Origin: Fluviispira vulneris
GTDB taxonomy: Bacteria > Bdellovibrionota_B > Oligoflexia > Silvanigrellales > Silvanigrellaceae
Direction: 5' to 3'
Assembly (NCBI RefSeq): GCF_014281055.1
Contig: NZ_JACRSE010000001.1
Span: 62,001-126,000 of the forward strand
Length of the DNA: 64,000 bases
The number at the start of each line of letters is the position of its first letter. Position 1 is the stretch's first letter. Positions 1 to 64,000 of the stretch are shown one piece after another. The position numbers and the translations under genes are program-made. Below the pieces are notes generated by a model. It had not been told where the DNA came from, ran no database searches, and saw only the letters and a list, made by a program, of their open reading frames with translations.

Positions 1-179
1 CTGCAATTTTCCTTAAAAAATAAAAAAAAGTGTTAAATATTTTAAATTCAAAAGGCAAAATTAAAGAACGCCAGTGTAAATAATTAAATACATATGTTGT
101 AAAGTAAGAAAGCCTGCCGGTGAGATAAACAATGACTATGCAGGTAAAAACAATACCAATATATGTTTGTAAGCAGAAG

Positions 180-434
180 CTACTTAAGAAATTTACATTC
201 ATAAACGATTGGTTGAGTTCCATCTGGGCTCTTAATAAGGTTTTCATCCCGAGCTAGAGTAACTGTAGGATGATTGTTTTCTTCAAATAATGTGACTCCA
301 CAGTGAGGGCATTTTATTTCAACGTGACTTTCATTTTTTGTCCCTTCTTCATATACTAAATGAAATCGACGTCGGCATACGGCATTATCAATTAAACGTT
401 TTTCGTATTTAACATTGCTAGATTGTTGGCTCAT
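180..434 (-). CDS. Small protein with CPHCG knuckle, unknown function
   Basis: An 84-residue protein of unknown role. The start at 434 is chosen because a GGAGG ribosome site lies 6 nt upstream; a longer frame reaching to 500 has no such site. A CPHCG knuckle in the middle and single cysteines before and after it suggest a partial zinc ribbon, but only one clear CxxC pair is visible, so metal binding is uncertain. There is no signal peptide or membrane segment. It is divergent from lptF. I do not recognise the family. Confidence 0.6.
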   Translation of the reverse strand: MSQQSSNVKYEKRLIDNAVCRRRFHLVYEEGTKNESHVEIKCPHCGVTLFEENNHPTVTLARDENLIKSPDGTQPIVYECKFLK

Positions 435-669
435 ATCATTCCTCCATATCGAAAAGGCTAACAGCGGCTTGTTTGTAACGCAAGATAGAAGTAGTCTCAA
501 GTTTCATTGAAATTGTTTTTCAGAGCAGAGGTTTTGCAATGTCATCGGTTTCTACGTACAGCAAATCAATTGCAGTCATGTTTTAAGCATTGCAATTATG
601 AATTTCATAACATATGGGAATAACCTTGACTCAGTGCAGATTTTGCACGCTGTTTGATTTGGAGCCAGA

Positions 670-2007
670 ATGGCCGTTTTACAAAAACTCGATCGTTTGA
701 TGGCAACTGAGATTATATCATTGACCTTCGTCATCACTGCAAGTCTCAGCTCTATTATGATAATGGGGAAATTGCCAAGATACGCTGATTTTCTTTTTTC
801 GGCACCTGAAAGTGTCACAACATTTTTAATGTTGTTACTTTATATATTTCCTAATGTACTTAAATTAACAGTTCCTATATCTTTGTTACTTGCATCTGCT
901 ATTGTTACGATAAGAATGGCAGCTGATCGAGAACTAGAAGCCTGGATGTCCAGTGGCGTAAGTATATTTAGGTTTGCTGCAATGCCTACCTTTTTGGGTA
1001 TAGCTGTTATGCTTATCTCATTGTTCAGTGCGCTTTATTTTGAGCCATACTCGACACAGCAGTTTAATAAATTTAAATGGATCCAGACGAGAGGTGTGGT
1101 TGAAGCGGTTCTTGCAAATACCATTCGAGAAAAATCATTTATCTACGATGTACCTTCTACTGAAAAAGTAAATATGTCACTTTATTTTCAGAAAGTTTCT
1201 TCAGATAAATCTGAATTTATGAACGTATTTATGGGTATTAAGCCACCTTCAGAGAATTTCTTCTCTGTCCTCGTATCAGAAACAGGTTCTTTAAAGAAAA
1301 CGCAAAATTATGGATTACCCGATTATGTTTTCTCTTTACAAGATGGCACAGCCTATGCAGAACGTGAATCAAACGAAACTTTACCAGTATTGATCAAAGA
1401 GCATCCAAAAACATTTTATTTTTCAAAAAGTATCTCAGCTAAAATTGATCTAACTCAATTTCCTAAGCCTCAAGATTTAATTGTGACTCAGTTCAAAGAT
1501 ATGGATATATCTTTAGTGAATACATTTAAAAGTAAATTTAAGACCGATTCGACTTTTTCAGGTGGTGCTGATCAGTTATACCCAGCGGCTTATATAGAAT
1601 TTTTAAAGCAACAAATAGATAATAGTCCAAATTGGAAAAATGATCGCTTGGTAATTGAAAAATTTCTTTTTATTTTAAAACAAGTCGCTGTACCTCTATC
1701 AACTTTATTTTTGCCCATCATAGGTGTTTGTTTAGGTATCCAAGATCCTCGGAGAAAACAGTATGGAGTCTATTTTGGAATTGGGCTCGTCATTTTTGCA
1801 TTATATTCCTCTATGTCATTGTGCCAGCAGCTGATATTAAACTTTACCATAAGTCCAATATGTATGCTGTTTATCCCACCTAGCGTACTTATTTTTATTA
1901 TACTTATTTTATTACGTTGGCGTTTACGTCACCCTCCTTCAACAGGTTTCATCGCTTTTGTGAGAGATGATTTATTTAAAATTAAATTTTTCACAAAAAA
2001 GGATTAA
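670..2007 (+). CDS. lptF: LPS export ABC transporter permease LptF
   Basis: YjgP/YjgQ-family permease that, with LptG and the LptB ATPase, extracts lipopolysaccharide from the inner membrane and feeds it to the LptC-A-D bridge. Three hydrophobic segments lie in the first ~125 residues, a long periplasmic beta-rich region follows, and three more membrane segments end at about residue 415. The conserved stretch around RMAADRELEAWMSSGVS is the cytoplasmic coupling region of this family. At 445 residues it is longer than typical LptF (about 365), with the extra length in the periplasmic domain. It is followed 3 nt later by lptG. lptB is not in the window. Confidence 0.9.
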   Translation: MAVLQKLDRLMATEIISLTFVITASLSSIMIMGKLPRYADFLFSAPESVTTFLMLLLYIFPNVLKLTVPISLLLASAIVTIRMAADRELEAWMSSGVSIFRFAAMPTFLGIAVMLISLFSALYFEPYSTQQFNKFKWIQTRGVVEAVLANTIREKSFIYDVPSTEKVNMSLYFQKVSSDKSEFMNVFMGIKPPSENFFSVLVSETGSLKKTQNYGLPDYVFSLQDGTAYAERESNETLPVLIKEHPKTFYFSKSISAKIDLTQFPKPQDLIVTQFKDMDISLVNTFKSKFKTDSTFSGGADQLYPAAYIEFLKQQIDNSPNWKNDRLVIEKFLFILKQVAVPLSTLFLPIIGVCLGIQDPRRKQYGVYFGIGLVIFALYSSMSLCQQLILNFTISPICMLFIPPSVLIFIILILLRWRLRHPPSTGFIAFVRDDLFKIKFFTKKD

Positions 2008-2010
2008 AAT

Positions 2011-3102
2011 ATGAGGATTTGGGTTTATTTTGTTTCGCAGTATTTAAAAACTGCGTTTGGTTTTTTATTTTTTGCATTAAGTCTTTATTTTGTTTTGACA
2101 TATATGGAAGATAGTCAGCATTATTTTAATAAATATAAACCTTCAAATAGCACAATATTCTTTTATTACTTTTGGCAAGCACCATCGATTGCAATTCAAT
2201 TTTTACCTTTTTCTGTACTTATATCAGGTATTGTAACAAATTGGATTTTAGCTAAACATGGGGAAATTGCTGCTCTCAGGGCAGCAGGATTATCTATGAT
2301 GAAAATATCAATACCTCTTGTCAGTGTTGGTATATTATTTACTGCATTTCATTTTACTCTGAGTGAATTGATCTTACCAGAAAGTACAACACATTATTTA
2401 AAATTAAGAAATGTGGATATTGAAAAAAAGAAAATTGATAATGTATTTACTGAAAGCCAGTGGTTAAAAGCTACAAATACGATTTTACATTTTCATAAAT
2501 ATGATGAAGTGAAGCAGGAGCTTCTTAAAATTGAGTATTTTAAAGGAAACTATCCAAAAAGCTTAAGTGAAATTGTTCATGCACAGACGGGATATTTTGA
2601 TGAAAATATTGGGAGATGGGTACTCCGCAATGCACTTGTTCGGCATTTAGAAAACACAAATACTTCAACAGTTACAGAAGTTAAACCTCTCTATGTGACG
2701 AATATTGATTTTGCTCCACCTAAAATATTGAATCGAGAGAGTGAATCAAGTCAATTGAGTTTTTGGCAATTGCGACGATTAATTGCAGAAGCAGAGATTG
2801 CAGGAACAAATATATCTGATAGAGTGATAGATCTTTATATGAAGATCAGCACTCCTTTCGCAAATATGCTGTTTCTTTTTTTAACATTGCCTTTTGCATT
2901 AAAAAAAGAACGGCAAGAAGAAACATATATTGGAATCGTTATCTGTCTTGTAGCCGCTCTCATATATTGGTTTGGAAATATGGCGCTGCGTAGTTTTGCT
3001 TTAAAAGGGGAACTCAATCCATTTTTAGCAGCATGGACTATGAATGTTTTAGTAGCAACTTTAAGTTATATGCTTATTAGAAAATTAGATAAAGGACAGT
3101 AA
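2011..3102 (+). CDS. lptG: LPS export ABC transporter permease LptG
   Basis: Second permease of the LptB2FG complex, 363 residues, of usual length. Membrane segments occur at about residues 12-30, 55-80 and 95-120 and again in the last ~90 residues, flanking a periplasmic domain. The HGEIAALRAAGLSMMKI stretch is the family coupling helix. AAGGA lies 7 nt before the ATG, and the gene follows lptF by 3 nt, so the two are co-transcribed. Calling F and G apart rests on order and length; both belong to the YjgP/YjgQ family. Confidence 0.9.
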   Translation: MRIWVYFVSQYLKTAFGFLFFALSLYFVLTYMEDSQHYFNKYKPSNSTIFFYYFWQAPSIAIQFLPFSVLISGIVTNWILAKHGEIAALRAAGLSMMKISIPLVSVGILFTAFHFTLSELILPESTTHYLKLRNVDIEKKKIDNVFTESQWLKATNTILHFHKYDEVKQELLKIEYFKGNYPKSLSEIVHAQTGYFDENIGRWVLRNALVRHLENTNTSTVTEVKPLYVTNIDFAPPKILNRESESSQLSFWQLRRLIAEAEIAGTNISDRVIDLYMKISTPFANMLFLFLTLPFALKKERQEETYIGIVICLVAALIYWFGNMALRSFALKGELNPFLAAWTMNVLVATLSYMLIRKLDKGQ

Positions 3103-3106
3103 TTAT

Positions 3107-4036
3107 ATGTTTGATTTAAATTTAATTCTAGATTCCGTTGCGAACGGAAAAATGAATGTTGAGAAAGCAAAAGCTCTGATTGAAAAAAATTATGTTTTAA
3201 AAAAGCCAAAAAAAGGAATATCTGAAGAATTTCATAATGCAAAAGAAGAATCGCAAGAAGGTTTAAAAAATGCTTTTGAAAAATTAAAAAAATCTGTAAA
3301 TATTGATGAATTAATAAAAATATCAAGTAATTTAGTGAGTCAAATTTCGGAGAACATGCCGCAAATAGAAAAAATTCAAGAAAATTTAGCACATAATTTA
3401 CAACCAATTGGCTTTTCTCCAAATATATCAGGTTTAGAGTCTAAACTTTCTGTATTTAGAGCTTTTCATGCGGGAACGGATTGCGTGATAAAAAATAATC
3501 TTGTTGTTGGCTCTCAATGGTTTGGTGTCAATATTTCTGAGAATTCTGAGATAAAAAATAATAAATTCACAGCGGTACAATTTTCTGAGTTGTCTATTCA
3601 GCGCTCCGATTTTTGTACTTCACAATTTAGTTTAGCTCGGTTAAGTAACGTAACAATGCAAGAAGCACGCCTTGAGAATAATAAATTTTCCAGAGCTTCA
3701 ATTTCAGATGTTTGTGTCAGAGAATCAGATTTTACTGAAAATGTACTTATTAAATCAGATTTTTCTGAAACGACAATCTCTGGGAGTCGCCTGTCTCGGA
3801 TGAGTTTTCATGCTGTCGATTTTCAAGATTGCGAAATTGAATCATGCGATATTCAGGGTGTTGATTTCGAAAACTGTAAATTCAAAGAATGTATTTTCTC
3901 AAATCTTACAATTATTATGGATGAGCCATTAAAAGTGAACGGGCGTAATATTGTTGGCAGAAATTTCTCGGACTGTAAAAATGCCGAAGAATTTTTAAAT
4001 CTTCTCGATAGCACTCACAACGATTCTCTTATTTGA
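3107..4036 (+). CDS. Pentapeptide-repeat-like protein
   Basis: Third gene of the lpt operon, 4 nt after lptG. Residues 1-30 resemble the short SHOCT-like/YvlB-type N-terminal module (pattern ILxxVxxGKMxVEKAxALIE). A Lys/Glu-rich helical linker follows to about residue 115. Residues 120-285 are a run of short repeats in which every fifth residue is hydrophobic or Phe (for example SDFxxx, VDFxxC, CKFKEC), the pattern of a right-handed pentapeptide beta-helix. There is no signal peptide, so it is likely cytoplasmic. Such proteins are usually interaction scaffolds; a link to LPS export is suggested only by the operon. Confidence 0.75.
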   Translation: MFDLNLILDSVANGKMNVEKAKALIEKNYVLKKPKKGISEEFHNAKEESQEGLKNAFEKLKKSVNIDELIKISSNLVSQISENMPQIEKIQENLAHNLQPIGFSPNISGLESKLSVFRAFHAGTDCVIKNNLVVGSQWFGVNISENSEIKNNKFTAVQFSELSIQRSDFCTSQFSLARLSNVTMQEARLENNKFSRASISDVCVRESDFTENVLIKSDFSETTISGSRLSRMSFHAVDFQDCEIESCDIQGVDFENCKFKECIFSNLTIIMDEPLKVNGRNIVGRNFSDCKNAEEFLNLLDSTHNDSLI

Positions 4037-4162
4037 TACTTGCAGAATTGTATCTTTTTTCAGATATATGTATCTGAGTTATGAACGAAGGTCATTTATG
4101 TGATTTCGTTCTCAAATGAAAAGGCTATCTTATTGCCTTTTTTCAAATTTTGGAGGTTTTTC

Positions 4163-5170
4163 ATGACTATTAAGGTTGGTATCAATGGTTTTGGGCGCAT
4201 TGGCCGTTGTGTCCTCAGAGCATTAAAAAATGAGCGCGATATAGAAGTATGTCTTATAAATGATTTGACCGATGCCAAGACTCTTGCGCATCTTTATAAA
4301 TATGATTCTATTCACGGTAAGGCACAACAAGCAGTAGAAGCAAAAGAAAATTCACTTCTCCTCGATGGTAAAGAAATTAAAATTTCGGCAATTCGCAATC
4401 CAGCTGAAATTCCTTGGGCAGCTAATGGTGTTGATATCGTACTTGAGTGCACTGGTTTATTTACAGAGGGTGAAAAAGCAAGTGCCCATTTAAAAGGTGG
4501 AGCAAAAAAAGTCATCCTCAGTGCTCCTGGTAAATCAATCGATAAAACAATTGTAATTGGTGTGAACGATGAAGAGTACGATATTGCAAAACATAATATT
4601 GTGAGCAATGGATCTTGTACAACAAACTGTCTTGCGCCTTTAACAAAAGTAATTCATGAAAAATTTGGCGTGAAAAAAGGTCTTATGACAACAATTCACT
4701 CCTATACGAACGACCAAAATATTCTTGATCTTCCACATAAAGATTTGCGCCGCGCACGTGCAGCTGCACTGAGCATGATTCCAACAACGACTGGTGCTGC
4801 AAAAGCAATTTCAGAAGTGATTCCTTCACTTGCTGGTAAATTAAATGGTTTTGCCGTGCGTGTACCAACTCCAAACGTGTCACTCGTTGATGTTACGTTT
4901 GAACTTGAAAAATCAGTTACAGCAAAAGATATCAACGCAGCTCTTAAATCAGCAGCAGAAGGCGCATTAAAAGGAATTTTAGGCTACTCTGAAGAGCCAC
5001 TTGTGAGCTGCGATTATAATGGTTGTTCTAATAGTTCTACAATTGATGCAGAATACACAACAGTCATTGGTGAGAATATGGTTAAAGTTCTTTCTTGGTA
5101 TGATAACGAAGCTGGATTTAGCAATCGTATGGTTCAACTCACACGTCTTGTTGCCACTGGCAAATTATAA
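4163..5170 (+). CDS. gapA: Glyceraldehyde-3-phosphate dehydrogenase, type I
   Basis: Oxidises and phosphorylates glyceraldehyde-3-phosphate to 1,3-bisphosphoglycerate with NAD in glycolysis. The ATG at 4163 is chosen because TGGAGG lies just upstream and the product then begins at the Rossmann motif (MTIKVGINGFGRIGR); an in-frame extension to 4100 has no support. The catalytic motif SNGSCTTNC has Cys152, with Gly where most homologues have Ala. The proton-relay His lies in TIHSYTNDQ. The Asp of NDLTD fits NAD rather than NADP. Length is 335 residues, normal for the family. Monocistronic, with a strong terminator behind it. Confidence 0.96.
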   Translation: MTIKVGINGFGRIGRCVLRALKNERDIEVCLINDLTDAKTLAHLYKYDSIHGKAQQAVEAKENSLLLDGKEIKISAIRNPAEIPWAANGVDIVLECTGLFTEGEKASAHLKGGAKKVILSAPGKSIDKTIVIGVNDEEYDIAKHNIVSNGSCTTNCLAPLTKVIHEKFGVKKGLMTTIHSYTNDQNILDLPHKDLRRARAAALSMIPTTTGAAKAISEVIPSLAGKLNGFAVRVPTPNVSLVDVTFELEKSVTAKDINAALKSAAEGALKGILGYSEEPLVSCDYNGCSNSSTIDAEYTTVIGENMVKVLSWYDNEAGFSNRMVQLTRLVATGKL

Positions 5171-5196
5171 TTTTGAAAGTTTTAATATTAAACTTT

Positions 5197-5238
5197 AAAA
5201 ATAAAACCTATGACTGAACGTTATAGGTTTTATTTTTT
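5197..5238. terminator. Bidirectional terminator between gapA and the ATP-grasp gene
   Basis: Perfect 15-bp inverted repeat (arms 5197-5211 and 5223-5237, core ATAAAACCTAT/ATAGGTTTTAT) with an 11-nt loop, A-rich on one side and T-rich on the other. It serves the two convergent genes, and the stop codon of the minus-strand gene lies inside the right arm. Confidence 0.85.
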
Positions 5239-6294
5239 CTGCTGAATTCTAGTTTTACCATACCATAAATTTCTATCATATGAGCGTTTTAAGGCCGATT
5301 CAGCTAATGTCTCAAACAATTGAATATAATTTATCCCTAACTTTTCTGCCATCATTGGGAGGACACTATAATAGTAAGATATTCCAGGTAACGTATTTGC
5401 CTCTAAAAAATATACATTTCCTTTTTCATCGCAACGCCAATCCATTCTAACAAAATCTTTCATATCAAGAAATTGAAATAGATCTTCAGTGCCTTTTTTA
5501 ATTATTTTTTCTATTTTTTTTGTGAGTTTGGGAAAAGTTACTTTTTCACCCATATATTCTTTAGATTTGTTTGTAAGACCATAAATTCCATCATCAACTT
5601 CAATTTGCGCAATTGGTAGATTCTGAATGGGAGTGCCAATTATTCCAGACGTGTATTCCTCCCCATTTAGAAATTTTTCAATTAACACTCCGTGTGGGTA
5701 CTTTTCTAATAATGCGTATGTGATTTTTTCAGTATGTGATTTAGAATTTGAAATTGAATACGATGCATTAATTCCCATTCCAGATCCTTCCCCGTCAGGT
5801 TTTATAAAATGTGTTTCGTTAAAAAAATTTCTTGGGACATTCCTTAAGTCTTTTGGATTTTTGATTATATAAAAAGGACTCGTGGGAATATTAAGATATT
5901 GGCATGTTAATTTGATTTGAGATTTGCTCATGCAAATAGATTGAGTAAATGGATCTGATCCTATAATTGGAATTCCAGATATTTCACAAAGAGATGGAAT
6001 CCAACCTTCACGTGCAAGTGATCCCCAACCTTCTACAACAGAATGAATAAGTGAACATTGAGAACTCTTCTCACTCCAATTCTTTAGAAATGAATTATCC
6101 ATGGGAAAAAGAATTACAGAAAAACCAATCTCTTCCCAAGTCTGAATGATTTTTTCGATCGTATTTTGTGTTTCCCATTCACCACTTGCATCATCTGGAA
6201 AAATCATTTGCTCTGAATTTTCAAGTTTCATTGGTAGATCATAGACAAACCCAAGTGTTAGTTTTTTATTTTTTCTTTCAAAATTTTGTCTCAT
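5230..6294 (-). CDS. ATP-grasp ligase of the D-alanine-D-alanine ligase family
   Basis: 354 residues with the Ddl layout: an N-terminal Rossmann-like lobe, then an ATP-grasp core (KPDGEGSGMGI phosphate-loop region near residue 180, IEKFLNGEEYTSGIIG, and FVRMDWRCDEKGNVYFLEANTLPG near the C-terminus supplying Mg ligands). It probably joins an amino acid or peptide to another with ATP; D-Ala-D-Ala for cell-wall precursors is the best guess. The N-terminal lobe is divergent and the gene is not in a mur cluster, so it may be a Ddl-like enzyme with another substrate. GGA lies before the ATG. Confidence 0.75.
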   Translation of the reverse strand: MRQNFERKNKKLTLGFVYDLPMKLENSEQMIFPDDASGEWETQNTIEKIIQTWEEIGFSVILFPMDNSFLKNWSEKSSQCSLIHSVVEGWGSLAREGWIPSLCEISGIPIIGSDPFTQSICMSKSQIKLTCQYLNIPTSPFYIIKNPKDLRNVPRNFFNETHFIKPDGEGSGMGINASYSISNSKSHTEKITYALLEKYPHGVLIEKFLNGEEYTSGIIGTPIQNLPIAQIEVDDGIYGLTNKSKEYMGEKVTFPKLTKKIEKIIKKGTEDLFQFLDMKDFVRMDWRCDEKGNVYFLEANTLPGISYYYSVLPMMAEKLGINYIQLFETLAESALKRSYDRNLWYGKTRIQQKK

Positions 6295-6413
6295 GTTTTT
6301 CTTCCTTCTTAGAAAATGACTTAATCATATGTTGTGTCTTTGACGATGCATCCGTGTGTTAAAAAGATATCCTTGTCTTACAAGGAAAAATAATTTCTTA
6401 ATAAAAATTTATA

Positions 6414-6444
6414 AAAAATGGTATTGCCACTACCATTTTTTTTT
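6414..6444. terminator. Terminator-like hairpin in leader of AT-hook gene
   Basis: Inverted repeat with arms 6414-6423 and 6431-6440 (core AATGGTA/TACCATT), 7-nt loop, then a T-run to 6444. It sits between two divergently oriented genes, 75 nt before the AT-hook start, so it ends neither gene body. An attenuator or a stop for read-through are possible. Confidence 0.55.
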
Positions 6445-6519
6445 GGCATGAGTTAAATTATCTTTGAACCGTGATTGTGAAAACGGTTTGTAATTCTTTT
6501 TTTGAAAGGAGAGTGTTTC

Positions 6520-6969
6520 ATGGCTGAAACAAAGCGTAAGAAAACGGGTGCGAAAAAATCAACTGCAAGAAAAACAACTAAAAAAGCAGGAAAGAAACCA
6601 GTTGCAAAGAAAAAGAAAGTAGCAGGAAAGAAACCAGCGAAGAAAACCACTGCAAAGAAAAAAACAGTTAAAAAAACAACTAAGAAAACTGGAGCGAAAA
6701 AAACAACTCGCAAGACCACTGCGAAGAAAAAAACTGGTAAACGCGGTCGTCCAGCAGGAAGCACTGCAAAGAAACGCGGTCGTCCAGCGAAGTCTTCTAC
6801 AAAGAAACGCGGTCGTCCAAAGAAGGCAGTTGTTAAAACTCCAAAGAAACGCGGTCGTCCTAGTAAACTTGATAAATTAAAACAATCAATGAGACGCGGT
6901 CGTCCAAGAAAAACTTCTGAAAAAACTCCTGTTATCAATGACACAATGACAGAACAGGGAGCATTATAA
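6520..6969 (+). CDS. Lys-rich AT-hook / histone H1-like DNA-binding protein
   Basis: A 149-residue, extremely basic protein. Residues 1-75 are Lys/Ala/Thr repeats like the tail of histone H1 or AlgP. Residues 76-135 hold five AT-hook cores (RGRP at about 79, 92, 104, 118 and 131), which bind the minor groove of AT-rich DNA. A short acidic tail follows. The start at 6520 follows AAAGGAG; the 18-nt longer frame lacks a site. It is probably a nucleoid-associated protein. The hooks are encoded by near-identical DNA units (cgcggtcgtcc), suggesting growth by repeat duplication. The hairpin at 6973-7012 terminates it. Confidence 0.85.
   Translation: MAETKRKKTGAKKSTARKTTKKAGKKPVAKKKKVAGKKPAKKTTAKKKTVKKTTKKTGAKKTTRKTTAKKKTGKRGRPAGSTAKKRGRPAKSSTKKRGRPKKAVVKTPKKRGRPSKLDKLKQSMRRGRPRKTSEKTPVINDTMTEQGAL
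6760..6915 (+). repeat. Five near-identical AT-hook DNA units
   Basis: The 14-base unit aaacgcggtcgtcc (aga variant in the last copy) occurs five times in frame, spaced 36-66 nt, inside the AT-hook gene. Each encodes K/R-R-G-R-P. The identity at silent positions is stronger than protein selection alone would need. Confidence 0.75.
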
Positions 6970-6972
6970 TTT

Positions 6973-7012
6973 AAGCGCAAAATAAATTATTTCTATTTTG
7001 TGCTTATTTTTT
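6973..7012 (+). terminator. Terminator of AT-hook gene abutting mutY
   Basis: 12-bp stem with one G-U pair (arms 6973-6984 AAGCGCAAAATA and 6994-7005 TATTTTGTGCTT), then ATTTTTTA. It begins 4 nt after the AT-hook stop codon and ends 4 nt before the mutY ATG. Confidence 0.8.
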
Positions 7013-7015
7013 ATT

Positions 7016-8086
7016 ATGAGCCAATTTTCAAAAGATCTTATAGCGTGGTACCAAACGAATAAGCGAACATTTCCTTGGCGTGAGAATATTAATGTATATC
7101 ACACTTGGATTTGTGAAGTTATGAGTCAGCAGACGACTTTAGCTGTTGTTTTGCCACGTTTTAAAGAATTTATAAATGAACTTCCCGATCTTCCATCACT
7201 CGCCAATTGTTCTGATGAAAAACTTAGAAAATTATGGGTTGGTCTAGGTTATTATGCCCGAGCACGTAATTTAAGAAATGGTGCAAAATATATATTAGAA
7301 AATTTTAAAAATAAATTTCCATCTTCTAAAGATGAATGGTTAAAGGTGCCAGGATGTGGACCCTATACAGCATCGATAATATCAAGCATTTGTTTTAATG
7401 AACCAGTAGCTTGTGTTGATGGAAATGTCATTCGTGTTGTCAGTCGAATTCTTGGAATGTCCGAAGGAGTTTGGGAAAAAATAGGTCAAGAGAAAATATC
7501 TTGTTACGTTAACGAATGTATTCCCAAAAATTCACCAGGATGTTTTAACCAAGCTATGATGGATCTTGGGGCTACGGTTTGTAAAAAACAAAATCCAAAC
7601 TGTCAAGAATGTCCTGTAAAAAAATATTGCAGTGCACTTAAAAAAAATATTATTTCTATATGCCCGCCCAATAAACCAAGAAAAGCTTTTCAAGCGGAAA
7701 ATATTTTTGCTCTCTTATTACAAAGAAATAAAAATTCAGAATTTTCTTTAATATTGAGAGATAAAGGTTTCTTGGCGAAAACCAAAGGCTTTCCTCTCTT
7801 ATGTTCAAAAGAAGGACATACTAAGGAAAAAATTATAGAGGTTTTAAAAAAATTAAAGTTAAATGGTACATGCTTAGAAAAAACATTTATGCATTCTATC
7901 ACACATCATAAAATTACGGGTCATACTTTTTTAATCGAATGTGATGAAGATAATAATAAAGTGAAAAAACTTTTAAAAACTTTTGCACTGAATGAAAAAA
8001 ATGACTGGTTTGACCTTCCGCAATTGCAACAGAATATTTCATCTTCACTTGACCAAAAGGTGTTAAAAACCCTATTCTCAAAATAG
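7016..8086 (+). CDS. mutY: A/G-specific adenine glycosylase MutY
   Basis: Removes adenine mispaired with 8-oxoguanine. The N-terminal half has the catalytic Glu (WICEVMSQQTT), the helix-hairpin-helix (VPGCGPYTA) and the catalytic Asp (CVDGNVIRVVSR). A 4Fe-4S site is formed by Cys189-x6-Cys196-x2-Cys199-x5-Cys205. The C-terminal ~110 residues are a degenerate NUDIX-like 8-oxoG reader. The ATG at 7016 is preferred; a TTG at 6998 would start inside the terminator stem. Neither start has a Shine-Dalgarno site, so translation may be leaderless or weak. 356 residues is normal length. Confidence 0.93.
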   Translation: MSQFSKDLIAWYQTNKRTFPWRENINVYHTWICEVMSQQTTLAVVLPRFKEFINELPDLPSLANCSDEKLRKLWVGLGYYARARNLRNGAKYILENFKNKFPSSKDEWLKVPGCGPYTASIISSICFNEPVACVDGNVIRVVSRILGMSEGVWEKIGQEKISCYVNECIPKNSPGCFNQAMMDLGATVCKKQNPNCQECPVKKYCSALKKNIISICPPNKPRKAFQAENIFALLLQRNKNSEFSLILRDKGFLAKTKGFPLLCSKEGHTKEKIIEVLKKLKLNGTCLEKTFMHSITHHKITGHTFLIECDEDNNKVKKLLKTFALNEKNDWFDLPQLQQNISSSLDQKVLKTLFSK

Positions 8087-8117
8087 ATCTTATAAATTCT
8101 ATTTTGGGGAGTTCTTC

Positions 8118-9644
8118 ATGACGAATAATTTGAGTCTTATTCCTCCTTATATTAATGGGCGATTTTCTGCGTTAAATAAACCTGAAAGAGTATTTTCAAT
8201 AAATAATCCAGCTAATCCAACAGATATATTAGCTTCTGCTGGGTGGGGCAAAGATCTGGTCGATCCAGTTATTCAGGGAATGAAAGCTGCTCAGAAAAAA
8301 TTTAATTTAGTTTCTTTAGAAGAAAGATTAAATTATATAAAAAAATTTATTGGGTATTTGAATGAAAATGCAGATGAAATTAAAAGTAACATGATGCTTG
8401 AGCTTGCTCGATCACGTGTTTCGGTCGAAGAAGAATGGAAACTGTGTGAAAAATTATTTAAAGCTCTTCCTGACTTTTGCCAACAAATCCTCTCTATTAA
8501 AAAAGATGAGGAAGGATGGGAATGGAAATACTCACCCCTCGGACTTGTTTTGATATCTTCGAATATAGCTTTGCCAGTCTATTCGTTGCTTTGTGGAGTT
8601 TTACCTGCACTCGCCAGTGGCAATGCTGTTTGCATGCGGCCTTCGTCACATTGTTTACTTTCTGGCTCACTTTTAGCGAGCGGATTTCATCAAGCATCCT
8701 TTCCTGAAGGTGCTGTGCAGATTGTCTACGGAGATTTTGAAGTGTTCCGTAGATTGGTTTTAAGTCATCAATTTGACACTATTTTATACACAGGAGGGGA
8801 AGAAAGTCTTGAACAGATTCGCCGTGACACACAAGGACAGCAAAATGCGCGCTTGGTCCTATGTGGTGGTGGCAAAAATGCTGCATATGTTTCTGCTTCT
8901 GCGAATATGGATAAGGCCATTGCTAAAATTATTCATGGTGTCTGTCTGGATGCAGGTCAAAGGTTGGAATCGACAAGTCTTGCTTTTGTAGACAAAAAAA
9001 TCTTTAGCGAATTTCAAGATAAATTTGTTTCTTCAATTAAAAGTATGCCCATTGGTGTCAGGGAAGATCTTGCGCGCTCTGATATTCATGTCATGGAACC
9101 TCTTTGTAGTGTAAATGCTTGGGAGCGTTATTTGCGTTTTCAAGGAATAGCAGCGCGTGAATCCGACGAAACATTGCGCTGGGGAAAACCCATCGATAAT
9201 GGTGGCAATGGATATTTTGTCTCTCCCGGTGTGCATCTGATGAAGCTCGAGAAAGTTTTAAAAAGTATTTATGCGTCCAATGCCTTCTTTGGTCCTGATA
9301 TCTGTCTTGTTCCTGTAGACAATAAAGAAGAAGTGATTTCTGTCCTCGATAATTTAGGAGCGACTCGCTGTTTGGGCATTCATAGCCAATATGCCGAAGA
9401 AGCCCAAGAAATGCGTCGCTCTTCAAATGTGCCTTCTTTGCTATGGAACAGTGCAACAACGGATTTAAATCCGTTGTTACCAAGTATTGGTCGTGGCAAA
9501 GCAGGTAATAGCTATATAACAGGTTTGCATTTTATTTATTCTACAGTGTATCCACAAACTCTGAATCTGTCTTTGCCTAATGGTGTTACAGAAAGTGATT
9601 TTAAAGAAGTGAAGAAAGGAAAGAAAACAACTGCGAAAACGTAG
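8118..9644 (+). CDS. Aldehyde-dehydrogenase-fold pseudoenzyme
   Basis: 508 residues with the complete ALDH fold, closest in pattern to the succinylglutamate-semialdehyde (AstD) group. The expected catalytic residues are missing. The general-base Glu of the ExGG motif is Cys249 (VLCGGGKNA). The nucleophile Cys of AGQRC is Leu283 (AGQRL), at the normal spacing of 34 residues. The Glu of EVFGP is lost (NAFFGP). The oxyanion Asn (SSNIALP) remains. It cannot work as a normal dehydrogenase and may bind a nucleotide or act as a scaffold. The last residues (KKGKKTTAKT) are a basic tail like that of the H1-like gene nearby. GGGGAG precedes the ATG. Confidence 0.85.
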   Translation: MTNNLSLIPPYINGRFSALNKPERVFSINNPANPTDILASAGWGKDLVDPVIQGMKAAQKKFNLVSLEERLNYIKKFIGYLNENADEIKSNMMLELARSRVSVEEEWKLCEKLFKALPDFCQQILSIKKDEEGWEWKYSPLGLVLISSNIALPVYSLLCGVLPALASGNAVCMRPSSHCLLSGSLLASGFHQASFPEGAVQIVYGDFEVFRRLVLSHQFDTILYTGGEESLEQIRRDTQGQQNARLVLCGGGKNAAYVSASANMDKAIAKIIHGVCLDAGQRLESTSLAFVDKKIFSEFQDKFVSSIKSMPIGVREDLARSDIHVMEPLCSVNAWERYLRFQGIAARESDETLRWGKPIDNGGNGYFVSPGVHLMKLEKVLKSIYASNAFFGPDICLVPVDNKEEVISVLDNLGATRCLGIHSQYAEEAQEMRRSSNVPSLLWNSATTDLNPLLPSIGRGKAGNSYITGLHFIYSTVYPQTLNLSLPNGVTESDFKEVKKGKKTTAKT

Positions 9645-9651
9645 CCGTTGT

Positions 9652-9846
9652 TTATTTCCAAATGTATTTTAAAAGCAAAATGAAAAAGTGAATAATGAAT
9701 CCGAAAAAGATTTCATTTTGATTATTTTTTAAGCTAAAATTTTTGAAATATTTTGCCAATTGGAGTTTAATCATTTCGCCGTTGATGGAAATATTGATAT
9801 TGACTAAACGAGAGTTATAGATTAACTTAAGTTTGTTATCTTTCAT
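9652..9846 (-). CDS. Small tail-anchored-like membrane protein, unknown
   Basis: A 64-residue frame with a strong AAAGGAG site 5 nt before the ATG at 9846. The first ~45 residues are polar and basic, and the last ~18 (FFGFIIHFFILLLKYIWK) form one membrane segment, so the protein is probably tail-anchored in the inner membrane. No family is recognised. It is convergent with the ALDH-like gene, 7 nt apart. A 20-bp palindrome lies 85 nt upstream and could control it. Confidence 0.5.
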   Translation of the reverse strand: MKDNKLKLIYNSRLVNINISINGEMIKLQLAKYFKNFSLKNNQNEIFFGFIIHFFILLLKYIWK

Positions 9847-9930
9847 ATCTGCTCCTTTGTATATATTTTTATTTGTTCTCAAAAAATCCACATATTTTGA
9901 GAAATAAATTTGGCAAACAAATATTTTCGT

Positions 9931-9973
9931 CATTCCTTACTCAAAATATTTGCAATATTTTGAGTAAGGAATG
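9931..9973. repeat. 20-bp perfect palindrome with 3-nt spacer
   Basis: Arms 9931-9950 (CATTCCTTACTCAAAATATT) and 9954-9973 are perfect reverse complements around TGC. It lies upstream of the small membrane-protein gene and has no T-run, so it is more like a cruciform or operator than a terminator. Confidence 0.85.
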
Positions 9974-10477
9974 GTGTTTATGCGAATGTAAAAAATTGGT
10001 ATTTTTTAGTGCATCAGGCTCCTCTTATTAAAAAGTGATTGTATCAATTGAAATTAGGTAGTTTTTAAATAAGAGCTCGTAGAATCACAGGAACGTTTAT
10101 ATTTGTAACAGTTAAAAATCACTTTAGATCAATGAAATGAAGAGGGCAAGCTATCAGCAAAAAAATCTACATCCCTAATTTATAAAGAAATATTCAAAAA
10201 TTTTTCTGTTTATAAAATTTTATATTTTCAAATATTTGTTTTTATATATATTTTAATTTTTTAAAATTCTTAATTTATTATTAAAATATCCAGAATAAAT
10301 TTACAAATATTAAATATTTATTAATAATATCTAATATTTGTAAAATATATAAAAAATTTTGGTAATATTTGAGTGTGCAAAAAAACATCACTTAGAAAAA
10401 AACTGACATTATCAAACTGAATTAAACTTCCGATAAATATAAAAATTATTAAATAAACAGCTGAAAAGAGTGAAGCA
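9974..10477. other. AT-rich intergenic stretch
   Basis: About 500 bases without a convincing gene. The right half (10180-10380) is almost pure A/T and may hold curved promoter DNA for the gene at 10478. Short AAGTGATT/AATCACTT elements recur near 10033, 10083 and 10117 without a clear dyad. Confidence 0.5.
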
Positions 10478-11563
10478 TTGCCCTTTTTAATTCTACCCCC
10501 CACAGTTATGATTTCGGAAAATCCAGAGACAGCTTCTGCCACTTTGGCACGAGCAAAAGCTTATCAGGAACAACTTCTTCAACAACTGGGTCTTGGTAAA
10601 AATCAAGAGCAGCCCCCTATTACGAAAGGCGCGTATCGCGGTACACGGATTTTTATATGGAATAAAAACTACAATGCATATTTACCTAGCTATTTTATTT
10701 TTCCTACAGGCTTAAAACAAAGTAACGAATTTTTAGAAACAGCCTCTCTCGTACGCCATGCGGATTGCATGCATCTGGGCTCGGTCTGGCAAATAAAAAA
10801 TAAAGCGTTTGTACCTATTCAATTGGAAAATTCGAATGCAAATATGAGTCAAATTGCGGATCGCAATTTTGCCGATAAATCACCTGTACGTTTGGATTCC
10901 TTTTATAATTTTCGCGCAGAATACCGCATACAAAATATTTTAGAATCATTTATTGGTGAAAATCTTGCAGCCAAAGGTGTGCAAAATTTAACCAATCTCT
11001 CGCGGATTGCGTGTAAAGGAATTTATGCTAAAGAATTTTTAGTAGATAAAGCTCTGGAATACCCAGCGAGAGCGCATCGCGATATTATTATAAATATCTC
11101 TGCTTCGCTCTTGCAGGAAAAAGAAACTTGGCCTAAAGTCACATACAAAGCACAACTGAATTCTGGGGTTTTTGCTGAAAAGCATGAGGATTTAATTGCT
11201 GAGAAGAATGAAAATTATTTCAATCCTCCACAGATATCTCAGCAAATTATTGAAAAGGTTTTACCAAATTTACAGGATTTAAAGCTAGATGAATTTAAAA
11301 TAATTCGCCGTTACCGTGGATGGGTTTATTTAAATCGTGGTCGCGCTTATGGCTTAAAAATTGGGATGCGTTTGGTTGGACCAAATCACTCTACCTTTCA
11401 CATTATTCGATATTTGCCAGAGGTAAATGGGGAAATTGATTCTTGTATTGCTTTTATCCGTTATGAAGATAAAGAAAAACCTATTGTCGTAGGTGATATT
11501 TTAAAAATGGATCCAACCCTCTTTCCAAAACCTAAAATATCGGATAATACCCTTAATAAGTGA
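10478..11563 (+). CDS. Protein of unknown function upstream of efflux genes
   Basis: 361 residues if the TTG at 10478 is used (weak GAGTGAAG site before it); an in-frame ATG at 10508 is an alternative. There is no signal peptide or membrane segment. Residues 10-35 form an Ala/Gln-rich helix. The last ~80 residues (RGWVYLNRGRAYGLKIGMRL ... VVGDILKMD) look like a small beta-barrel of the kind that ends FlgT/CsgG-like proteins, with paired Gly-x-x-x-G-x-x-L and VGD turns. The lipoprotein at 21617 ends in a comparable module. It stands 25 nt before the EmrA-like gene and is probably co-transcribed, but its role there is unknown. Confidence 0.7.
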   Translation: MPFLILPPTVMISENPETASATLARAKAYQEQLLQQLGLGKNQEQPPITKGAYRGTRIFIWNKNYNAYLPSYFIFPTGLKQSNEFLETASLVRHADCMHLGSVWQIKNKAFVPIQLENSNANMSQIADRNFADKSPVRLDSFYNFRAEYRIQNILESFIGENLAAKGVQNLTNLSRIACKGIYAKEFLVDKALEYPARAHRDIIINISASLLQEKETWPKVTYKAQLNSGVFAEKHEDLIAEKNENYFNPPQISQQIIEKVLPNLQDLKLDEFKIIRRYRGWVYLNRGRAYGLKIGMRLVGPNHSTFHIIRYLPEVNGEIDSCIAFIRYEDKEKPIVVGDILKMDPTLFPKPKISDNTLNK

Positions 11564-11588
11564 ATGTTCATTTATAAAGGAAAATTTA

Positions 11589-12776
11589 ATGCTGCAAAAT
11601 AAATTTCGTGATTTTAAAAAAAAGAAATCAGCAAAAGTTTTTATTGGGATTTCCAGTGCTTCAATTTTATTTTTGTGTGTTTACTGGCTATTTACCTTTG
11701 GCAATGAAAGCACCGATGCATCGCAAATTGAAGGGCATATCGTAACAGTTTCACCTCAAATATCAGGAAAAATTGTAAAAATTTATGTGTCAGACAATCA
11801 AAATATCAATGAAGGAGAGCCGCTAGTTGAACTTGACAGTGAGCAACAAAAAGTTGAGGTGGCTCTTGCGACAGCAGATTTAGAAGCAGCAAAAGCTTCA
11901 CTCACTCAAGCTGAATCAGAACTTTCGCGCATGGATAAAAATTATTTAGCGACTCTCACTCAAGCTAAAGGAGGGCTGACGCAAGCCAGTTCTGGGGTTA
12001 TATCTAGCGCAGAGGCAGTGAAACAGGCAAAGGCAAATCTCGAATCAACTGTCAGTGCGGAGGCTCTCGCAAAGAAAAACTTAGATCGCTATCTCAGTTT
12101 GAAAAACCAAGGAGCTGTTTCTCAAGCTGAACTCGACAATCAGCAGAATCAGTATGAACAAGCGCGCGCGGCGCTTCGCTCTGCACAAGCACAAGTGGCA
12201 AGTATGCAAGCATCTCGCACTCAGTCTACTGGTGGATTACAACAGGCAAAAGGACAGCTTTTACAAGCCGAGTCTTTAGAAAATCAGGTTAAATCCTTTG
12301 CTGCTGCTGTAAATTTAGCACAAGCTAAAGTGAAAAAAGCAGAAGCTGTGCTTGATCAAGCAAAATTAAAATTAAGTTACACCCTTATTAAAGCTCCATT
12401 TTCTGGAACAGTGTCCAATAAAACAGTCGAAATTGGAAAAATTGTACAAGCAGGTTCACCCCTTTTATCGATTGTTTCTTTATCTGACACATGGGTAGTC
12501 GCTAACTTTAAAGAAAATCAACTAAAAAATATGCGACCTGGGCAAAAAGTAAAAATCAAAGTGGATAGTTTTCCAGCAAAAACAATTACTGGGGTTGTAA
12601 AAGGATTGTCAGGTGCTTCGGGGGCGACTTTTGCATTATTGCCACCAGATAATTCGGCGGGAAATTTTGTTAAAGTTACACAGAGATTTCCAGTAAAGAT
12701 AGAAATCACTACCAGACCAGATGATATTATTTTAAGACCAGGGATGAGCACAGTTGTTACAGTAGCAACTCGATAA
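11589..12776 (+). CDS. EmrA/HlyD-type membrane fusion protein
   Basis: Periplasmic adaptor linking an inner-membrane drug pump to an outer-membrane channel. Residues 1-35 hold a basic stretch and one membrane anchor. Residues 45-85 are the first half of the biotinyl-lipoyl domain (VSPQISGKIVKIYVSDNQNI). Residues 90-265 are a long Ala/Gln-rich coiled-coil hairpin, and after about 270 come the second lipoyl half (YTLIKAPFSGTVS) and beta-barrel. AAAGGA precedes the ATG. The EmrB-like gene follows by 26 nt. No TolC-like partner is in the window. Confidence 0.9.
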   Translation: MLQNKFRDFKKKKSAKVFIGISSASILFLCVYWLFTFGNESTDASQIEGHIVTVSPQISGKIVKIYVSDNQNINEGEPLVELDSEQQKVEVALATADLEAAKASLTQAESELSRMDKNYLATLTQAKGGLTQASSGVISSAEAVKQAKANLESTVSAEALAKKNLDRYLSLKNQGAVSQAELDNQQNQYEQARAALRSAQAQVASMQASRTQSTGGLQQAKGQLLQAESLENQVKSFAAAVNLAQAKVKKAEAVLDQAKLKLSYTLIKAPFSGTVSNKTVEIGKIVQAGSPLLSIVSLSDTWVVANFKENQLKNMRPGQKVKIKVDSFPAKTITGVVKGLSGASGATFALLPPDNSAGNFVKVTQRFPVKIEITTRPDDIILRPGMSTVVTVATR

Positions 12777-12802
12777 AATCAATTTTAATTATTGGAAAAA
12801 AT

Positions 12803-14389
12803 ATGGCTTCATTTAATACAGAAACAAAATCTGTCGTACAGGGGTCAAAGCTTTTAATAACGATAGCAGCTATGATTGCATCTTTAATGGCAGTGCTAGA
12901 CATAAGCATAGTAAATGTTGCATTAAATGATATACGTGCAAGTTTTGGCGTACAAATGGATCAAGTCGCTTGGATTTCTACGGGATATATGATGGCAAAT
13001 GTTGTCGTTATTCCAATGACAGGATATTTTCAAAATCGGTTTGGCTTAAAAAACTATTTTTTATTTTCTATCGCATTGTTTATTATCGCTAGCGTACTTT
13101 GTGCTATGTCGTGGAATCTTTTATCGCTTGTTATTTTTCGCATATTGCAGGGTGTAGGTGGTGGGGCCATTATTCCAACAGCAAGTACAATTTTGATTTC
13201 TCGTTATCCTCGAGAAGAGCAAGGAATGGCACAGGCTTTTATAGGGCTTGGTGCAATCACCGGACCTCTCTTAGGACCAACAGTTGGTGGATATTTAATA
13301 GATTATTCAAGCTGGCATTTGATCTTTTTAATAAATTTACCCATAGGTATCCTGGCACTTATGCTTGCTGCAGCAAGTATAAAAATAGAGAATTTTATTC
13401 CAACTAAAGAAAAGATTGATAAATATGGATTCCTTTTACTTTTGATTGGACTTGCCAGTTTGCAATTTATTTTAGAAGAAGGGAACAGAGATGATTGGTT
13501 TGAAAGTAGAATTATTATTTTCTTTTCAATTGTAAGTTTGACATGTCTTGTTACTTTGGTTGTTCAGCAACTCGAAGCAAAAAAACCAATGATAAACTTC
13601 CGTGTATTCTTAGAGTGGAATTATTTAATTTCAACTTTGATTAATTTTATGCTAGGTACAATTCTTTTTGGAGTCTCCTTTTTGTTTTCATTATATTGCG
13701 CAAATGTAATGCAATATACACCTTTAAATATTGGCTTGCTCTTTTTAAAGGGAACTTTTATCCAAATACTTATCATGCCTATTATAGGTAAAATAGTAAG
13801 ATTTATTGACAATCGCTATTTAATTGCTGCCGGAGTCGTTATAGTTACAATAAGTTTATGGTTGAATGGAAACCTCAATCAATCGAGTAGTGAGTTTGCT
13901 TTAATTTCAATTTTATTTATTAGAGCCATTGGCTTGAGTTGTCTATTTATTCCATTATCTCTGATTGCAATTATGCGGATCAAAACCCAAGATTTAGGCA
14001 ATGCTGTCGGACTGTTTAATCTCACCCGTGAGCTCGGGGGATCCATTGGCATTGCGTGGATGAGCACTTTGCTCGTCAATCATATCAAAGAATTTGATTT
14101 TGTATTAAAAGCAAAAGTAAATATTGGCAACGAAATTGCGGAAAACCAACTGCTTATTATGGAAAAAATGTTGGTTGGAAAAGTCTTAGATGCGAAACAA
14201 GCTGCTTTTCAATTGCTGCAAAATCGAGTCAGTTTGCAATCAACCATTGAAGCATTCAATGCTGGCTTTTTATTATTGGCTTTTGTTTTCTCCACATCGC
14301 TCATCATGATATTTCTTATTAAAAATCAAAGAAAAGTTATTATTTCAGAAAAAAAAGAAGTCGAACCTCTTAGAAATCAAGCTGTTTAG
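12803..14389 (+). CDS. EmrB/QacA-type MFS drug efflux transporter (DHA2)
   Basis: 528 residues with about 14 hydrophobic segments, typical of the DHA2 proton-drug antiporters. Motif C-like GLGAITGPLLGPTVGG lies in segment 5, and the LDISIVNVALNDI pattern near residue 35 is the family signature. With the EmrA-like protein upstream it should form a tripartite pump expelling amphiphilic compounds. It ends with a short charged cytoplasmic tail. Confidence 0.92.
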   Translation: MASFNTETKSVVQGSKLLITIAAMIASLMAVLDISIVNVALNDIRASFGVQMDQVAWISTGYMMANVVVIPMTGYFQNRFGLKNYFLFSIALFIIASVLCAMSWNLLSLVIFRILQGVGGGAIIPTASTILISRYPREEQGMAQAFIGLGAITGPLLGPTVGGYLIDYSSWHLIFLINLPIGILALMLAAASIKIENFIPTKEKIDKYGFLLLLIGLASLQFILEEGNRDDWFESRIIIFFSIVSLTCLVTLVVQQLEAKKPMINFRVFLEWNYLISTLINFMLGTILFGVSFLFSLYCANVMQYTPLNIGLLFLKGTFIQILIMPIIGKIVRFIDNRYLIAAGVVIVTISLWLNGNLNQSSSEFALISILFIRAIGLSCLFIPLSLIAIMRIKTQDLGNAVGLFNLTRELGGSIGIAWMSTLLVNHIKEFDFVLKAKVNIGNEIAENQLLIMEKMLVGKVLDAKQAAFQLLQNRVSLQSTIEAFNAGFLLLAFVFSTSLIMIFLIKNQRKVIISEKKEVEPLRNQAV

Positions 14390-14536
14390 AATTGCTGATA
14401 AATAGAGCAAATAATTGAATGTGAGTCATTTTTATAATATTATAAACAAATAGTTTTTTGCTTATATGTTTGCGATTCAACTTTATAGATGATTAAATAG
14501 AGCGAGTGTTTTTTATTTGTTTAAGGAGATAAGCGC

Positions 14537-15124
14537 ATGGCAAAAGAAATCCGTAGTTTTAAGCACCTCTTGGGTAAACTCGATGGGATCAGCGATCCTC
14601 AATTGGAAGCTCATTTTGGTCTCTATGAAGGTTATGTTAAGAAGTTGAATGAAATCGAAGAAAAACTTGAAAAAGTTGATAAAGGATTAACCAATTATAG
14701 CTTTGGTGAATATTCTGAACTTAAGCGCCGTCACTGTGTTCCTTATAACGGAACGTATTTACATGAAATGTATTTTGACAACATGTTGGCAAGTGAATCC
14801 CCTTCTGCTGAATTTGAAAAATTAGCTAAAGCAAGTTTTGGCAGCATGGATGCATGGAAAGCAGATGTCAAAGCAACTGGATTAGCCGTTCCTGGGTGGG
14901 TTGTGACTTGTGTTGAAACAACCACTGGAAAACTAAGAAATGTGCAAATTATGGAACATCATATTGGTTTTCCATTAAATCACACTCCCTTACTTGTTAT
15001 GGACACTTGGGAGCATGCTTTCTTTTTAGATTATAAAGCCAATCGTGGTGCTTATATCGATACGTTCTTTAAAAATATAAATTGGTCCGTTGTGAATGCC
15101 CGCGTTAAACAAGTAACGCACTAA
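14537..15124 (+). CDS. Iron/manganese superoxide dismutase
   Basis: Converts superoxide to oxygen and hydrogen peroxide. All four metal ligands are visible: His26 (EAHFGLYEGYV), His76 (YLHEMYF), Asp156 and His160 (MDTWEHAFFLDY). Length (195) and ligand spacing are normal, but the surroundings diverge: the usual H-x-x-x-W after the second ligand is HEMYF. There is no signal peptide, so it is cytoplasmic. Fe against Mn cannot be decided here. AAGGAG lies 8 nt before the ATG, and a strong terminator follows. Confidence 0.9.
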   Translation: MAKEIRSFKHLLGKLDGISDPQLEAHFGLYEGYVKKLNEIEEKLEKVDKGLTNYSFGEYSELKRRHCVPYNGTYLHEMYFDNMLASESPSAEFEKLAKASFGSMDAWKADVKATGLAVPGWVVTCVETTTGKLRNVQIMEHHIGFPLNHTPLLVMDTWEHAFFLDYKANRGAYIDTFFKNINWSVVNARVKQVTH

Positions 15125-15147
15125 AACTCCCTTTAGGGAGTTTTTAT
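15123..15147 (+). terminator. Terminator of superoxide dismutase gene
   Basis: Stem AAACTCCC/GGGAGTTT with TTTA loop, then T5 and AT. It overlaps the last codons of the convergent ABC permease gene. Confidence 0.9.
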
Positions 15148-15851
15148 ACTTTTCTTGATCTTTTATAAATCAGTTGAAAGAAAAGCAAAAACAAAAATGA
15201 ATATATTGATAAGCAAACCAGTGGTTCAAGTATATTGACTGTGCGATCAACATAAGAATAAGACAAAACTGTCCACTGATATGTTGGGATAAAATTTCTC
15301 ACTGTCGCAAAAATACCTGTTGCAGGTAAACTAAACGAACCAAAGAAAAGCAATAAATTTAATAAAGTAAAAATACTACGTGAAGATTCTGGATTGGCAG
15401 CGTATCCAATAGCCATACCTAAAAGTGCCATTGGAAGAGCGCCTAAAATTGCAATTGTTGCAAAGAACAAAATTTGATCCGCAGATACGTTGATTTTTAA
15501 AATAAATAACGCAACCAAAGAAACTGATATTATATTTATAAACGAAAGTGCGAGCGTGTGGAGAAGTCGGCCAACAAGCATAGGTTTTATGCCAACAGGA
15601 AGTGAGCGCAAATACTTTGCCCATTCTGAATTTTTTTCTTGAGTGACACCCATCCCAAGTAACATGAGAGCAACTGTTTGGACGGAATAATTGAAAAAAA
15701 CGATGAGAGCACTCAGCGAGTTTTTTTCATCCCACTGATTGGCAAATAATAGCAGCATGAGTGGAGGAAATATAAGTGTAAAAAAAAGTGCAGGTACATT
15801 ACGAACTGTGCTTAAAAAATAAATTTTAAAATAGTTTAAAGCAAGAATCAA
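15144..15851 (-). CDS. ABC-2 type exporter permease
   Basis: 235 residues with six predicted membrane segments, the usual size for an ABC-2 permease. It pairs with the ATPase gene just upstream (3-nt gap). It starts at a TTG with GGGGA 7 nt before it, inside the end of the ATPase gene, suggesting translational coupling. Substrate unknown; this type of two-gene exporter often handles peptides, antibiotics or lipids. Confidence 0.85.
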   Translation of the reverse strand: MILALNYFKIYFLSTVRNVPALFFTLIFPPLMLLLFANQWDEKNSLSALIVFFNYSVQTVALMLLGMGVTQEKNSEWAKYLRSLPVGIKPMLVGRLLHTLALSFINIISVSLVALFILKINVSADQILFFATIAILGALPMALLGMAIGYAANPESSRSIFTLLNLLLFFGSFSLPATGIFATVRNFIPTYQWTVLSYSYVDRTVNILEPLVCLSIYSFLFLLFFQLIYKRSRKV

Positions 15852-15854
15852 AAT

Positions 15855-16745
15855 TTATTCCCCTTTAGATAAATTTAAAAAAGCAGATTCTAAATTTTCT
15901 TTCTTTATTTGTAAGTTTGAAAATGGAATATTATTTTTTACAAGTTCACAAATAAGTTGATCTGAGTTTTTTGTGGTTAAAATATAATTTGTTTTGTTTT
16001 TAGTAATAGAATCAATCGAACTAAAATTGTTGAATTCACATTGAGTTCCGCATTCAAATGAGACTTTTGCAAGCTTAGAATTCGCAATTTTTTGAATACC
16101 TTCAACGCTTTCATCAGCAATAATTTCACACTTTTGTAGAAAAAGAATACGAGTCGCTATCTGTTCGATTTCTTCCAAATAGTGGGTGGTTAAAAAAATG
16201 GTTTTGCCTTTATTTTTATATTCCTTGATAACTTCCCAAAGCAATTTTCTGGCTTCAACGTCAAGCCCAGTTGTGGGTTCATCTAAAAAGACAATTTTTG
16301 GGTTGCCGATAAATGCCAGAGCCAATGCCAGTCTTCTTTTCTGTCCGCCTGATAATTTAGTAGCTTTATGCTCTAAAAATGTAATTAAACCAAATTTTTC
16401 GATCATTTCTTCAATAGGAAAGGGATTAGGATAATGTGAATGGATGAATTTTAGAATTTCGATGGTCTTAATTCCTTCTGGAAATTCTATATTTTGGGGT
16501 GTGGCACCAATATGGATACGTGCCGCAGGATTGATAGGATTCTTGCCAAAAAGTTTTATTTCTCCTGCTGAAGGTGTTTCTTGCCCAAGCATTAATTTGA
16601 TTGTTGTTGTTTTTCCTGCACCGTTCACACCGAGAAGTCCGATCACTTCATTGTGAAAAATATTTAAATTAATGTTTTTAATTATGCATTTTTTGCCATA
16701 ATTTTTGGATATATTTTTAAACTCTAAGATACAACCTTGCGTCAT
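15855..16745 (-). CDS. ABC exporter ATP-binding protein
   Basis: Cytoplasmic ATPase of the exporter. Visible motifs: Walker A GVNGAGKTT (about residue 38), signature LSGGQKRRLALAL, Walker B VFLDEPTTGLD, and the switch His in FLTTHYLEEIE. The last ~80 residues form the small extra domain common in drug/lipid exporter ATPases. GGAGAG stands 4 nt before the ATG. First gene of a two-gene operon. Confidence 0.92.
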   Translation of the reverse strand: MTQGCILEFKNISKNYGKKCIIKNINLNIFHNEVIGLLGVNGAGKTTTIKLMLGQETPSAGEIKLFGKNPINPAARIHIGATPQNIEFPEGIKTIEILKFIHSHYPNPFPIEEMIEKFGLITFLEHKATKLSGGQKRRLALALAFIGNPKIVFLDEPTTGLDVEARKLLWEVIKEYKNKGKTIFLTTHYLEEIEQIATRILFLQKCEIIADESVEGIQKIANSKLAKVSFECGTQCEFNNFSSIDSITKNKTNYILTTKNSDQLICELVKNNIPFSNLQIKKENLESAFLNLSKGE

Positions 16746-17061
16746 ATTGCTCTCCTCTGACCAAGCAACATGTATTGCTTTTTTTGAGCAGTTGCAAGTT
16801 AGATTTTTTTGCCTTATCTTGTATAAAGATTTGTATTTTTTTTAGCCTTATAAATAAATATGAGTTGATGATTGTTTGTTGTTAAATGCAATTATTAATT
16901 AAATCTCTAAGAATCATATATTTATTAATATTAAAATATTTTTATAAAATATTAAATTGGTTATAATTTTGTCGCCGGTATTCATGGAGATTCTAATTAA
17001 GCTACAATTGGATAAAGATCATTCTGGGTAAGAACCTTATTAATTATGCGGCGAGGAATGG
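16746..17061. other. Intergenic region between divergent operons
   Basis: AT-rich spacer holding the promoters of the ABC exporter (minus) and the FMN protein (plus). Only short, unsupported reading frames are present, and I see no clear operator or RNA structure. Confidence 0.5.
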
Positions 17062-18654
17062 ATGCGAACTCAATTTGTTTTGGTATCTATAATATTGATT
17101 TTATTAAATATTATATCAATATTTGTATTTCCTTGGTTTTTGTATTCACTGATTCTCATTATTCCGCTCATCGTGATGGGAATTATCGATATGATTCAAC
17201 CATCGCAGACATTGAGAAGAAATTTTCCAGTTTTGGCGCGTGCTCGTTATATGCTAGAAGAAATACGACCAGAAATGCAGCAGTATTTTATAGAATCGGA
17301 CACCGAAGGGATGCCTTTCAATCGGGAACAACGCTCTGTTGTCTATCAACGTGCAAAAGGAGCCCGTGACACTGTGCCATTTGGCACGAAAAAAAATGTA
17401 TATCAGGTAGGGTATGAATGGGTAAATCATTCTTTAAGTCCGACTAAAGTTGAGTTTGATAAACTCAGAGTTCTCATCGGTGGTAAGGATTGTTTACAAC
17501 CTTATAATGCAAGTTTGTTAAATATTTCTGCAATGAGCTATGGGTCTCTTAGTCGCAATGCCATATTGGCATTAAATGCGGGGGCAAAAGCGGGAAAGTT
17601 TGCTCACAATACGGGCGAAGGGGGCTTAACGCCACATCATTTAGAAAATGGTGGGGATATTATCTGGCAAATTGGCACAGGGTATTTTGGCTGTCGAAAT
17701 TTGGATGGGACATTTAACGATCTCGAGTTTATAAAAAAAGCTGCGCACACTCCACAAGTCAAAATGATAGAAATCAAATTGTCCCAAGGTGCTAAACCAG
17801 GACATGGCGGTATTCTTCCAGCACAAAAAGTAACAAAAGAAGTTGCTGAAATTCGCGGTGTACCAATGGGTAAAGATGTTTTATCACCCCCTGCGCATAC
17901 GGCATTTAAAACTCCATCAGAGCTTTGTTACTTTATTGCAAATTTAAGAAGAATGTCTGGTGGAAAACCAGTGGGCATTAAACTTTGTCTTGGAAATAAA
18001 TGGGAATTTATTGCAATCTGTAAGGCTATGCTTCTGACTGGCATGATGCCTGATTATATTTCAATCGACGGAGCGGAAGGAGGAACAGGTGCTGCCCCAC
18101 TCGAATTTACAAATACAGTTGGCACTCCTGGTATAGATGCCTTGATGTTCGTGCATAACTCGCTTGTCGGATTTGGGATAAGAAATAAAATAAAAGTATT
18201 ATCCTCTGGTAAAGTAACAACTGCTTTTGAAATGATTAAATTGATTTCGCTTGGTGCAGATGCTGTTTATTCTGCAAGAGGAATGATGCTTGCTCTTGGT
18301 TGTATACAAGCCCTTAAGTGCAACTCAAATCATTGTCCAACGGGTGTGGCTACTCAGAATAAATCTCTTATGGTTGGCCTAGATGTGACAGATAAGAAAA
18401 AAAGAGTTGCAAATTTTCATCACGAAACTATGAAAAGCTTGTTAGAAATTATTGAAGCAATGGGTCTTGATGGTCCACAAGACTTAAGACCTTGGCATGT
18501 CATGCGGAGAGTCAGTGAAACAGATTCAAAAAATTATGCAGAAATCTTTGAATATATATTAGAGGGGTCGTTGCTTGGCAATGATTTACCTGCTTCTTTT
18601 GAATCTGCTGTTAAATTAGCCTCACCTGATAGTTTTAGGCCAATATTTGTTTGA
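17062..18654 (+). CDS. FMN-binding glutamate-synthase-like protein
   Basis: 530 residues containing only the FMN/3Fe-4S synthase core of glutamate synthase, without the glutaminase domain. Two membrane segments at residues 5-45 anchor it. The core shows SYGSLSRNA, GHGGILPAQKV, SIDGAEGGTGAAP and an iron-sulfur triplet Cys414-x5-Cys420-x4-Cys425 followed by PTGVATQ. This stand-alone membrane-anchored form is known in many bacteria; its electron donor and true reaction are not settled. GAGGA precedes the ATG. No glutamine-handling partner lies nearby. Confidence 0.88.
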   Translation: MRTQFVLVSIILILLNIISIFVFPWFLYSLILIIPLIVMGIIDMIQPSQTLRRNFPVLARARYMLEEIRPEMQQYFIESDTEGMPFNREQRSVVYQRAKGARDTVPFGTKKNVYQVGYEWVNHSLSPTKVEFDKLRVLIGGKDCLQPYNASLLNISAMSYGSLSRNAILALNAGAKAGKFAHNTGEGGLTPHHLENGGDIIWQIGTGYFGCRNLDGTFNDLEFIKKAAHTPQVKMIEIKLSQGAKPGHGGILPAQKVTKEVAEIRGVPMGKDVLSPPAHTAFKTPSELCYFIANLRRMSGGKPVGIKLCLGNKWEFIAICKAMLLTGMMPDYISIDGAEGGTGAAPLEFTNTVGTPGIDALMFVHNSLVGFGIRNKIKVLSSGKVTTAFEMIKLISLGADAVYSARGMMLALGCIQALKCNSNHCPTGVATQNKSLMVGLDVTDKKKRVANFHHETMKSLLEIIEAMGLDGPQDLRPWHVMRRVSETDSKNYAEIFEYILEGSLLGNDLPASFESAVKLASPDSFRPIFV

Positions 18655-18819
18655 TATTAAAATATAATTTAAATTTAAAAAAAAATATTATAATATTTTT
18701 CAATTTTGAAGAAATATATACATATAATAAAAAAATAATTGGGAAGCAATTGAATTTATATTAAATGAGGTTTATGCTTCATTGGGTTGATTTAAAACAA
18801 TTTGAAAGGAGTGTTACTT

Positions 18820-19701
18820 ATGGTTTTCCGAAAGCAATTGTTTGGGATTCTTACATTCGTATGTTCATTTTTTTCTCTTATTGCTTCTGCAGCAGGATTA
18901 AAAGTTGAAATATATAATCCAGGTACAAAAAGTATTTTTCCTATTTCATCAGAAATTATTATAGGTAATAAGGAAGTTGTATTAATTGACGCTCAATTTC
19001 AAAAAAATGATGCTGAAGCATTGGTTAAAAAGATAAAAGCCACAGGGAAAAAACTTACAACTGTATTTATAACTCATAAAGATCCAGATTTTTATTTTGG
19101 TCTTGATACAATAAAAAAGGCATTTCCAGATGTAAAGATTTTAGCAACAAAATATACTGTTGATGATATTAAGGCATCGATGGATGGTAAATTGAAATAT
19201 TGGTCTCCAATTTTAAAAGGAAATGCGCCAACTAAAGTCATCCTTCCAGAAGTTTTAGATGGAAATTCCTTTACGCTTGAAGGAGAAAAAATTGAAGTTA
19301 TTGGATTGGATAGTTCTGCACCTGGGGACACATTTTTATGGATACCATCTATAAAAACCGTAATGGGTGGAGTGATTGTATATGGTAAAATGCATTTATG
19401 GGTTGCAGATAATCAATCCGAAGAGTCACGTAAGCATTGGTTTGAAGCAATGGATGCTATGGAAAATTTAAAACCTACCAAAGTGATACCTGGCCATTTC
19501 CTCCCATCGACACCTTTGACAGTTGAATCGATTAAATTTACTCGTGAATATTTAAAAAAGTTTGAAGAAGAAGCGAAAAAAGCAAAAAATTCGAAAGAAC
19601 TCATTAATAGTATGAAGAAACTTTATCCAAAAATCGGTGGAAATACGGAACTTGAAATGAGTGCAAAAGTGATTAAAGGCGAAATGAAATGGCCTATGTG
19701 A
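18820..19701 (+). CDS. Secreted metallo-beta-lactamase-fold protein with altered metal site
   Basis: 293 residues; the ATG at 18820 has AAAGGAG 7 nt upstream, while an in-frame TTG at 18802 lies before that site. Residues 1-25 are a signal peptide ending IASAAG. The MBL fold is clear (GNKEVVLIDAQF, then THKDPDFYFGL, and VIPGHF), but the HxHxDH site reads His86-Lys-Asp88-Pro-Asp90-Phe91, so two of the four ligand positions are changed. Only one other His ligand (PGH) is obvious. It may bind a single metal or none. The substrate is unknown; lactones or esters are usual for relatives. Confidence 0.8.
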   Translation: MVFRKQLFGILTFVCSFFSLIASAAGLKVEIYNPGTKSIFPISSEIIIGNKEVVLIDAQFQKNDAEALVKKIKATGKKLTTVFITHKDPDFYFGLDTIKKAFPDVKILATKYTVDDIKASMDGKLKYWSPILKGNAPTKVILPEVLDGNSFTLEGEKIEVIGLDSSAPGDTFLWIPSIKTVMGGVIVYGKMHLWVADNQSEESRKHWFEAMDAMENLKPTKVIPGHFLPSTPLTVESIKFTREYLKKFEEEAKKAKNSKELINSMKKLYPKIGGNTELEMSAKVIKGEMKWPM

Positions 19702-19731
19702 AATTCTCACCTACGTAGGCTTTTATTTTTG
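19692..19731 (+). terminator. Terminator after MBL-fold gene
   Basis: Imperfect hairpin starting in the stop codon region (GCCTATGTGA pairs in part with TCACCTACGTAGGC), followed by TTTTATTTTT. Confidence 0.6.
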
Positions 19732-19873
19732 TTTTAATGAAAAGTATTTTAGAAATACAATCGCAAAAACTTGAGTTATTTTTAAACAATATAAAAAAAT
19801 ATAAAAATACATTCTCATTTAACTCCATATACGCTATTGTCAAATTCCATTTTATTAAAGGAGAAGTTCGTTA

Positions 19874-21475
19874 ATGGAATTAAAGCGTGGAATTTCTACA
19901 TGGGGCATCCTATTTGCTTCTGTCAGTGCAACAATTGGCTCCGGTTGGTTGTTTGGTTCTCTTTACACTGCCAAAATGGCTGGACCTGCGGCTATTATTG
20001 CCTGGTTTATTGGTGCCGTCGCAATCATCATAGTAGCAATGTGTTTTGCAGAATTATCAACGATGTTTCCTGTATCGGGAGGGCTCAGTGCCTTCCCTCT
20101 TTTTACCCATGGTACCACAATTTCTTTTATTTTGGGTTGGGTTTCTTGGCTTGCGTTTATTGTTATTGTTCCAATAGAAGTGCTTGCTGTAATTCAATAT
20201 GCTGCCACCTTTATTCCATCTCTTATGCAAAAAGTTGGTGATTCCGATCAGCTCACTCCTTCGGGTTATATTGTAGCTTTTTTTCTAACGGGAATTTTAT
20301 TATTAATTAATATAACAAGTGCACGCATAATGTCAAAAACGAGTTTTTATATTACGATTTGGAAATTGTTAGTTCCATGTCTATTAATTATACTTTTCCT
20401 ATATAAATCACACCATTTTGAAAATTTAACTTCTCATGGTTTCGCTCCAAATGGCATGCAAGGATTATTTGCCTCTTTATCTGTGGGCGGAATTATTCTT
20501 GCTTATAATGGTTTTCAACCTGGAGTTGCCCTTGCAGGTGAAACAAAAAATCCACAACGCAGCATACCTATCGCAATTGTCGGCTCAATGGTTATCTGTA
20601 TGTTTATTTATTGTTTTCTCCAATTCGCTTTTATTTTAGCAGTTCCGCCAGAAAATCTGGAAAACGGATGGAGTGCCTTGACTTTTGCTGGTCAAGAAGG
20701 TCCTTTTGCTGGGCTGGCAATTATCATAGGCTTAGCTTGGTTTGGTGTCATACTCTATTCTGACGCTCTTATTTCGCCATTTGGCAGTGGTGTTATTTTT
20801 ATGGCTGCTTCTGCTCGTGCTTCTTACAGTATGAGTAAAAGTAAGTTGATGCCCCATTTTTTTCAATTATTGTCAAAAAATGCTGTTCCGATTCCAGGAT
20901 TGTTTGTTACTTTTATTCTTTCCCTTGTTATATTTGTTTGTTTTGATAATTGGCAAGAAATGGCCTCATTTTATGCAGCGGCAATTTGCCTTTGCAATGC
21001 AGTCATACCTGTTACTTTATTTGTTATGCGCAATGATTTTCCAAATTTACCAAGACCCTTTAAGATATTTTCTTATAAGATTTTCTCAATGATTGCTTTT
21101 TATATAAGTAATATGCTGTTTTATTGGTGTGGTTGGCACATTATATGGAAGCTCGATATAGTTATTATCATAGGGATCGCTATGTTGGCTGCCATGAATA
21201 ATTTTAATAAAAGCCAACTGTCGATAGATCTAAAAGCTTCTATCTGGCTTGCCTTTTATTTAGTTTCTTTTAACATTGTTTCCTGCCTTGGTTCTTACGG
21301 CAACGGTGCTCTTAATATTATTACAAACGGTAATGATTTTGTTTGTATTGCAATTATCAGTTCAATTTCTGTAATCCTTGCTAGTAAGTTTAAACTCGCA
21401 AAAAGAAAAGCTGAAAAACTTATTCATGAAACGCTTGAATCAATTGAAAATGAAAAAACGAAATTTAGCACTTAA
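19874..21475 (+). CDS. APC-family amino acid permease
   Basis: 533 residues with about 13 hydrophobic segments. The N-terminal SATIGSGWLFG loop is the substrate-binding helix-1 break of the amino acid-polyamine-organocation family, and FNGFQPGVALAGETKNPQRSIP-type sequence in segment 6 supports this. It imports or exchanges an unidentified amino acid in the inner membrane. AAAGGAG lies 9 nt before the ATG. Monocistronic, with its own terminator. Confidence 0.9.
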   Translation: MELKRGISTWGILFASVSATIGSGWLFGSLYTAKMAGPAAIIAWFIGAVAIIIVAMCFAELSTMFPVSGGLSAFPLFTHGTTISFILGWVSWLAFIVIVPIEVLAVIQYAATFIPSLMQKVGDSDQLTPSGYIVAFFLTGILLLINITSARIMSKTSFYITIWKLLVPCLLIILFLYKSHHFENLTSHGFAPNGMQGLFASLSVGGIILAYNGFQPGVALAGETKNPQRSIPIAIVGSMVICMFIYCFLQFAFILAVPPENLENGWSALTFAGQEGPFAGLAIIIGLAWFGVILYSDALISPFGSGVIFMAASARASYSMSKSKLMPHFFQLLSKNAVPIPGLFVTFILSLVIFVCFDNWQEMASFYAAAICLCNAVIPVTLFVMRNDFPNLPRPFKIFSYKIFSMIAFYISNMLFYWCGWHIIWKLDIVIIIGIAMLAAMNNFNKSQLSIDLKASIWLAFYLVSFNIVSCLGSYGNGALNIITNGNDFVCIAIISSISVILASKFKLAKRKAEKLIHETLESIENEKTKFST

Positions 21476-21496
21476 ATCATCTTTAAGTGCTTTTAT
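21467..21496 (+). terminator. Terminator of APC permease gene
   Basis: 10-bp perfect stem AGCACTTAAA/TTTAAGTGCT with TCATC loop and TTTAT tail; the stop codon lies inside the left arm. Confidence 0.85.
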
Positions 21497-21616
21497 ATAA
21501 ACACGGAATTATTTTCAGTCTTCGCCAAATTCATTGCAAATTCTCTATATGACAAACTTTAAAATCAACTTAGAACATTCTTTAATTTCATAAACTGGAA
21601 GTTTTAAAGGTGGAAA

Positions 21617-23473
21617 ATGTTGAGGATAGCTCTTGCCACATTTCTGAGTTTACTCTTGTGTGCTTGTACTCTTGAACGAAAAGGTTTGATAACGATTACC
21701 GTGGTGAACAGCGATCAAAAAAAATTACCTCATACTGGACTGACCTTGTATGAAATTTCGGCAGATCCTAAAAAAGAGCGAAAATTGATTCAAACGGCTA
21801 CCGACTCCTCTGGAAAGGTGACTTGGGAGTTAAATTATTCCAAGATAAAAGAAGTCAAAATTGTTGCAAAAAATGAAAACTTAGAGACACTTTATTTACC
21901 AGAATTGAAATATTTAAAATCTCCTTCATGGTGGCAAGAACAAGATATTGAGATATTAATTACCCTTAAAAAAATTGCATTTAAAGAAAATTTAACACTT
22001 TTAACAAAAGCAAGGAACGAAAAAACTCTTCAGCCGAAGGAAACATTGCTTGATTTTCCTGATGATCCAATTAGTCAAAGTATTGCTATTTCGCAAATTG
22101 AAAATAATTTATCCCCTGAGATTATAAAACCTATTCCTTTTAATTCAATTTTAAACACCAATATTTATAAACAAATGATCTTTGAACCAAAAGATACAGA
22201 AATTAAAACGAACGAAAAAGTAACCATAACCGAAAATAAAAATGTCTTATTTGATGATTCAATGAGTGTTGAAGTGTATGCAGATGGAAAACCATTAGAA
22301 AATGTACAAATTTATTTAGGAAGAAATGCCACACAGAATGTTTCTTTTGTTGGTTCGACAGATATGAAGGGAAATATTGTGATCCCAATGCCAAAAAATA
22401 GAAGAGGAGATATGCTTTATTTAAAGCGAAATTCATACTTAACTGTGGCAAAACCAATATCTTCTGGTAGTGGGCGACAGAAATTAAGAGTCGATATGCT
22501 TCCAGGAAAGAGCACTGAGTTTTTATTAAATAATTATGCCTATGGTTTTGGGCGTGGCATGGAAAAGACAGAATTGCATTTCAATTCATTGAAAGTGGAT
22601 CAATCCACCATGTTAGGTTTTGTTACTATGGCAAAGCCTTTTGAAGATAAATCGAATATTTCAATCGTGCAAAAAAATGCGATTCCAGAAAAACTTGAGG
22701 CTTCCTTTTTAAAAAAGAATTTGGATTTTTATAGTCTCGTCAATCAAATTCCTGTCATCTTTGTATCTTCTTTAACACCATACAAGCCATCCGTTGGATT
22801 GATAGAACCGCCTTTGCTTGGCTCATTACAAACAAACATGTTATGGAGAAGAGTCAGACGGGAATTTTTTTCTCGATTTATGAATGAATTTTATATGCGC
22901 GGAATTATTGCTGATGACGTGCAAAAAATGGCAAACTCTTTGGATTTATCGCCTCTTGAAATGGCAAAAGCAGGCTGGAAGCAAGCCCCCTTTGCATCTG
23001 ATCTCGATATGATTATGTCAATACAATTTAAAGATGAGAACAATAAGTTCACAGATATTGAAGGCAAAGTGTATGATAAATCGGGCAGACTCATATCAGA
23101 GCGTATTGTGCCTATAAATGAAAGTGATGGAGAAAAATCTGCGGCAAAATTATTTTCTTTTTTAAGTGCTGATCTCCCTATTGAAGGGGCAATCATAAAA
23201 AAAGCAAAAACAGAAGTAACAATTAATTTAGGAAAAAATTATAATATTTCTGTTGGTGATCAATTCGTGGCATATATAGGAAAATCTACTTTTTCCCAAC
23301 CAGATAAGCCCGTTGCACTTATAAGAGTGAAAAGTGTAAATGAGAAAGATAGTCTTGCTGAAATCATAACAGGGCTTGATAAAATCGATAAAATAGATGT
23401 AATCCGTATAACGCGTTATCCTGAAAAATGGATTCAAACAGAGTTGTCTAAACAAATAGCAAATACACAATAA
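21617..23473 (+). CDS. Large lipoprotein with carboxypeptidase-regulatory-like repeats
   Basis: 618 residues. The signal ends in lipobox LLCAC, so Cys17 is lipidated. Two beta-rich modules, at about residues 20-120 and 210-290, have the pattern of transthyretin/CarboxypepD-regulatory folds. The C-terminal ~90 residues (INLGKNYNISVGDQFVAYIG ... VIRITRYP) look like a small beta-barrel comparable to the end of the protein at 10478. It is probably a periplasmic or outer-membrane assembly or sensing protein. It stands 19 nt before the aminopeptidase-like lipoprotein gene, so the two are likely co-expressed. Family not recognised. Confidence 0.8.
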   Translation: MLRIALATFLSLLLCACTLERKGLITITVVNSDQKKLPHTGLTLYEISADPKKERKLIQTATDSSGKVTWELNYSKIKEVKIVAKNENLETLYLPELKYLKSPSWWQEQDIEILITLKKIAFKENLTLLTKARNEKTLQPKETLLDFPDDPISQSIAISQIENNLSPEIIKPIPFNSILNTNIYKQMIFEPKDTEIKTNEKVTITENKNVLFDDSMSVEVYADGKPLENVQIYLGRNATQNVSFVGSTDMKGNIVIPMPKNRRGDMLYLKRNSYLTVAKPISSGSGRQKLRVDMLPGKSTEFLLNNYAYGFGRGMEKTELHFNSLKVDQSTMLGFVTMAKPFEDKSNISIVQKNAIPEKLEASFLKKNLDFYSLVNQIPVIFVSSLTPYKPSVGLIEPPLLGSLQTNMLWRRVRREFFSRFMNEFYMRGIIADDVQKMANSLDLSPLEMAKAGWKQAPFASDLDMIMSIQFKDENNKFTDIEGKVYDKSGRLISERIVPINESDGEKSAAKLFSFLSADLPIEGAIIKKAKTEVTINLGKNYNISVGDQFVAYIGKSTFSQPDKPVALIRVKSVNEKDSLAEIITGLDKIDKIDVIRITRYPEKWIQTELSKQIANTQ

Positions 23474-23492
23474 TTATTATAAGGGATTTAAA

Positions 23493-24584
23493 TTGAAATT
23501 TGGATTTATAATAGCAACATCTTTTTTATTCAGTGGTTGTTATTCAATTAGTCAAGGGTATGGTCAAGTTAAACTCCTCATGAAACAAGAGCCTATTAAA
23601 GATGTGATAAAAGAAAATAAAGAAACAGAAGCACGACTCAAAAAACTTAAAATTGTTCAACCAATTTTAGATTTTGTGCAAACAGAAATTGGTCTGACAC
23701 CTGGCCGCAGTTATCAAAAATACATTGCATTGGATAAACCCTACGTTTCTTGGATCGTACAAGCTGCACAAAAGCGTTCTCTCGAATTAAAAACATGGTG
23801 GTTTCCTTTTGTTGGATCTCAACCTTATTTAGGATATTTTGAGAAAGAAAATGCATTGGCAATGCAAAAATCTTTAATAGATGAAGGTTATGACACTGTT
23901 TCGGGAGGTGTCTCTGCATTTTCACTTTTAGGGTACTATCCAGATCCTTTGTATTCATCTATAATAGATAACGCAACAATGCCGCAATTTATAGAAACAA
24001 TTATTCATGAGTCATTGCATAGGACTATTTATATCCCTAATTATTATGCTTTTAATGAAAATTTAGCTGACTTCATTGCCAAAAAAGCTACGGTAATTTT
24101 TTTAAAGAAGAATCAGAATATTGGTGAAAATCCTGTCGTATATGAACAAGAATATATAAAGAATCAAAAAGTGCAAAAAAAATTTCAAACATTTTTAAAC
24201 AAAACAAAGAAAGATTTAGATATATTTTATCAAGAAATAGCTAAAAATCCAGAATTTGCAGATGAAGAAAAGTTTTTACTTAAACGAGAAATTGAATTTA
24301 AAAGAATAGCAGATGAATACAAAAAATATATGAATGGTTTGGAAATAGGCACTTCTTATGAGTTTTCCTTTCAAGCAGGAAAAATAAACAATGCTCTTAT
24401 TTTGGCTTATTCTGTTTATGAAGCAAAACAAGAGCCGTTTGAAATTGCCTTAAAAAATGCTGATGGCAATCTTAAGCAATTGGTGAAAAATCTTGAACTT
24501 TGCTTTTCGTCTTCTCCACAGGATGAACAAGATCTTTGGCAGAAGGTTGAACAATGTAAGACAGCTTCTTCTTTAAAAGAATAG
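23493..24584 (+). CDS. Aminopeptidase-like zinc metalloprotein (lipoprotein)
   Basis: 363 residues beginning at a TTG with AAGGGA upstream. The signal ends SGCYS, so Cys16 is a lipid anchor; the family signature (YSISQGYGQVKLLMKQEPI) follows. HESLH near residue 175 with downstream NENLADF supplies two His and a Glu for zinc, matching the predicted aminopeptidases of COG4324/PF10023. The C-terminal ~130 residues are helical. Its last 113 nt overlap the tail of the convergent MFS gene. Substrate unknown. Confidence 0.85.
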   Translation: MKFGFIIATSFLFSGCYSISQGYGQVKLLMKQEPIKDVIKENKETEARLKKLKIVQPILDFVQTEIGLTPGRSYQKYIALDKPYVSWIVQAAQKRSLELKTWWFPFVGSQPYLGYFEKENALAMQKSLIDEGYDTVSGGVSAFSLLGYYPDPLYSSIIDNATMPQFIETIIHESLHRTIYIPNYYAFNENLADFIAKKATVIFLKKNQNIGENPVVYEQEYIKNQKVQKKFQTFLNKTKKDLDIFYQEIAKNPEFADEEKFLLKREIEFKRIADEYKKYMNGLEIGTSYEFSFQAGKINNALILAYSVYEAKQEPFEIALKNADGNLKQLVKNLELCFSSSPQDEQDLWQKVEQCKTASSLKE

Positions 24585-25761
24585 TATAAACAAAAGGTAC
24601 AACGGCAGCGAGAAGGACGACACCGACAATAGCAAATCCTGCCGTTTCAGACCACATTTCGCTTAAAGCACCTCCACACGTTGGACCGAGAATCATTCCT
24701 AAAGAATAAACAAGATTAAATATTCCATATGCAATATGGTATAAACCTTTCATTTCAGATTTATCTATTTCATCCGCAAAGGCAGATAGAACTGGGCTCA
24801 TGAAAAATGCAGAAGAAACACCGAGTAAGCTCATTAATATAAAAAAGGATGGTAGACTTTGTGTGGTCGCCATCGACAAGAAAAGCACGCCACAAGAAAA
24901 CATACCAATAACTATCATTTTAAGTTTTCCATATTTATCAGCTAGTTTACCTACAATAGGAGATAATAGTCCAAGGGTTAAGACCTGAACTCCAAATAAA
25001 ATCCCAATTGTCATACTTGAAGCATTAAATTGACGCGAAACATATAGAGCAAGAGTGGGTTCAAGCATAGAAATCATGAATGACTCTAATAAAACGACAG
25101 CACATAAAGCAAAAAGAATATTGTTTTTAGAAATCAGCTTAACAAAATCAAAATTATTATATTTTTTAAGATCGGCAATAACTTCATTATTATCTTTTAA
25201 GAGATAGAACAGTGATAAACTGATTAATGTAAATAAAGAAACACCAAAGAACGGTAAATACAATCCACCGAATTCATATAAAAAGCCTGCAAAAGGTGCC
25301 CCTAAAAGGTGGCCTACTGAAACTCCAACCATAACTGTACCGAGAGCTGTGGATCTCTTTTGAGGATGCACATTTAATGCAACCAAACCTAAGCCTGCAG
25401 TCCAAGTAATAGCTGCTGATGCACCTTGTAAAAATCGTGCTAAAAAAAGCAGTCCGATAGAATTACCAAATGGGAAAAGCAATAAGCTGAAAAATAAGAG
25501 GAATCCGCCAAAAATAAGGGTGGACTTATTACCAATTTTTTGTGTCAGAAAATTAACAAATGGAACGCTTATTAAGAGACCTATTGCATAAATAGAAACA
25601 AATAAACTCGTTAATGTATTAGAGTGATTTAAATATTGGTTTGCATAGATTGGTAAAAGAGGAACAACTATTCCATAACTCATAGCATCCACAAACATGG
25701 CAAACGCAACAGCAATCACAACAAATATTTTATTATTAGTTTGGTTAGTGACTGCGAACAT
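24472..25761 (-). CDS. MFS drug-efflux-like transporter (DHA1/TCR type)
   Basis: 429 residues, twelve membrane segments. SYGIVVPLLPIYA in helix 1 and ARFLQGASAAITWTAGLGLVA in helices 4-5 match DHA1 multidrug and vesicular-amine-type antiporters. A strong GGGGGA site stands 5 nt before the ATG. Its 3' end overlaps the convergent aminopeptidase gene by 113 nt, and the last ~45 residues are a charged tail that exists only within that overlap. Upstream lies a G+C-rich leader with a small frame and competing stems (25862-25967), which suggests regulated expression. Substrate unknown. Confidence 0.88.
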   Translation of the reverse strand: MFAVTNQTNNKIFVVIAVAFAMFVDAMSYGIVVPLLPIYANQYLNHSNTLTSLFVSIYAIGLLISVPFVNFLTQKIGNKSTLIFGGFLLFFSLLLFPFGNSIGLLFLARFLQGASAAITWTAGLGLVALNVHPQKRSTALGTVMVGVSVGHLLGAPFAGFLYEFGGLYLPFFGVSLFTLISLSLFYLLKDNNEVIADLKKYNNFDFVKLISKNNILFALCAVVLLESFMISMLEPTLALYVSRQFNASSMTIGILFGVQVLTLGLLSPIVGKLADKYGKLKMIVIGMFSCGVLFLSMATTQSLPSFFILMSLLGVSSAFFMSPVLSAFADEIDKSEMKGLYHIAYGIFNLVYSLGMILGPTCGGALSEMWSETAGFAIVGVVLLAAVVPFVYTILLKKKLSYIVQPSAKDLVHPVEKTKSKVQDFSPIA

Positions 25762-25861
25762 AGCAGTCCCCCTTTTTATTATTATTCTGATCTTTTATAT
25801 ATATTAATATTTTAAATTTATATTTTTAAAAGATCTTAGTTAAAATTAAATGTTTTTATTA

Positions 25862-25931
25862 ATTTACCTGTCGCAATGAAATAGAGACAGGCTTGAGGTA
25901 TTTAGGCCGGTCCAGGGCTAGCAGGTAAGAG
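25862..25931 (-). promoter_or_regulatory. Candidate attenuator region of the MFS gene
   Basis: Two mutually exclusive stems share one strand. TTACCTG (25864-25870) can pair with CAGGTAA (25922-25928), or CCTGTC (25867-25872) with GACAGG (25886-25891). The far partner lies within the leader frame, so a paused ribosome would decide which stem forms. No T-run follows, so a Rho- or translation-based outcome is more likely than intrinsic termination. Confidence 0.4.
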
Positions 25932-25958
25932 GCTTGTGCCGTTAGAAATAAATTTCAT
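25902..25958 (-). CDS. Candidate 18-residue leader peptide
   Basis: The frame MKFISNGTSLLPASPGPA starts at an ATG with GGAG 5 nt upstream and ends about 140 nt before the MFS start. It lies in a ~60% G+C stretch within DNA of about one third G+C. The Pro-rich end (LPASPGPA) could slow ribosomes. It resembles leader peptides of drug-inducible resistance genes in position only; no sequence family is recognised. Confidence 0.4.
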   Translation of the reverse strand: MKFISNGTSLLPASPGPA

Positions 25959-25986
25959 AAAAACTCCACAAAATCGTGCTCTTATA

Positions 25987-26015
25987 ACTCTATCACAATG
26001 ATTGCACAATGACAA
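25987..26015 (-). promoter_or_regulatory. Candidate promoter and operator for MFS leader
   Basis: On the minus strand TTGTCA and TAGAGT are 17 nt apart, placing a start near 25980, just before the leader-peptide ribosome site. An 8-nt direct repeat (plus-strand cacaatga at 25994-26001 and 26005-26012) lies in the spacer and over the -35 box, a likely repressor site. Confidence 0.4.
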
Positions 26016-26144
26016 GTACAAAAAATAAACCTCTATTTTCATTCATTTAAACCGAAAAAGCAACTGTTAAAAGTCTTAATTTCAGCAACAGCTTAATTCT
26101 TTGAGTCCATCTTGTCTTTTCGTATTTTTTTGGATAATAGTGAG

Positions 26145-26175
26145 TTGTATTAATGACAATTAAGAATGCTAAAAT
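26145..26175 (+). promoter_or_regulatory. Candidate promoter of leucine dehydrogenase operon
   Basis: TTGTAT and an extended -10 box TGCTAAAAT are 19 nt apart, about 95 nt before the gene start. Confidence 0.3.
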
Positions 26176-26271
26176 AAGGTGTGGAAGCTTAAGTGCTTTC
26201 AGAGATTTTATTTCATTAATATCATATACTTAAATGTTGGTTGACTTCCATTTTTCCTAGAGGAGATAAAA

Positions 26272-27369
26272 ATGAAGTTATTTTCGCATGTTGAACAAAT
26301 GGGCCATGAACAAATTGTTTTTTGCTGCGATAAGGAATCGGGACTAAAAGCAATCATAGCCATACATGATACCACTTTAGGGCCTGCTTTGGGTGGGACA
26401 CGTCTTTTACCGTATGAAAAAGAAGATGATGCTTTTAATGATGTCTTACGGTTAAGCAGAGGTATGACGTATAAAGCAGCCTGTGCGGGCTTAGCTTTGG
26501 GGGGTGGAAAAGCCGTCATCATTGCTGATCCGAGTCAAAAATCGGAAGCTATGTTTCGCACTTATGGAAGATTTGTAGAATCTCTCAATGGCCGTTATAT
26601 TACGGCTGAAGATATGAACACAAATGTTGCAAATATGGATCACATCCGTTTGGAAACTCGTTACGTTACTGGCGTTTCTGCAGGTCTCGGGGGAAGTGGA
26701 GATCCGAGTATTATGACTGCAAAAGGAGTTCTTTATGGAATCGAAGCATCTGTAAAGTATCGTTTGGGTAAAAATGAATTACGCGGAATTAAGATCGCTG
26801 TTCAAGGGATTGGTGCTGTAGGAAAACATCTTTGCAAAATGTTGCATGACAGAGGAGCACAACTCTATGTCACAGACATTGACGATCAAAAATTGAAACA
26901 AGCACATTCGTTATACAACGCAACAATTGTTACAGAAGCAGAACTTTATGCTTTAGATGTGGATGTCTATGCTCCATGTGCGCGCGGTTCTGTTTTAAAT
27001 TCTTCTACCATTCCTAGATTGAAAGCAAAAGTGGTTGCTGGTTGTGCAAATAATCAACTTGAAGATGAAGAAAAGCATGCAAAAATATTGAAAGAAAATA
27101 AAATTCTTTATGCACCAGATTATGTTATCAATGCCGGTGGATTGATAAATGTTGCAAATGAACTCACTGGGTATAATCTCGAAAAGGTTGAATCTGAAAT
27201 TGCGCGTATTGCCAACACTCTTGATTCAATTTATATCGAGGCTGACAAATTGAGTTTGACAACACAAGAAGCTGCGAAGCGTTTTGCAGAAAAGCGCATT
27301 CAAAGTGTTGCAAATTTAAAAACAATGTCGAGTTTTAAACATTCTGCAATTGGTAATATTATAAAGTAA
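26272..27369 (+). CDS. Leucine (Leu/Phe/Val) dehydrogenase
   Basis: NAD-dependent oxidative deamination of branched-chain amino acids to 2-oxo acids. 365 residues, normal length. GPALGGTRLLPY and the catalytic Lys80 in GGGKAVI mark the substrate domain; VQGIGAVGKHL is the nucleotide-binding turn, and PDYVINAGGLINVANEL is conserved in Leu dehydrogenases. AGAGGAG lies 7 nt before the ATG. First gene of an operon with an EVE protein and thiolase, consistent with amino acid catabolism. Confidence 0.92.
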   Translation: MKLFSHVEQMGHEQIVFCCDKESGLKAIIAIHDTTLGPALGGTRLLPYEKEDDAFNDVLRLSRGMTYKAACAGLALGGGKAVIIADPSQKSEAMFRTYGRFVESLNGRYITAEDMNTNVANMDHIRLETRYVTGVSAGLGGSGDPSIMTAKGVLYGIEASVKYRLGKNELRGIKIAVQGIGAVGKHLCKMLHDRGAQLYVTDIDDQKLKQAHSLYNATIVTEAELYALDVDVYAPCARGSVLNSSTIPRLKAKVVAGCANNQLEDEEKHAKILKENKILYAPDYVINAGGLINVANELTGYNLEKVESEIARIANTLDSIYIEADKLSLTTQEAAKRFAEKRIQSVANLKTMSSFKHSAIGNIIK

Positions 27370-27373
27370 CGGC

Positions 27374-27868
27374 ATGGATTTAGAAAATAAAATTGATAGT
27401 AAATTTTGGCTTATGAAGTCAGAGCCTGATGTTTTTTCTTTTTTTGATTTAGAGAGTCGAGAAAATCAAATAGAACAATGGGATGGAGTGAGAAATTATC
27501 AGGCTCGAAATTTTATGATGAATGATATGAAAGTAGGTGATAAAATATTATTTTATCATTCTAATTCAGCACCACCTGGAATTGCGGGACTCTGTGAAGT
27601 TGTTGAAGAAGCTAAGCCTGATGACACTGCGCTTGATCCTAAATCAGAATATTTTGATCCAAAATCAACTAAAGAAAAACCGCGATGGTTTGCGGTGACT
27701 GTTGGTAAACCACAGAGGCTTAACAAATTTGTTTCCTTATCTGAGTTGCGTGAAGAAAAGGAATTAAAAGATATGCTGCTCTTGCGTAAAGGTCAGAGAC
27801 TTTCTATCTTGCCCGTGTCTCAGCAAGAGTACAGTTGTATTTTAAAAATAGCTTCGAGCAGAAAATAG
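27374..27868 (+). CDS. EVE domain protein
   Basis: 164 residues made up of one EVE domain (PUA-like fold) that reads modified bases in related proteins. Typical pieces are KSEPDVFSF at the start, WDGVRNYQARNFM, VGDKILFYHSN and RKGQRLSILPV. It follows leucine dehydrogenase by 4 nt and precedes thiolase by 9 nt. Stand-alone bacterial copies of this type are widespread and their role is unclear; the linkage to catabolic genes may be only positional. Confidence 0.88.
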   Translation: MDLENKIDSKFWLMKSEPDVFSFFDLESRENQIEQWDGVRNYQARNFMMNDMKVGDKILFYHSNSAPPGIAGLCEVVEEAKPDDTALDPKSEYFDPKSTKEKPRWFAVTVGKPQRLNKFVSLSELREEKELKDMLLLRKGQRLSILPVSQQEYSCILKIASSRK

Positions 27869-27877
27869 AGGAACAAT

Positions 27878-29053
27878 ATGAAAAATGTTTATATCGTATC
27901 TGCAAAAAGAACTCCTGTCGGTCGTTTTCAAGGGGTATTTAAAACAATTTCCGCTGCACGATTAGGGGCAAGCGCTATTCAAGCCGCACTTGAAGCAAGT
28001 GGAGTGAGTAATACCCATATCGATGAAATCATTATGGGCGAAGTTTTAACTGCAGGAGTAGGGCAAGCGCCTGCAAGACAAGCTGCAATTTATGCAGGTT
28101 TACCTGATTCTGTCCAAGCTTTAACGATCGGTAAAGTCTGTGGGAGCGGACTAAAGTCTGTTGTGTTGGGCGCACAATCTATTTTAGTTGGTGATTCTCA
28201 TCTTGTTATTGCTGGTGGGCAAGAGAGTATGAGCAACGCTCCTTATTTATTACCCAATGCACGTGATGGATTACGTATGGGGAATAAAGAAATTATCGAT
28301 TCGATGATTCAAGATGGTCTTTGGGATCCTTATAATAATTTGCATATGGGAAATTGTGCAGAAATTTGTGCTAAAGATTATAAAATAACACGCGAAGAAC
28401 AAGACGCTTTTGCATTAGAAAGTTATAATCGAGCTCGTAAAGCTATGGATCTTGGTTTGTTTCAAAATGAAATAGCACCGGTTTCGGTTGTAACATCTAA
28501 AGTAACAACTGAGATAACAGAAGATGAAGAACCAAAAGCAGCAGATCTAGCTAAGATGAAAAGTCTTAGACCTGCCTTCGAAAAAGAAGGTACAATTACA
28601 GCAGCAAATGCTTCTAAAATAAATGATGGTGCTGCAGCTCTAATTTTAGCTTCTGAGGAAGCAGTTAAAAAGTATAATTTAAAACCAATAGCTAAAATTG
28701 TAAATTGGGCAGGACACGCTCAAGATCCAAAATGGTTTACAACAGCGCCGATTGCAGCTATTCAAAAAGTATTGTTAAAAGCAAAATTATCAACTCAAGA
28801 TATAGATTTATTTGAAATCAATGAAGCATTTGCGTTGGTTGCTATGGCTGCGATGCGGAAATTAGAAATTCCCCATGAAAAAGTGAATCCCAATGGCGGT
28901 GCATGTGCTATTGGCCATCCAATCGGTGCTAGTGGTGCACGAATTTTAACGACTCTAACGCATTCTCTTATTCAGCAAAAAAAGAAATACGGTCTTGCTA
29001 CCCTGTGTATTGGTGGGGGAGAAGGCATTGCAATGATAATTGAAAGAATTTGA
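27878..29053 (+). CDS. Acetyl-CoA acetyltransferase (thiolase)
   Basis: 391 residues. Joins two acetyl-CoA into acetoacetyl-CoA or runs in reverse. The acyl-accepting Cys88 (KVCGSGLKSV), His of GGACAIGHPIGASG and second Cys of TLCIGGGEG are all present. AGAGGA precedes the ATG. It is the last gene of the operon. Degradative against biosynthetic use cannot be decided; leucine breakdown also ends in acetoacetate and acetyl-CoA, which fits the operon. Confidence 0.92.
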   Translation: MKNVYIVSAKRTPVGRFQGVFKTISAARLGASAIQAALEASGVSNTHIDEIIMGEVLTAGVGQAPARQAAIYAGLPDSVQALTIGKVCGSGLKSVVLGAQSILVGDSHLVIAGGQESMSNAPYLLPNARDGLRMGNKEIIDSMIQDGLWDPYNNLHMGNCAEICAKDYKITREEQDAFALESYNRARKAMDLGLFQNEIAPVSVVTSKVTTEITEDEEPKAADLAKMKSLRPAFEKEGTITAANASKINDGAAALILASEEAVKKYNLKPIAKIVNWAGHAQDPKWFTTAPIAAIQKVLLKAKLSTQDIDLFEINEAFALVAMAAMRKLEIPHEKVNPNGGACAIGHPIGASGARILTTLTHSLIQQKKKYGLATLCIGGGEGIAMIIERI

Positions 29054-29082
29054 AATCGAAATATTTAAAAGGAATCTTCTTT

Positions 29083-29190
29083 ATGAAATCAGTTATAAAA
29101 ATTTCTTATCCAAACAAAATTCTCTTTGGCAGTGTACGTGCAAAAATTTCAATTTATTTGTGTTCATTCATTGGGAAATTAAAAAATTAA
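29083..29190 (+). CDS. Possible 35-residue frame after thiolase
   Basis: A short frame beginning MKSVIKISYPNKIL with AAAAGGA 9 nt before the ATG, 29 nt after the thiolase stop. It is basic and has no recognisable features. Only the ribosome site supports it; it may be a gene remnant. Confidence 0.22.
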   Translation: MKSVIKISYPNKILFGSVRAKISIYLCSFIGKLKN

Positions 29191-29255
29191 TTTTATTTTT
29201 GAATATATTCCTGACTGCAATTTTATAGCAAAAAATAAATATTAAAATTGAATAC

Positions 29256-30764
29256 TTACGAACAAGATTCTCTTCGCAAAAGAGGTGGAGCCTGTTCGAT
29301 CACAATTTCAAAATTTTTTGCAATGTATTTTGCTATTACGAATCCTAAAAGTCCATGGGTTAAAGCAGAAGGGTGCAAGTCATCAAAATACATGTAACGC
29401 TCATTCTTCTTAATCTCATCGAGCAGTGCAATTCCATCTTTTGTATTTGTTAAGTTAATATCATATCGAAAACCTTCATAATCATAATATTTAAAATCAT
29501 TTTTTACCAAATCGCGAAGTACTTGGCGTATATCAAAGAGTTTAATATTCTCGGCTTTAGCTTTTTTTTCTAAATCATTATTGAATTTATCTACCAGCCA
29601 AGCAAGATGATTTTTAGTTTCTTGTGAAGCGAGTTGAAATTTTGGTGATATATAAATATCAGGCATATTGATTAAAAGGAAATTTTTAGCACCACGAGCT
29701 TTTAGTTTGTTGATGCAGGTAAATAATCCATTTTGCGCATGTTCGATCCCTTTTAAATTTTCCCAACCCAAAGTAACAAGGTCATTTGGACCAGCCCAAA
29801 TGATATTTAAATTATTTGAAATATTTGCATATTCTTCAAGATATTGGTCTACCTGTTTTTCAAGGCAATATAATACAGTCCCTAATAATATAGTTTTGAT
29901 TTGCAAACTTGAAATATTTTTAAAAAGTGAATAATTACCAGCTGTCGAACCACCAACAGCATAATTTAGCAAGAAGCGATCAACTTTATTTTTTTGTAGT
30001 TTGTTTGTTGAAATATCTTCATAAGTATGATATTTATCGAAGTTTTTATGCTCTGATATGTGAACTAAATAAGATGAAATCATATCGCACCAGACAAATC
30101 CATTCGTAAAACGGCCATATGGTGATTGATTTAATATTTTTATATTTTTATTGAGTTCATTTAACTTTACAAATATTCTACCCATGGTTGAGGAATACAT
30201 AAGTCCTGTGTCGGATAAACTGTCACCAAAAATAACTATTCGAGATATTTTATTATGAGGGGAACAGCCTAATTTTATTTTCTTAGCAGTGTCTAGGAAA
30301 ATATCTTCAATGTAGGTATTTTCAATAAGATCTTTATAAGTGCAATCATTTATATTTAAAAGAGATTTAAACCAATTTTTAAATTCATTCATATTCAGTG
30401 TGCATGGATTAATATAAGATCGATTGATTCCATTAAATGTTTTTTGTTTGGATTCATAAATTATATAAAAATTTGCAATAAATTTTTGAATGCTTCTAGG
30501 TAAAATTTTTCTAAAGATAAAATTTTGATTTTTATTTAATTCACCGATGTTTTCAAGGAAACGAGAACTGAATATTTTTTGTGGATCATTTTCCAAACAC
30601 AAACAAATACGAATCGTTTTTTTGAGGTTGGTGGGATTAATTACTTTATTATAAATTTTTTCATGAGCTTCTTGGATGCATTCTTGTATAGCAGTGTCTT
30701 TTGACTTTCCAACTAAATTTCGACCACCCAAAACTTGTTTTATTGAACTTCTTAATTGTCGCAT
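29256..30764 (-). CDS. GDSL/SGNH-family lipase or esterase
   Basis: 502 residues. The C-terminal ~330 form an SGNH hydrolase: GDSLSDTG with Ser182, the Gly/Asn blocks (NYAVGGSTAG and GPND), and DDLHP with Asp462 and His464. The first ~170 residues are a helical, Lys-rich region of no known family and no signal peptide is evident, so either secretion uses another route or the enzyme is cytoplasmic. The layout recalls phospholipase/acyltransferases such as those of Legionella. Monocistronic, with long AT-rich flanks. Confidence 0.85.
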   Translation of the reverse strand: MRQLRSSIKQVLGGRNLVGKSKDTAIQECIQEAHEKIYNKVINPTNLKKTIRICLCLENDPQKIFSSRFLENIGELNKNQNFIFRKILPRSIQKFIANFYIIYESKQKTFNGINRSYINPCTLNMNEFKNWFKSLLNINDCTYKDLIENTYIEDIFLDTAKKIKLGCSPHNKISRIVIFGDSLSDTGLMYSSTMGRIFVKLNELNKNIKILNQSPYGRFTNGFVWCDMISSYLVHISEHKNFDKYHTYEDISTNKLQKNKVDRFLLNYAVGGSTAGNYSLFKNISSLQIKTILLGTVLYCLEKQVDQYLEEYANISNNLNIIWAGPNDLVTLGWENLKGIEHAQNGLFTCINKLKARGAKNFLLINMPDIYISPKFQLASQETKNHLAWLVDKFNNDLEKKAKAENIKLFDIRQVLRDLVKNDFKYYDYEGFRYDINLTNTKDGIALLDEIKKNERYMYFDDLHPSALTHGLLGFVIAKYIAKNFEIVIEQAPPLLRRESCS

Positions 30765-31302
30765 AGTTTTTCCATATCCAAGACAGAATATAATTAATTA
30801 AATAAGATTCAATTTTTTTTTCTGCTATAATAATAAATCTTAACAAATTATTTTTATTGAAAAAGCAATGTTTTATCAAACTCACAAAAATGTTAAGTTG
30901 TTGTTTCTTTATATATAATGAATTGAATTATCCAATTCAGAAAATTATTATATGTTAATTATTATTTTTTTCAAGTTTGCAAATAAAAATATTTTGCATT
31001 TAATCAGTAGGCGGATCTTATTCATTAAACAATGAAAGTATTCTGAAAAACTACTATTTATATATTTTTTTTGAACAAGATTTGATTTTTACTTAGTTTA
31101 TTGAATCTGGTTGTTGTAAAAATACTTATCTATAAATGGCTTAAAAATATAGCAATTTTGCTTTGATTTTCTTCATCTAACCTTATTTCCCTTGCTCTTC
31201 AAACTATAGATGATTATAGCAAATGCTGTATATTCATATTGAGAGGAACTCTTAAGCAGTTCAGTTCTTTGATGAGTTTAGTGTCAATAATTGGAGGAAG
31301 TT
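30765..31302. other. AT-rich intergenic region
   Basis: About 540 bases between divergent genes (esterase and helicase). Only short frames without ribosome sites are seen. It must hold both promoters; I see no strong dyad or repeat. Confidence 0.5.
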
Positions 31303-34149
31303 TTGAAGAAAAAAAGTCGTTCACAAAAGAACTTTGAATGGGAGCGTTCCTCGAGCCGAGATTTAAAATCAACACCCCGTAATCCAAGAGAAAAAAACTT
31401 TAGAGAGCGTCTCTCTCAAGATAAAAAAAATCCTCAAAATCAAAATAACTTTTCTTCTCAAAAAAATTTCCAACGAAAAAATTGGCACACATCAGCTCAA
31501 AAAGATCCACAAGTCGAATTTGATCAAATCTTGATAGCAAAATTTGGTGAGGAAAAGCTCAGAAAATGTGCTGAAAATGCGAAAGATAAAATTCAGCAGT
31601 TGATTCATGGCAATACCGATGCAGTAGAGCTCGGTTTGGCTATGACATCACATGGGGAAAATACCCAAATAAAAAATGATGAGCACAACTCTAAATTGAT
31701 GCCTCGTTTTGCACCCAATAAATCTTATATAAAAGATGTAAAAAAGCAGACAAAACAAACAGATCCTGATCAACAATTCAGGCAAGAAGAACCACCTGAG
31801 CCTATTCCAACGAGAGGTTTTGCGCTTGCGAAATATCGCCGCGAAGTCTTAGCGAGCAAAAGCAATATAAAAGATGAGACAAAAAAAATAGCAATTGAAA
31901 AGAATAGCTCTTCTGAAAACTTTAGAGTGACTCCTGGCGGATTGAAACTAGATGAGTGGCAGTACCAAGCTGTCGAAGCTCTCCTCGCCGGCAAACATGT
32001 GATCGTCGATGCGCCCACTTCCGCAGGTAAAACGCGAGTTATTGAAGCGTTGCTTGAATATCGTTTAAAAGAGGGCGGACGACTCATTTATACAAGTCCA
32101 GTTAAAAGTTTAAGTAACGATAAATATCGTGAATTTAGTGAGAAATACGGTAGAGAAAAAGTTGGTATTAATACAGGAGATTTTAAAGAGAATTTAAGTG
32201 CACCCATTATTTTAGCCACCCTTGAAACTTATCGTAACAGCCTATTGGGTATTGAACCGAATATGAACCGTAGGGTTGTTGTTTACGATGAATATCATTT
32301 TTTGCAAGATGAGAGTCGTGGAAGTGCTTGGGAGGAATCTCTTATATTAACCCCAAAAGATAGTCAACTTGTTTTACTCTCTGCAAGTGTACCAAATAGT
32401 AATGATTTTGCTCAATGGATTACAGGTTTAACCGGTAAAGAAACAGAAGTCGTTAAAGTGACGAAAAGACCTGTTCCTTTAGTGCATATGCTTTATACAA
32501 AATTTGGATGGATATTTGCTGAAGATTTAAAATTAAGTTCAGAAGATTTTGTAAATCTTTCAAAAGCAGCAAAACAATTTCGTAAAGACACTCGGCGTTT
32601 TCGTGGGCGTGATGTGTACAATTCTTTTGCAAAACCTATTTTACAGGCACTCGAATTAAATATGGGTCCAATTGTTATTTATGCAGGTAGGAGAGCCGAT
32701 GTTGAAGGAATAGCTTTGAATTTTTCAAAGCAATTGAGACAGACCTTTGAAGGTTCCGAAGCAGAAAAATTAAGAGAGCGACTCAAAACTCTTTCAGGCT
32801 ATGAATATGTTCCACAAGAATTGCAGCGACTTATTTCTCGCTATGGAATTGCTTTCCACCACAGTGGAATGATTCCTCCAGGACGAGTGGCCATTGAATC
32901 TTTGCTAAAAGAAGGGTTGTTAAGAATTTGCTGTGGGACTATGGGAATCAGTTTGGGAGTTAATTTTGCTGTGCGCAGCGCTTTTATTTCCGATGAATCA
33001 CGACCAAGTGAGGGGGGTGAAACCCGTTATTCTAACACAGAAATAATGCAAATGCTTGGAAGAGCTGGTCGCAGAGGTCATGACAAACAAGGATTTTCTT
33101 TATGGTTTAATGCAGGGCGTTATGCTGAGCAAAGACCAAAAGAACGTGAAGAATGTCGCAGTTCTCTTAAATTTGATCCAACGACTGTTATCGGTATTTT
33201 AGGACAACACCAAAGTATCGCTTATCTCTCAAATTTTTATCAGAAATCATTTTTTATGATTGGTAAAAATTCATCACAAGTTCTTGTGGCGGATCACGAT
33301 CTTCTTTCGGGTGCTTTGTATAAAAAATGTGGTTACGAAAATTTAGCATGCAACGATATCCCTCAAATGTATAAAAAGTTTCAAAAGGGAAAAAATCGCT
33401 CGGAAATTGCCTGCAATCGTTGTCCCGCAAAGAAAGATTGCCACAATATGATGGCGACAGCGAGAAATAGTACATTAAATAAAATCGTTTCCCACTTGCA
33501 AGATGTAGGAGCATTAAATGAATCTGTCCCAACAGAAATGGGAAATTTGGCTCGACATTTTCCTCAAGCGGGTGGGCTCATAATTGCGAATTGGTTGGCA
33601 CAGGGACATTTAAATAAAGATACATTTTTAGATTATATTCAAGCCATGGCTGCTTTCGGTGCAGCGCATTTTAAAGAAATTCCAGATTCATTTGCTGATA
33701 TGGCTTTTTTAAATGATTTAAAAATTCCATCTTTAATTGATAAGTATTACCCAAGCACTCTTTTCCCAGAATTATATGACGAAGTTAAATTAAGACGAGG
33801 AGAAGAACCGCAAGAAGGAAATGAGCTTGTTTTTAGGGAATTCAACTTAGGTGCTGCTTCTTTGATAAAACATTGGCTCAACCCTAAAACAGAGTGGGAA
33901 GATTTAGTAGCAGAGCATTCCTCTAAGTATTTTTCAGCAGGCGATTGTATGAATGTTCTGTTTCGCTTTTCAACCTTTCTACAAAGTTGTGGTAGACTTG
34001 GAGATTTTAATCCTGCAATTGCTGCTGAAGCAAAGCGATTACAAAGAATATTATTACGCGAACCACTCGATGCTCGGAACCGTATGTTAGTGGAAGAGGC
34101 AAATGAATTGGAAAATGTCCCAGAATCTTTTTCTGAAGTTGAAAGTTAA
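31303..34149 (+). CDS. Ski2/DOB1-like DExH helicase with cysteine cluster
   Basis: 948 residues. The start is a TTG at 31303, 5 nt after GGAGG; an in-frame TTG at 31291 would overlap that site. Residues 1-200 are basic and low in complexity. Then come Walker A APTSAGKT (237-244), DEYH (from 329), LLSASVP, HHSGMIPPGR and QMLGRAGRRG (Arg at 587). Cys676, Cys683, Cys704, Cys707 and Cys713 form a cluster whose last three have the CxxCx5C spacing of some Fe-S sites. The C-terminal ~230 residues are helical. Probably an RNA remodelling or decay helicase. Confidence 0.88.
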   Translation: MKKKSRSQKNFEWERSSSRDLKSTPRNPREKNFRERLSQDKKNPQNQNNFSSQKNFQRKNWHTSAQKDPQVEFDQILIAKFGEEKLRKCAENAKDKIQQLIHGNTDAVELGLAMTSHGENTQIKNDEHNSKLMPRFAPNKSYIKDVKKQTKQTDPDQQFRQEEPPEPIPTRGFALAKYRREVLASKSNIKDETKKIAIEKNSSSENFRVTPGGLKLDEWQYQAVEALLAGKHVIVDAPTSAGKTRVIEALLEYRLKEGGRLIYTSPVKSLSNDKYREFSEKYGREKVGINTGDFKENLSAPIILATLETYRNSLLGIEPNMNRRVVVYDEYHFLQDESRGSAWEESLILTPKDSQLVLLSASVPNSNDFAQWITGLTGKETEVVKVTKRPVPLVHMLYTKFGWIFAEDLKLSSEDFVNLSKAAKQFRKDTRRFRGRDVYNSFAKPILQALELNMGPIVIYAGRRADVEGIALNFSKQLRQTFEGSEAEKLRERLKTLSGYEYVPQELQRLISRYGIAFHHSGMIPPGRVAIESLLKEGLLRICCGTMGISLGVNFAVRSAFISDESRPSEGGETRYSNTEIMQMLGRAGRRGHDKQGFSLWFNAGRYAEQRPKEREECRSSLKFDPTTVIGILGQHQSIAYLSNFYQKSFFMIGKNSSQVLVADHDLLSGALYKKCGYENLACNDIPQMYKKFQKGKNRSEIACNRCPAKKDCHNMMATARNSTLNKIVSHLQDVGALNESVPTEMGNLARHFPQAGGLIIANWLAQGHLNKDTFLDYIQAMAAFGAAHFKEIPDSFADMAFLNDLKIPSLIDKYYPSTLFPELYDEVKLRRGEEPQEGNELVFREFNLGAASLIKHWLNPKTEWEDLVAEHSSKYFSAGDCMNVLFRFSTFLQSCGRLGDFNPAIAAEAKRLQRILLREPLDARNRMLVEEANELENVPESFSEVES

Positions 34150-34275
34150 ACGTTAATTTCATTATTTATTAGAAAAAATATGGTCTATAAGAAATTATAG
34201 GCCATATTTAAATTTATAAAGATAAATATTATTGTGTTTTTTTATGATATTAATTATATTTTCTAAAAGAATTTA

Positions 34276-34311
34276 AAAAATCTTAAATTACTTTTTTAAG
34301 ATTTTTATTAT
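34276..34311 (+). terminator. Terminator-like hairpin after helicase gene
   Basis: 12-bp perfect arms AAAAATCTTAAA (34276-34287) and TTTAAGATTTTT (34295-34306) with a T-rich tail. A second imperfect stem at about 34169-34202 (AAATATGG...CCATATTT) lies before it. Confidence 0.6.
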
Positions 34312-34388
34312 CTTAAGTTTTTTCTTCCTAAAAAATGTCGTAACATTGCAAAAATTATTTATAGTCAACCGATTAGAGGATAAAATTT

Positions 34389-35756
34389 ATGCAATTAATA
34401 GAATCTATCTATGATATTTTTTATGTGGAATTTTCAAAATTACTTGGAAAGATAAATAACAAATATAAAGTTCAAATGTTTGAAAAACTAAGATTGAAAA
34501 AATTGAGAAAGATTAGCAAATTTGCATTTGCGAACTCAAATTTCTATAGAAAAGTCTTTATTGAAAATGGGATTAGAGAAGAGGATTTAGATAGAATTCA
34601 ATTTGAGCAGCTGCCAATAATTAAGAAAAAAGATATGATTGATAATATTCAAGATGTCTTTACTGATAAGAGCATAGTGAAAGATGATTTATTCAAGTTT
34701 ATCCATGATCCTTCTTCTGGTAATATATATAAAGAAAAATATATTTGCTTTACAACCTCAGGAACACTTGGTTTAAAATTACCAATCTTATTTTCTCTTA
34801 AGGATTTCAATAAAGTAATCATTAACACTCTTTTCTATAACACATTTCCAATTAAATTTTTAATTGGAAAGAAGACACGTGTGACAATGATTGGTCTAAT
34901 TGAAGGAAGAAGTGCAGGCATAACATTTTTTAAAAACCTTCCAAATTTAATTTATAATAAAAAGTCTATCTCTCTTTTACTGCCAATCCCAAAAATAGTA
35001 GAAGAACTCAATAGTTTTAATCCAGAAATGCTTATTTCTTATCCTGGAGTGTTTGTATCATTACTTGAGTATAAAAAAAATGGAAAATTACGAATATCAC
35101 CTAAAAAAATAGTTCTTTCAGGTGAAATTTTAACAAAAGAAAATGCAAAAAAAATTCGAGAGACTTTTAACTGTGAAGTTGTCAATTCTTATGGGTCATC
35201 CGAATGTCTTATAGTGGGTACGCAGCAGAATGATAAACCTTATTTAATATTTCCAAATACGTGCCATATAGAACTTGTTGGACATGATAACAAACCTGCA
35301 CCTGTAGGAGAATTGGGTAGAATCGTAATAACAAATTTTCAAAATTTCAGTCAACCATTTATTCGTTATGATATCGGAGACTTTGCTGTAAATACAGTAA
35401 ATGAATTTGGCGAGTTTAGTTTTGATGGAGTTGCTGGAAGGAATTATAAGCCAATTTTATTTCAAAACAACGAAGGTGAAAAATTTGAAATATTTCACTG
35501 GACTTTTTATACCTATATTCTCTATGCAGCAGGGATTTATAAATCGCAAATGCGTATAGGTAATAACTGTTTTAAAACCTTTCTAGTAGGTACACAGGAA
35601 TGTATTGAAAAATGTAAAAATAATTTTGATGAATTACTTAAAAGCTTAGGTGCTGAGAAATCTGTTAAATTTAGTTTCGAAAAAGTCGATGACATAAAGC
35701 CTGAATCTAATGGGAAAATACCATTTATAATATTTGATGATTCTTTGAATTATTAA
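34389..35756 (+). CDS. PaaK-like adenylate-forming ligase
   Basis: 455 residues of the phenylacetate-CoA-ligase type. The nucleotide loop is FTTSGTLGLKLPI, the acid-binding and adenine motif is NSYGSSECLIVG, and the hinge is IRYDIGDFAV. A Lys in SNGKIPFI near the C-terminus matches the adenylation lysine. It activates a carboxylic acid, probably to a CoA or carrier thioester; the acid is unknown. Genes of this subgroup also occur in capsule or natural-product clusters, but no such cluster is seen here. AGAGGA lies before the ATG. Confidence 0.82.
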   Translation: MQLIESIYDIFYVEFSKLLGKINNKYKVQMFEKLRLKKLRKISKFAFANSNFYRKVFIENGIREEDLDRIQFEQLPIIKKKDMIDNIQDVFTDKSIVKDDLFKFIHDPSSGNIYKEKYICFTTSGTLGLKLPILFSLKDFNKVIINTLFYNTFPIKFLIGKKTRVTMIGLIEGRSAGITFFKNLPNLIYNKKSISLLLPIPKIVEELNSFNPEMLISYPGVFVSLLEYKKNGKLRISPKKIVLSGEILTKENAKKIRETFNCEVVNSYGSSECLIVGTQQNDKPYLIFPNTCHIELVGHDNKPAPVGELGRIVITNFQNFSQPFIRYDIGDFAVNTVNEFGEFSFDGVAGRNYKPILFQNNEGEKFEIFHWTFYTYILYAAGIYKSQMRIGNNCFKTFLVGTQECIEKCKNNFDELLKSLGAEKSVKFSFEKVDDIKPESNGKIPFIIFDDSLNY

Positions 35757-35776
35757 TGAAAAATGATGATAAATAT

Positions 35777-35800
35777 GTATGCAAAATATTTGCATACTTA
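35777..35800. terminator. Palindrome between convergent genes
   Basis: Perfect arms GTATGCAAA (35777-35785) and TTTGCATAC (35789-35797) around ATA in a 41-bp gap between two convergent stop codons. The T-run is poor, so a terminator role is likely but not certain. Confidence 0.5.
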
Positions 35801-36709
35801 ATTTGTTGCCCAAGTGATATATTCGCCACTCGGTATTTTCAGTTTATGTTGTTTTTGGTCTTTTACATAATATTTTTTTAAATTTTCACCATTTGTGTGC
35901 TCACCCGGTGAAAATTTTAAACTCTGCAATAGACTATCAATTTCATCCGGGTTCAAAGACCATATAAGGGGTTCTTTATTTAATTTAAGGAAAATATTTG
36001 ATAAGAAAGCCTGACTGCTAAAAAAAGGTTTTCCATTTTTATCAGGGATTAAGTAAGTAAAAATAAAACTTGCTTTATTCTTTGGAAAATTATTCATAAT
36101 TTTTAAATTTTCCTGCACTATATCGAGAGGTAAATACATAAATAAACCTTCTGCAAGAAAAATAGTTTTTTTATCAAATGAAAAATTCTTTAAATTTTCC
36201 AAAACAGTGTGTAATTTTTTTTGTGCAAGATCCACCGGAATTAAAAATAAATTGTCTCTATTTTCTTTTTGATAATTTTCGAGCATTCTCTGTTTAACTT
36301 TTTGCGTCTCGGGATGGTCGATTTCAAATACGTTCACAGATTGTATTTCTTCACTGATCCTAAGGCCTAATGAGTCAGCGCCAGCTCCTAAAATCACAAT
36401 CTGCTCAGTGCCTGAAAAAAGATTATTTGTTAAAATGATCTCTTCAATTTTTTTCTTGCGCAACAAAAAATAGAGATTGAAGCCTGGTGCAACCGTATTC
36501 TCAAATGCTTGCATTAGTAGACGGGAAAACAAAAATCTTCCAGAATTTTTAAAGACTATGGATTTCCAGCCAAAAGCAGTTTTCAAAAATTTTTCGTTAA
36601 TTTCCTTAGCTTTTTCAGGTACGAAATATTTAAGTTCAGGATTTTTACTTGAATAAGCAATACTTCTTGAGATAAAAAGAGCAGTGGAACTTGCTTTATT
36701 TGCTTTCAT
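35798..36709 (-). CDS. LCM-type class I SAM-dependent methyltransferase
   Basis: 303 residues from the ATG at 36709, which has AAAGGAG 4 nt upstream; the frame continues to 36766 without a site. The SAM-binding motif is VILGAGADSLGLRI, followed by FEIDHPETQ and FLAEGLFMYLP, the pattern of the leucine-carboxyl-methyltransferase/TIGR00027 group. These methylate carboxylates or natural products. Convergent with the PaaK-like ligase, so not clearly linked to it. Substrate unknown. Confidence 0.85.
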   Translation of the reverse strand: MKANKASSTALFISRSIAYSSKNPELKYFVPEKAKEINEKFLKTAFGWKSIVFKNSGRFLFSRLLMQAFENTVAPGFNLYFLLRKKKIEEIILTNNLFSGTEQIVILGAGADSLGLRISEEIQSVNVFEIDHPETQKVKQRMLENYQKENRDNLFLIPVDLAQKKLHTVLENLKNFSFDKKTIFLAEGLFMYLPLDIVQENLKIMNNFPKNKASFIFTYLIPDKNGKPFFSSQAFLSNIFLKLNKEPLIWSLNPDEIDSLLQSLKFSPGEHTNGENLKKYYVKDQKQHKLKIPSGEYITWATN

Positions 36710-36909
36710 AAGACTCCTTTGAGAGAATAGTAATTTTATAAAAATTACCATGAGGGTAGCATGCAAAACTCAATTTGGTAATATGTGAGGATTTATTATT
36801 TTATGTACTTCCTTGAACAATTTTTCTTATTAAAATGGAATTAAAGTTAAAAAATTAATTTACAATTATATAAATTAATATTATTTTCCTAAAAATAAAG
36901 GAGATTGTG

Positions 36910-37149
36910 ATGGATTTATAAAATTTTGAGCGTATTGATAGAGAATTATTTCTGGGCTGGGCGAAAGTAAAGCGAGATAAGGAAATAAAGGGGAATTCAC
37001 TCAATGAATATCATGCTGTAATTTATCACTTACTCGATACAGGGGCTTGTGCGCATGAAATTTTAAACCGTGAGCCTCTGTTGATTGAAAATATGGGATC
37101 ACCATTTTTGAAAATTTACTCGCCAAAACTAACTTTCCTACACGAGTAG
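36910..37149 (+). pseudogene. cas3: Relic of type I-E CRISPR nuclease-helicase cas3 (N-terminus)
   Basis: After an AAGGAG site, the frame from the ATG at 36910 has a TAA as its fourth codon and then reads on for 72 codons. The protein (LFLGWAKVKRDKEIKGNS, then YHAVIYHLLDTGACAHEIL) matches the start of Cas3 HD domains, where a W-x-K-S stretch is followed by H-x-L-x-x-H-x-L-D-x-A-A-V-A. His in YHAVIYH is where the first HD ligand lies. Everything after about residue 65 is missing, and the frame runs directly into a CRISPR-like repeat. I infer a large deletion from cas3 to the end of the array. Confidence 0.7.
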
Positions 37150-37220
37150 TGCTGATCCGAATCAGAAAAGAATAACCGCTTAATCGCAAAAAGTTTCCCT
37201 ACTTGCGTAGTGCTGATCCG
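37131..37220 (+). CRISPR. Two degenerate type I-E-like CRISPR repeats with one spacer
   Basis: Copies at 37131-37159 and 37192-37220 are 29 nt long and separated by a 32-nt spacer (37160-37191), an exact 61-nt period as in type I-E arrays. The right part (GTAGTGCTGATCCG) is identical, with six or seven differences on the left. The second copy has CCCTAC-TTGC-GTAGTG, a stem with one mismatch, and the CTGATCCG end matches the ATGAACCG end of I-E repeats position for position. No third repeat is found at 37253. Confidence 0.65.
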
Positions 37221-37222
37221 AA

Positions 37223-37621
37223 CGAATATATCGGCGCTGGAAAATCGGCCATAAACATTATTATTCTTTAGAAAATCATACTATTTTTTGGCAATTAAAT
37301 TCGACCTCGTGAGATTTGTAAGAAGAAAATTCAAGACATTTAAAAATATCTATCTCAGAGAAACATTTCTTATTAGAAAAATACAAAAACAAAACTCTAA
37401 ATTATTTTAATTTTTGAAAAACGCTAAATGGATTTAATAAATGATTGAATTATAGGAAGTATGAGTCAATAGGTTCACCAACTATTCTGAGAAAATCTAG
37501 GGAGTAATTTCCCTAGTTTACTTAACCATTTCATGCTGAAAATATATTATGAAACTATTAGAAAAAATAAAACAAAAGTATTATTAGGTATCGGTTGATA
37601 CTTCTAAGTGCAGAGAAGACT
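37223..37621. other. Intergenic region after CRISPR relic
   Basis: About 400 AT-rich bases with no supported gene. A 7-bp inverted repeat (CTAAGTG at 37600-37606 and CACTTAG at 37622-37628) sits at the end of the binding-protein gene and may help terminate it. The first ~30 bases after 37220 could be a second spacer. Confidence 0.4.
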
Positions 37622-38308
37622 TCACTTAGAGCATTCTTTTATTAAAGAATTAAATTTTTTAACCGCATTTTTATTATTTGCAACAAATTGTTTTGAAAAA
37701 TAGAAAACTAAGTCGTTTTCAGAATGAAAAAATATTTTGAATTTGCTCTCATTCCAATTTCTTTTTTTTATCTCTTCTGTAGCGGCTTCAAATGGAGATA
37801 AAAAAGCATCAAATCGATTTGCTTCTAGCATATCAAAAAGATAAGTAACATCTTTTGGTGATGCAACTATATTATATTTTTGTTCAATTAAAAAATTTTC
37901 AGGTCCAGTTCCAATTTTTGCAGCAACTTCAGCCTTTTCTTTAAATTCTTTTAAATTTGGATTTAATGAGGAAGTGCTTTTTAAATACCAATACCATCTA
38001 TAATTTGCAATTTTATTAGTGGGAATAGCATAATTATTTCGTTCATCAGTTATTCCGGCAGAATAAAAGGCGTGTGCTTTACCCAATTTAACTTCTTCTT
38101 GTGCTCTTTTCCAGGGCAAAACTCTAATTTCATATTTTAATTTCATCTTTTTTAATACACATTCCACTACTCTTGTTGCAGAACCTTCAAATTTATTTCC
38201 ATTAAAATATTGATATGGAGGCCATTCTTGAGTGTTGACAAGCAAATTATTAGCAGAAATTGAAGTAGAATATAATATGCAAATAAATAAAATAGCTCTT
38301 TTATACAT
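37622..38308 (-). CDS. Periplasmic solute-binding protein, family 3
   Basis: 228 residues. Residues 1-19 are a signal peptide (ending SISANN). LLVNTQEWPPYQYFNG at the start and KLGKAHAFYSAGITDERN in the middle fit family-3 amino-acid-binding proteins (SBP_bac_3). No permease or ATPase gene is nearby, so it may be an orphan receptor or work with a distant transporter. AGGA lies 11 nt before the ATG. Confidence 0.8.
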   Translation of the reverse strand: MYKRAILFICILYSTSISANNLLVNTQEWPPYQYFNGNKFEGSATRVVECVLKKMKLKYEIRVLPWKRAQEEVKLGKAHAFYSAGITDERNNYAIPTNKIANYRWYWYLKSTSSLNPNLKEFKEKAEVAAKIGTGPENFLIEQKYNIVASPKDVTYLFDMLEANRFDAFLSPFEAATEEIKKRNWNESKFKIFFHSENDLVFYFSKQFVANNKNAVKKFNSLIKECSK

Positions 38309-38376
38309 AATTAAAAGTCCTATTTGTTTCTTGAATTAGTAAATAGAAAATTTTTAGTAAACATATTCCCATTTTC

Positions 38377-38985
38377 TTATCTGTTACTTTGGATCTCATT
38401 AGTCAATATTCTATTGCATTCTTTTTTATAATTTACACTATTCAGAAGTATTTTTTTTCTAACAGGTATGCTGGGAGAAAATGTTTCTATAGCTATAAAT
38501 TTTAAATTATTAACGTTTTTTACTTGAATTCTGAATTTTGCCTTTATTTTTGTTACACGCTCTCTAATTGCTTTAGATAAAATATTTTTGCTTAAATCAA
38601 CATATTTCCCAAATAAATTATTAACTTTATAGGGGAGTTTTGAACTAATTGCCTGTTCAATATACTTTGAAATTACATTTCTGCATTTAAAAAAACTTGC
38701 TTTTTGAGTCCCTTTTTTTTTGTTTAATTCCTGTTTTATTGTCACACATATGAGAATATTTTTTTTAATTATATCATTATGGCAGATTGAAAAACTCTGA
38801 TGAGTTTCAGATAGCAAAACGCCCTTTGATTTTAAATTCTCTGCTTTTATTGACTGCCAATCTGATGGTCGTTTAGCAAGAAAGTATTTTTCGTGCAAAG
38901 ATATTGCGAGTGCTTGTTTGTGCTTAATTTTTTTTCTATTCAAGAAAACGACAAACGCTTTGTAAATTTTAGATTTCAATATCAT
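38377..38985 (-). CDS. Lys-rich protein of unknown function
   Basis: 202 residues with many Lys and Ile and no signal peptide, membrane segment or known motif. AGAGG lies before the ATG. It is bordered by a decay zone and could be a fragment, but the frame is intact. I cannot assign a family. Confidence 0.5.
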   Translation of the reverse strand: MILKSKIYKAFVVFLNRKKIKHKQALAISLHEKYFLAKRPSDWQSIKAENLKSKGVLLSETHQSFSICHNDIIKKNILICVTIKQELNKKKGTQKASFFKCRNVISKYIEQAISSKLPYKVNNLFGKYVDLSKNILSKAIRERVTKIKAKFRIQVKNVNNLKFIAIETFSPSIPVRKKILLNSVNYKKECNRILTNEIQSNR

Positions 38986-39066
38986 TTATTGCCTCTGTGA
39001 ATTAACCTCAATATACGTATGTGCAAAAAGTACCATGTTTTTAATCATAATTCAATTTTCCTTGAG

Positions 39067-39160
39067 AAATGTCAGTTATTAATTGATATAAATGTGTGGG
39101 ACGAAATCACTGACATTTGTCCTACAAAATTGACAGTTGAAAACATAAATAATTGATATT
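39067..39160. repeat. TGTCA/TGACA repeat cluster
   Basis: AAATGTCAGT (39067-39076) and ACTGACATTT (39109-39118) form a 10-bp inverted pair; TTGACAGT follows at about 39130. TAATTGATAT occurs at 39080 and again at 39150. Such clustered ends recall transposon termini but no matching transposase is present. Confidence 0.4.
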
Positions 39161-39285
39161 ACTTGATGGTTCATCAGCTTGTCTCATTGAAGAAAACTTG
39201 ATTTTTGGCATATATCCCATAATAACAGGATGAGCAGATCTAACGGAAGAGAGAAAACATGTTAAGAACAATTATAACAACTTAA

Positions 39286-39494
39286 AAGTGGTTGAGGCTA
39301 GCACCATTGCTTAAAGAATTTAAAAATCATTTTTCAAATAGACATAGAATTTTCATGGTAGCCTTATTTTGTAAGCTACGAGCAGGAGCTCCATGAATAC
39401 AAGTAAAATACACATAGCAGACTCACATGGAAATCTTTTAGACTCTATTATAAGTGAAGTCCAAATTCACGGAAATGAACTGCTTCATCCATAA
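39286..39494 (+). pseudogene. Relic of an IS5-family transposase
   Basis: Two pieces of one transposase are fused. From 39286 the frame reads KWLRLAPLLKEF, then RIFMVALFCKLRAGAP and a TGA (39394-39396), where intact relatives have the Trp of LRTGAPWRDLP. From 39393, one frame over, it reads NTSKIHIADSHGNLLDSIIS and ends at a TAA at 39494, matching the internal TKIHLAVDxxGNPL block. The stretch between is deleted, as are the DDE residues further on. A dead copy of an IS5-group element. Confidence 0.65.
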
Positions 39495-39598
39495 TTACGC
39501 AGTAATTATGGATGGAGTTTCGTGATTCAGAACGCCCGAAGGTGTTCCAGTGCACAGAGCCGGTCTCCGGTATCTTGTTCATAATTCAATTTTTTCGT
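39480..39598 (-). ncRNA. Hairpin-rich guide-RNA-like (omega/reRNA) remnant behind tnpB
   Basis: Immediately downstream of the broken tnpB are three hairpins: CCGG-TCT-CCGG (39560-39570); GAACACC with a TTCG loop and GGCGTTC (39530-39547, minus strand); and a 13-bp perfect stem CATCCATAATTAC/GTAATTATGGATG (39486-39514). This is where IS200/IS605 elements encode the RNA that guides TnpB. G+C is higher than in the surroundings. Boundaries are estimated and function is unlikely since tnpB is dead. Confidence 0.45.
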
Positions 39599-40364
39599 CT
39601 ATTTTAACGAACCAAGCGCAAATTTAAGCATAACAAGTGAACTATTTACATCACGAGATATTGAAAATCCACAATGACAATTGTGAATTCGTTCGGATAA
39701 GTCATTTTTTACAATATCTGAACAAGATGCGCTTCTTTGGCTTTGCATTAACTTTCTTGTCTCTAATTCTTCTAATTCATACGCAGCAACTTCTGCTTTC
39801 ACAAGAACCACTTGAAGGAATTGAGACGGAGAGGTATCTAAAATACTTTTATTTAAACCCGCCTTTCTTGTAGCACCATTTGGAAGATACGCCCTGTCTA
39901 TTGTTTGAATTTAATATTTATCTTGAAAGTTTTTGTTGAACTTTTTCAATTATTTCTGATGCTCTTCTTACGAAGTGAGGGTTTTTAATTGCACTTAATT
40001 GCTGCGCTTCATTTGCTATGGTTAAAAAAGTTGTTACTTCCTAATCAAATGCATGGATATGTGTATCAGAATTTCTTTCTAGCACACATTGATATGTTAC
40101 AGAAATAATCCAGTCTTCATCTTTTCTAAGTACTTCCATTGTTTTTGGGGTATCGCCATTCATTGACATTCCTCGTATTTGAATTTTGTCCACTCCAGAA
40201 ATGCGAACAGTACCGCCACGTGCTTTTTTCTTTTTTGCTTGAAAAGTATCAATCATCAAGCCATCACTATATGTTTTATATCCCCAACCTAAAATGCGAT
40301 CATAGGATTTAAATAGAGGAAAACCAACCGTTTTACATATGAACTTGTTGCAAAGCTCTCGCAT
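39599..40364 (-). pseudogene. tnpB: Broken tnpB (IS200/IS605 RNA-guided nuclease)
   Basis: Three pieces in order. (1) 40364-40041: FPLFKSYDRILGWGYKTYSD, GTVRISGVDKIQIRG and ISVTYQCVLER, the TnpB N-terminal part, ending in AFD and a TAG where the first RuvC Asp lies. (2) The same frame continues with FLTIANEAQQ and RRASEIIEKVQQKLSR to a TAA. (3) After an internal deletion and frameshift, from about 39880: RKAGLNKSILDTS, LSERIHNCHCG and ISRDVNSSLV, the zinc-ribbon and last RuvC Asp. The first CxxC of the ribbon is also damaged. No tnpA is present. Confidence 0.8.
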
Positions 40365-40459
40365 GTGATCTGTTACATCTCTTTAAATATCTAAGATTGT
40401 TGACAATCTATTGGAAAAACGATACGAAGTCTTTGTTATTCAATGAAAGGACAATTAAA

Positions 40460-40834
40460 ATGAAAATAATTTCTGTTTGCTTATTTTGTCTAACTTTTTC
40501 AAATTTTTCAAATGCTATGTCAAATAATGAGTCAGCATTATCGACACCAAAAAAGTTAAGTTGTGAAAACATTGTCTCACCTGAGAGTCCGCAAATATTT
40601 AAATTTGGACTTCTCATATATTCTTCAGATTCAAAAGTTGATAAAGGATATTTAACTTATACAGAAAATCTTGTTGAAGAATATACCATGTAGTTTGATA
40701 TGAAAATATTAAACCAAGATAATAATTATGTTGATGTCGAAGTGGATTCTCAGCCATATAATGTTAAGTTAGACAAAAATAACTACACAGCAAAGATTTC
40801 TCATGAAGGGAAAGATTATTATACTTGTAAATAA
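40460..40834 (+). pseudogene. Secreted protein gene interrupted by one TAG codon
   Basis: From the ATG at 40460 (AAAGGA site upstream) a signal peptide (MKIISVCLFCLTFSNFSNA) begins a 125-codon frame. A TAG at 40691-40693 interrupts it, after which the same frame continues in plausible protein (FDMKILNQDNN, then GKDYYTCK) to a TAA at 40834. One substitution would restore it. The family is not recognised. It may be a recent pseudogene, a sequencing error, or two peptides. Confidence 0.55.
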
Positions 40835-40874
40835 TATCTTTTTCTTTGTTTAAAAATTGATCTTACAAAAAATA

Positions 40875-41507
40875 TTATTCATAGAAAATAAATACTGCAA
40901 ATAACGTCAGTACAAATCCTGTTGATATGTTTAACCAACCCTTTATGTGTGGCTTCTTTAAAGCCGCACTGGTAAATGAGATGAATATTGTAAGAAAAGT
41001 AAACCATAAAAAAATATTCATTGAGTGAATCGTAACAAGTTCAAAACCTCTTTTTATATTGTTCTCACTGGCAATAAAATTTGGAAAGGCAGCAATATAA
41101 AATATAGAAACTTTAGGATTGAGTATTTGCGTGATAAAACCATCAATGTAACTTTTTGAAAATTCCACAGGCTTAGCTTTGAAGTGAACAGAAGCATTCA
41201 TTTTTTGTTTTACTTTTATATTTTTCATGCCAGAAATTATGGATTTTATTCCCATATAGAGAAGATATGTTGCTCCTAATAACTTAACAGCTAAAAAAAG
41301 TGACTTGTTGTTCAGTAAAATTGCAGACACTCCAAGAATTGACAGAGCTCCATGTAAATATGTTGCAGAACAAAGACCCAAAACATTGGCCATGGAGTTT
41401 TTTTTGCCAAGTCTTGACGCATTGTCAATTATAAGAGCCATATTTGGCCCTGGAGAGATTACTAAGAAAAAAGAAATAATAAAGAATGTTATGAGTGGAT
41501 TGGTCAT
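40875..41507 (-). CDS. LysE/RhtB-family amino acid exporter
   Basis: 210 residues with about six membrane segments. The start TFFIISFFLVISPGPNMALI is the family signature, with PGPN conserved, and LLGATYLLYMGIKSI follows. It exports an amino acid, the substrate being unidentified. The ATG lacks an obvious ribosome site. Lies just outside the decay zone and appears intact. Confidence 0.9.
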   Translation of the reverse strand: MTNPLITFFIISFFLVISPGPNMALIIDNASRLGKKNSMANVLGLCSATYLHGALSILGVSAILLNNKSLFLAVKLLGATYLLYMGIKSIISGMKNIKVKQKMNASVHFKAKPVEFSKSYIDGFITQILNPKVSIFYIAAFPNFIASENNIKRGFELVTIHSMNIFLWFTFLTIFISFTSAALKKPHIKGWLNISTGFVLTLFAVFIFYE

Positions 41508-41610
41508 TTTACATTTAATTCCGACATTGTTTTTCCTTCGATTATTAAATTTCTGTAAATTTATGTTTTATAATGATAAATTTTTTCCAATAAAAAATGT
41601 AAATATGTGC

Positions 41611-42351
41611 TTAAGCATCACTTTCTTCTTCTTTGCTGATAATCACAGGCTGCGAAAATGCATTCTGCATATAAGTTAATAATTCAAATAAAGAATCTAT
41701 TAATTTTTCGGGATCATTATTTTCGGGGCTGAGAGAGATTGACGTTGGTGAAACTGTATAGCTTATGCTTGGATAATGACATTCGTGTATACCTAAGCAA
41801 GATTCTTTTTGTGAGTATATCAATCGGTGATTCCAGAAATGCCCTTTAGGAGAATAAAAATCTTTTTTTTCTTGCACGCTAAGTTCTTGAAACTGATCGT
41901 GAAATAAATTACTGTCAAAAACGATTTGCTTTTGTTTTTCCATATCAAATAAGAGACATCCATTTTTTTCATTTGGGTCAGTCGTGTTTATGCTTATATC
42001 TTTTAAGTAAAAGTAAAATTTATTTGATATTTTGCATTTATAAATTTTTGCACTGGATGTAGATGTGTATTTTTTAAAACGTGCAAGAATTTTTTCTTCC
42101 TCTGTCATGGTAACTGTTTTAAAAGACTGGCTGTGCCAGTTTTTTAAAATTTCTTGAGTATTTGAATTGTTTTCTTTAAAGCAAACAACAGCATCTATTC
42201 CGCAATAAGGGCAAAGAGCAGTGAGATTGTTATCAATATACTCTTTTATTTCAATTGTCTCATACGTTTTTAAGCAATAGTAACAGGAACAATTTTTATA
42301 TTTTTCAATTATATGCTTGTTCTTAAAGCTTAATTTGCTTTGCTCATTCAT
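41611..42351 (-). CDS. Zinc-ribbon cytoplasmic protein of unknown function
   Basis: 246 residues. Near the start CSCYYC and, 24 residues on, CPYCG form a four-Cys zinc ribbon of the type seen in small bacterial proteins of unknown role (pattern CxYCLKxY, then TALCPYCGID). The rest is a mixed alpha/beta domain of no known family. The ATG overlaps the stop of the 66-residue frame upstream (ATGA), suggesting translational coupling; GGAGA also lies near it. Confidence 0.7.
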   Translation of the reverse strand: MNEQSKLSFKNKHIIEKYKNCSCYYCLKTYETIEIKEYIDNNLTALCPYCGIDAVVCFKENNSNTQEILKNWHSQSFKTVTMTEEEKILARFKKYTSTSSAKIYKCKISNKFYFYLKDISINTTDPNEKNGCLLFDMEKQKQIVFDSNLFHDQFQELSVQEKKDFYSPKGHFWNHRLIYSQKESCLGIHECHYPSISYTVSPTSISLSPENNDPEKLIDSLFELLTYMQNAFSQPVIISKEEESDA

Positions 42352-42548
42352 TCTATCTCCGAGAAATTTATGTATTTCAGTTTAAGAAAATTAATCCTTT
42401 TTTTGCTGCCCATTTTTGTAATCTGAACTTTACTTTTTATGAAAAATTTCTCAATAACTAAATAACGATATAACTCTATTTGCAGATTTTGCAAAGCCTT
42501 TTTTTCAATTCTGTTTATAGGTATTTTAATAAAACAGTAATCACTCAA
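42348..42548 (-). CDS. Possible 66-residue protein coupled to zinc-ribbon gene
   Basis: A basic frame starting at a TTG and ending in a 4-nt ATGA overlap with the next gene. The overlap is the main support; there is no ribosome site before the TTG and no recognisable domain. The true start may be an internal codon. Confidence 0.33.
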   Translation of the reverse strand: MSDYCFIKIPINRIEKKALQNLQIELYRYLVIEKFFIKSKVQITKMGSKKRINFLKLKYINFSEIE

Positions 42549-42749
42549 TGGTATATCGATTAAAATAAAATCTCTCAGCCGATTTTAGCAAAAATCATTT
42601 TTTGCAAAAAAACGGGTATAAATTTATATTGATATGTTGTAAATTCATTTTTATGATTAAAATAATTAGAAAATAATTGAAAATATCTCTGAAATTGTTA
42701 AGATAAAGCTCTTGATTAGTGGAATAAACGTTTTAAATTAGAGGCTTAT

Positions 42750-44060
42750 ATGGAACAGACAGAATCAGCTCCTATCGAGCAAAGTGAAAACAGCAATACA
42801 TCCAACTCACTCAGTCGGGAAGAAATCAAAACATTTTCTATTTCAGCCCTGGGTGGTTCCTTAGAATTTTATGATTTCGTTGTCTATGTCTTTTTTGCTC
42901 AAATAATTGGTCAATTGTTTTTTGATACAAGTACAAAAGTTGGTTCATTATTAATATCATTTACAGTTTTTGCAAGTGGTTATTTAGCAAGAGTTTTAGG
43001 TGGAGTGCTATTCAGTCACTTTGGTGACAAAAGTGGGCGGAAAAATTCTTTTGCCTTAACCGTTTTTCTAATGGCCGCACCAACTTTTATTATCGGAATT
43101 CTACCGACTTATGCACAAATTGGGATCACCGCAACCTTTTTATTGATAGCCTGTCGAATTGCACAAGGACTTGCTATTGGTGGAGAAATCCCTTGTTCCA
43201 TAACTTTTATTTATGAACATGCACATAAATCGAGAAGAGGATTTGCTTGTGGGGTGCTTTTCTGTGGAATTATTTTAGGAATTTTTCTTGGCTCTTCAGC
43301 AGGTGCTCTGCTCAATCACTATTTAACCAAAGAGGAACTTTATTCCTGGGGATGGCGATTGCCATTTTTAGCTGGCGGTGTCTTGGGGTTAATCGGTGTT
43401 TATTTACGTAGATTTTTAAAAGAAACCCCTGTATTTAAAAAAATGAAAAAAGAAAATATCAAGTTACCAGTATCCCTTGTAATTGCGGAATATAAATTTG
43501 AACTATTGCAAACAGCTGTCAGTATTTTAGCTTTAGCAGTTGCTGTGACTCTTTTTTTACTCTACTTACCAACATATTTAAATGTTTATCATGGTTTTGA
43601 AGCAGATGATATTTTATTTATCAATTCAGTAGCTGTTTTTGTTTATGCTATTATAATTATTTTAGGTGGTATTTTATGTGATAAAATCGGACCTAAAAAA
43701 GTGCTGAATTTTGGGTTGATCCTTTTAATTATTTTTTCCTATCCAATATTTTATTTTTTTAGACCTGATAATTTTAATTCTATTTATTTTTGTTATGCTA
43801 TTGTGTCAGTGGCGACAGCCTGTATTACTGCTGGAAGTATTTATCTTTTAGCCCAATCATTTCCTACCAAAATCCGGTATTCTGGTGCATCTTTGAGTTA
43901 TAATCTAGCCTTTGGGATATTTGGTGGATTTACTCCCTTGATAGCCACGACCTTGATTAAAGAAACTGAGTTAAAAGCATCTCCGGCTTTTTATATGATT
44001 CTAGTTTCAACGATTGCTTTAATTTTAAATTTCTTTCATTCTAAAAAAGAAATTGAGTGA
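42750..44060 (+). CDS. MHS-type MFS symporter (ProP/KgtP-like)
   Basis: 436 residues and twelve membrane segments of the metabolite:H+ symporter subfamily. Typical are GGSLEFYDFVVYVFFA in helix 1, HFGDKSGRKNSF in the 2-3 loop and RIAQGLAIGGEIP in helix 4. It takes up an organic acid or osmolyte, which one is unknown. AGAGG lies 5 nt before the ATG. Convergent with the PLP enzyme, 11 nt apart. Confidence 0.88.
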   Translation: MEQTESAPIEQSENSNTSNSLSREEIKTFSISALGGSLEFYDFVVYVFFAQIIGQLFFDTSTKVGSLLISFTVFASGYLARVLGGVLFSHFGDKSGRKNSFALTVFLMAAPTFIIGILPTYAQIGITATFLLIACRIAQGLAIGGEIPCSITFIYEHAHKSRRGFACGVLFCGIILGIFLGSSAGALLNHYLTKEELYSWGWRLPFLAGGVLGLIGVYLRRFLKETPVFKKMKKENIKLPVSLVIAEYKFELLQTAVSILALAVAVTLFLLYLPTYLNVYHGFEADDILFINSVAVFVYAIIIILGGILCDKIGPKKVLNFGLILLIIFSYPIFYFFRPDNFNSIYFCYAIVSVATACITAGSIYLLAQSFPTKIRYSGASLSYNLAFGIFGGFTPLIATTLIKETELKASPAFYMILVSTIALILNFFHSKKEIE

Positions 44061-44071
44061 GAGTTAAAATA

Positions 44072-45121
44072 TTAAGAAAAAAACTTTTTAAGCTCAGTTG
44101 AGTAGGGTTCTAATTGAAAACCATTCTTCTTAATCCACTCACTATTGTAATATGTTTTTAAGTAGCGAGAGCTTGAGTCACAGAATAAGGTAACAATGGA
44201 ACCTCTTTCTCCTTTTTTCTTCATTTTTTTAGCAATTTCATAAACTCCATATAAATTCGTTCCCGTTGAAGGTCCCCGCGCATAAGCCATTTCATTGGCT
44301 AAAAAATGCATTGCAGCAATGGATGCTGAGTCGGGAACCTGAATCATGTGATCGACTATATTTTTTATAAATGATTTTTCAACCCGCGGTCTGCCTATCC
44401 CCTCGATACAAGAGCTTCTATTGATATGAGCATCCTCAGAAACTTTACCGTTAAAATAATCATAAAATATAGAATTTTCAGGATCGACTACGCAAACCTT
44501 TGTGTTATATCCTTGGTAGCGGATGTAGCGTCCGATTGTAGCACTCGTACCACCTGTACCAGCACCAATCACAATCCAAGTAGGAATAGGATACCGTTCT
44601 TGCTCCATCTGCTGAAAAATAGATTCAGCGATATTGTTATTGCCACGCCAATCCGTTGCTCGTTCTGCATAAGTAAACTGATCCATAAAGTGACAATTTT
44701 TATTTTTAGAAAGTTTTTCTGCTTCCTCAGGCACTTGAGTTGCATTGTCGACCAAATGGCATTTGCCACCATAAAATTCAATTTTTAAAATTTTTTCTTT
44801 TGAAGTATTCTTAGGCATAACTGCAATAAACTTGAGTCCTAGCATTCGGGCGAAATAGGCCTCTGAGACTGCTGTCGAACCTGATGATGCTTCTATAATT
44901 GTACTTTTTTCGTTTATCCAACCATTGCAAAGTGCATAAAGAAACAACGAACGAGCCAGTCTGTGTTTGAGGCTACCAGTCGGATGTGCGGCTTCATCTT
45001 TAAAACAAATGTCTATCCCTTCGAGGGAGGGAATATTTGCTTTAAAAAGATGTGTGTCAGCTGAGCGATTAAAATCTGCATTTATTTTTTTTATTGCAAT
45101 ATTTAGCCATTCTTGACTCAT
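44072..45121 (-). CDS. PLP-dependent cysteine synthase/desulfhydrase-family enzyme
   Basis: 349 residues from the ATG at 45121 (GGAG 6 nt upstream). The PLP lysine is Lys52 in TGSLKHRLA; the substrate loop is EASSGSTAVS and the phosphate cradle GAGTGGTSATIGRY. The GSLKHR form and the GPSTGTNLYGVY ending are those of Cds1-like cysteine desulfhydrases rather than CysK. It probably releases sulfide from cysteine or makes a related C-S exchange. Lies downstream of the regulator genes on the same strand, 22 nt away, and could share their transcript. Confidence 0.82.
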   Translation of the reverse strand: MSQEWLNIAIKKINADFNRSADTHLFKANIPSLEGIDICFKDEAAHPTGSLKHRLARSLFLYALCNGWINEKSTIIEASSGSTAVSEAYFARMLGLKFIAVMPKNTSKEKILKIEFYGGKCHLVDNATQVPEEAEKLSKNKNCHFMDQFTYAERATDWRGNNNIAESIFQQMEQERYPIPTWIVIGAGTGGTSATIGRYIRYQGYNTKVCVVDPENSIFYDYFNGKVSEDAHINRSSCIEGIGRPRVEKSFIKNIVDHMIQVPDSASIAAMHFLANEMAYARGPSTGTNLYGVYEIAKKMKKKGERGSIVTLFCDSSSRYLKTYYNSEWIKKNGFQLEPYSTELKKFFS

Positions 45122-45143
45122 TATAGACTCCAAGTTTTATTAA

Positions 45144-45674
45144 TTATTTTCGTGGTGGATATTTTTTTAATTTTCTTTGCAAACTTTGCCGATGCAACCC
45201 TAATTTTTTTGCAGCATTGGTGATATTGCCTTGGCATTCAGCTAAAACATATTCAATATATTCTCTTTCATGTCGTGCGAGACTTGGAGAGCTATCATTG
45301 ACTGGATTGTTGAGAATTTGTTCTGAAGTCTCTTCTTCAAATAATGCTTTTTCAAGTTGTGAGAAATTGATTGGTTTAGTGAGATAATTCACAGCACCTT
45401 TTTTCATTGCTTGGACAGCCGTTGCGAGACTTGGATAACCTGTGAGCATCACGATTCGACATGCAGGTGAGATATTATGTATTTTTTCGACACATTGAAT
45501 GCCATTGTCGTTTTTTAAACGGAGATCCACCACAGCGTATTGAATAGGAATATCAGGAATTTCACTCATATTTTCGATGGCTATAATTTCAAAACCTCTG
45601 TCTTCAAACTCAAGGGCAAGAGATGTGCGAAAGTCTTCATTGTCTTCTAATATTAAAATCTTTTTTTTATGCAT
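45144..45674 (-). CDS. RegA/PrrA-type response regulator
   Basis: 176 residues: a receiver domain with acidic pocket EDNED, phospho-acceptor Asp50 (VVDLRLKND) and Lys of YLTKPI, then a Fis-type helix-turn-helix ending in NAAKKLGLHRQSLQRKLKK, as in RegA/PrrA/ActR. It should control redox- or energy-related genes. It begins directly behind the kinase stop codon, so the pair is one operon. Confidence 0.88.
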   Translation of the reverse strand: MHKKKILILEDNEDFRTSLALEFEDRGFEIIAIENMSEIPDIPIQYAVVDLRLKNDNGIQCVEKIHNISPACRIVMLTGYPSLATAVQAMKKGAVNYLTKPINFSQLEKALFEEETSEQILNNPVNDSSPSLARHEREYIEYVLAECQGNITNAAKKLGLHRQSLQRKLKKYPPRK

Positions 45675-46982
45675 TTATATTTGGCCTCCCTCATAAATAG
45701 GAATGAGAAACCGTGCGCAGGCTCCTTGTTTGTTATTATTTTCCAATAAAAAATGTCCTCCCACTGCAGATGCAAAAGTAAATGCATTATAAAGGCCAAG
45801 ACCAACACCATCTGTTTTTGTTGTCACAAAAGGCTGGCCGGCATATTTTTGCACGACTTCTGGCCAACCAGAACCTTCATCTAATATGGAAAGAGAGATA
45901 TATTTATTTTCGATACTTAAAGTAACTAAAATTGGAATATATTCGTATGACTTTTTGGTGCTTATTGTAGCCTGCTCTGCATTGTCAAGAATATCTACAA
46001 ATGCTTTTGTAAAAGCCAATACAGGTATAAAACATTCTACTTTTTCTGCATCTTCATTTATATATACACTTGCTCTGCGGGTTTTAGTATTCCAACTTTG
46101 GCTGATATCTTTTATAATTTGTGCAATGTTTTTCTTTTCAAAATTTGTTTTTTCATTTGATAAACTGCTTTTGCTCATTTGGCGAATCGCATTTTCACAT
46201 TGTGACACGGCTTTGAGAATAGTTTTATAATCATCATTTTCATACAAATGATTTTTACGTGCCAATCTTTCTACTCTTAATTTAATTGTATTGAGAGGGG
46301 TGGCAAACTCATGAGAAAAGCCAGAAGAAAGTGCTCCAAGGGCTCTTAATTTATCGATGCGATTGTTTTCTGCTTGCAATTTTTCTGAAAATTTCTTTTG
46401 TAAACTCAGGGAACAGGTTAACCAATATGTTAAGATAAAAATAAGTAAACTAACAGTGATTTGCGAAGGAATTAGAATTTGACTTGAAGTTGGTCCTTTG
46501 CTGATAGCAGGTGGCATATCTGCAGGAGAATGTAAAAGTAAGACGCTTGAAATAACAATTAAACAAAAGATTAGGGCTGTTCTTCCTCTTAATAGTATTG
46601 CTCCTAAAGAAATATGCAAAAAGATAATAGGAAGAAATGGATTCCAAGCACCGCCTGTTAAAATTAATATAAAAGTAACAGCGCTAAGATCACAAAGCAG
46701 CTGAAAAAATATAATTCCGTTAGAGATACTTTTAAGTTTTCGAGTTAAATAATAAGCACATATATTAAGAAATGCTAAATTAACAATTGTAAAAAGATAT
46801 ACAGAAATATAGGCTCGGTTTATCCATCCATGGTTCAAAGCAAAATGCAGGCAAATCATTTGTGATAAAATTGCCAACCAGCGTAAGCGGATAAGCCATG
46901 TGAGTTTTGTTCTATTTTCATCTGGAAAGCCATGTCCCAAAATAAAACCAGAAATTTTTCTTTGCAAGAGTCTGTCTGACAT
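45675..46982 (-). CDS. RegB/PrrB-type sensor histidine kinase
   Basis: 435 residues. Six membrane segments fill residues 25-185. The loop TGGAWNPF is the ubiquinone-binding signature of RegB kinases. The phosphorylated His224 lies in SSGFSHEFATPLNTI, and the ATP site is seen in GSGWPEVVQKYAGQPF and GVGLGLYNA. It senses the redox state of the quinone pool and phosphorylates the RegA-like protein. Divergent from the YtkA-like gene. Confidence 0.87.
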   Translation of the reverse strand: MSDRLLQRKISGFILGHGFPDENRTKLTWLIRLRWLAILSQMICLHFALNHGWINRAYISVYLFTIVNLAFLNICAYYLTRKLKSISNGIIFFQLLCDLSAVTFILILTGGAWNPFLPIIFLHISLGAILLRGRTALIFCLIVISSVLLLHSPADMPPAISKGPTSSQILIPSQITVSLLIFILTYWLTCSLSLQKKFSEKLQAENNRIDKLRALGALSSGFSHEFATPLNTIKLRVERLARKNHLYENDDYKTILKAVSQCENAIRQMSKSSLSNEKTNFEKKNIAQIIKDISQSWNTKTRRASVYINEDAEKVECFIPVLAFTKAFVDILDNAEQATISTKKSYEYIPILVTLSIENKYISLSILDEGSGWPEVVQKYAGQPFVTTKTDGVGLGLYNAFTFASAVGGHFLLENNNKQGACARFLIPIYEGGQI

Positions 46983-47205
46983 TTGATATCCATATTTTTT
47001 AAATGCTCCTTAATGGAGCTCTTTCTGCATATTTAACTCATATAAAAAACAATACCAAGGGGTTTGCTCGTCTTTTTTAAAGAGATTTTTTAAATTTCTT
47101 TGAATCAATTCATGAAGCACTTTCTTTTTCTTTTAGATCTGCTAGCTCTATTGTTTGTCAGTTGACAGGACTGTATTCATTTTGATTTGTATGAGGAGTT
47201 ATTAA

Positions 47206-47736
47206 GTGGCAAAAATTACAAAAATATTATTAATAGTTGGATTGTTAGTCGGAGCTATTGCAGTCCTTCTGCTCAATCGGAAGAAAGACACTGAAGTGAA
47301 AAGTGAAAAATCCAACGAGCTTTTGATGACAACAAGTATTTATAATAAAGAAACTGGTAAATTGGATGAAGCACCGAGTCACACTCCTGAAAGCTATTTT
47401 GGTTCACTAACCTTTATTGGGAATGAACCAAATTCGAAAGATATGGCCCAGGCTATTTTATGTGTTGATCAAGTTGCTGATATTGAAAAAATAGATCTCT
47501 ATATGCCGGATATGGGACATGGAACTCAGCCTCCTGTTGTGAACAAACATGAAGACATGCCAGTTGCATATAAAGATAAAATTTCTGATAAATTAAAAGA
47601 GAAGGCTGCTGCAAATCCGTATTTTGGCTGTGTGCATATTTCTTCGATGCAATTATATATGCCAGGTTTATGGCAAGTGCGTGTATTTTATAAAAATGAC
47701 ACAGTTGGTTTATTTGATTTTAATATAAAAGACTAG
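47206..47736 (+). CDS. Membrane-anchored YtkA/FixH-like protein
   Basis: 176 residues starting at a GTG with GAGGAG 7 nt upstream. Residues 5-22 are a membrane anchor; the rest is exported. LYMPDMGHGTQPP followed by LYMPGLWQVRVFY is the pattern of YtkA/FixH-type domains, whose Met and His residues suggest copper handling for oxidases. Its position facing regB/regA fits a respiratory role. No oxidase genes are in the window. Confidence 0.65.
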   Translation: MAKITKILLIVGLLVGAIAVLLLNRKKDTEVKSEKSNELLMTTSIYNKETGKLDEAPSHTPESYFGSLTFIGNEPNSKDMAQAILCVDQVADIEKIDLYMPDMGHGTQPPVVNKHEDMPVAYKDKISDKLKEKAAANPYFGCVHISSMQLYMPGLWQVRVFYKNDTVGLFDFNIKD

Positions 47737-47854
47737 AATTCTTTCGAAAACATATTCGATTTCTAAAATACATTTCCTAATCTGATTAATGAACTTGCAA
47801 TTTTAAATATAAAGTATTTTAGAAATAATTTATCGGTTATTTTGGAGATTAAAA

Positions 47855-49777
47855 GTGAATATAAATATTTTTTATCATCGTCAGATTGTTAATGCAATAA
47901 TTATTTTGTTTTTTATACTTTTTGTTAGAACTGCTATGGCTCGTTGGCAGAAAACAGAGGAAGTTACACACATTATCGATTATTATAATCGTGAAATAAA
48001 TGTGGATGAAAAAGGACTCTTTACAGATAAAGTGAATGCTAAAATAACCTTAACTAAAGATTCTGCACCTGATAATTTTTTAACACATCCGATTAGTTAC
48101 GATCCAACAATTGAATCTTTCAAAGTTATAGAAGCATATACAATTTATGAAGGAAAAAAATATAAAGTTCCAAAAAAAGATATAGAAGATAAAAGTATAG
48201 CTAGTAATTCGCTGGGTTTTCGCAAAGAGAATCAGATTTTGATTAAATTTCATAATGTTAAAAAAGGTGCAGAGCTTTATTTAAGCACTTTTAAAAAGGT
48301 TAAAGAAACATTGGTGCCAAATTTATTTGCAAAAGAATTTTTATTTAATTTTTCTGGATATTTATTAAGTTCAAATATTAAAATAAATTCTAAAATTCCT
48401 CTTTATTCTTCTAGGAGTGATAAGAATGAAGCACTTGAATTTAAGGAATTAAAAAATAACTCAATACAAACAATTGAAATAAAATTAAAAAAACCCTATC
48501 TAAAAGTTATCGTCGATGAAGATTTTGCTTTTTTAAATATATCTGAAGTCCCTATGGTTGCCGTTTCAAGCTTAAATTCTTGGCAAAAAATATCTGATTA
48601 TAAGATAAAAAAATATGAAGAGATTCTTTCGCAAAAAATTCCAGATATGTTTGCAAATTTAGTTGATGAAGCTGCTAAACAGGAAAATATAAATGACAAA
48701 ATAAATGTTGTGACATCTGGGGTAGCAGAGAAAATTAAATATTTTGGCGATTGGCGCTCTTTAGAAAGTGGTTTCGATCCCCGAGACTTAGCAGAAATTG
48801 CTAAGACTGGATTAGGTGATTGCAAAGATTATTCAATAATGACGACTGCTCTTTTGAGAAAATTAGGAATTACAGCACATGTTGCTTATGTTTATAGCTC
48901 AATATATTATGAAGAATATCCTGTGAATTTACCTAATCTTAATTCATTTAATCATATGATTGTCCAAGTTGAGAATGACGGAAAAATAAAGTGGATCGAT
49001 CCAACCCAAGGGTTAAGTTATGCTCAAGGAATTTTTCCAAATATTGCTGGGAGAAATGCTCTTGTTGTGAAAGCAAATTCAGCTGGACTTGAATATATCC
49101 CGGCTTTGACTGCTGAAGATTTTGATGTTGTCAAAAAAGAAATTCATGATTTTTCTGAAAAAGGAATGATTTATAGAAAAGGGTCTATCGAACTTAAAAA
49201 CTTTGCTTCTGAGCAATTTACAGCACTTGAGTTACAACATTCTAAAGAAACAATCGATAACTATTTAGCCAATTTATTTTCTTCTAAGAATAGCACTATA
49301 ATAAGTTATAATTTTGCAGAATATGATTTTAAATCAAGGATTTTGAGCGATAAAGTTATAAATTATAATATCAAAATGAAGTCAAACGAATTAAAAACAG
49401 ATTTGGGTAATGCATATATGCTAAATGCATTGGATAATTATGTAAATAATTATTTATTTAAAACAGATGATAGAAAATCCGATTTATACATTAAATATCT
49501 AAATAAATTTAAAGATATAAAATTGTTAAAAAATGTTTATCGCTCAAAAACAGATTTTAAAGGTTGTGAAGTTAATTCTAAATGGGCTGATTTTTCTAGA
49601 AAAATAGTTGATACAAAAGAGGGAGTTGAAATTATTGATTTTGTTGAAACGAAACAGATGCACATATTAAATCAAGATCTTTTGAGTAAAGAGTTTAATG
49701 ATTTTCAAGAAGAACTTGACTCTTGTATCAATAGATTTGCTATTATAAACTCGAGCAAAGCTTTTCAAAGATCATAA
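47855..49777 (+). CDS. DUF3857/transglutaminase-like exported protein
   Basis: 640 residues from a GTG with GGAG upstream. Residues 1-28 are a signal peptide or anchor. A DUF3857 domain covers about 40-250, and a transglutaminase-like core follows with the triad Cys323 (GLGDCKDYS), His367 (FNHMIVQV) and Asp382 (WIDPTQG). The last ~200 residues are beta-rich. Proteins of this build are common in Bacteroidota and predatory bacteria and probably act on peptides in the periplasm. Monocistronic. Confidence 0.85.
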   Translation: MNINIFYHRQIVNAIIILFFILFVRTAMARWQKTEEVTHIIDYYNREINVDEKGLFTDKVNAKITLTKDSAPDNFLTHPISYDPTIESFKVIEAYTIYEGKKYKVPKKDIEDKSIASNSLGFRKENQILIKFHNVKKGAELYLSTFKKVKETLVPNLFAKEFLFNFSGYLLSSNIKINSKIPLYSSRSDKNEALEFKELKNNSIQTIEIKLKKPYLKVIVDEDFAFLNISEVPMVAVSSLNSWQKISDYKIKKYEEILSQKIPDMFANLVDEAAKQENINDKINVVTSGVAEKIKYFGDWRSLESGFDPRDLAEIAKTGLGDCKDYSIMTTALLRKLGITAHVAYVYSSIYYEEYPVNLPNLNSFNHMIVQVENDGKIKWIDPTQGLSYAQGIFPNIAGRNALVVKANSAGLEYIPALTAEDFDVVKKEIHDFSEKGMIYRKGSIELKNFASEQFTALELQHSKETIDNYLANLFSSKNSTIISYNFAEYDFKSRILSDKVINYNIKMKSNELKTDLGNAYMLNALDNYVNNYLFKTDDRKSDLYIKYLNKFKDIKLLKNVYRSKTDFKGCEVNSKWADFSRKIVDTKEGVEIIDFVETKQMHILNQDLLSKEFNDFQEELDSCINRFAIINSSKAFQRS

Positions 49778-49793
49778 TAGATTTATGTTTTAT

Positions 49794-50471
49794 TTAGTGT
49801 GAAAGTTTTGCAAGAGCTACATAAACAACAATCGAAACTGTATTTGCTAGGTTTAAACTTCGTACGCCCCGATTGAACATAGGAATGGTTAATTTATGAC
49901 CATTCTTTTTTTCAATTGCTTGCTCCATAATTTCTTTTGGAATGCCAAATGTCTCTGCTCCAAAAACGAGAAGATCTCCCGGCTGAAAGGCAAAATCGAT
50001 CGGTGTTTCTGTGCCTCCAGTTTCGATAAATATCAAGCGGCGCTTCGATCGGGTTTTTAAGAAGTCTGTAAAACTTTTGTGGACATACACATTAACATGT
50101 TCCCAATAATCCAGTCCCGCTCGTCGGAGTGCTTTTTCTGTAATGTGAAAACCCATGGGTTCTATTAAATGCAGAGTGCATGAGAACGCAGCACACAAAC
50201 GAGCTATCGTTCCTGTGTTTTGGGGAATTTGTGGGCAATAGAGCACGACTTCAGGATGATATTTTATAAGTTCATCACGACAGAGTGGTTCTAAATATCC
50301 ACTTTTCTCGTAGGAAAGTTCAGGGCATTTTAAGGGGACAATATTGTCACTTTCAGAAAGACTTTCACCTAATTTATAAACAAGTTTTCCAGTGTATTCT
50401 TCTTTTTCATCTTGAAATTTTTGTAATTTAGCATTGCGCTTCATCTGGGATTTGGAAATGTTATGGGGCAT
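49794..50471 (-). CDS. trmL: tRNA (cytidine/uridine-34 2'-O)-methyltransferase TrmL
   Basis: SPOUT methyltransferase acting on the wobble base of tRNA-Leu. The knot motifs IPQNTGTIARLCAA, IEPMGF, RRAGLDYWEH, FGAETFGIP and RGVRSLNLANTVSIVVY are all present. The protein is 225 residues, about 70 longer than E. coli TrmL, because of a charged N-terminal extension. GAGGA stands before the ATG inside the ysxC end, giving an 11-nt overlap and likely coupling. Confidence 0.9.
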   Translation of the reverse strand: MPHNISKSQMKRNAKLQKFQDEKEEYTGKLVYKLGESLSESDNIVPLKCPELSYEKSGYLEPLCRDELIKYHPEVVLYCPQIPQNTGTIARLCAAFSCTLHLIEPMGFHITEKALRRAGLDYWEHVNVYVHKSFTDFLKTRSKRRLIFIETGGTETPIDFAFQPGDLLVFGAETFGIPKEIMEQAIEKKNGHKLTIPMFNRGVRSLNLANTVSIVVYVALAKLSH

Positions 50472-51138
50472 TTTCTAAATCCTCAGTTTCTTTGTCGAGA
50501 GAGTCGAGCAATCCCGCCAAGGAACGTAGGATATCCTGTAAGCCAATTTTTTTGTCTGAACTCACCGTTAAGACCTGGCTAGGAGAAAGCGCTAGTTTTT
50601 TGGCGTGTTGAATGCGAACTGCATTCCATTTGCTCTTATGCAGCTTATCGCATTTTGTTTGAAGTGCGATTACCTTTAATCCAAGTTGTTGGAACCAGCG
50701 AGATAAGGCTTCATCTTCAGGCTGTATATCCCTTCTGATATCAACAAGCATAAGAACGGCAAAAAGCCCTTCGCGTTTTTCAAAATACTCTTGCATGGCA
50801 TTTTGCCAATGGGCTCGAGTGGATAAGGAGGATTCCGCATAACCATAACCAGGCAGGTCGACAAGCAAAAACTCACCTTTTTCCGCTGAAAAGAGGTTAA
50901 TGGTCTGCGTTCTTCCAGGCGTGTTGCTGACCCTGGCAAGCTGTTTTTGTCCTGCTAAGTAGTTGAGTAATGAGCTTTTACCGACATTACTACGTCCGAC
51001 AAAGGCAAATTCAGGCACTGTCGAAGGTGGAAGATCGGAATTAATCATCCCTGAACTCACAAACTCCACATGGAGAGGTGTTTTCTTTTCAGAGAGAGAT
51101 TGGATAAAATTCTGTGTTGGCAATTTGATCTCGCGCAT
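50461..51138 (-). CDS. ysxC: Ribosome biogenesis GTPase YsxC/EngB
   Basis: GTPase needed for assembling the large ribosomal subunit. The G1 motif is GRSNVGKSS, with NTPGRTQTIN, DLPGYGYA and LQTKCDKL following. 225 residues from the ATG at 51138; a longer frame starts at a TTG (51159) without a ribosome site. The C-terminus is Asp/Glu-rich. First gene of a pair with trmL, divergent from lpdA. Confidence 0.92.
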   Translation of the reverse strand: MREIKLPTQNFIQSLSEKKTPLHVEFVSSGMINSDLPPSTVPEFAFVGRSNVGKSSLLNYLAGQKQLARVSNTPGRTQTINLFSAEKGEFLLVDLPGYGYAESSLSTRAHWQNAMQEYFEKREGLFAVLMLVDIRRDIQPEDEALSRWFQQLGLKVIALQTKCDKLHKSKWNAVRIQHAKKLALSPSQVLTVSSDKKIGLQDILRSLAGLLDSLDKETEDLENAP

Positions 51139-51259
51139 GGGGAGTTTTCCCTTTCCCAAGGTTGCGTTTTACGAAGGGCAAGACTACATACAAACAGCGG
51201 GTGATTCCAAGTGCCTTTTAGGATATTTTTTAGGTTATTGTCACTGGGGAGAAATTTTA

Positions 51260-52663
51260 ATGTCTACAAATTATGATCTCATTGTTATCGGAAGTGGCCC
51301 AGCTGGGTATGAAGGCGCTATTTATGCCAGCCAGCTTGGGATGAAAGTTGCTCTTATAGAAAAAGAGCAATGGCTTGGAGGGACGTGTTTAAATGTTGGA
51401 TGTATTCCAGCAAAATCCATGCTACAATCAGCACTTATGTATGAAAAGGCTAAAAAATTTGCGAGTTATGGTGTTAAAATCGCTGGAGCAGACAATCCAG
51501 AACTTGATTTCCCCCAAGTGAATAAACGCCGTGATGAAATTGTGAAAACCATGACAAACGGTGTTGGTTTTCTTATGAAAAAAAATAAAGTCGACGTTAT
51601 TCGTGGTTTTGGCTCAATCGTTGCTAAAGGGCAAGTGGAAGTCAATGCAGAAGGTAAAAAGACAAATTACACCTGCAAAAATATTTTAATTGCCACTGGA
51701 AGTCGTGCGAGACATCTTCCTCACATTAAAGTGGACGGAAAGAATATAGTTACATCAGAAGAAATATGGGCTTTTGATAAAGTGCCTGAAACTATGGCCG
51801 TACTTGGCGGTGGTGTTATTGGGTGTGAATTCGCATCAGCTTATGGCCGTTACGGAACTAAAGTAACAATTCTTGAAATGGCGGAGCAAATTTGTCCAAC
51901 TGAAGATCATGAAACTGCAGCTGAACTTACAAAAGCACTCAAAAAACAAAATTGTGAAGTACTCACCAGTACAAAAACTAAATCCATTGTTGCAAAAGGC
52001 AATAAAGTCGAAGTGCAAATTGAAGGTGAAAATTCCGTTCGTATTTTTGATAAAGTATTGTTAAGTGTTGGACGTTCACCTAACGTAGAAAATATTGGAC
52101 TTGAAAAAGTTGGTATCAAACTCGATGAACGTGGATTTATTCCTGTAGATCTTAAGACCTACCAAACAAATGTAGCAGGAATTTATGCAGTTGGTGATGT
52201 TCTATCTACACCTCAACTTGCGCACACAGGTTCTGCAGAAGCTCTTTATGCGGTCGATATTATTGCTGGCAAGAAACGCCATCCAATTAATTACTTAACA
52301 AACCCAGCAGCTATTTATACTTATCCTGAAATTGCAAGCATTGGTCATACAGAAAATCAATTAAAGAAATCGGGCCGTGCTTATAAAGCAGCTAAGTTTC
52401 CATTTTCTGCTGTTGCGAAAGCGCGTATTGATGACATTGCAGAAGGATTTGTTAAAATCTTAGTCGATCCAAAATACGGCGAAGTTCTTGGTGTTCACAT
52501 TGTCAATACAAAAGCAAGTGAAATGATTTCTGAATTTGCGTTAGGTAACAACCTTGAAATGACAATCGAAGAATTGGCTCACACAATTCATCCACATCCA
52601 ACCGTGTCAGAAATTATAAAAGAGGCTGCACATGCAGCAATGGGACATCCAATTAACATGTGA
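51260..52663 (+). CDS. lpdA: Dihydrolipoyl dehydrogenase (E3)
   Basis: FAD enzyme that reoxidises the lipoamide of 2-oxoacid dehydrogenase complexes. 467 residues from the ATG at 51260 (GGGGAG upstream). FAD loop GSGPAGYEGA, redox disulfide GGTCLNVGCIPAKS, NAD loop GGGVIGCEFA and the C-terminal acid-base His in HPHPTVSEI are complete. A longer open frame back to 50963 overlaps ysxC and is not coding. 50 nt before the E2 gene. Confidence 0.95.
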   Translation: MSTNYDLIVIGSGPAGYEGAIYASQLGMKVALIEKEQWLGGTCLNVGCIPAKSMLQSALMYEKAKKFASYGVKIAGADNPELDFPQVNKRRDEIVKTMTNGVGFLMKKNKVDVIRGFGSIVAKGQVEVNAEGKKTNYTCKNILIATGSRARHLPHIKVDGKNIVTSEEIWAFDKVPETMAVLGGGVIGCEFASAYGRYGTKVTILEMAEQICPTEDHETAAELTKALKKQNCEVLTSTKTKSIVAKGNKVEVQIEGENSVRIFDKVLLSVGRSPNVENIGLEKVGIKLDERGFIPVDLKTYQTNVAGIYAVGDVLSTPQLAHTGSAEALYAVDIIAGKKRHPINYLTNPAAIYTYPEIASIGHTENQLKKSGRAYKAAKFPFSAVAKARIDDIAEGFVKILVDPKYGEVLGVHIVNTKASEMISEFALGNNLEMTIEELAHTIHPHPTVSEIIKEAAHAAMGHPINM

Positions 52664-52713
52664 TATGTTTGCTTTTGTAATTGAGAACTGATGAAGACAA
52701 AGGATTATTAAAA

Positions 52714-54006
52714 ATGGCAACTCAGAATGTTCTTATGCCACAAATGGGCGAGTCAATTCAAGAAGGAACACTGACTCGATGGCATAAAAAAGTTGGCGAT
52801 AAAGTTCAACGCGAAGAAATATTATTTGAAATCTCAACTGATAAAGTCGACACAGAAATCCCTTCGCCTGCAAGTGGAGTTCTGGTACAAATATTAGCTA
52901 AAGAAAACGATATTGTTAGTGTAAATTCCGTTGTGGCCGTTATCGATGATGCTGCACAGCCAGGTACAAGTGCCCAAGCACCAGCAGAAGCTCCAGCTCC
53001 TGCCGCAGCTAAAGCATCGGTTCCTGCTGCTTCCGCACCATCTGCGCAACCTGCACACGACAATGCTAAAGTCTTAGCAAGCCCATTGGCACGTAAAGTT
53101 GCTGAAGAGCATTCTGTCGATTTGTCTAAACTTCAAGGATCCGGTGAAGGCAATAAAATTGTTAAAAATGATGTTCTTGCTGCCCTTGAAAGTGGTAAAT
53201 CTGTTTCACCTCTTGTTGCTGCTGCTGCCGCTGCTGCAACAGCTCCTGTTGCTAAGGCAAGCGCTGATCACGTTAAATCAACGGGAGGATCCTCCGAAGG
53301 TGTGATTGACGGAGTAAGAGTCAGCCGTGTGCCAATGACAGGAATGCGCAAAAAAATTGCAGATCACATGGTCATGAGCAAAAGAACAAGTCCACATGTG
53401 ACTTCTGTCATTGAAATTGATTTGCAAAAAATTGTTGATGTGCGTGCAAAATTTAAAGATAAATTCGAAGCAATTAACGGATTTAAATTAACATTTATGC
53501 CTTTCTTCTTACAAGCTGTGGTCGAAGGAATTAAGGCTGTGCCTGTTGTCAATGCCAGTGTCGATGGAGATGCTATTCTTTATAAGAAAGATATAAATTT
53601 AGGCTGCGCCGTTGCATTAGATTGGGGTCTTATTGTTCCGGTCATTAAAAACTCTTCTGAAAGAAGTTTTGTTGGTCTCGGCCGCGAATTGAATAATTTA
53701 GCTGAAAAAGCACGCAATAAAAAACTGGCTCCAGATGATGTGCGTGGTGGTACTTTCTCAATCAGTAATTACGGTGGATTTGGCACAGTGATAGGTCAAC
53801 CTATTATCAATCAACCACAAGTGGCAATTTTTGGTATTGGTGCAATGCAAAAGAAACCAGTCGTTATCAACGATGCGATTGCTATCCGCACTATGTGCTA
53901 TTGTGTTCTGTCCTTTGATCATCGTGTCATCGATGGTTCAGACAGCGGTAAGTTTTTAAGCACAGTTAAAAATGTTCTTGAGAACTGGAATATTCCAGTC
54001 ATTTAA
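52714..54006 (+). CDS. 2-oxoacid dehydrogenase E2 (dihydrolipoyl acyltransferase)
   Basis: 430 residues from the ATG at 52714 (AAAGGA upstream). A lipoyl domain (lipoylated Lys44 in STDKVDTE), an Ala/Pro linker, an E1/E3-binding domain (SPLARKVAEEHSVDL) and the acyltransferase core ending in FDHRVIDGSDSG with catalytic His. The MGESIQEG start is of the succinyl or branched-chain type. Adjacent E3 but no E1 genes in the window, so its 2-oxo acid is unsettled; leucine dehydrogenase upstream in the genome window would fit a branched-chain acid. Confidence 0.92.
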   Translation: MATQNVLMPQMGESIQEGTLTRWHKKVGDKVQREEILFEISTDKVDTEIPSPASGVLVQILAKENDIVSVNSVVAVIDDAAQPGTSAQAPAEAPAPAAAKASVPAASAPSAQPAHDNAKVLASPLARKVAEEHSVDLSKLQGSGEGNKIVKNDVLAALESGKSVSPLVAAAAAAATAPVAKASADHVKSTGGSSEGVIDGVRVSRVPMTGMRKKIADHMVMSKRTSPHVTSVIEIDLQKIVDVRAKFKDKFEAINGFKLTFMPFFLQAVVEGIKAVPVVNASVDGDAILYKKDINLGCAVALDWGLIVPVIKNSSERSFVGLGRELNNLAEKARNKKLAPDDVRGGTFSISNYGGFGTVIGQPIINQPQVAIFGIGAMQKKPVVINDAIAIRTMCYCVLSFDHRVIDGSDSGKFLSTVKNVLENWNIPVI

Positions 54007-54055
54007 TATTTCCGGAATTTTTTCTAAAAAAAGCGCACTGTCTGTAACTTTAATG

Positions 54056-54088
54056 AACTCAAAGAGAACAACTCTTTGAGTTTTTTTA
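54056..54088 (+). terminator. Terminator of the E3-E2 operon abutting the BMP gene
   Basis: Perfect 11-bp stem AACTCAAAGAG/CTCTTTGAGTT with AACAA loop and T7. It ends 12 nt before the next start codon. Confidence 0.85.
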
Positions 54089-54100
54089 TGGGAATAAAAT

Positions 54101-55150
54101 ATGAAAAAATTTTTGCTTTTATTTGTTTCTTTAGTTTCGTTATTAAATTTATCAGTCGATTTAAATGCAAACGCAAAACAAAAAATTTGCATGGTGCTCG
54201 ATCGTGGTGGGAAAGACGATAAATCGTTTAATGAATCTGCAGTGCGCGGTTTTCAAAAAGCAATGGAAAATTTAGATATTTCTTCAGAAAGTAAATTTCT
54301 TGAAATCCATTCTGATGCTCAGATTCAGCATTATCTAAGAAATTTCTCTCTTGATCCCGCCTGTAGCTTAATTATAACGATTGGCTTTAATCCTTCAAGT
54401 TATGTAAAAAGTTTTGCAGAAAAATATGCGAATAAAAAATATCTAACGATTGATCATAAAGCTCTCTCTTCAAAGAAGAATATTCGTTCTGCTCTTTTTC
54501 GAGAAGATGAAGGGGCATATTTAATGGGAAGTATTGCTGCCATTAAATCGAAATCGAAAAAAATAGGTATGGTTGGAGGAATGGAGATTCCTATGATGAG
54601 TCGTTTTGCCCTGGCTTATGAAGCAGGAGCAAAACACATTTCAAGTAAAATCCATGTGGCAAAAAGTATTATTGGCACAACACCGGATGCTTGGAACAAT
54701 CCAGCAAAAGCAAAGGAAATTGCACTTGCGCAAATTTCTCAAGGTGTAGATGTGATTTTTCAAGTTGCAGGCCCTTCCGGTATGGGAGTATTCGATGCCA
54801 TTAAGCAAGCAAAAGAAAAGAATCCAACTCAAACTTATTTTGCTATAGGAGTCGATTCCAATCAAAATGCTATTGCGCCTAAAATCATTTTAACCAGTAT
54901 GGAAAAGCATGTTGATATGGCAGTTTATTCATCAATTGAAGATATTGTAAATGAAAAGTTCACCAGTGATATAAAAGAGTACAACTTAAGAAATGGTGGT
55001 GTTGACTGGGCTTTTGATAAGCATAATAAATCTTTATTTAGCGCATTTGAAATCCAACGAATAAATAAAATTCGTTCTGAAATTATTGAGGGAAAGATTA
55101 AAGTACCAGATTTTTATACTTTACCTAAAAAAGATCAAAAAAGTATTTAA
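54101..55150 (+). CDS. BMP-family periplasmic binding protein
   Basis: 349 residues. Residues 1-25 are a signal peptide (ANA cleavage) without a lipobox Cys, unlike most relatives. LDRGGKDDKSFNESAVRGF and IGMVGGMEIPMMSRF are the signature of the BmpA/PnrA (Med) nucleoside-binding group, and VDVIFQVAGPSGMGVFDAI follows. It would deliver a nucleoside or similar ligand, but no permease or ATPase gene is near. A terminator hairpin ends 12 nt before the ATG. Confidence 0.88.
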   Translation: MKKFLLLFVSLVSLLNLSVDLNANAKQKICMVLDRGGKDDKSFNESAVRGFQKAMENLDISSESKFLEIHSDAQIQHYLRNFSLDPACSLIITIGFNPSSYVKSFAEKYANKKYLTIDHKALSSKKNIRSALFREDEGAYLMGSIAAIKSKSKKIGMVGGMEIPMMSRFALAYEAGAKHISSKIHVAKSIIGTTPDAWNNPAKAKEIALAQISQGVDVIFQVAGPSGMGVFDAIKQAKEKNPTQTYFAIGVDSNQNAIAPKIILTSMEKHVDMAVYSSIEDIVNEKFTSDIKEYNLRNGGVDWAFDKHNKSLFSAFEIQRINKIRSEIIEGKIKVPDFYTLPKKDQKSI

Positions 55151-55156
55151 TTTAAA

Positions 55157-55738
55157 TTAAAGGTATATAACTCTTTCTTCATTTTTTTCATTTATGAGTC
55201 TTAGAATTATATTTCTTTTAATATTCCAACCATATTTCTCAGGATGGATAAATTCTTCAAGAATTTTCTTTCTAGATTTTCCTTTTACTTTAAAATAAAA
55301 TTCACAAATAGGAGCATTGGATGCTCCGCTTATTTCTCGATTAAACATTTTAATACTTTGCACTGTATCTGTGATATTTTCTCTTGTTTCAAGGCGACAT
55401 TCATCATTTGCTAAAATGTTCCATGGTCGTAAAATCTTTCCAGTCCAATTTTTATTTAGTTCTTCAAGTGTTCTAAAAATAAAAGTTCTCGTACGGACTC
55501 GAGCTATATATAATTCTGGATCTGGATTTGGGATAATATCATCATCATAAAAAGCTTGAAAATCTAAATATGTTTTTGGGAAATAGAACACAATATCTTT
55601 TGCTGTTGCTAAAGTTGAATCAAAAAAGATAGCTTCTTCAGTTTCAACGTATTGCTTGATAGGTTGCCCTACAGAATAAGCATATTGTGCATATACAAAA
55701 AATACAAATATTAAAGACAATCGCTTTTGTATGCTCAT
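55157..55738 (-). CDS. Secreted protein of unknown function (with upstream partner)
   Basis: 193 residues with a signal peptide (1-22, ending AYSVG). DIVFYFPKTY near residue 50 resembles IVYYAPKTG of the protein encoded just upstream, so the two may be distant relatives or partners. Two Cys are seen in the exported part. Family not recognised. Probably co-transcribed with the upstream gene (39 nt apart). Confidence 0.65.
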   Translation of the reverse strand: MSIQKRLSLIFVFFVYAQYAYSVGQPIKQYVETEEAIFFDSTLATAKDIVFYFPKTYLDFQAFYDDDIIPNPDPELYIARVRTRTFIFRTLEELNKNWTGKILRPWNILANDECRLETRENITDTVQSIKMFNREISGASNAPICEFYFKVKGKSRKKILEEFIHPEKYGWNIKRNIILRLINEKNEERVIYL

Positions 55739-55777
55739 TGAATTATCCCTTAATCCAATAACTTTTATGCAGCTTTA

Positions 55778-56968
55778 TTAGGTTCCTGACCAATAGAGTT
55801 TACAGTCGCCCAATAAATTTCTATTTACAAAACCATTTTCTGTTTGTTGAATGCATCCAACGGATAATGGAAAGACTGTCTCAGAGATATTGATTCCTCT
55901 AGGACTTTGGAACTCAAATTTAGCATTTACGTTAATTTCTTTTCTAAAAAATGCTTCATTGATTTTATAAGTAAAACGTGGAGCTGCAGTTCCTGGTTCT
56001 GTTATGTTAGCATTTGTACCAATTGCAGAAAAGAGTTGATCTTCCAGTTTTTGTCTCAATCTTTCTATTGATTGTAGAAGTTTTTCTTGGGCTTCTCTAT
56101 TGTTTGGATCAACAGTAACATTTGAAATTATATTTCCACGACTATCTTTGTAAGTAATTTTCACTCCACATTGATCAGCTGCTTTATTAAGACAAAGACC
56201 TTCTTGCTCCCAAAAGTGACTCAACTGTGCTCTATCTAAAAAGCCATCCCATCTTCTCGAATATGCAATATATGCTTGATAGATTTTTGAGTAATTGACT
56301 TCAACTGAAGCTGTGAAGGCATCTCCGGCCGAATAGTATTGTGCATGTAAGTTTATTTGCAAGGCGTTACCACCACGCAGCATTTGCCGGTAAACACTCG
56401 CACCAACTTTATTCAACATCGCACTGACAGCAATATTTTGATTTAAAGATGGTCCATTGTTTGAATATGCTAGTGCCGAATAAAGAGTTGGATCGCACGT
56501 TGTAATTTTTTCGCCAGTAGATGGGTCTTCTTCAGTGATACAGATTGGTTTTTTAGTATCAGGATCGATGCCTGGAGTTAAAGGAACAACTTTGGTCTTA
56601 AAAAATGGAAAAGGCAAAGCTTTGTAACCTGCTTTTTCTATTGTTCTTATAAGAAGTTCTTTATCTGCACCGAAAACACCAGTTTCAAATTGAACATTAA
56701 ATACACCTGAACCATCTGGTAAGGTTTGAAATCCAACTAAGGGCATTCCATTTATAGTCGCAACACGACCTGTTTTTGGTGCATAATAAACAATAGATTT
56801 ATCTTGTGAATCATAAGCCAATTGAAAATCATGCAAGGATTTTGCATCGAGACCAATGCTGACAGGGACTTTATTTGGATCGACTGGATAAGCATGAGCC
56901 GAAGTGTGAAGCAATGAAAATAATGGAGAAAGAAGAAGAACTTTCAAACTATTTTTTAATATCGACAT
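55778..56968 (-). CDS. Secreted protein of unknown function, larger partner
   Basis: 396 residues with a signal peptide (1-26, ending SAHAYP). The sequence has alternating beta-rich and polar stretches and several Cys that could form disulfides (three or four in the exported part). IVYYAPKTG near residue 60 is echoed in the smaller downstream protein. An amphipathic helix follows at about residue 285. The ATG is preceded by GAGAGGA. Possible envelope or surface protein; not identified. Confidence 0.65.
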   Translation of the reverse strand: MSILKNSLKVLLLSPLFSLLHTSAHAYPVDPNKVPVSIGLDAKSLHDFQLAYDSQDKSIVYYAPKTGRVATINGMPLVGFQTLPDGSGVFNVQFETGVFGADKELLIRTIEKAGYKALPFPFFKTKVVPLTPGIDPDTKKPICITEEDPSTGEKITTCDPTLYSALAYSNNGPSLNQNIAVSAMLNKVGASVYRQMLRGGNALQINLHAQYYSAGDAFTASVEVNYSKIYQAYIAYSRRWDGFLDRAQLSHFWEQEGLCLNKAADQCGVKITYKDSRGNIISNVTVDPNNREAQEKLLQSIERLRQKLEDQLFSAIGTNANITEPGTAAPRFTYKINEAFFRKEINVNAKFEFQSPRGINISETVFPLSVGCIQQTENGFVNRNLLGDCKLYWSGT

Positions 56969-57266
56969 ATTAATCCTCTCTAAAATTTTAATATGAAAAT
57001 AAAATATTTTTATTGATATTTAATTCAAAATACCAATTATAAAAAAGAACTTCTCTTATAATAATATTTTATATTTCAAGCTATTTTTTTTGATTCTAGA
57101 ATCGACTTAGTCTAACCCACATGAAACGAATTAAAACATTAGTACATGAAAGAAGTCAAAAATTTGACAAAGGTTTTAAGCCATTTTAATAATTATTTTT
57201 CATTTCCTTTGAGAGGAAGCAAAAAAGACATCTAGATATTTAATTTTATTATCTAAGGAAACGTAA

Positions 57267-58067
57267 ATGTTACTCAATCATCTTAATTTTAGCATTGATT
57301 TCTTATCCAATCGCAACGTTCATTTATGTCTTTTGTCAGGTGATCCCAGTCGCACGCGTATGATCGCAGAGAAATATTTGCGTAATTCAGAATTGGTCTG
57401 TGATAATCGCGGATTGATTTGTTATATCGGCGAAACATCTTTAGAAATTCCAATCCTTGCTGCTACCTCTGGTATGGGAGCTCCTTCAACAAGCATTGTA
57501 GTAAATGAATTGGCTCAGGCAGGTATAGAAGTTATTATTCGAGTTGGTACGACTGGATCGATTCAAAAATATATTACACCGGGTAGTCTTATTGTTAATT
57601 ATGCATCTCTTTGCAAACAAGGTGCTGCAAAAGATATTGCTCCCAATGAGTATCCTTCTGTTGCATGTCCTTTATTATCCACAGATCTTTACCACACTGC
57701 TAAAGGAATTCACCCTTCTGTTTATTTTGGTATCAATGCTTCTGTTGATACTTTTTATGAAGGGCAAGAACGATATGGTAATGCAAATCCTAAATTGTTA
57801 AGAAAGCAGCAAGGTCTTATTAAAGAATATCAACATTTAAATATTTTAAACTTTGAGATGGAGACTGGTACTTTATTTAAAATGGCAAGTGTTTATAAAT
57901 TTCATGCAACAAGTATTTGTGGTGTGGTTGCAGCAAGATATTCTGAAAATGAGGAATCAGAAAAATTAATACATGATATAGTTGAAGATGTAACGGATAA
58001 AACAATTTTATCCGCTTTGAAAACTTTAGAAAATATTCAAAGCGGAAAATTGAAGTTAAATAATTAA
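57267..58067 (+). CDS. Uridine phosphorylase-like nucleoside phosphorylase
   Basis: 266 residues. Splits nucleosides with phosphate in salvage. GDPSRT, SGMGAPSTSIVVNEL, RVGTTGSIQ and NFEMETGTLF are the phosphate, ribose and base-binding blocks of the Udp/PNP family, with EMET characteristic of uridine phosphorylase. Length is normal. AAGGAA stands before the ATG. It ends 1 nt before the argS stop (convergent). Confidence 0.87.
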   Translation: MLLNHLNFSIDFLSNRNVHLCLLSGDPSRTRMIAEKYLRNSELVCDNRGLICYIGETSLEIPILAATSGMGAPSTSIVVNELAQAGIEVIIRVGTTGSIQKYITPGSLIVNYASLCKQGAAKDIAPNEYPSVACPLLSTDLYHTAKGIHPSVYFGINASVDTFYEGQERYGNANPKLLRKQQGLIKEYQHLNILNFEMETGTLFKMASVYKFHATSICGVVAARYSENEESEKLIHDIVEDVTDKTILSALKTLENIQSGKLKLNN

Positions 58068-58068
58068 T

Positions 58069-59844
58069 TTACATTTTTTCTGGAGAATGAATTCCGAGAA
58101 GTGATAATCCTTCAGAAATAATTTTTTGTGTATTTTTAACCAATGCGAGGCGTGTTTTTTTTATATTTTCTTCTGCATTTTTTATTGGGCATTGCTCATA
58201 AAAACGATTAAAAGATTTAGCGGTATCATAAAGATATCCGGTTAATATAGAAGGGCGATTCTGCAAAGATGCTTGTAATGTAAAATCATTAAAACGAGAA
58301 AGTATAAATAATAATTCTTTTTCAGCTGTTTCGGTTAAGGTGTATTTGATATTTTCTTTGGGGTGACCAAGTTTATCAAGTATACTTGTACAACGCGCAT
58401 GCACATATTGTAAATATGGGCCGGTTTCTCCATCGAGTTTAAGCCACTCTTCAAGGGAAAAGTTTATTTGAGTGTTGTTGTCAACGCGAAGCATTCCGTA
58501 TTTAAGGGCTCCAATGGTGATATTTTTTGCAGTGAGCTCGATTTCTTCATCTGTCCATTGCCCGCGGTATCTTTCTAAGTAGTCATTTTTGACTTTTTCT
58601 TCCATTTTATAGCGAAGATCAAGAAGTTGTAGACCATTTAACTGTCTGGAACTGAAGGGTTTTCCATCTTCTGTGTTCACAGTTTCATAAGATAAATGCA
58701 CTGATTTTGCTGCCTGTGGGTAGCCCATAAGTTCTGCTGTTTTAAACAATTGTTGAAAATGGAGTTTTTGTCGAGAGTCGACCACAACGATTGATTTTGT
58801 AACTTTAGGATCGGCGAATTTGCGTGTGATTAGATCGAGATCTTTAGTTAAATAAAGGCCATTACCATCGGATTTTAAAAACATGGCAAAACCTAATTTC
58901 CATTGGCTTAAATCAATGCCAATTGCACCATTATCTTTAACAAAAAAGCCTTCTTCAAATTTCTTCTTAACTAGAGTTTTGGATGGAGAATGGCATTCAC
59001 TTTCAAAGTACCAAATATCAAAATGGGAATTTAGCCATTTATAAATATCTTTCAGATAGTTAAGACTCCACTCACGGGTTTCTTTCCATAATTCAAAATA
59101 TTCACCTGCAGAATTATCAAGCTGCTTGAGTATTTCAGATATGTGTTGTTTGATTTCTAATTCTTGCTCAGTTCCTTTGGCTTGTTTAAAGGCTTCATCC
59201 GCTTCAGCATACATTTGTCCAAGCCAAGTGCTTTGATTTTCTCTCGGCAATTCTTTTTTGTTTGGATGGGTTAAATACCAAATAATTTTGGCAACATGTG
59301 TGCCTAAATCCCCTGGATAAGTTGCTCGCACAACTTGATTGCCAGCATACTCCAATAGATTGCAAACAGCATCGCCCAAAACGAGACAACGTAAATGACC
59401 CACGTGCATAGCTTTGTGCGTATTCGGTTGAGAGTATTCAACCACAACTTTGTCTTTTTCATTTTCTTTTAACAGATCTTTTTTGAAATATTCTCCTGTA
59501 TTTATGGAGGAAGAAAACGATTCTGCAAGTTTTTCAAATTGGCAATGAAAATTTAAATAGGCATTTACACAATCTACTTTTTCAACGAGCTGATGTGCTT
59601 TTGTGTTTAGACTTTGAGCGAGTTCTTGAGCAATTTTTTGCGGTGCTTTTTTAAATGCTTTTGCAAATAAAAAGCAAGGAAGTGCAGCTTGTCCCAAGGA
59701 AAAGTCAGGGGGAACTGTCAATTGATTATAAACGTCTTGTTCAGCGATTTGAAATTCTAAACCCGACTCCTGTGCAAATTTATTCAATTGAGCGCAGACA
59801 ATATGAGCTATTTCAGATTTAAAGGGGTCGTGTAAGGTCGGCAT
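58069..59844 (-). CDS. argS: Arginyl-tRNA synthetase
   Basis: 591 residues, normal length. Charges tRNA-Arg. The N-terminal Add1 domain is followed by the HIGH motif (KAMHVGHLRC, about residue 140), the KMSKS-like loop (GKPFSSRQ) and a C-terminal DALR anticodon-binding domain. Monocistronic with a 165-bp upstream spacer. Essential house-keeping gene. Confidence 0.96.
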   Translation of the reverse strand: MPTLHDPFKSEIAHIVCAQLNKFAQESGLEFQIAEQDVYNQLTVPPDFSLGQAALPCFLFAKAFKKAPQKIAQELAQSLNTKAHQLVEKVDCVNAYLNFHCQFEKLAESFSSSINTGEYFKKDLLKENEKDKVVVEYSQPNTHKAMHVGHLRCLVLGDAVCNLLEYAGNQVVRATYPGDLGTHVAKIIWYLTHPNKKELPRENQSTWLGQMYAEADEAFKQAKGTEQELEIKQHISEILKQLDNSAGEYFELWKETREWSLNYLKDIYKWLNSHFDIWYFESECHSPSKTLVKKKFEEGFFVKDNGAIGIDLSQWKLGFAMFLKSDGNGLYLTKDLDLITRKFADPKVTKSIVVVDSRQKLHFQQLFKTAELMGYPQAAKSVHLSYETVNTEDGKPFSSRQLNGLQLLDLRYKMEEKVKNDYLERYRGQWTDEEIELTAKNITIGALKYGMLRVDNNTQINFSLEEWLKLDGETGPYLQYVHARCTSILDKLGHPKENIKYTLTETAEKELLFILSRFNDFTLQASLQNRPSILTGYLYDTAKSFNRFYEQCPIKNAEENIKKTRLALVKNTQKIISEGLSLLGIHSPEKM

Positions 59845-60009
59845 TTTTCACCAGAATTTTAAAAATGTTAAAACATATTTAGAATGGCATTCTTAGAAGA
59901 GCAGAGTCAAGAAATGCTCTCATCAGAGCCATAATATGCTCGATACGTTATTGCAAAACCTAAATTGTGTCTAGAATTCTTAGAACTTAATTGTTAATTT
60001 TTATTGGAA

Positions 60010-61389
60010 TTAATTGTCAAAACGAATGACTTCATTGACGCTTTCTATAGGTATAACGAAGAAGGGTTTTTCTGCTTTTTCAAGAAGTTTAAGAATGTGT
60101 TCTTTTTCTTGCTGATAATTGCGCAGAGGGATATAAATTTTTTCAAAACCCAATTTATAAGCCTCTAAAATTCTTGGGAGAGCATGGTTAACCATGCGCA
60201 CTTCACCCGATAAGCTCACTTCACCAAAAAAAGCCGTTTTTACAGGCAATGGTTTGTTAAATAAACTTGAAGCCACAGCAGCTGCGGTTGCAAGATCAAT
60301 TGCTGGTTCAAAAATTTTAAATCCACCTGTAACGTTCGCATAGACATCAACGTTAGAAAGATAAAGCCCCGCACGTTTTTCCAGAACTGCTAAAAGAATG
60401 GTAAAGCGATTCGTGTCAAACCCTGTGGCCAAACGTCTGGGCGAGGCAAAAGAGGTTTTACCAACGAGAACCTGCACTTCGATAAGCAAAGGGCGGGTGC
60501 CTTCCATACTCACTGTGATTGCCGCTCCCTCACAACTTCTTTTGTTTTCATCTAGAAAAACTGAACTTGGGTTGGGGATATCGACTAAGCCATGTCCTTG
60601 CATGGCAAATACCCCGATTTCTCCGGTTGAACCAAAACGATTCTTATTTGCCCTTAGTATTCTGTAACCACTTGATGTGTCACCCTCTAAATGCATAACA
60701 GTATCAACAAGATGCTCAAGAACCTTAGGACCTGCGATCGATCCTTCTTTTGTCACGTGCCCAATGACAAATGTTGAAATCCCTTCACCCTTTGCAGTTT
60801 GCAAAATGAGATTGGTGCATTCTCTGATTTGGCTTACATTTCCAGGGCTTCCTGGGAGTTCAGGGTTATAAACTGTTTGAATAGAGTCCACAACGAGAAC
60901 ATGGGGACAGATTTGTTTTGTGGCTTCGAGAATAGAATGAATATTTGTTTCATTTGTAACTAAGATATTTGGGTTGAGTGAGCCTAAACGTTCTGCTCTC
61001 AATTTGATTTGTGTGCAACTTTCTTCACCACTGGCATAAAGAACTTTGAAGCCTCTTTGGGCAAGTCCGTTTAAAGCTTGTAGGAGTAAGGTTGATTTAC
61101 CTATTCCGGGATCGCCACTTAAGAGCACAAGACTTCCCACAACAAGCCCACCACCTAAAACGCGATCAAGTTCTGGGACTCCACAAAATATTCTTTTCTC
61201 TAATTTTTCTTCGACTTTTGGAAGAGGTACAACAGTTGCTTTAGTTGAATTATGGTTAAAGTGTGATTTACTCACAGTTTCTTCTTGAATGGAGTTCCAA
61301 GCGCTGCAATCTGGGCATTTGCCAAGCCATTTCGGGTGGGTTGCTCCACAGGAAGTGCAAACAAAAACTTGTTTAAAAGAATTTTTCAT
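60010..61389 (-). CDS. radA: DNA repair protein RadA
   Basis: 459 residues. A zinc finger at the start (CTSCGATHPKWLGKCPDC), Walker A SGDPGIGKST, the RadA-specific KNRFG motif and a C-terminal Lon-protease-like domain. Promotes branch migration in recombination. Its ATG overlaps the stop of the methyltransferase upstream by 4 nt, so the two are coupled. Confidence 0.95.
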   Translation of the reverse strand: MKNSFKQVFVCTSCGATHPKWLGKCPDCSAWNSIQEETVSKSHFNHNSTKATVVPLPKVEEKLEKRIFCGVPELDRVLGGGLVVGSLVLLSGDPGIGKSTLLLQALNGLAQRGFKVLYASGEESCTQIKLRAERLGSLNPNILVTNETNIHSILEATKQICPHVLVVDSIQTVYNPELPGSPGNVSQIRECTNLILQTAKGEGISTFVIGHVTKEGSIAGPKVLEHLVDTVMHLEGDTSSGYRILRANKNRFGSTGEIGVFAMQGHGLVDIPNPSSVFLDENKRSCEGAAITVSMEGTRPLLIEVQVLVGKTSFASPRRLATGFDTNRFTILLAVLEKRAGLYLSNVDVYANVTGGFKIFEPAIDLATAAAVASSLFNKPLPVKTAFFGEVSLSGEVRMVNHALPRILEAYKLGFEKIYIPLRNYQQEKEHILKLLEKAEKPFFVIPIESVNEVIRFDN

Positions 61390-62822
61390 CCATTTCCTCG
61401 TTCAAAACACCCAAGCACTTCATAATGAATTGTATGACCAAAAGCATCGAAAAGATTTAAATTTTTTAAGCGAAAACCTCCTTCAAGCAACACGCGTGTG
61501 TCACGCGCAAAACTCGCAGGATCACAGGCAAGATACACAATAAGAGATTTTTTACTACAGAGTTCCACTATCTTTTGCATGACTTCGATACCTGAACCCG
61601 CGCGGGGAGGATCAAGAATTATGAGATCGACTTCTTTATAATTTTCAGGTTGTTCTAGTTTCTTTTTAAATTCTTGATCAATAAAGATTTCGACGTTGTT
61701 TGTGATTCCTGTAACAGGCAAATTTTTACAGTTATTATTTAAAGAATCGATTGCTTCTTTTATACCTTCTATTCCAAAACATTGAACATTTAAATCAATT
61801 CTTTTGCCTGCAAAATATGGAAGAGCAGTAAATATTCCTGCACCAGAATAAAGATCCCACGCAATGAATTGTTTTTTATCGCTTTTATTTTTTATAAAAG
61901 TTTTTAAAAATTCATCAGCGGCCTCTTTTATATGTTGATAATATAAAGGTATACAATCCAAATGAGGTTGAATAAAACTTTGCTTTTTTAAACGAAATCT
62001 TGGGAGCTCAGGATGCTTTAAATGTATAATTTGTTCATTTTGTATAGTCAGATATTTTTCTAAGATTGTTAAACATATTTCTTTGTTAGGTTCTTGATCA
62101 ACATTGAACATTGCAATATTTAACACAACTTTTTCATCATCACATTCCGTAAGTTCAATCTCGCACTCCATTTGGCGACTGAACTTTTTCTCTTGAATTT
62201 CGTTTAAAGCTTTAGTTAAATTCTCTTTTAGAAATGCAATTTTTTCATTTATCTTAAGACTCGTTATTAAACAATGTGAAATATCAACTATTTTGTTAGA
62301 ATTATTTTCTTTGAAACCAAGTTCTTTACCATTAAAATGAAAACGCACTCTCCTCCTATAATGTTCTTTTTTTAAAAAAATAAGCGATAGTATTTTCTCA
62401 GATAAATTAATATTAGTTGAATCCCATTTTCCAATTCTTTTTAAAGTTTCAAAAAACCAGCGGGATTTAAATTCAGATTGAACTTCTGGCGCTATATGTT
62501 GCAACTGACAGCCACCACACTTTGCAATATATTTACAAGGTGGTTCGACTCTGTGCGGAGAAGAATTTTCAATTTTAAGAGCAATTGCATTTTTATAATT
62601 AGATTTTTTATAGACAATTTCAACTTTTGCTGTTTCATTTTCAATCATATCTTTTACAAAAACAATTATACCATCCTCACTGCGAGCAATTGCTTTTCCA
62701 TCTGTAGACATGGCGTAAGAGGTTAATGTTTCTTTTTCATGCTTTATGTTTGGATTAATATGTGCTTTTAAATGTGACTTTTTTGAATGAAAAGATTTTT
62801 GACGATTGCGATGATACTGCAT
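61386..62822 (-). CDS. RlmD/TrmA-family RNA (uracil-C5) methyltransferase
   Basis: 478 residues. A TRAM-like domain in the first ~90 residues follows a basic N-terminal tail, then Cys ligands of an Fe-S cluster (CKYIAKCGGC), SAM motif DLYSGAGIF, DPPRAG and the catalytic Cys in ACDPASFARD. It methylates uracil in 23S rRNA or tRNA; RlmD is the closest in layout. Sits between the FapA-like gene and radA in one operon. Confidence 0.88.
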   Translation of the reverse strand: MQYHRNRQKSFHSKKSHLKAHINPNIKHEKETLTSYAMSTDGKAIARSEDGIIVFVKDMIENETAKVEIVYKKSNYKNAIALKIENSSPHRVEPPCKYIAKCGGCQLQHIAPEVQSEFKSRWFFETLKRIGKWDSTNINLSEKILSLIFLKKEHYRRRVRFHFNGKELGFKENNSNKIVDISHCLITSLKINEKIAFLKENLTKALNEIQEKKFSRQMECEIELTECDDEKVVLNIAMFNVDQEPNKEICLTILEKYLTIQNEQIIHLKHPELPRFRLKKQSFIQPHLDCIPLYYQHIKEAADEFLKTFIKNKSDKKQFIAWDLYSGAGIFTALPYFAGKRIDLNVQCFGIEGIKEAIDSLNNNCKNLPVTGITNNVEIFIDQEFKKKLEQPENYKEVDLIILDPPRAGSGIEVMQKIVELCSKKSLIVYLACDPASFARDTRVLLEGGFRLKNLNLFDAFGHTIHYEVLGCFERGNG

Positions 62823-62837
62823 AGTTTGAAACTTTGC

Positions 62838-63989
62838 CTATTTTGTAGGTGATGGCCATGGCTGTGAATTTTGGATAATAATATTTGTTTTTTGAATTTG
62901 TATGCGGGAACCTTCAGATAGGGTTTCTATTTTTGAAGTACTAGAAAGCGTTTCTGAAAAAAACTTTATATAAGTTGGTTTTTCTTTTTCACTGCCAACT
63001 TTTTTAACATTTAAAGTTCCCTTTTTCATAAAAATTTCACTGCCGGTTATTTTTCCTGGCTCTCCTAAACACTCCAAATTACCGTTCGTTGTGATTCGAG
63101 AAGCAAGAATTGCTTTCTCAACCTTTATGTTACCTTCAACAATAAAACAACTCGATTGAATAAAGTTTGCTTCGAGGTTTCCATTTACGATTATGGCTTT
63201 GGAATCATCATGTGCATGATTGGTTTGAATACCGCTTAAAGCGACAGCATTTCCATGAACAGTGATGCCAGTGGCAGACCAGAATTGTTCGCAGGTAAAA
63301 TCTCCATGAATCACCCATTCGAGCGCTCCGATTATATCGCATTTGGCAATGACGCTGCAATGAAACTCAATTTTTTTCATTTGATCTACGCGTAAATTTT
63401 TAATGGTATAAACAGGTTCGAACTTTAGTTGTCCATCTGGTGATACAACAACTTGTCCCCCCTTGTCGCAAACGAGTTCACCTTTTTCGTTGGTTGTAAA
63501 GGCAGGATCGGGAGTCAAAACAATTATTTTCTTAGGTTCACCTTTTTGAGGAGGCATGGGGAATTCTTGACCAAAAATTGATTTTGCTGGAGTAGCAGGT
63601 GCTGCTTGTTTTATGATGGCAAAAGGAATATTGGGGCGAACAAGATCTTTTGGCATCGTGATTGGATTGAGCCAGCGGATTGTAGCCCCTTTAGTTTCAG
63701 TATATGGGATTCCTTTTAGAAAAAGAAAATCTTTAGAAAATTGAGGGGGCTTAGAACTTGCTGCCCGCTTTATTTCTTCAACGGCTTCAGGTGTCGGTTT
63801 TAAAATATAACCTAATTTTTGTAAATAGGCACAAATTTGTTCATAATTTAAATGAATAACATCTGGTGAAATATGAGATTTTGCGGGTATATGGGCTGAC
63901 ATGCCATCTGGCGATGCTTTGATCGCAAATAAAGTTTTTGTTGCAGGAGAAGGAACTTGACCCGAGGGTGGATTAGTAGATGAACTCAT
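62838..63989 (-). CDS. DUF342/FapA-like polymer-forming protein
   Basis: 383 residues complete in the window (GGAGAT precedes the ATG). The N-terminal half is a DUF342 region (PVYTIKNLRVDQMK, GKGDF-like turns) and the C-terminal half is a beta-helical run of short G-N-x-E repeats (VNGNLEANF, VEGNIKVEK, TNGNLECLG), as in FapA and bactofilin-like proteins. FapA controls phospholipid synthesis in other bacteria. First gene of an operon with the methyltransferase and radA. Confidence 0.78.
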   Translation of the reverse strand: MSSSTNPPSGQVPSPATKTLFAIKASPDGMSAHIPAKSHISPDVIHLNYEQICAYLQKLGYILKPTPEAVEEIKRAASSKPPQFSKDFLFLKGIPYTETKGATIRWLNPITMPKDLVRPNIPFAIIKQAAPATPAKSIFGQEFPMPPQKGEPKKIIVLTPDPAFTTNEKGELVCDKGGQVVVSPDGQLKFEPVYTIKNLRVDQMKKIEFHCSVIAKCDIIGALEWVIHGDFTCEQFWSATGITVHGNAVALSGIQTNHAHDDSKAIIVNGNLEANFIQSSCFIVEGNIKVEKAILASRITTNGNLECLGEPGKITGSEIFMKKGTLNVKKVGSEKEKPTYIKFFSETLSSTSKIETLSEGSRIQIQKTNIIIQNSQPWPSPTK

Positions 63990-64000
63990 CTCAGATCTCC

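Follow-up and report, generated by a model that had tools for sequence, protein, structure and literature searches.

Two degenerate 29-nt repeats beside the 5′ end of a cas3 gene in Fluviispira vulneris raise the question of whether they are what is left of a complete type I-E CRISPR-Cas locus and, if so, by which steps the rest of that locus disappeared. They lie in a 64,000-nt stretch of the genome (the window; contig NZ_JACRSE010000001.1, positions 62,001 to 126,000), for which a first-pass annotation had proposed a single deletion running from cas3 through all of the cas genes to the end of the array. The features on which the argument turns are as follows, by position in the window.

31291 to 34149, + strand: conserved DEAD-box helicase gene, bounding the island on the left and marking the orthologous type I-E site in Fluviispira multicolorata
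36847 to 36909, + strand: region upstream of cas3, alignable to the upstream region of F. multicolorata cas3
36910 to 37130, + strand: 5′ remnant of cas3, the N-terminal part of the HD domain, about 72 codons, identified by Pfam and by amino acid and nucleotide homology
37131 to 37159, + strand: degenerate CRISPR repeat 1 (R1), 8 differences from the F. multicolorata consensus
37160 to 37191, + strand: spacer 1, 32 nt, without a protospacer in the collections searched
37192 to 37220, + strand: degenerate CRISPR repeat 2 (R2), 5 differences from the F. multicolorata consensus
37221 to 37252, + strand: putative spacer 2, a spacer-length stretch from R2 to the intron fragment, without a protospacer in the collections searched
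37252 to 37531, + strand: 5′-truncated, decayed group II intron consisting of the last maturase codons and the 3′ intron end, 75% identical in nucleotide sequence to introns of two relatives
42750 to 44060, + strand: MFS transporter gene, the right edge of the island, found directly after the helicase gene in five other genomes of the genus

When 56 genomes were searched with the Pfam Cas3_HD model, a complete Cas3 of about 1000 amino acids was found in two members of the same genus, F. multicolorata 33A1-SZDP (genome G005; loci L017 and L053) and a second genome, G006 (locus L016). The G005 genes stand in the order cas3-cse1-cse2-cas7-cas5-cas6-cas1, as judged by Pfam, and are followed by a small frame that, from its sequence and from general knowledge, we take to be cas2. 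The G005 array comprises 95 repeats (AGTTTCCCTACGCCCGTAGGGATGATCCG) with spacers of mostly 32 nt, and the G006 array comprises 81, in which A replaces C at position 14. Intact arrays of the kind that the first-pass annotation had suggested looking for in relatives therefore exist, with nearly the same repeat as the window, AGTTTCCCTACGCNCGTAGGGATGATCCG, and the same geometry of 29 + 32 nt. R1 and R2 match these arrays in sequence, in their 61-nt period, and in orientation relative to cas3, in agreement with the type I-E architecture originally assigned to them. Among 14 genomes of the family, the repeat is present only in G005, G006, and the genome of the window. Separately, G005 carries a solitary mini-array away from its main locus (C19:612620-612760; L051 2120-2260), with two I-E-like repeats spaced 61 nt apart and ending in ATGAACCG, and with a possible third degenerate repeat; the orthologous interval of the window, 9644-10457, has no counterpart of this mini-array (C19:612665-612751). 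In the main G005 array, a 34-nt spacer, GTCTGTGGTTATACTGACACTGGTCTACTGCGGC, occurs twice close to the distal end, two units apart (L017 16680-16900), which suggests a local duplication.

Within the window, R1 (AACTTTCCTACACGAGTAGTGCTGATCCG) and R2 (AGTTTCCCTACTTGCGTAGTGCTGATCCG) recur at a period of exactly 61 nt, with 32 nt between them, just as first described. Repeat finding gave 86% identity between them over 28 nt, and their 24 identities in 29 positions are the maximum for 29-mer pairs 55-66 nt apart in the whole window; among all such pairs, 22 or more identities are reached only at this place. With up to three mismatches allowed, the consensus repeat pattern matched R1 and R2 and no other site in the 3.6-Mb genome, and the reversed pattern, used as a control, gave 0 matches. 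The repeat is thus not one that recurs at unrelated genomic sites. No additional repeat with up to 11 mismatches was found flanking the pair in the interval 34150-38400, and a near-match at G000:C3:273721 was set aside as a single unrelated site.

Both window repeats have drifted from the G005 consensus, R1 at 8 positions and R2 at 5, and the palindromic stem for Cas6e, of 7 bp (-10.8 kcal/mol), is reduced to 4 bp in each (-2.5 and -2.4 kcal/mol). Their 3′ handle reads CTGATCCG, as against ATGATCCG in the relatives. At positions 14, 20, and 22, R1 and R2 share the same bases, unlike the G005 consensus, and independent random decay would not by itself produce bases common to both. In CRISPR adaptation each new repeat is copied from the repeat at the leader end, so that a mutated leader-end repeat spreads through successive units, and copying of this kind is the likely origin of the common bases. 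The G005 array contains runs of the loop variants CCC and GGC, as in the copying of a mutated repeat, and the two surviving window units may come from one such variant run.

The cas3 remnant matches positions 1-35 of Pfam PF18019 (Cas3_HD) at E=2e-5, above the cut-off. Over 74 columns it is 66% identical in amino acid sequence to G005 Cas3 (E=1e-23), and it is 44% identical to G006 Cas3, so that the G005 protein is the closer of the two; in blastn, window positions 36847-37127 align with L017 2032-2330 at 68%. The frame runs on into the first repeat, as had been noted, and ends at a TAG inside R1 (37147-37149). It also carries a stop at codon 4 (TAA, 36919-36921), which the earlier reading had overlooked. 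Homology to Cas3 ends at 37122-37131, within about 9 nt of R1, which leaves no room for an A+T-rich leader, and the remnant has none. Because differences from G005 at the three codon positions number 20/10/31 in the 71 codons of the remnant and 134/70/417 in the 944 codons of the helicase gene, the remnant looks, on this small sample of aligned sequence, to be under relaxed constraint.

The relic and the locus of G005, the closest relative sequenced, are orthologous, because in both genomes cas3 comes after the same helicase gene (85% identity between the helicase proteins). In five other members of the genus (G002, G003, G004, G006, and G007), the MFS gene directly follows the helicase gene, so that 34150-42749 is an insertion site that both G005 and the genome of the window have used. 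The helicase-MFS interval is likely an insertion hot spot. The island occupying it in the window encodes an AMP-binding enzyme, a leucine carboxyl methyltransferase family protein, a solute-binding protein, and a LysE transporter; it is absent from the five genomes just named, and at this site G005 carries the type I-E locus plus more. The G006 type I-E locus lies elsewhere, on C5, with the helicase gene on C2.

Taken together, the site, the repeat skeleton, the 29 + 32 nt geometry, the orientation, and the N terminus of cas3 are those of the G005 locus, from which the relic differs in keeping only about 72 cas3 codons and two repeats with a weakened stem, with no other cas gene. With G006 it shares nearly the same repeat and the geometry, and differs in chromosomal site and in having a more distant Cas3. 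Like degraded or orphan CRISPR arrays in general, it has few, degenerate repeats in a genome where no intact cas genes were found; unlike them, it still has the 5′ end of cas3 attached, and a relative shows how it was originally arranged. We conclude that the relic is very probably a decayed complete type I-E locus in which a deletion extended from cas3 into the array and was followed by further rearrangement.

The right side of the relic bears on how many events were involved. The earlier reading had missed the second spacer-length stretch after R2 and, beyond it, the group II intron fragment, in which the tail of the maturase gene, with its stop codon, lies at 37291-37434. The intron copies in G005 and G006 match Pfam RVT_1 and GIIM and Rfam RF00029. 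Rfam itself gives the decayed window copy no score, and its maturase gene and 3′ domain V/VI are recognized through the 75% identity to the 3′ ends of the G005 and G006 copies. Those two copies, on C22 of G005 and C4 of G006, have 3′ ends 98% identical to each other. A VqmR-like Rfam match further downstream (37563-37646) was rejected as far below the gathering score. Because the truncated intron starts at about 37252, the array has lost its natural end, and at least two events are needed. That the locus vanished in one step, through a single deletion reaching from cas3 as far as the natural terminus of the array, is accordingly unlikely. The abutment of Cas3 homology on R1, the conserved orientation, and the failure to find any other cas gene in the window fit the first part of that proposal, a deletion from cas3 into the array, which can be retained. 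Its extension to the array end cannot, given a 5′-truncated intron one spacer length past R2 and a downstream flank with no match to the array flanks of G005 or G006. Had the intron inserted already 5′ truncated at the array end, one deletion and one insertion would have been required, which is still not a single event.

A functional type I-E system comprises cas3, the Cascade genes, cas1, and cas2. The genome of the window, which is 98.9% complete, offers an N-terminal cas3 fragment; neither Cas1 nor any other Cas3_HD protein was found in it, and Cas7 was likewise not found, in own-genome searches with weak controls. At this level of completeness a cas gene could lie in a gap. The CRISPR remnant is almost certainly non-functional and is best regarded as inert. 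No protospacer above chance was found for either spacer in phage and plasmid collections or in eight genomes of the genus at up to three mismatches, so that the comparison of spacer 1 with phage and plasmid sequences recommended in the first-pass annotation yielded no match. Viral contigs likewise gave no protospacer above chance when searched with exact spacer cores and, for putative spacer 2, one frame of which reads NEYIGAGKSA, with a back-translated pattern of this P-loop-like reading. None of the 174 spacers of G005 and G006 is shared with the window, the best agreement being 18/32.

Could the two repeats be the remains not of the main array but of an ectopic mini-CRISPR, encoding a CreTA antitoxin RNA or a guide that regulates cas expression? 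A CreTA module contains one degenerate repeat or two, the first more diverged than the second (PMC9458426), and the window resembles such units in having two degenerate repeats around one spacer, with R1 more diverged than R2. Against this likeness, no ectopic repeat was found upstream of cas3 in either G005 or G006, nor in the G005 interval from cas3 to cse1 (best candidates at least 14 mismatches away); neither spacer has a seed of at least 9 nt that matches near the cas3 promoter or in the right flank; a second spacer-length stretch follows R2; and the genome has no detected Cascade gene to use such an RNA. We therefore regard a mini-CRISPR origin as highly improbable. Even less probable is that the two repeats are retained as a CreTA-like or cas-regulating guide that has outlived its system, for example one that is transcribed and used by another nuclease. 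That they are chance or non-CRISPR repeats beside a cas3-like fragment deserves almost no credence, since, although there are just two copies, 79-86% alike, they specifically match the type I-E repeats of the same genus, keep an exact 61-nt period, and are unique in the genome, where control patterns came up empty.

The decay of a complete locus can thus be set out as a sequence of steps, the order, number, and extent of which we infer from the comparison with G005. The common ancestor of G005 and the genome of the window would have had a complete type I-E locus downstream of its helicase gene. About 9 kb or more would have been deleted, which would have fused cas3 near codon 72 to one of the repeats within the array and eliminated the remainder of the gene along with the other cas genes, the leader, and the bulk of the repeats. 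This deletion, from codon 72 or so into the array, is well supported; no intermediate genome shows it directly, and neither a leader nor a trailer survives from which the remnant could be placed within the array. Another rearrangement would have brought what was left of the array up against internal sequence of a group II intron, and the leftover two repeats, one complete spacer, and one spacer-length stretch would since have been decaying, in a genome that offers no Cas proteins for their processing or use.

The remnant is a case of ordinary locus decay, unusually clearly documented. It allows the loss of CRISPR-Cas between related species to be followed by comparison of an intact locus, its relic at the orthologous site, and genomes free of the insertion, and it shows that a cas3 stub with a pair of repeats can remain recognizable after the other parts of a locus have gone. 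It changes no principle and adds to what is known of the turnover of defence systems in the Silvanigrellaceae.
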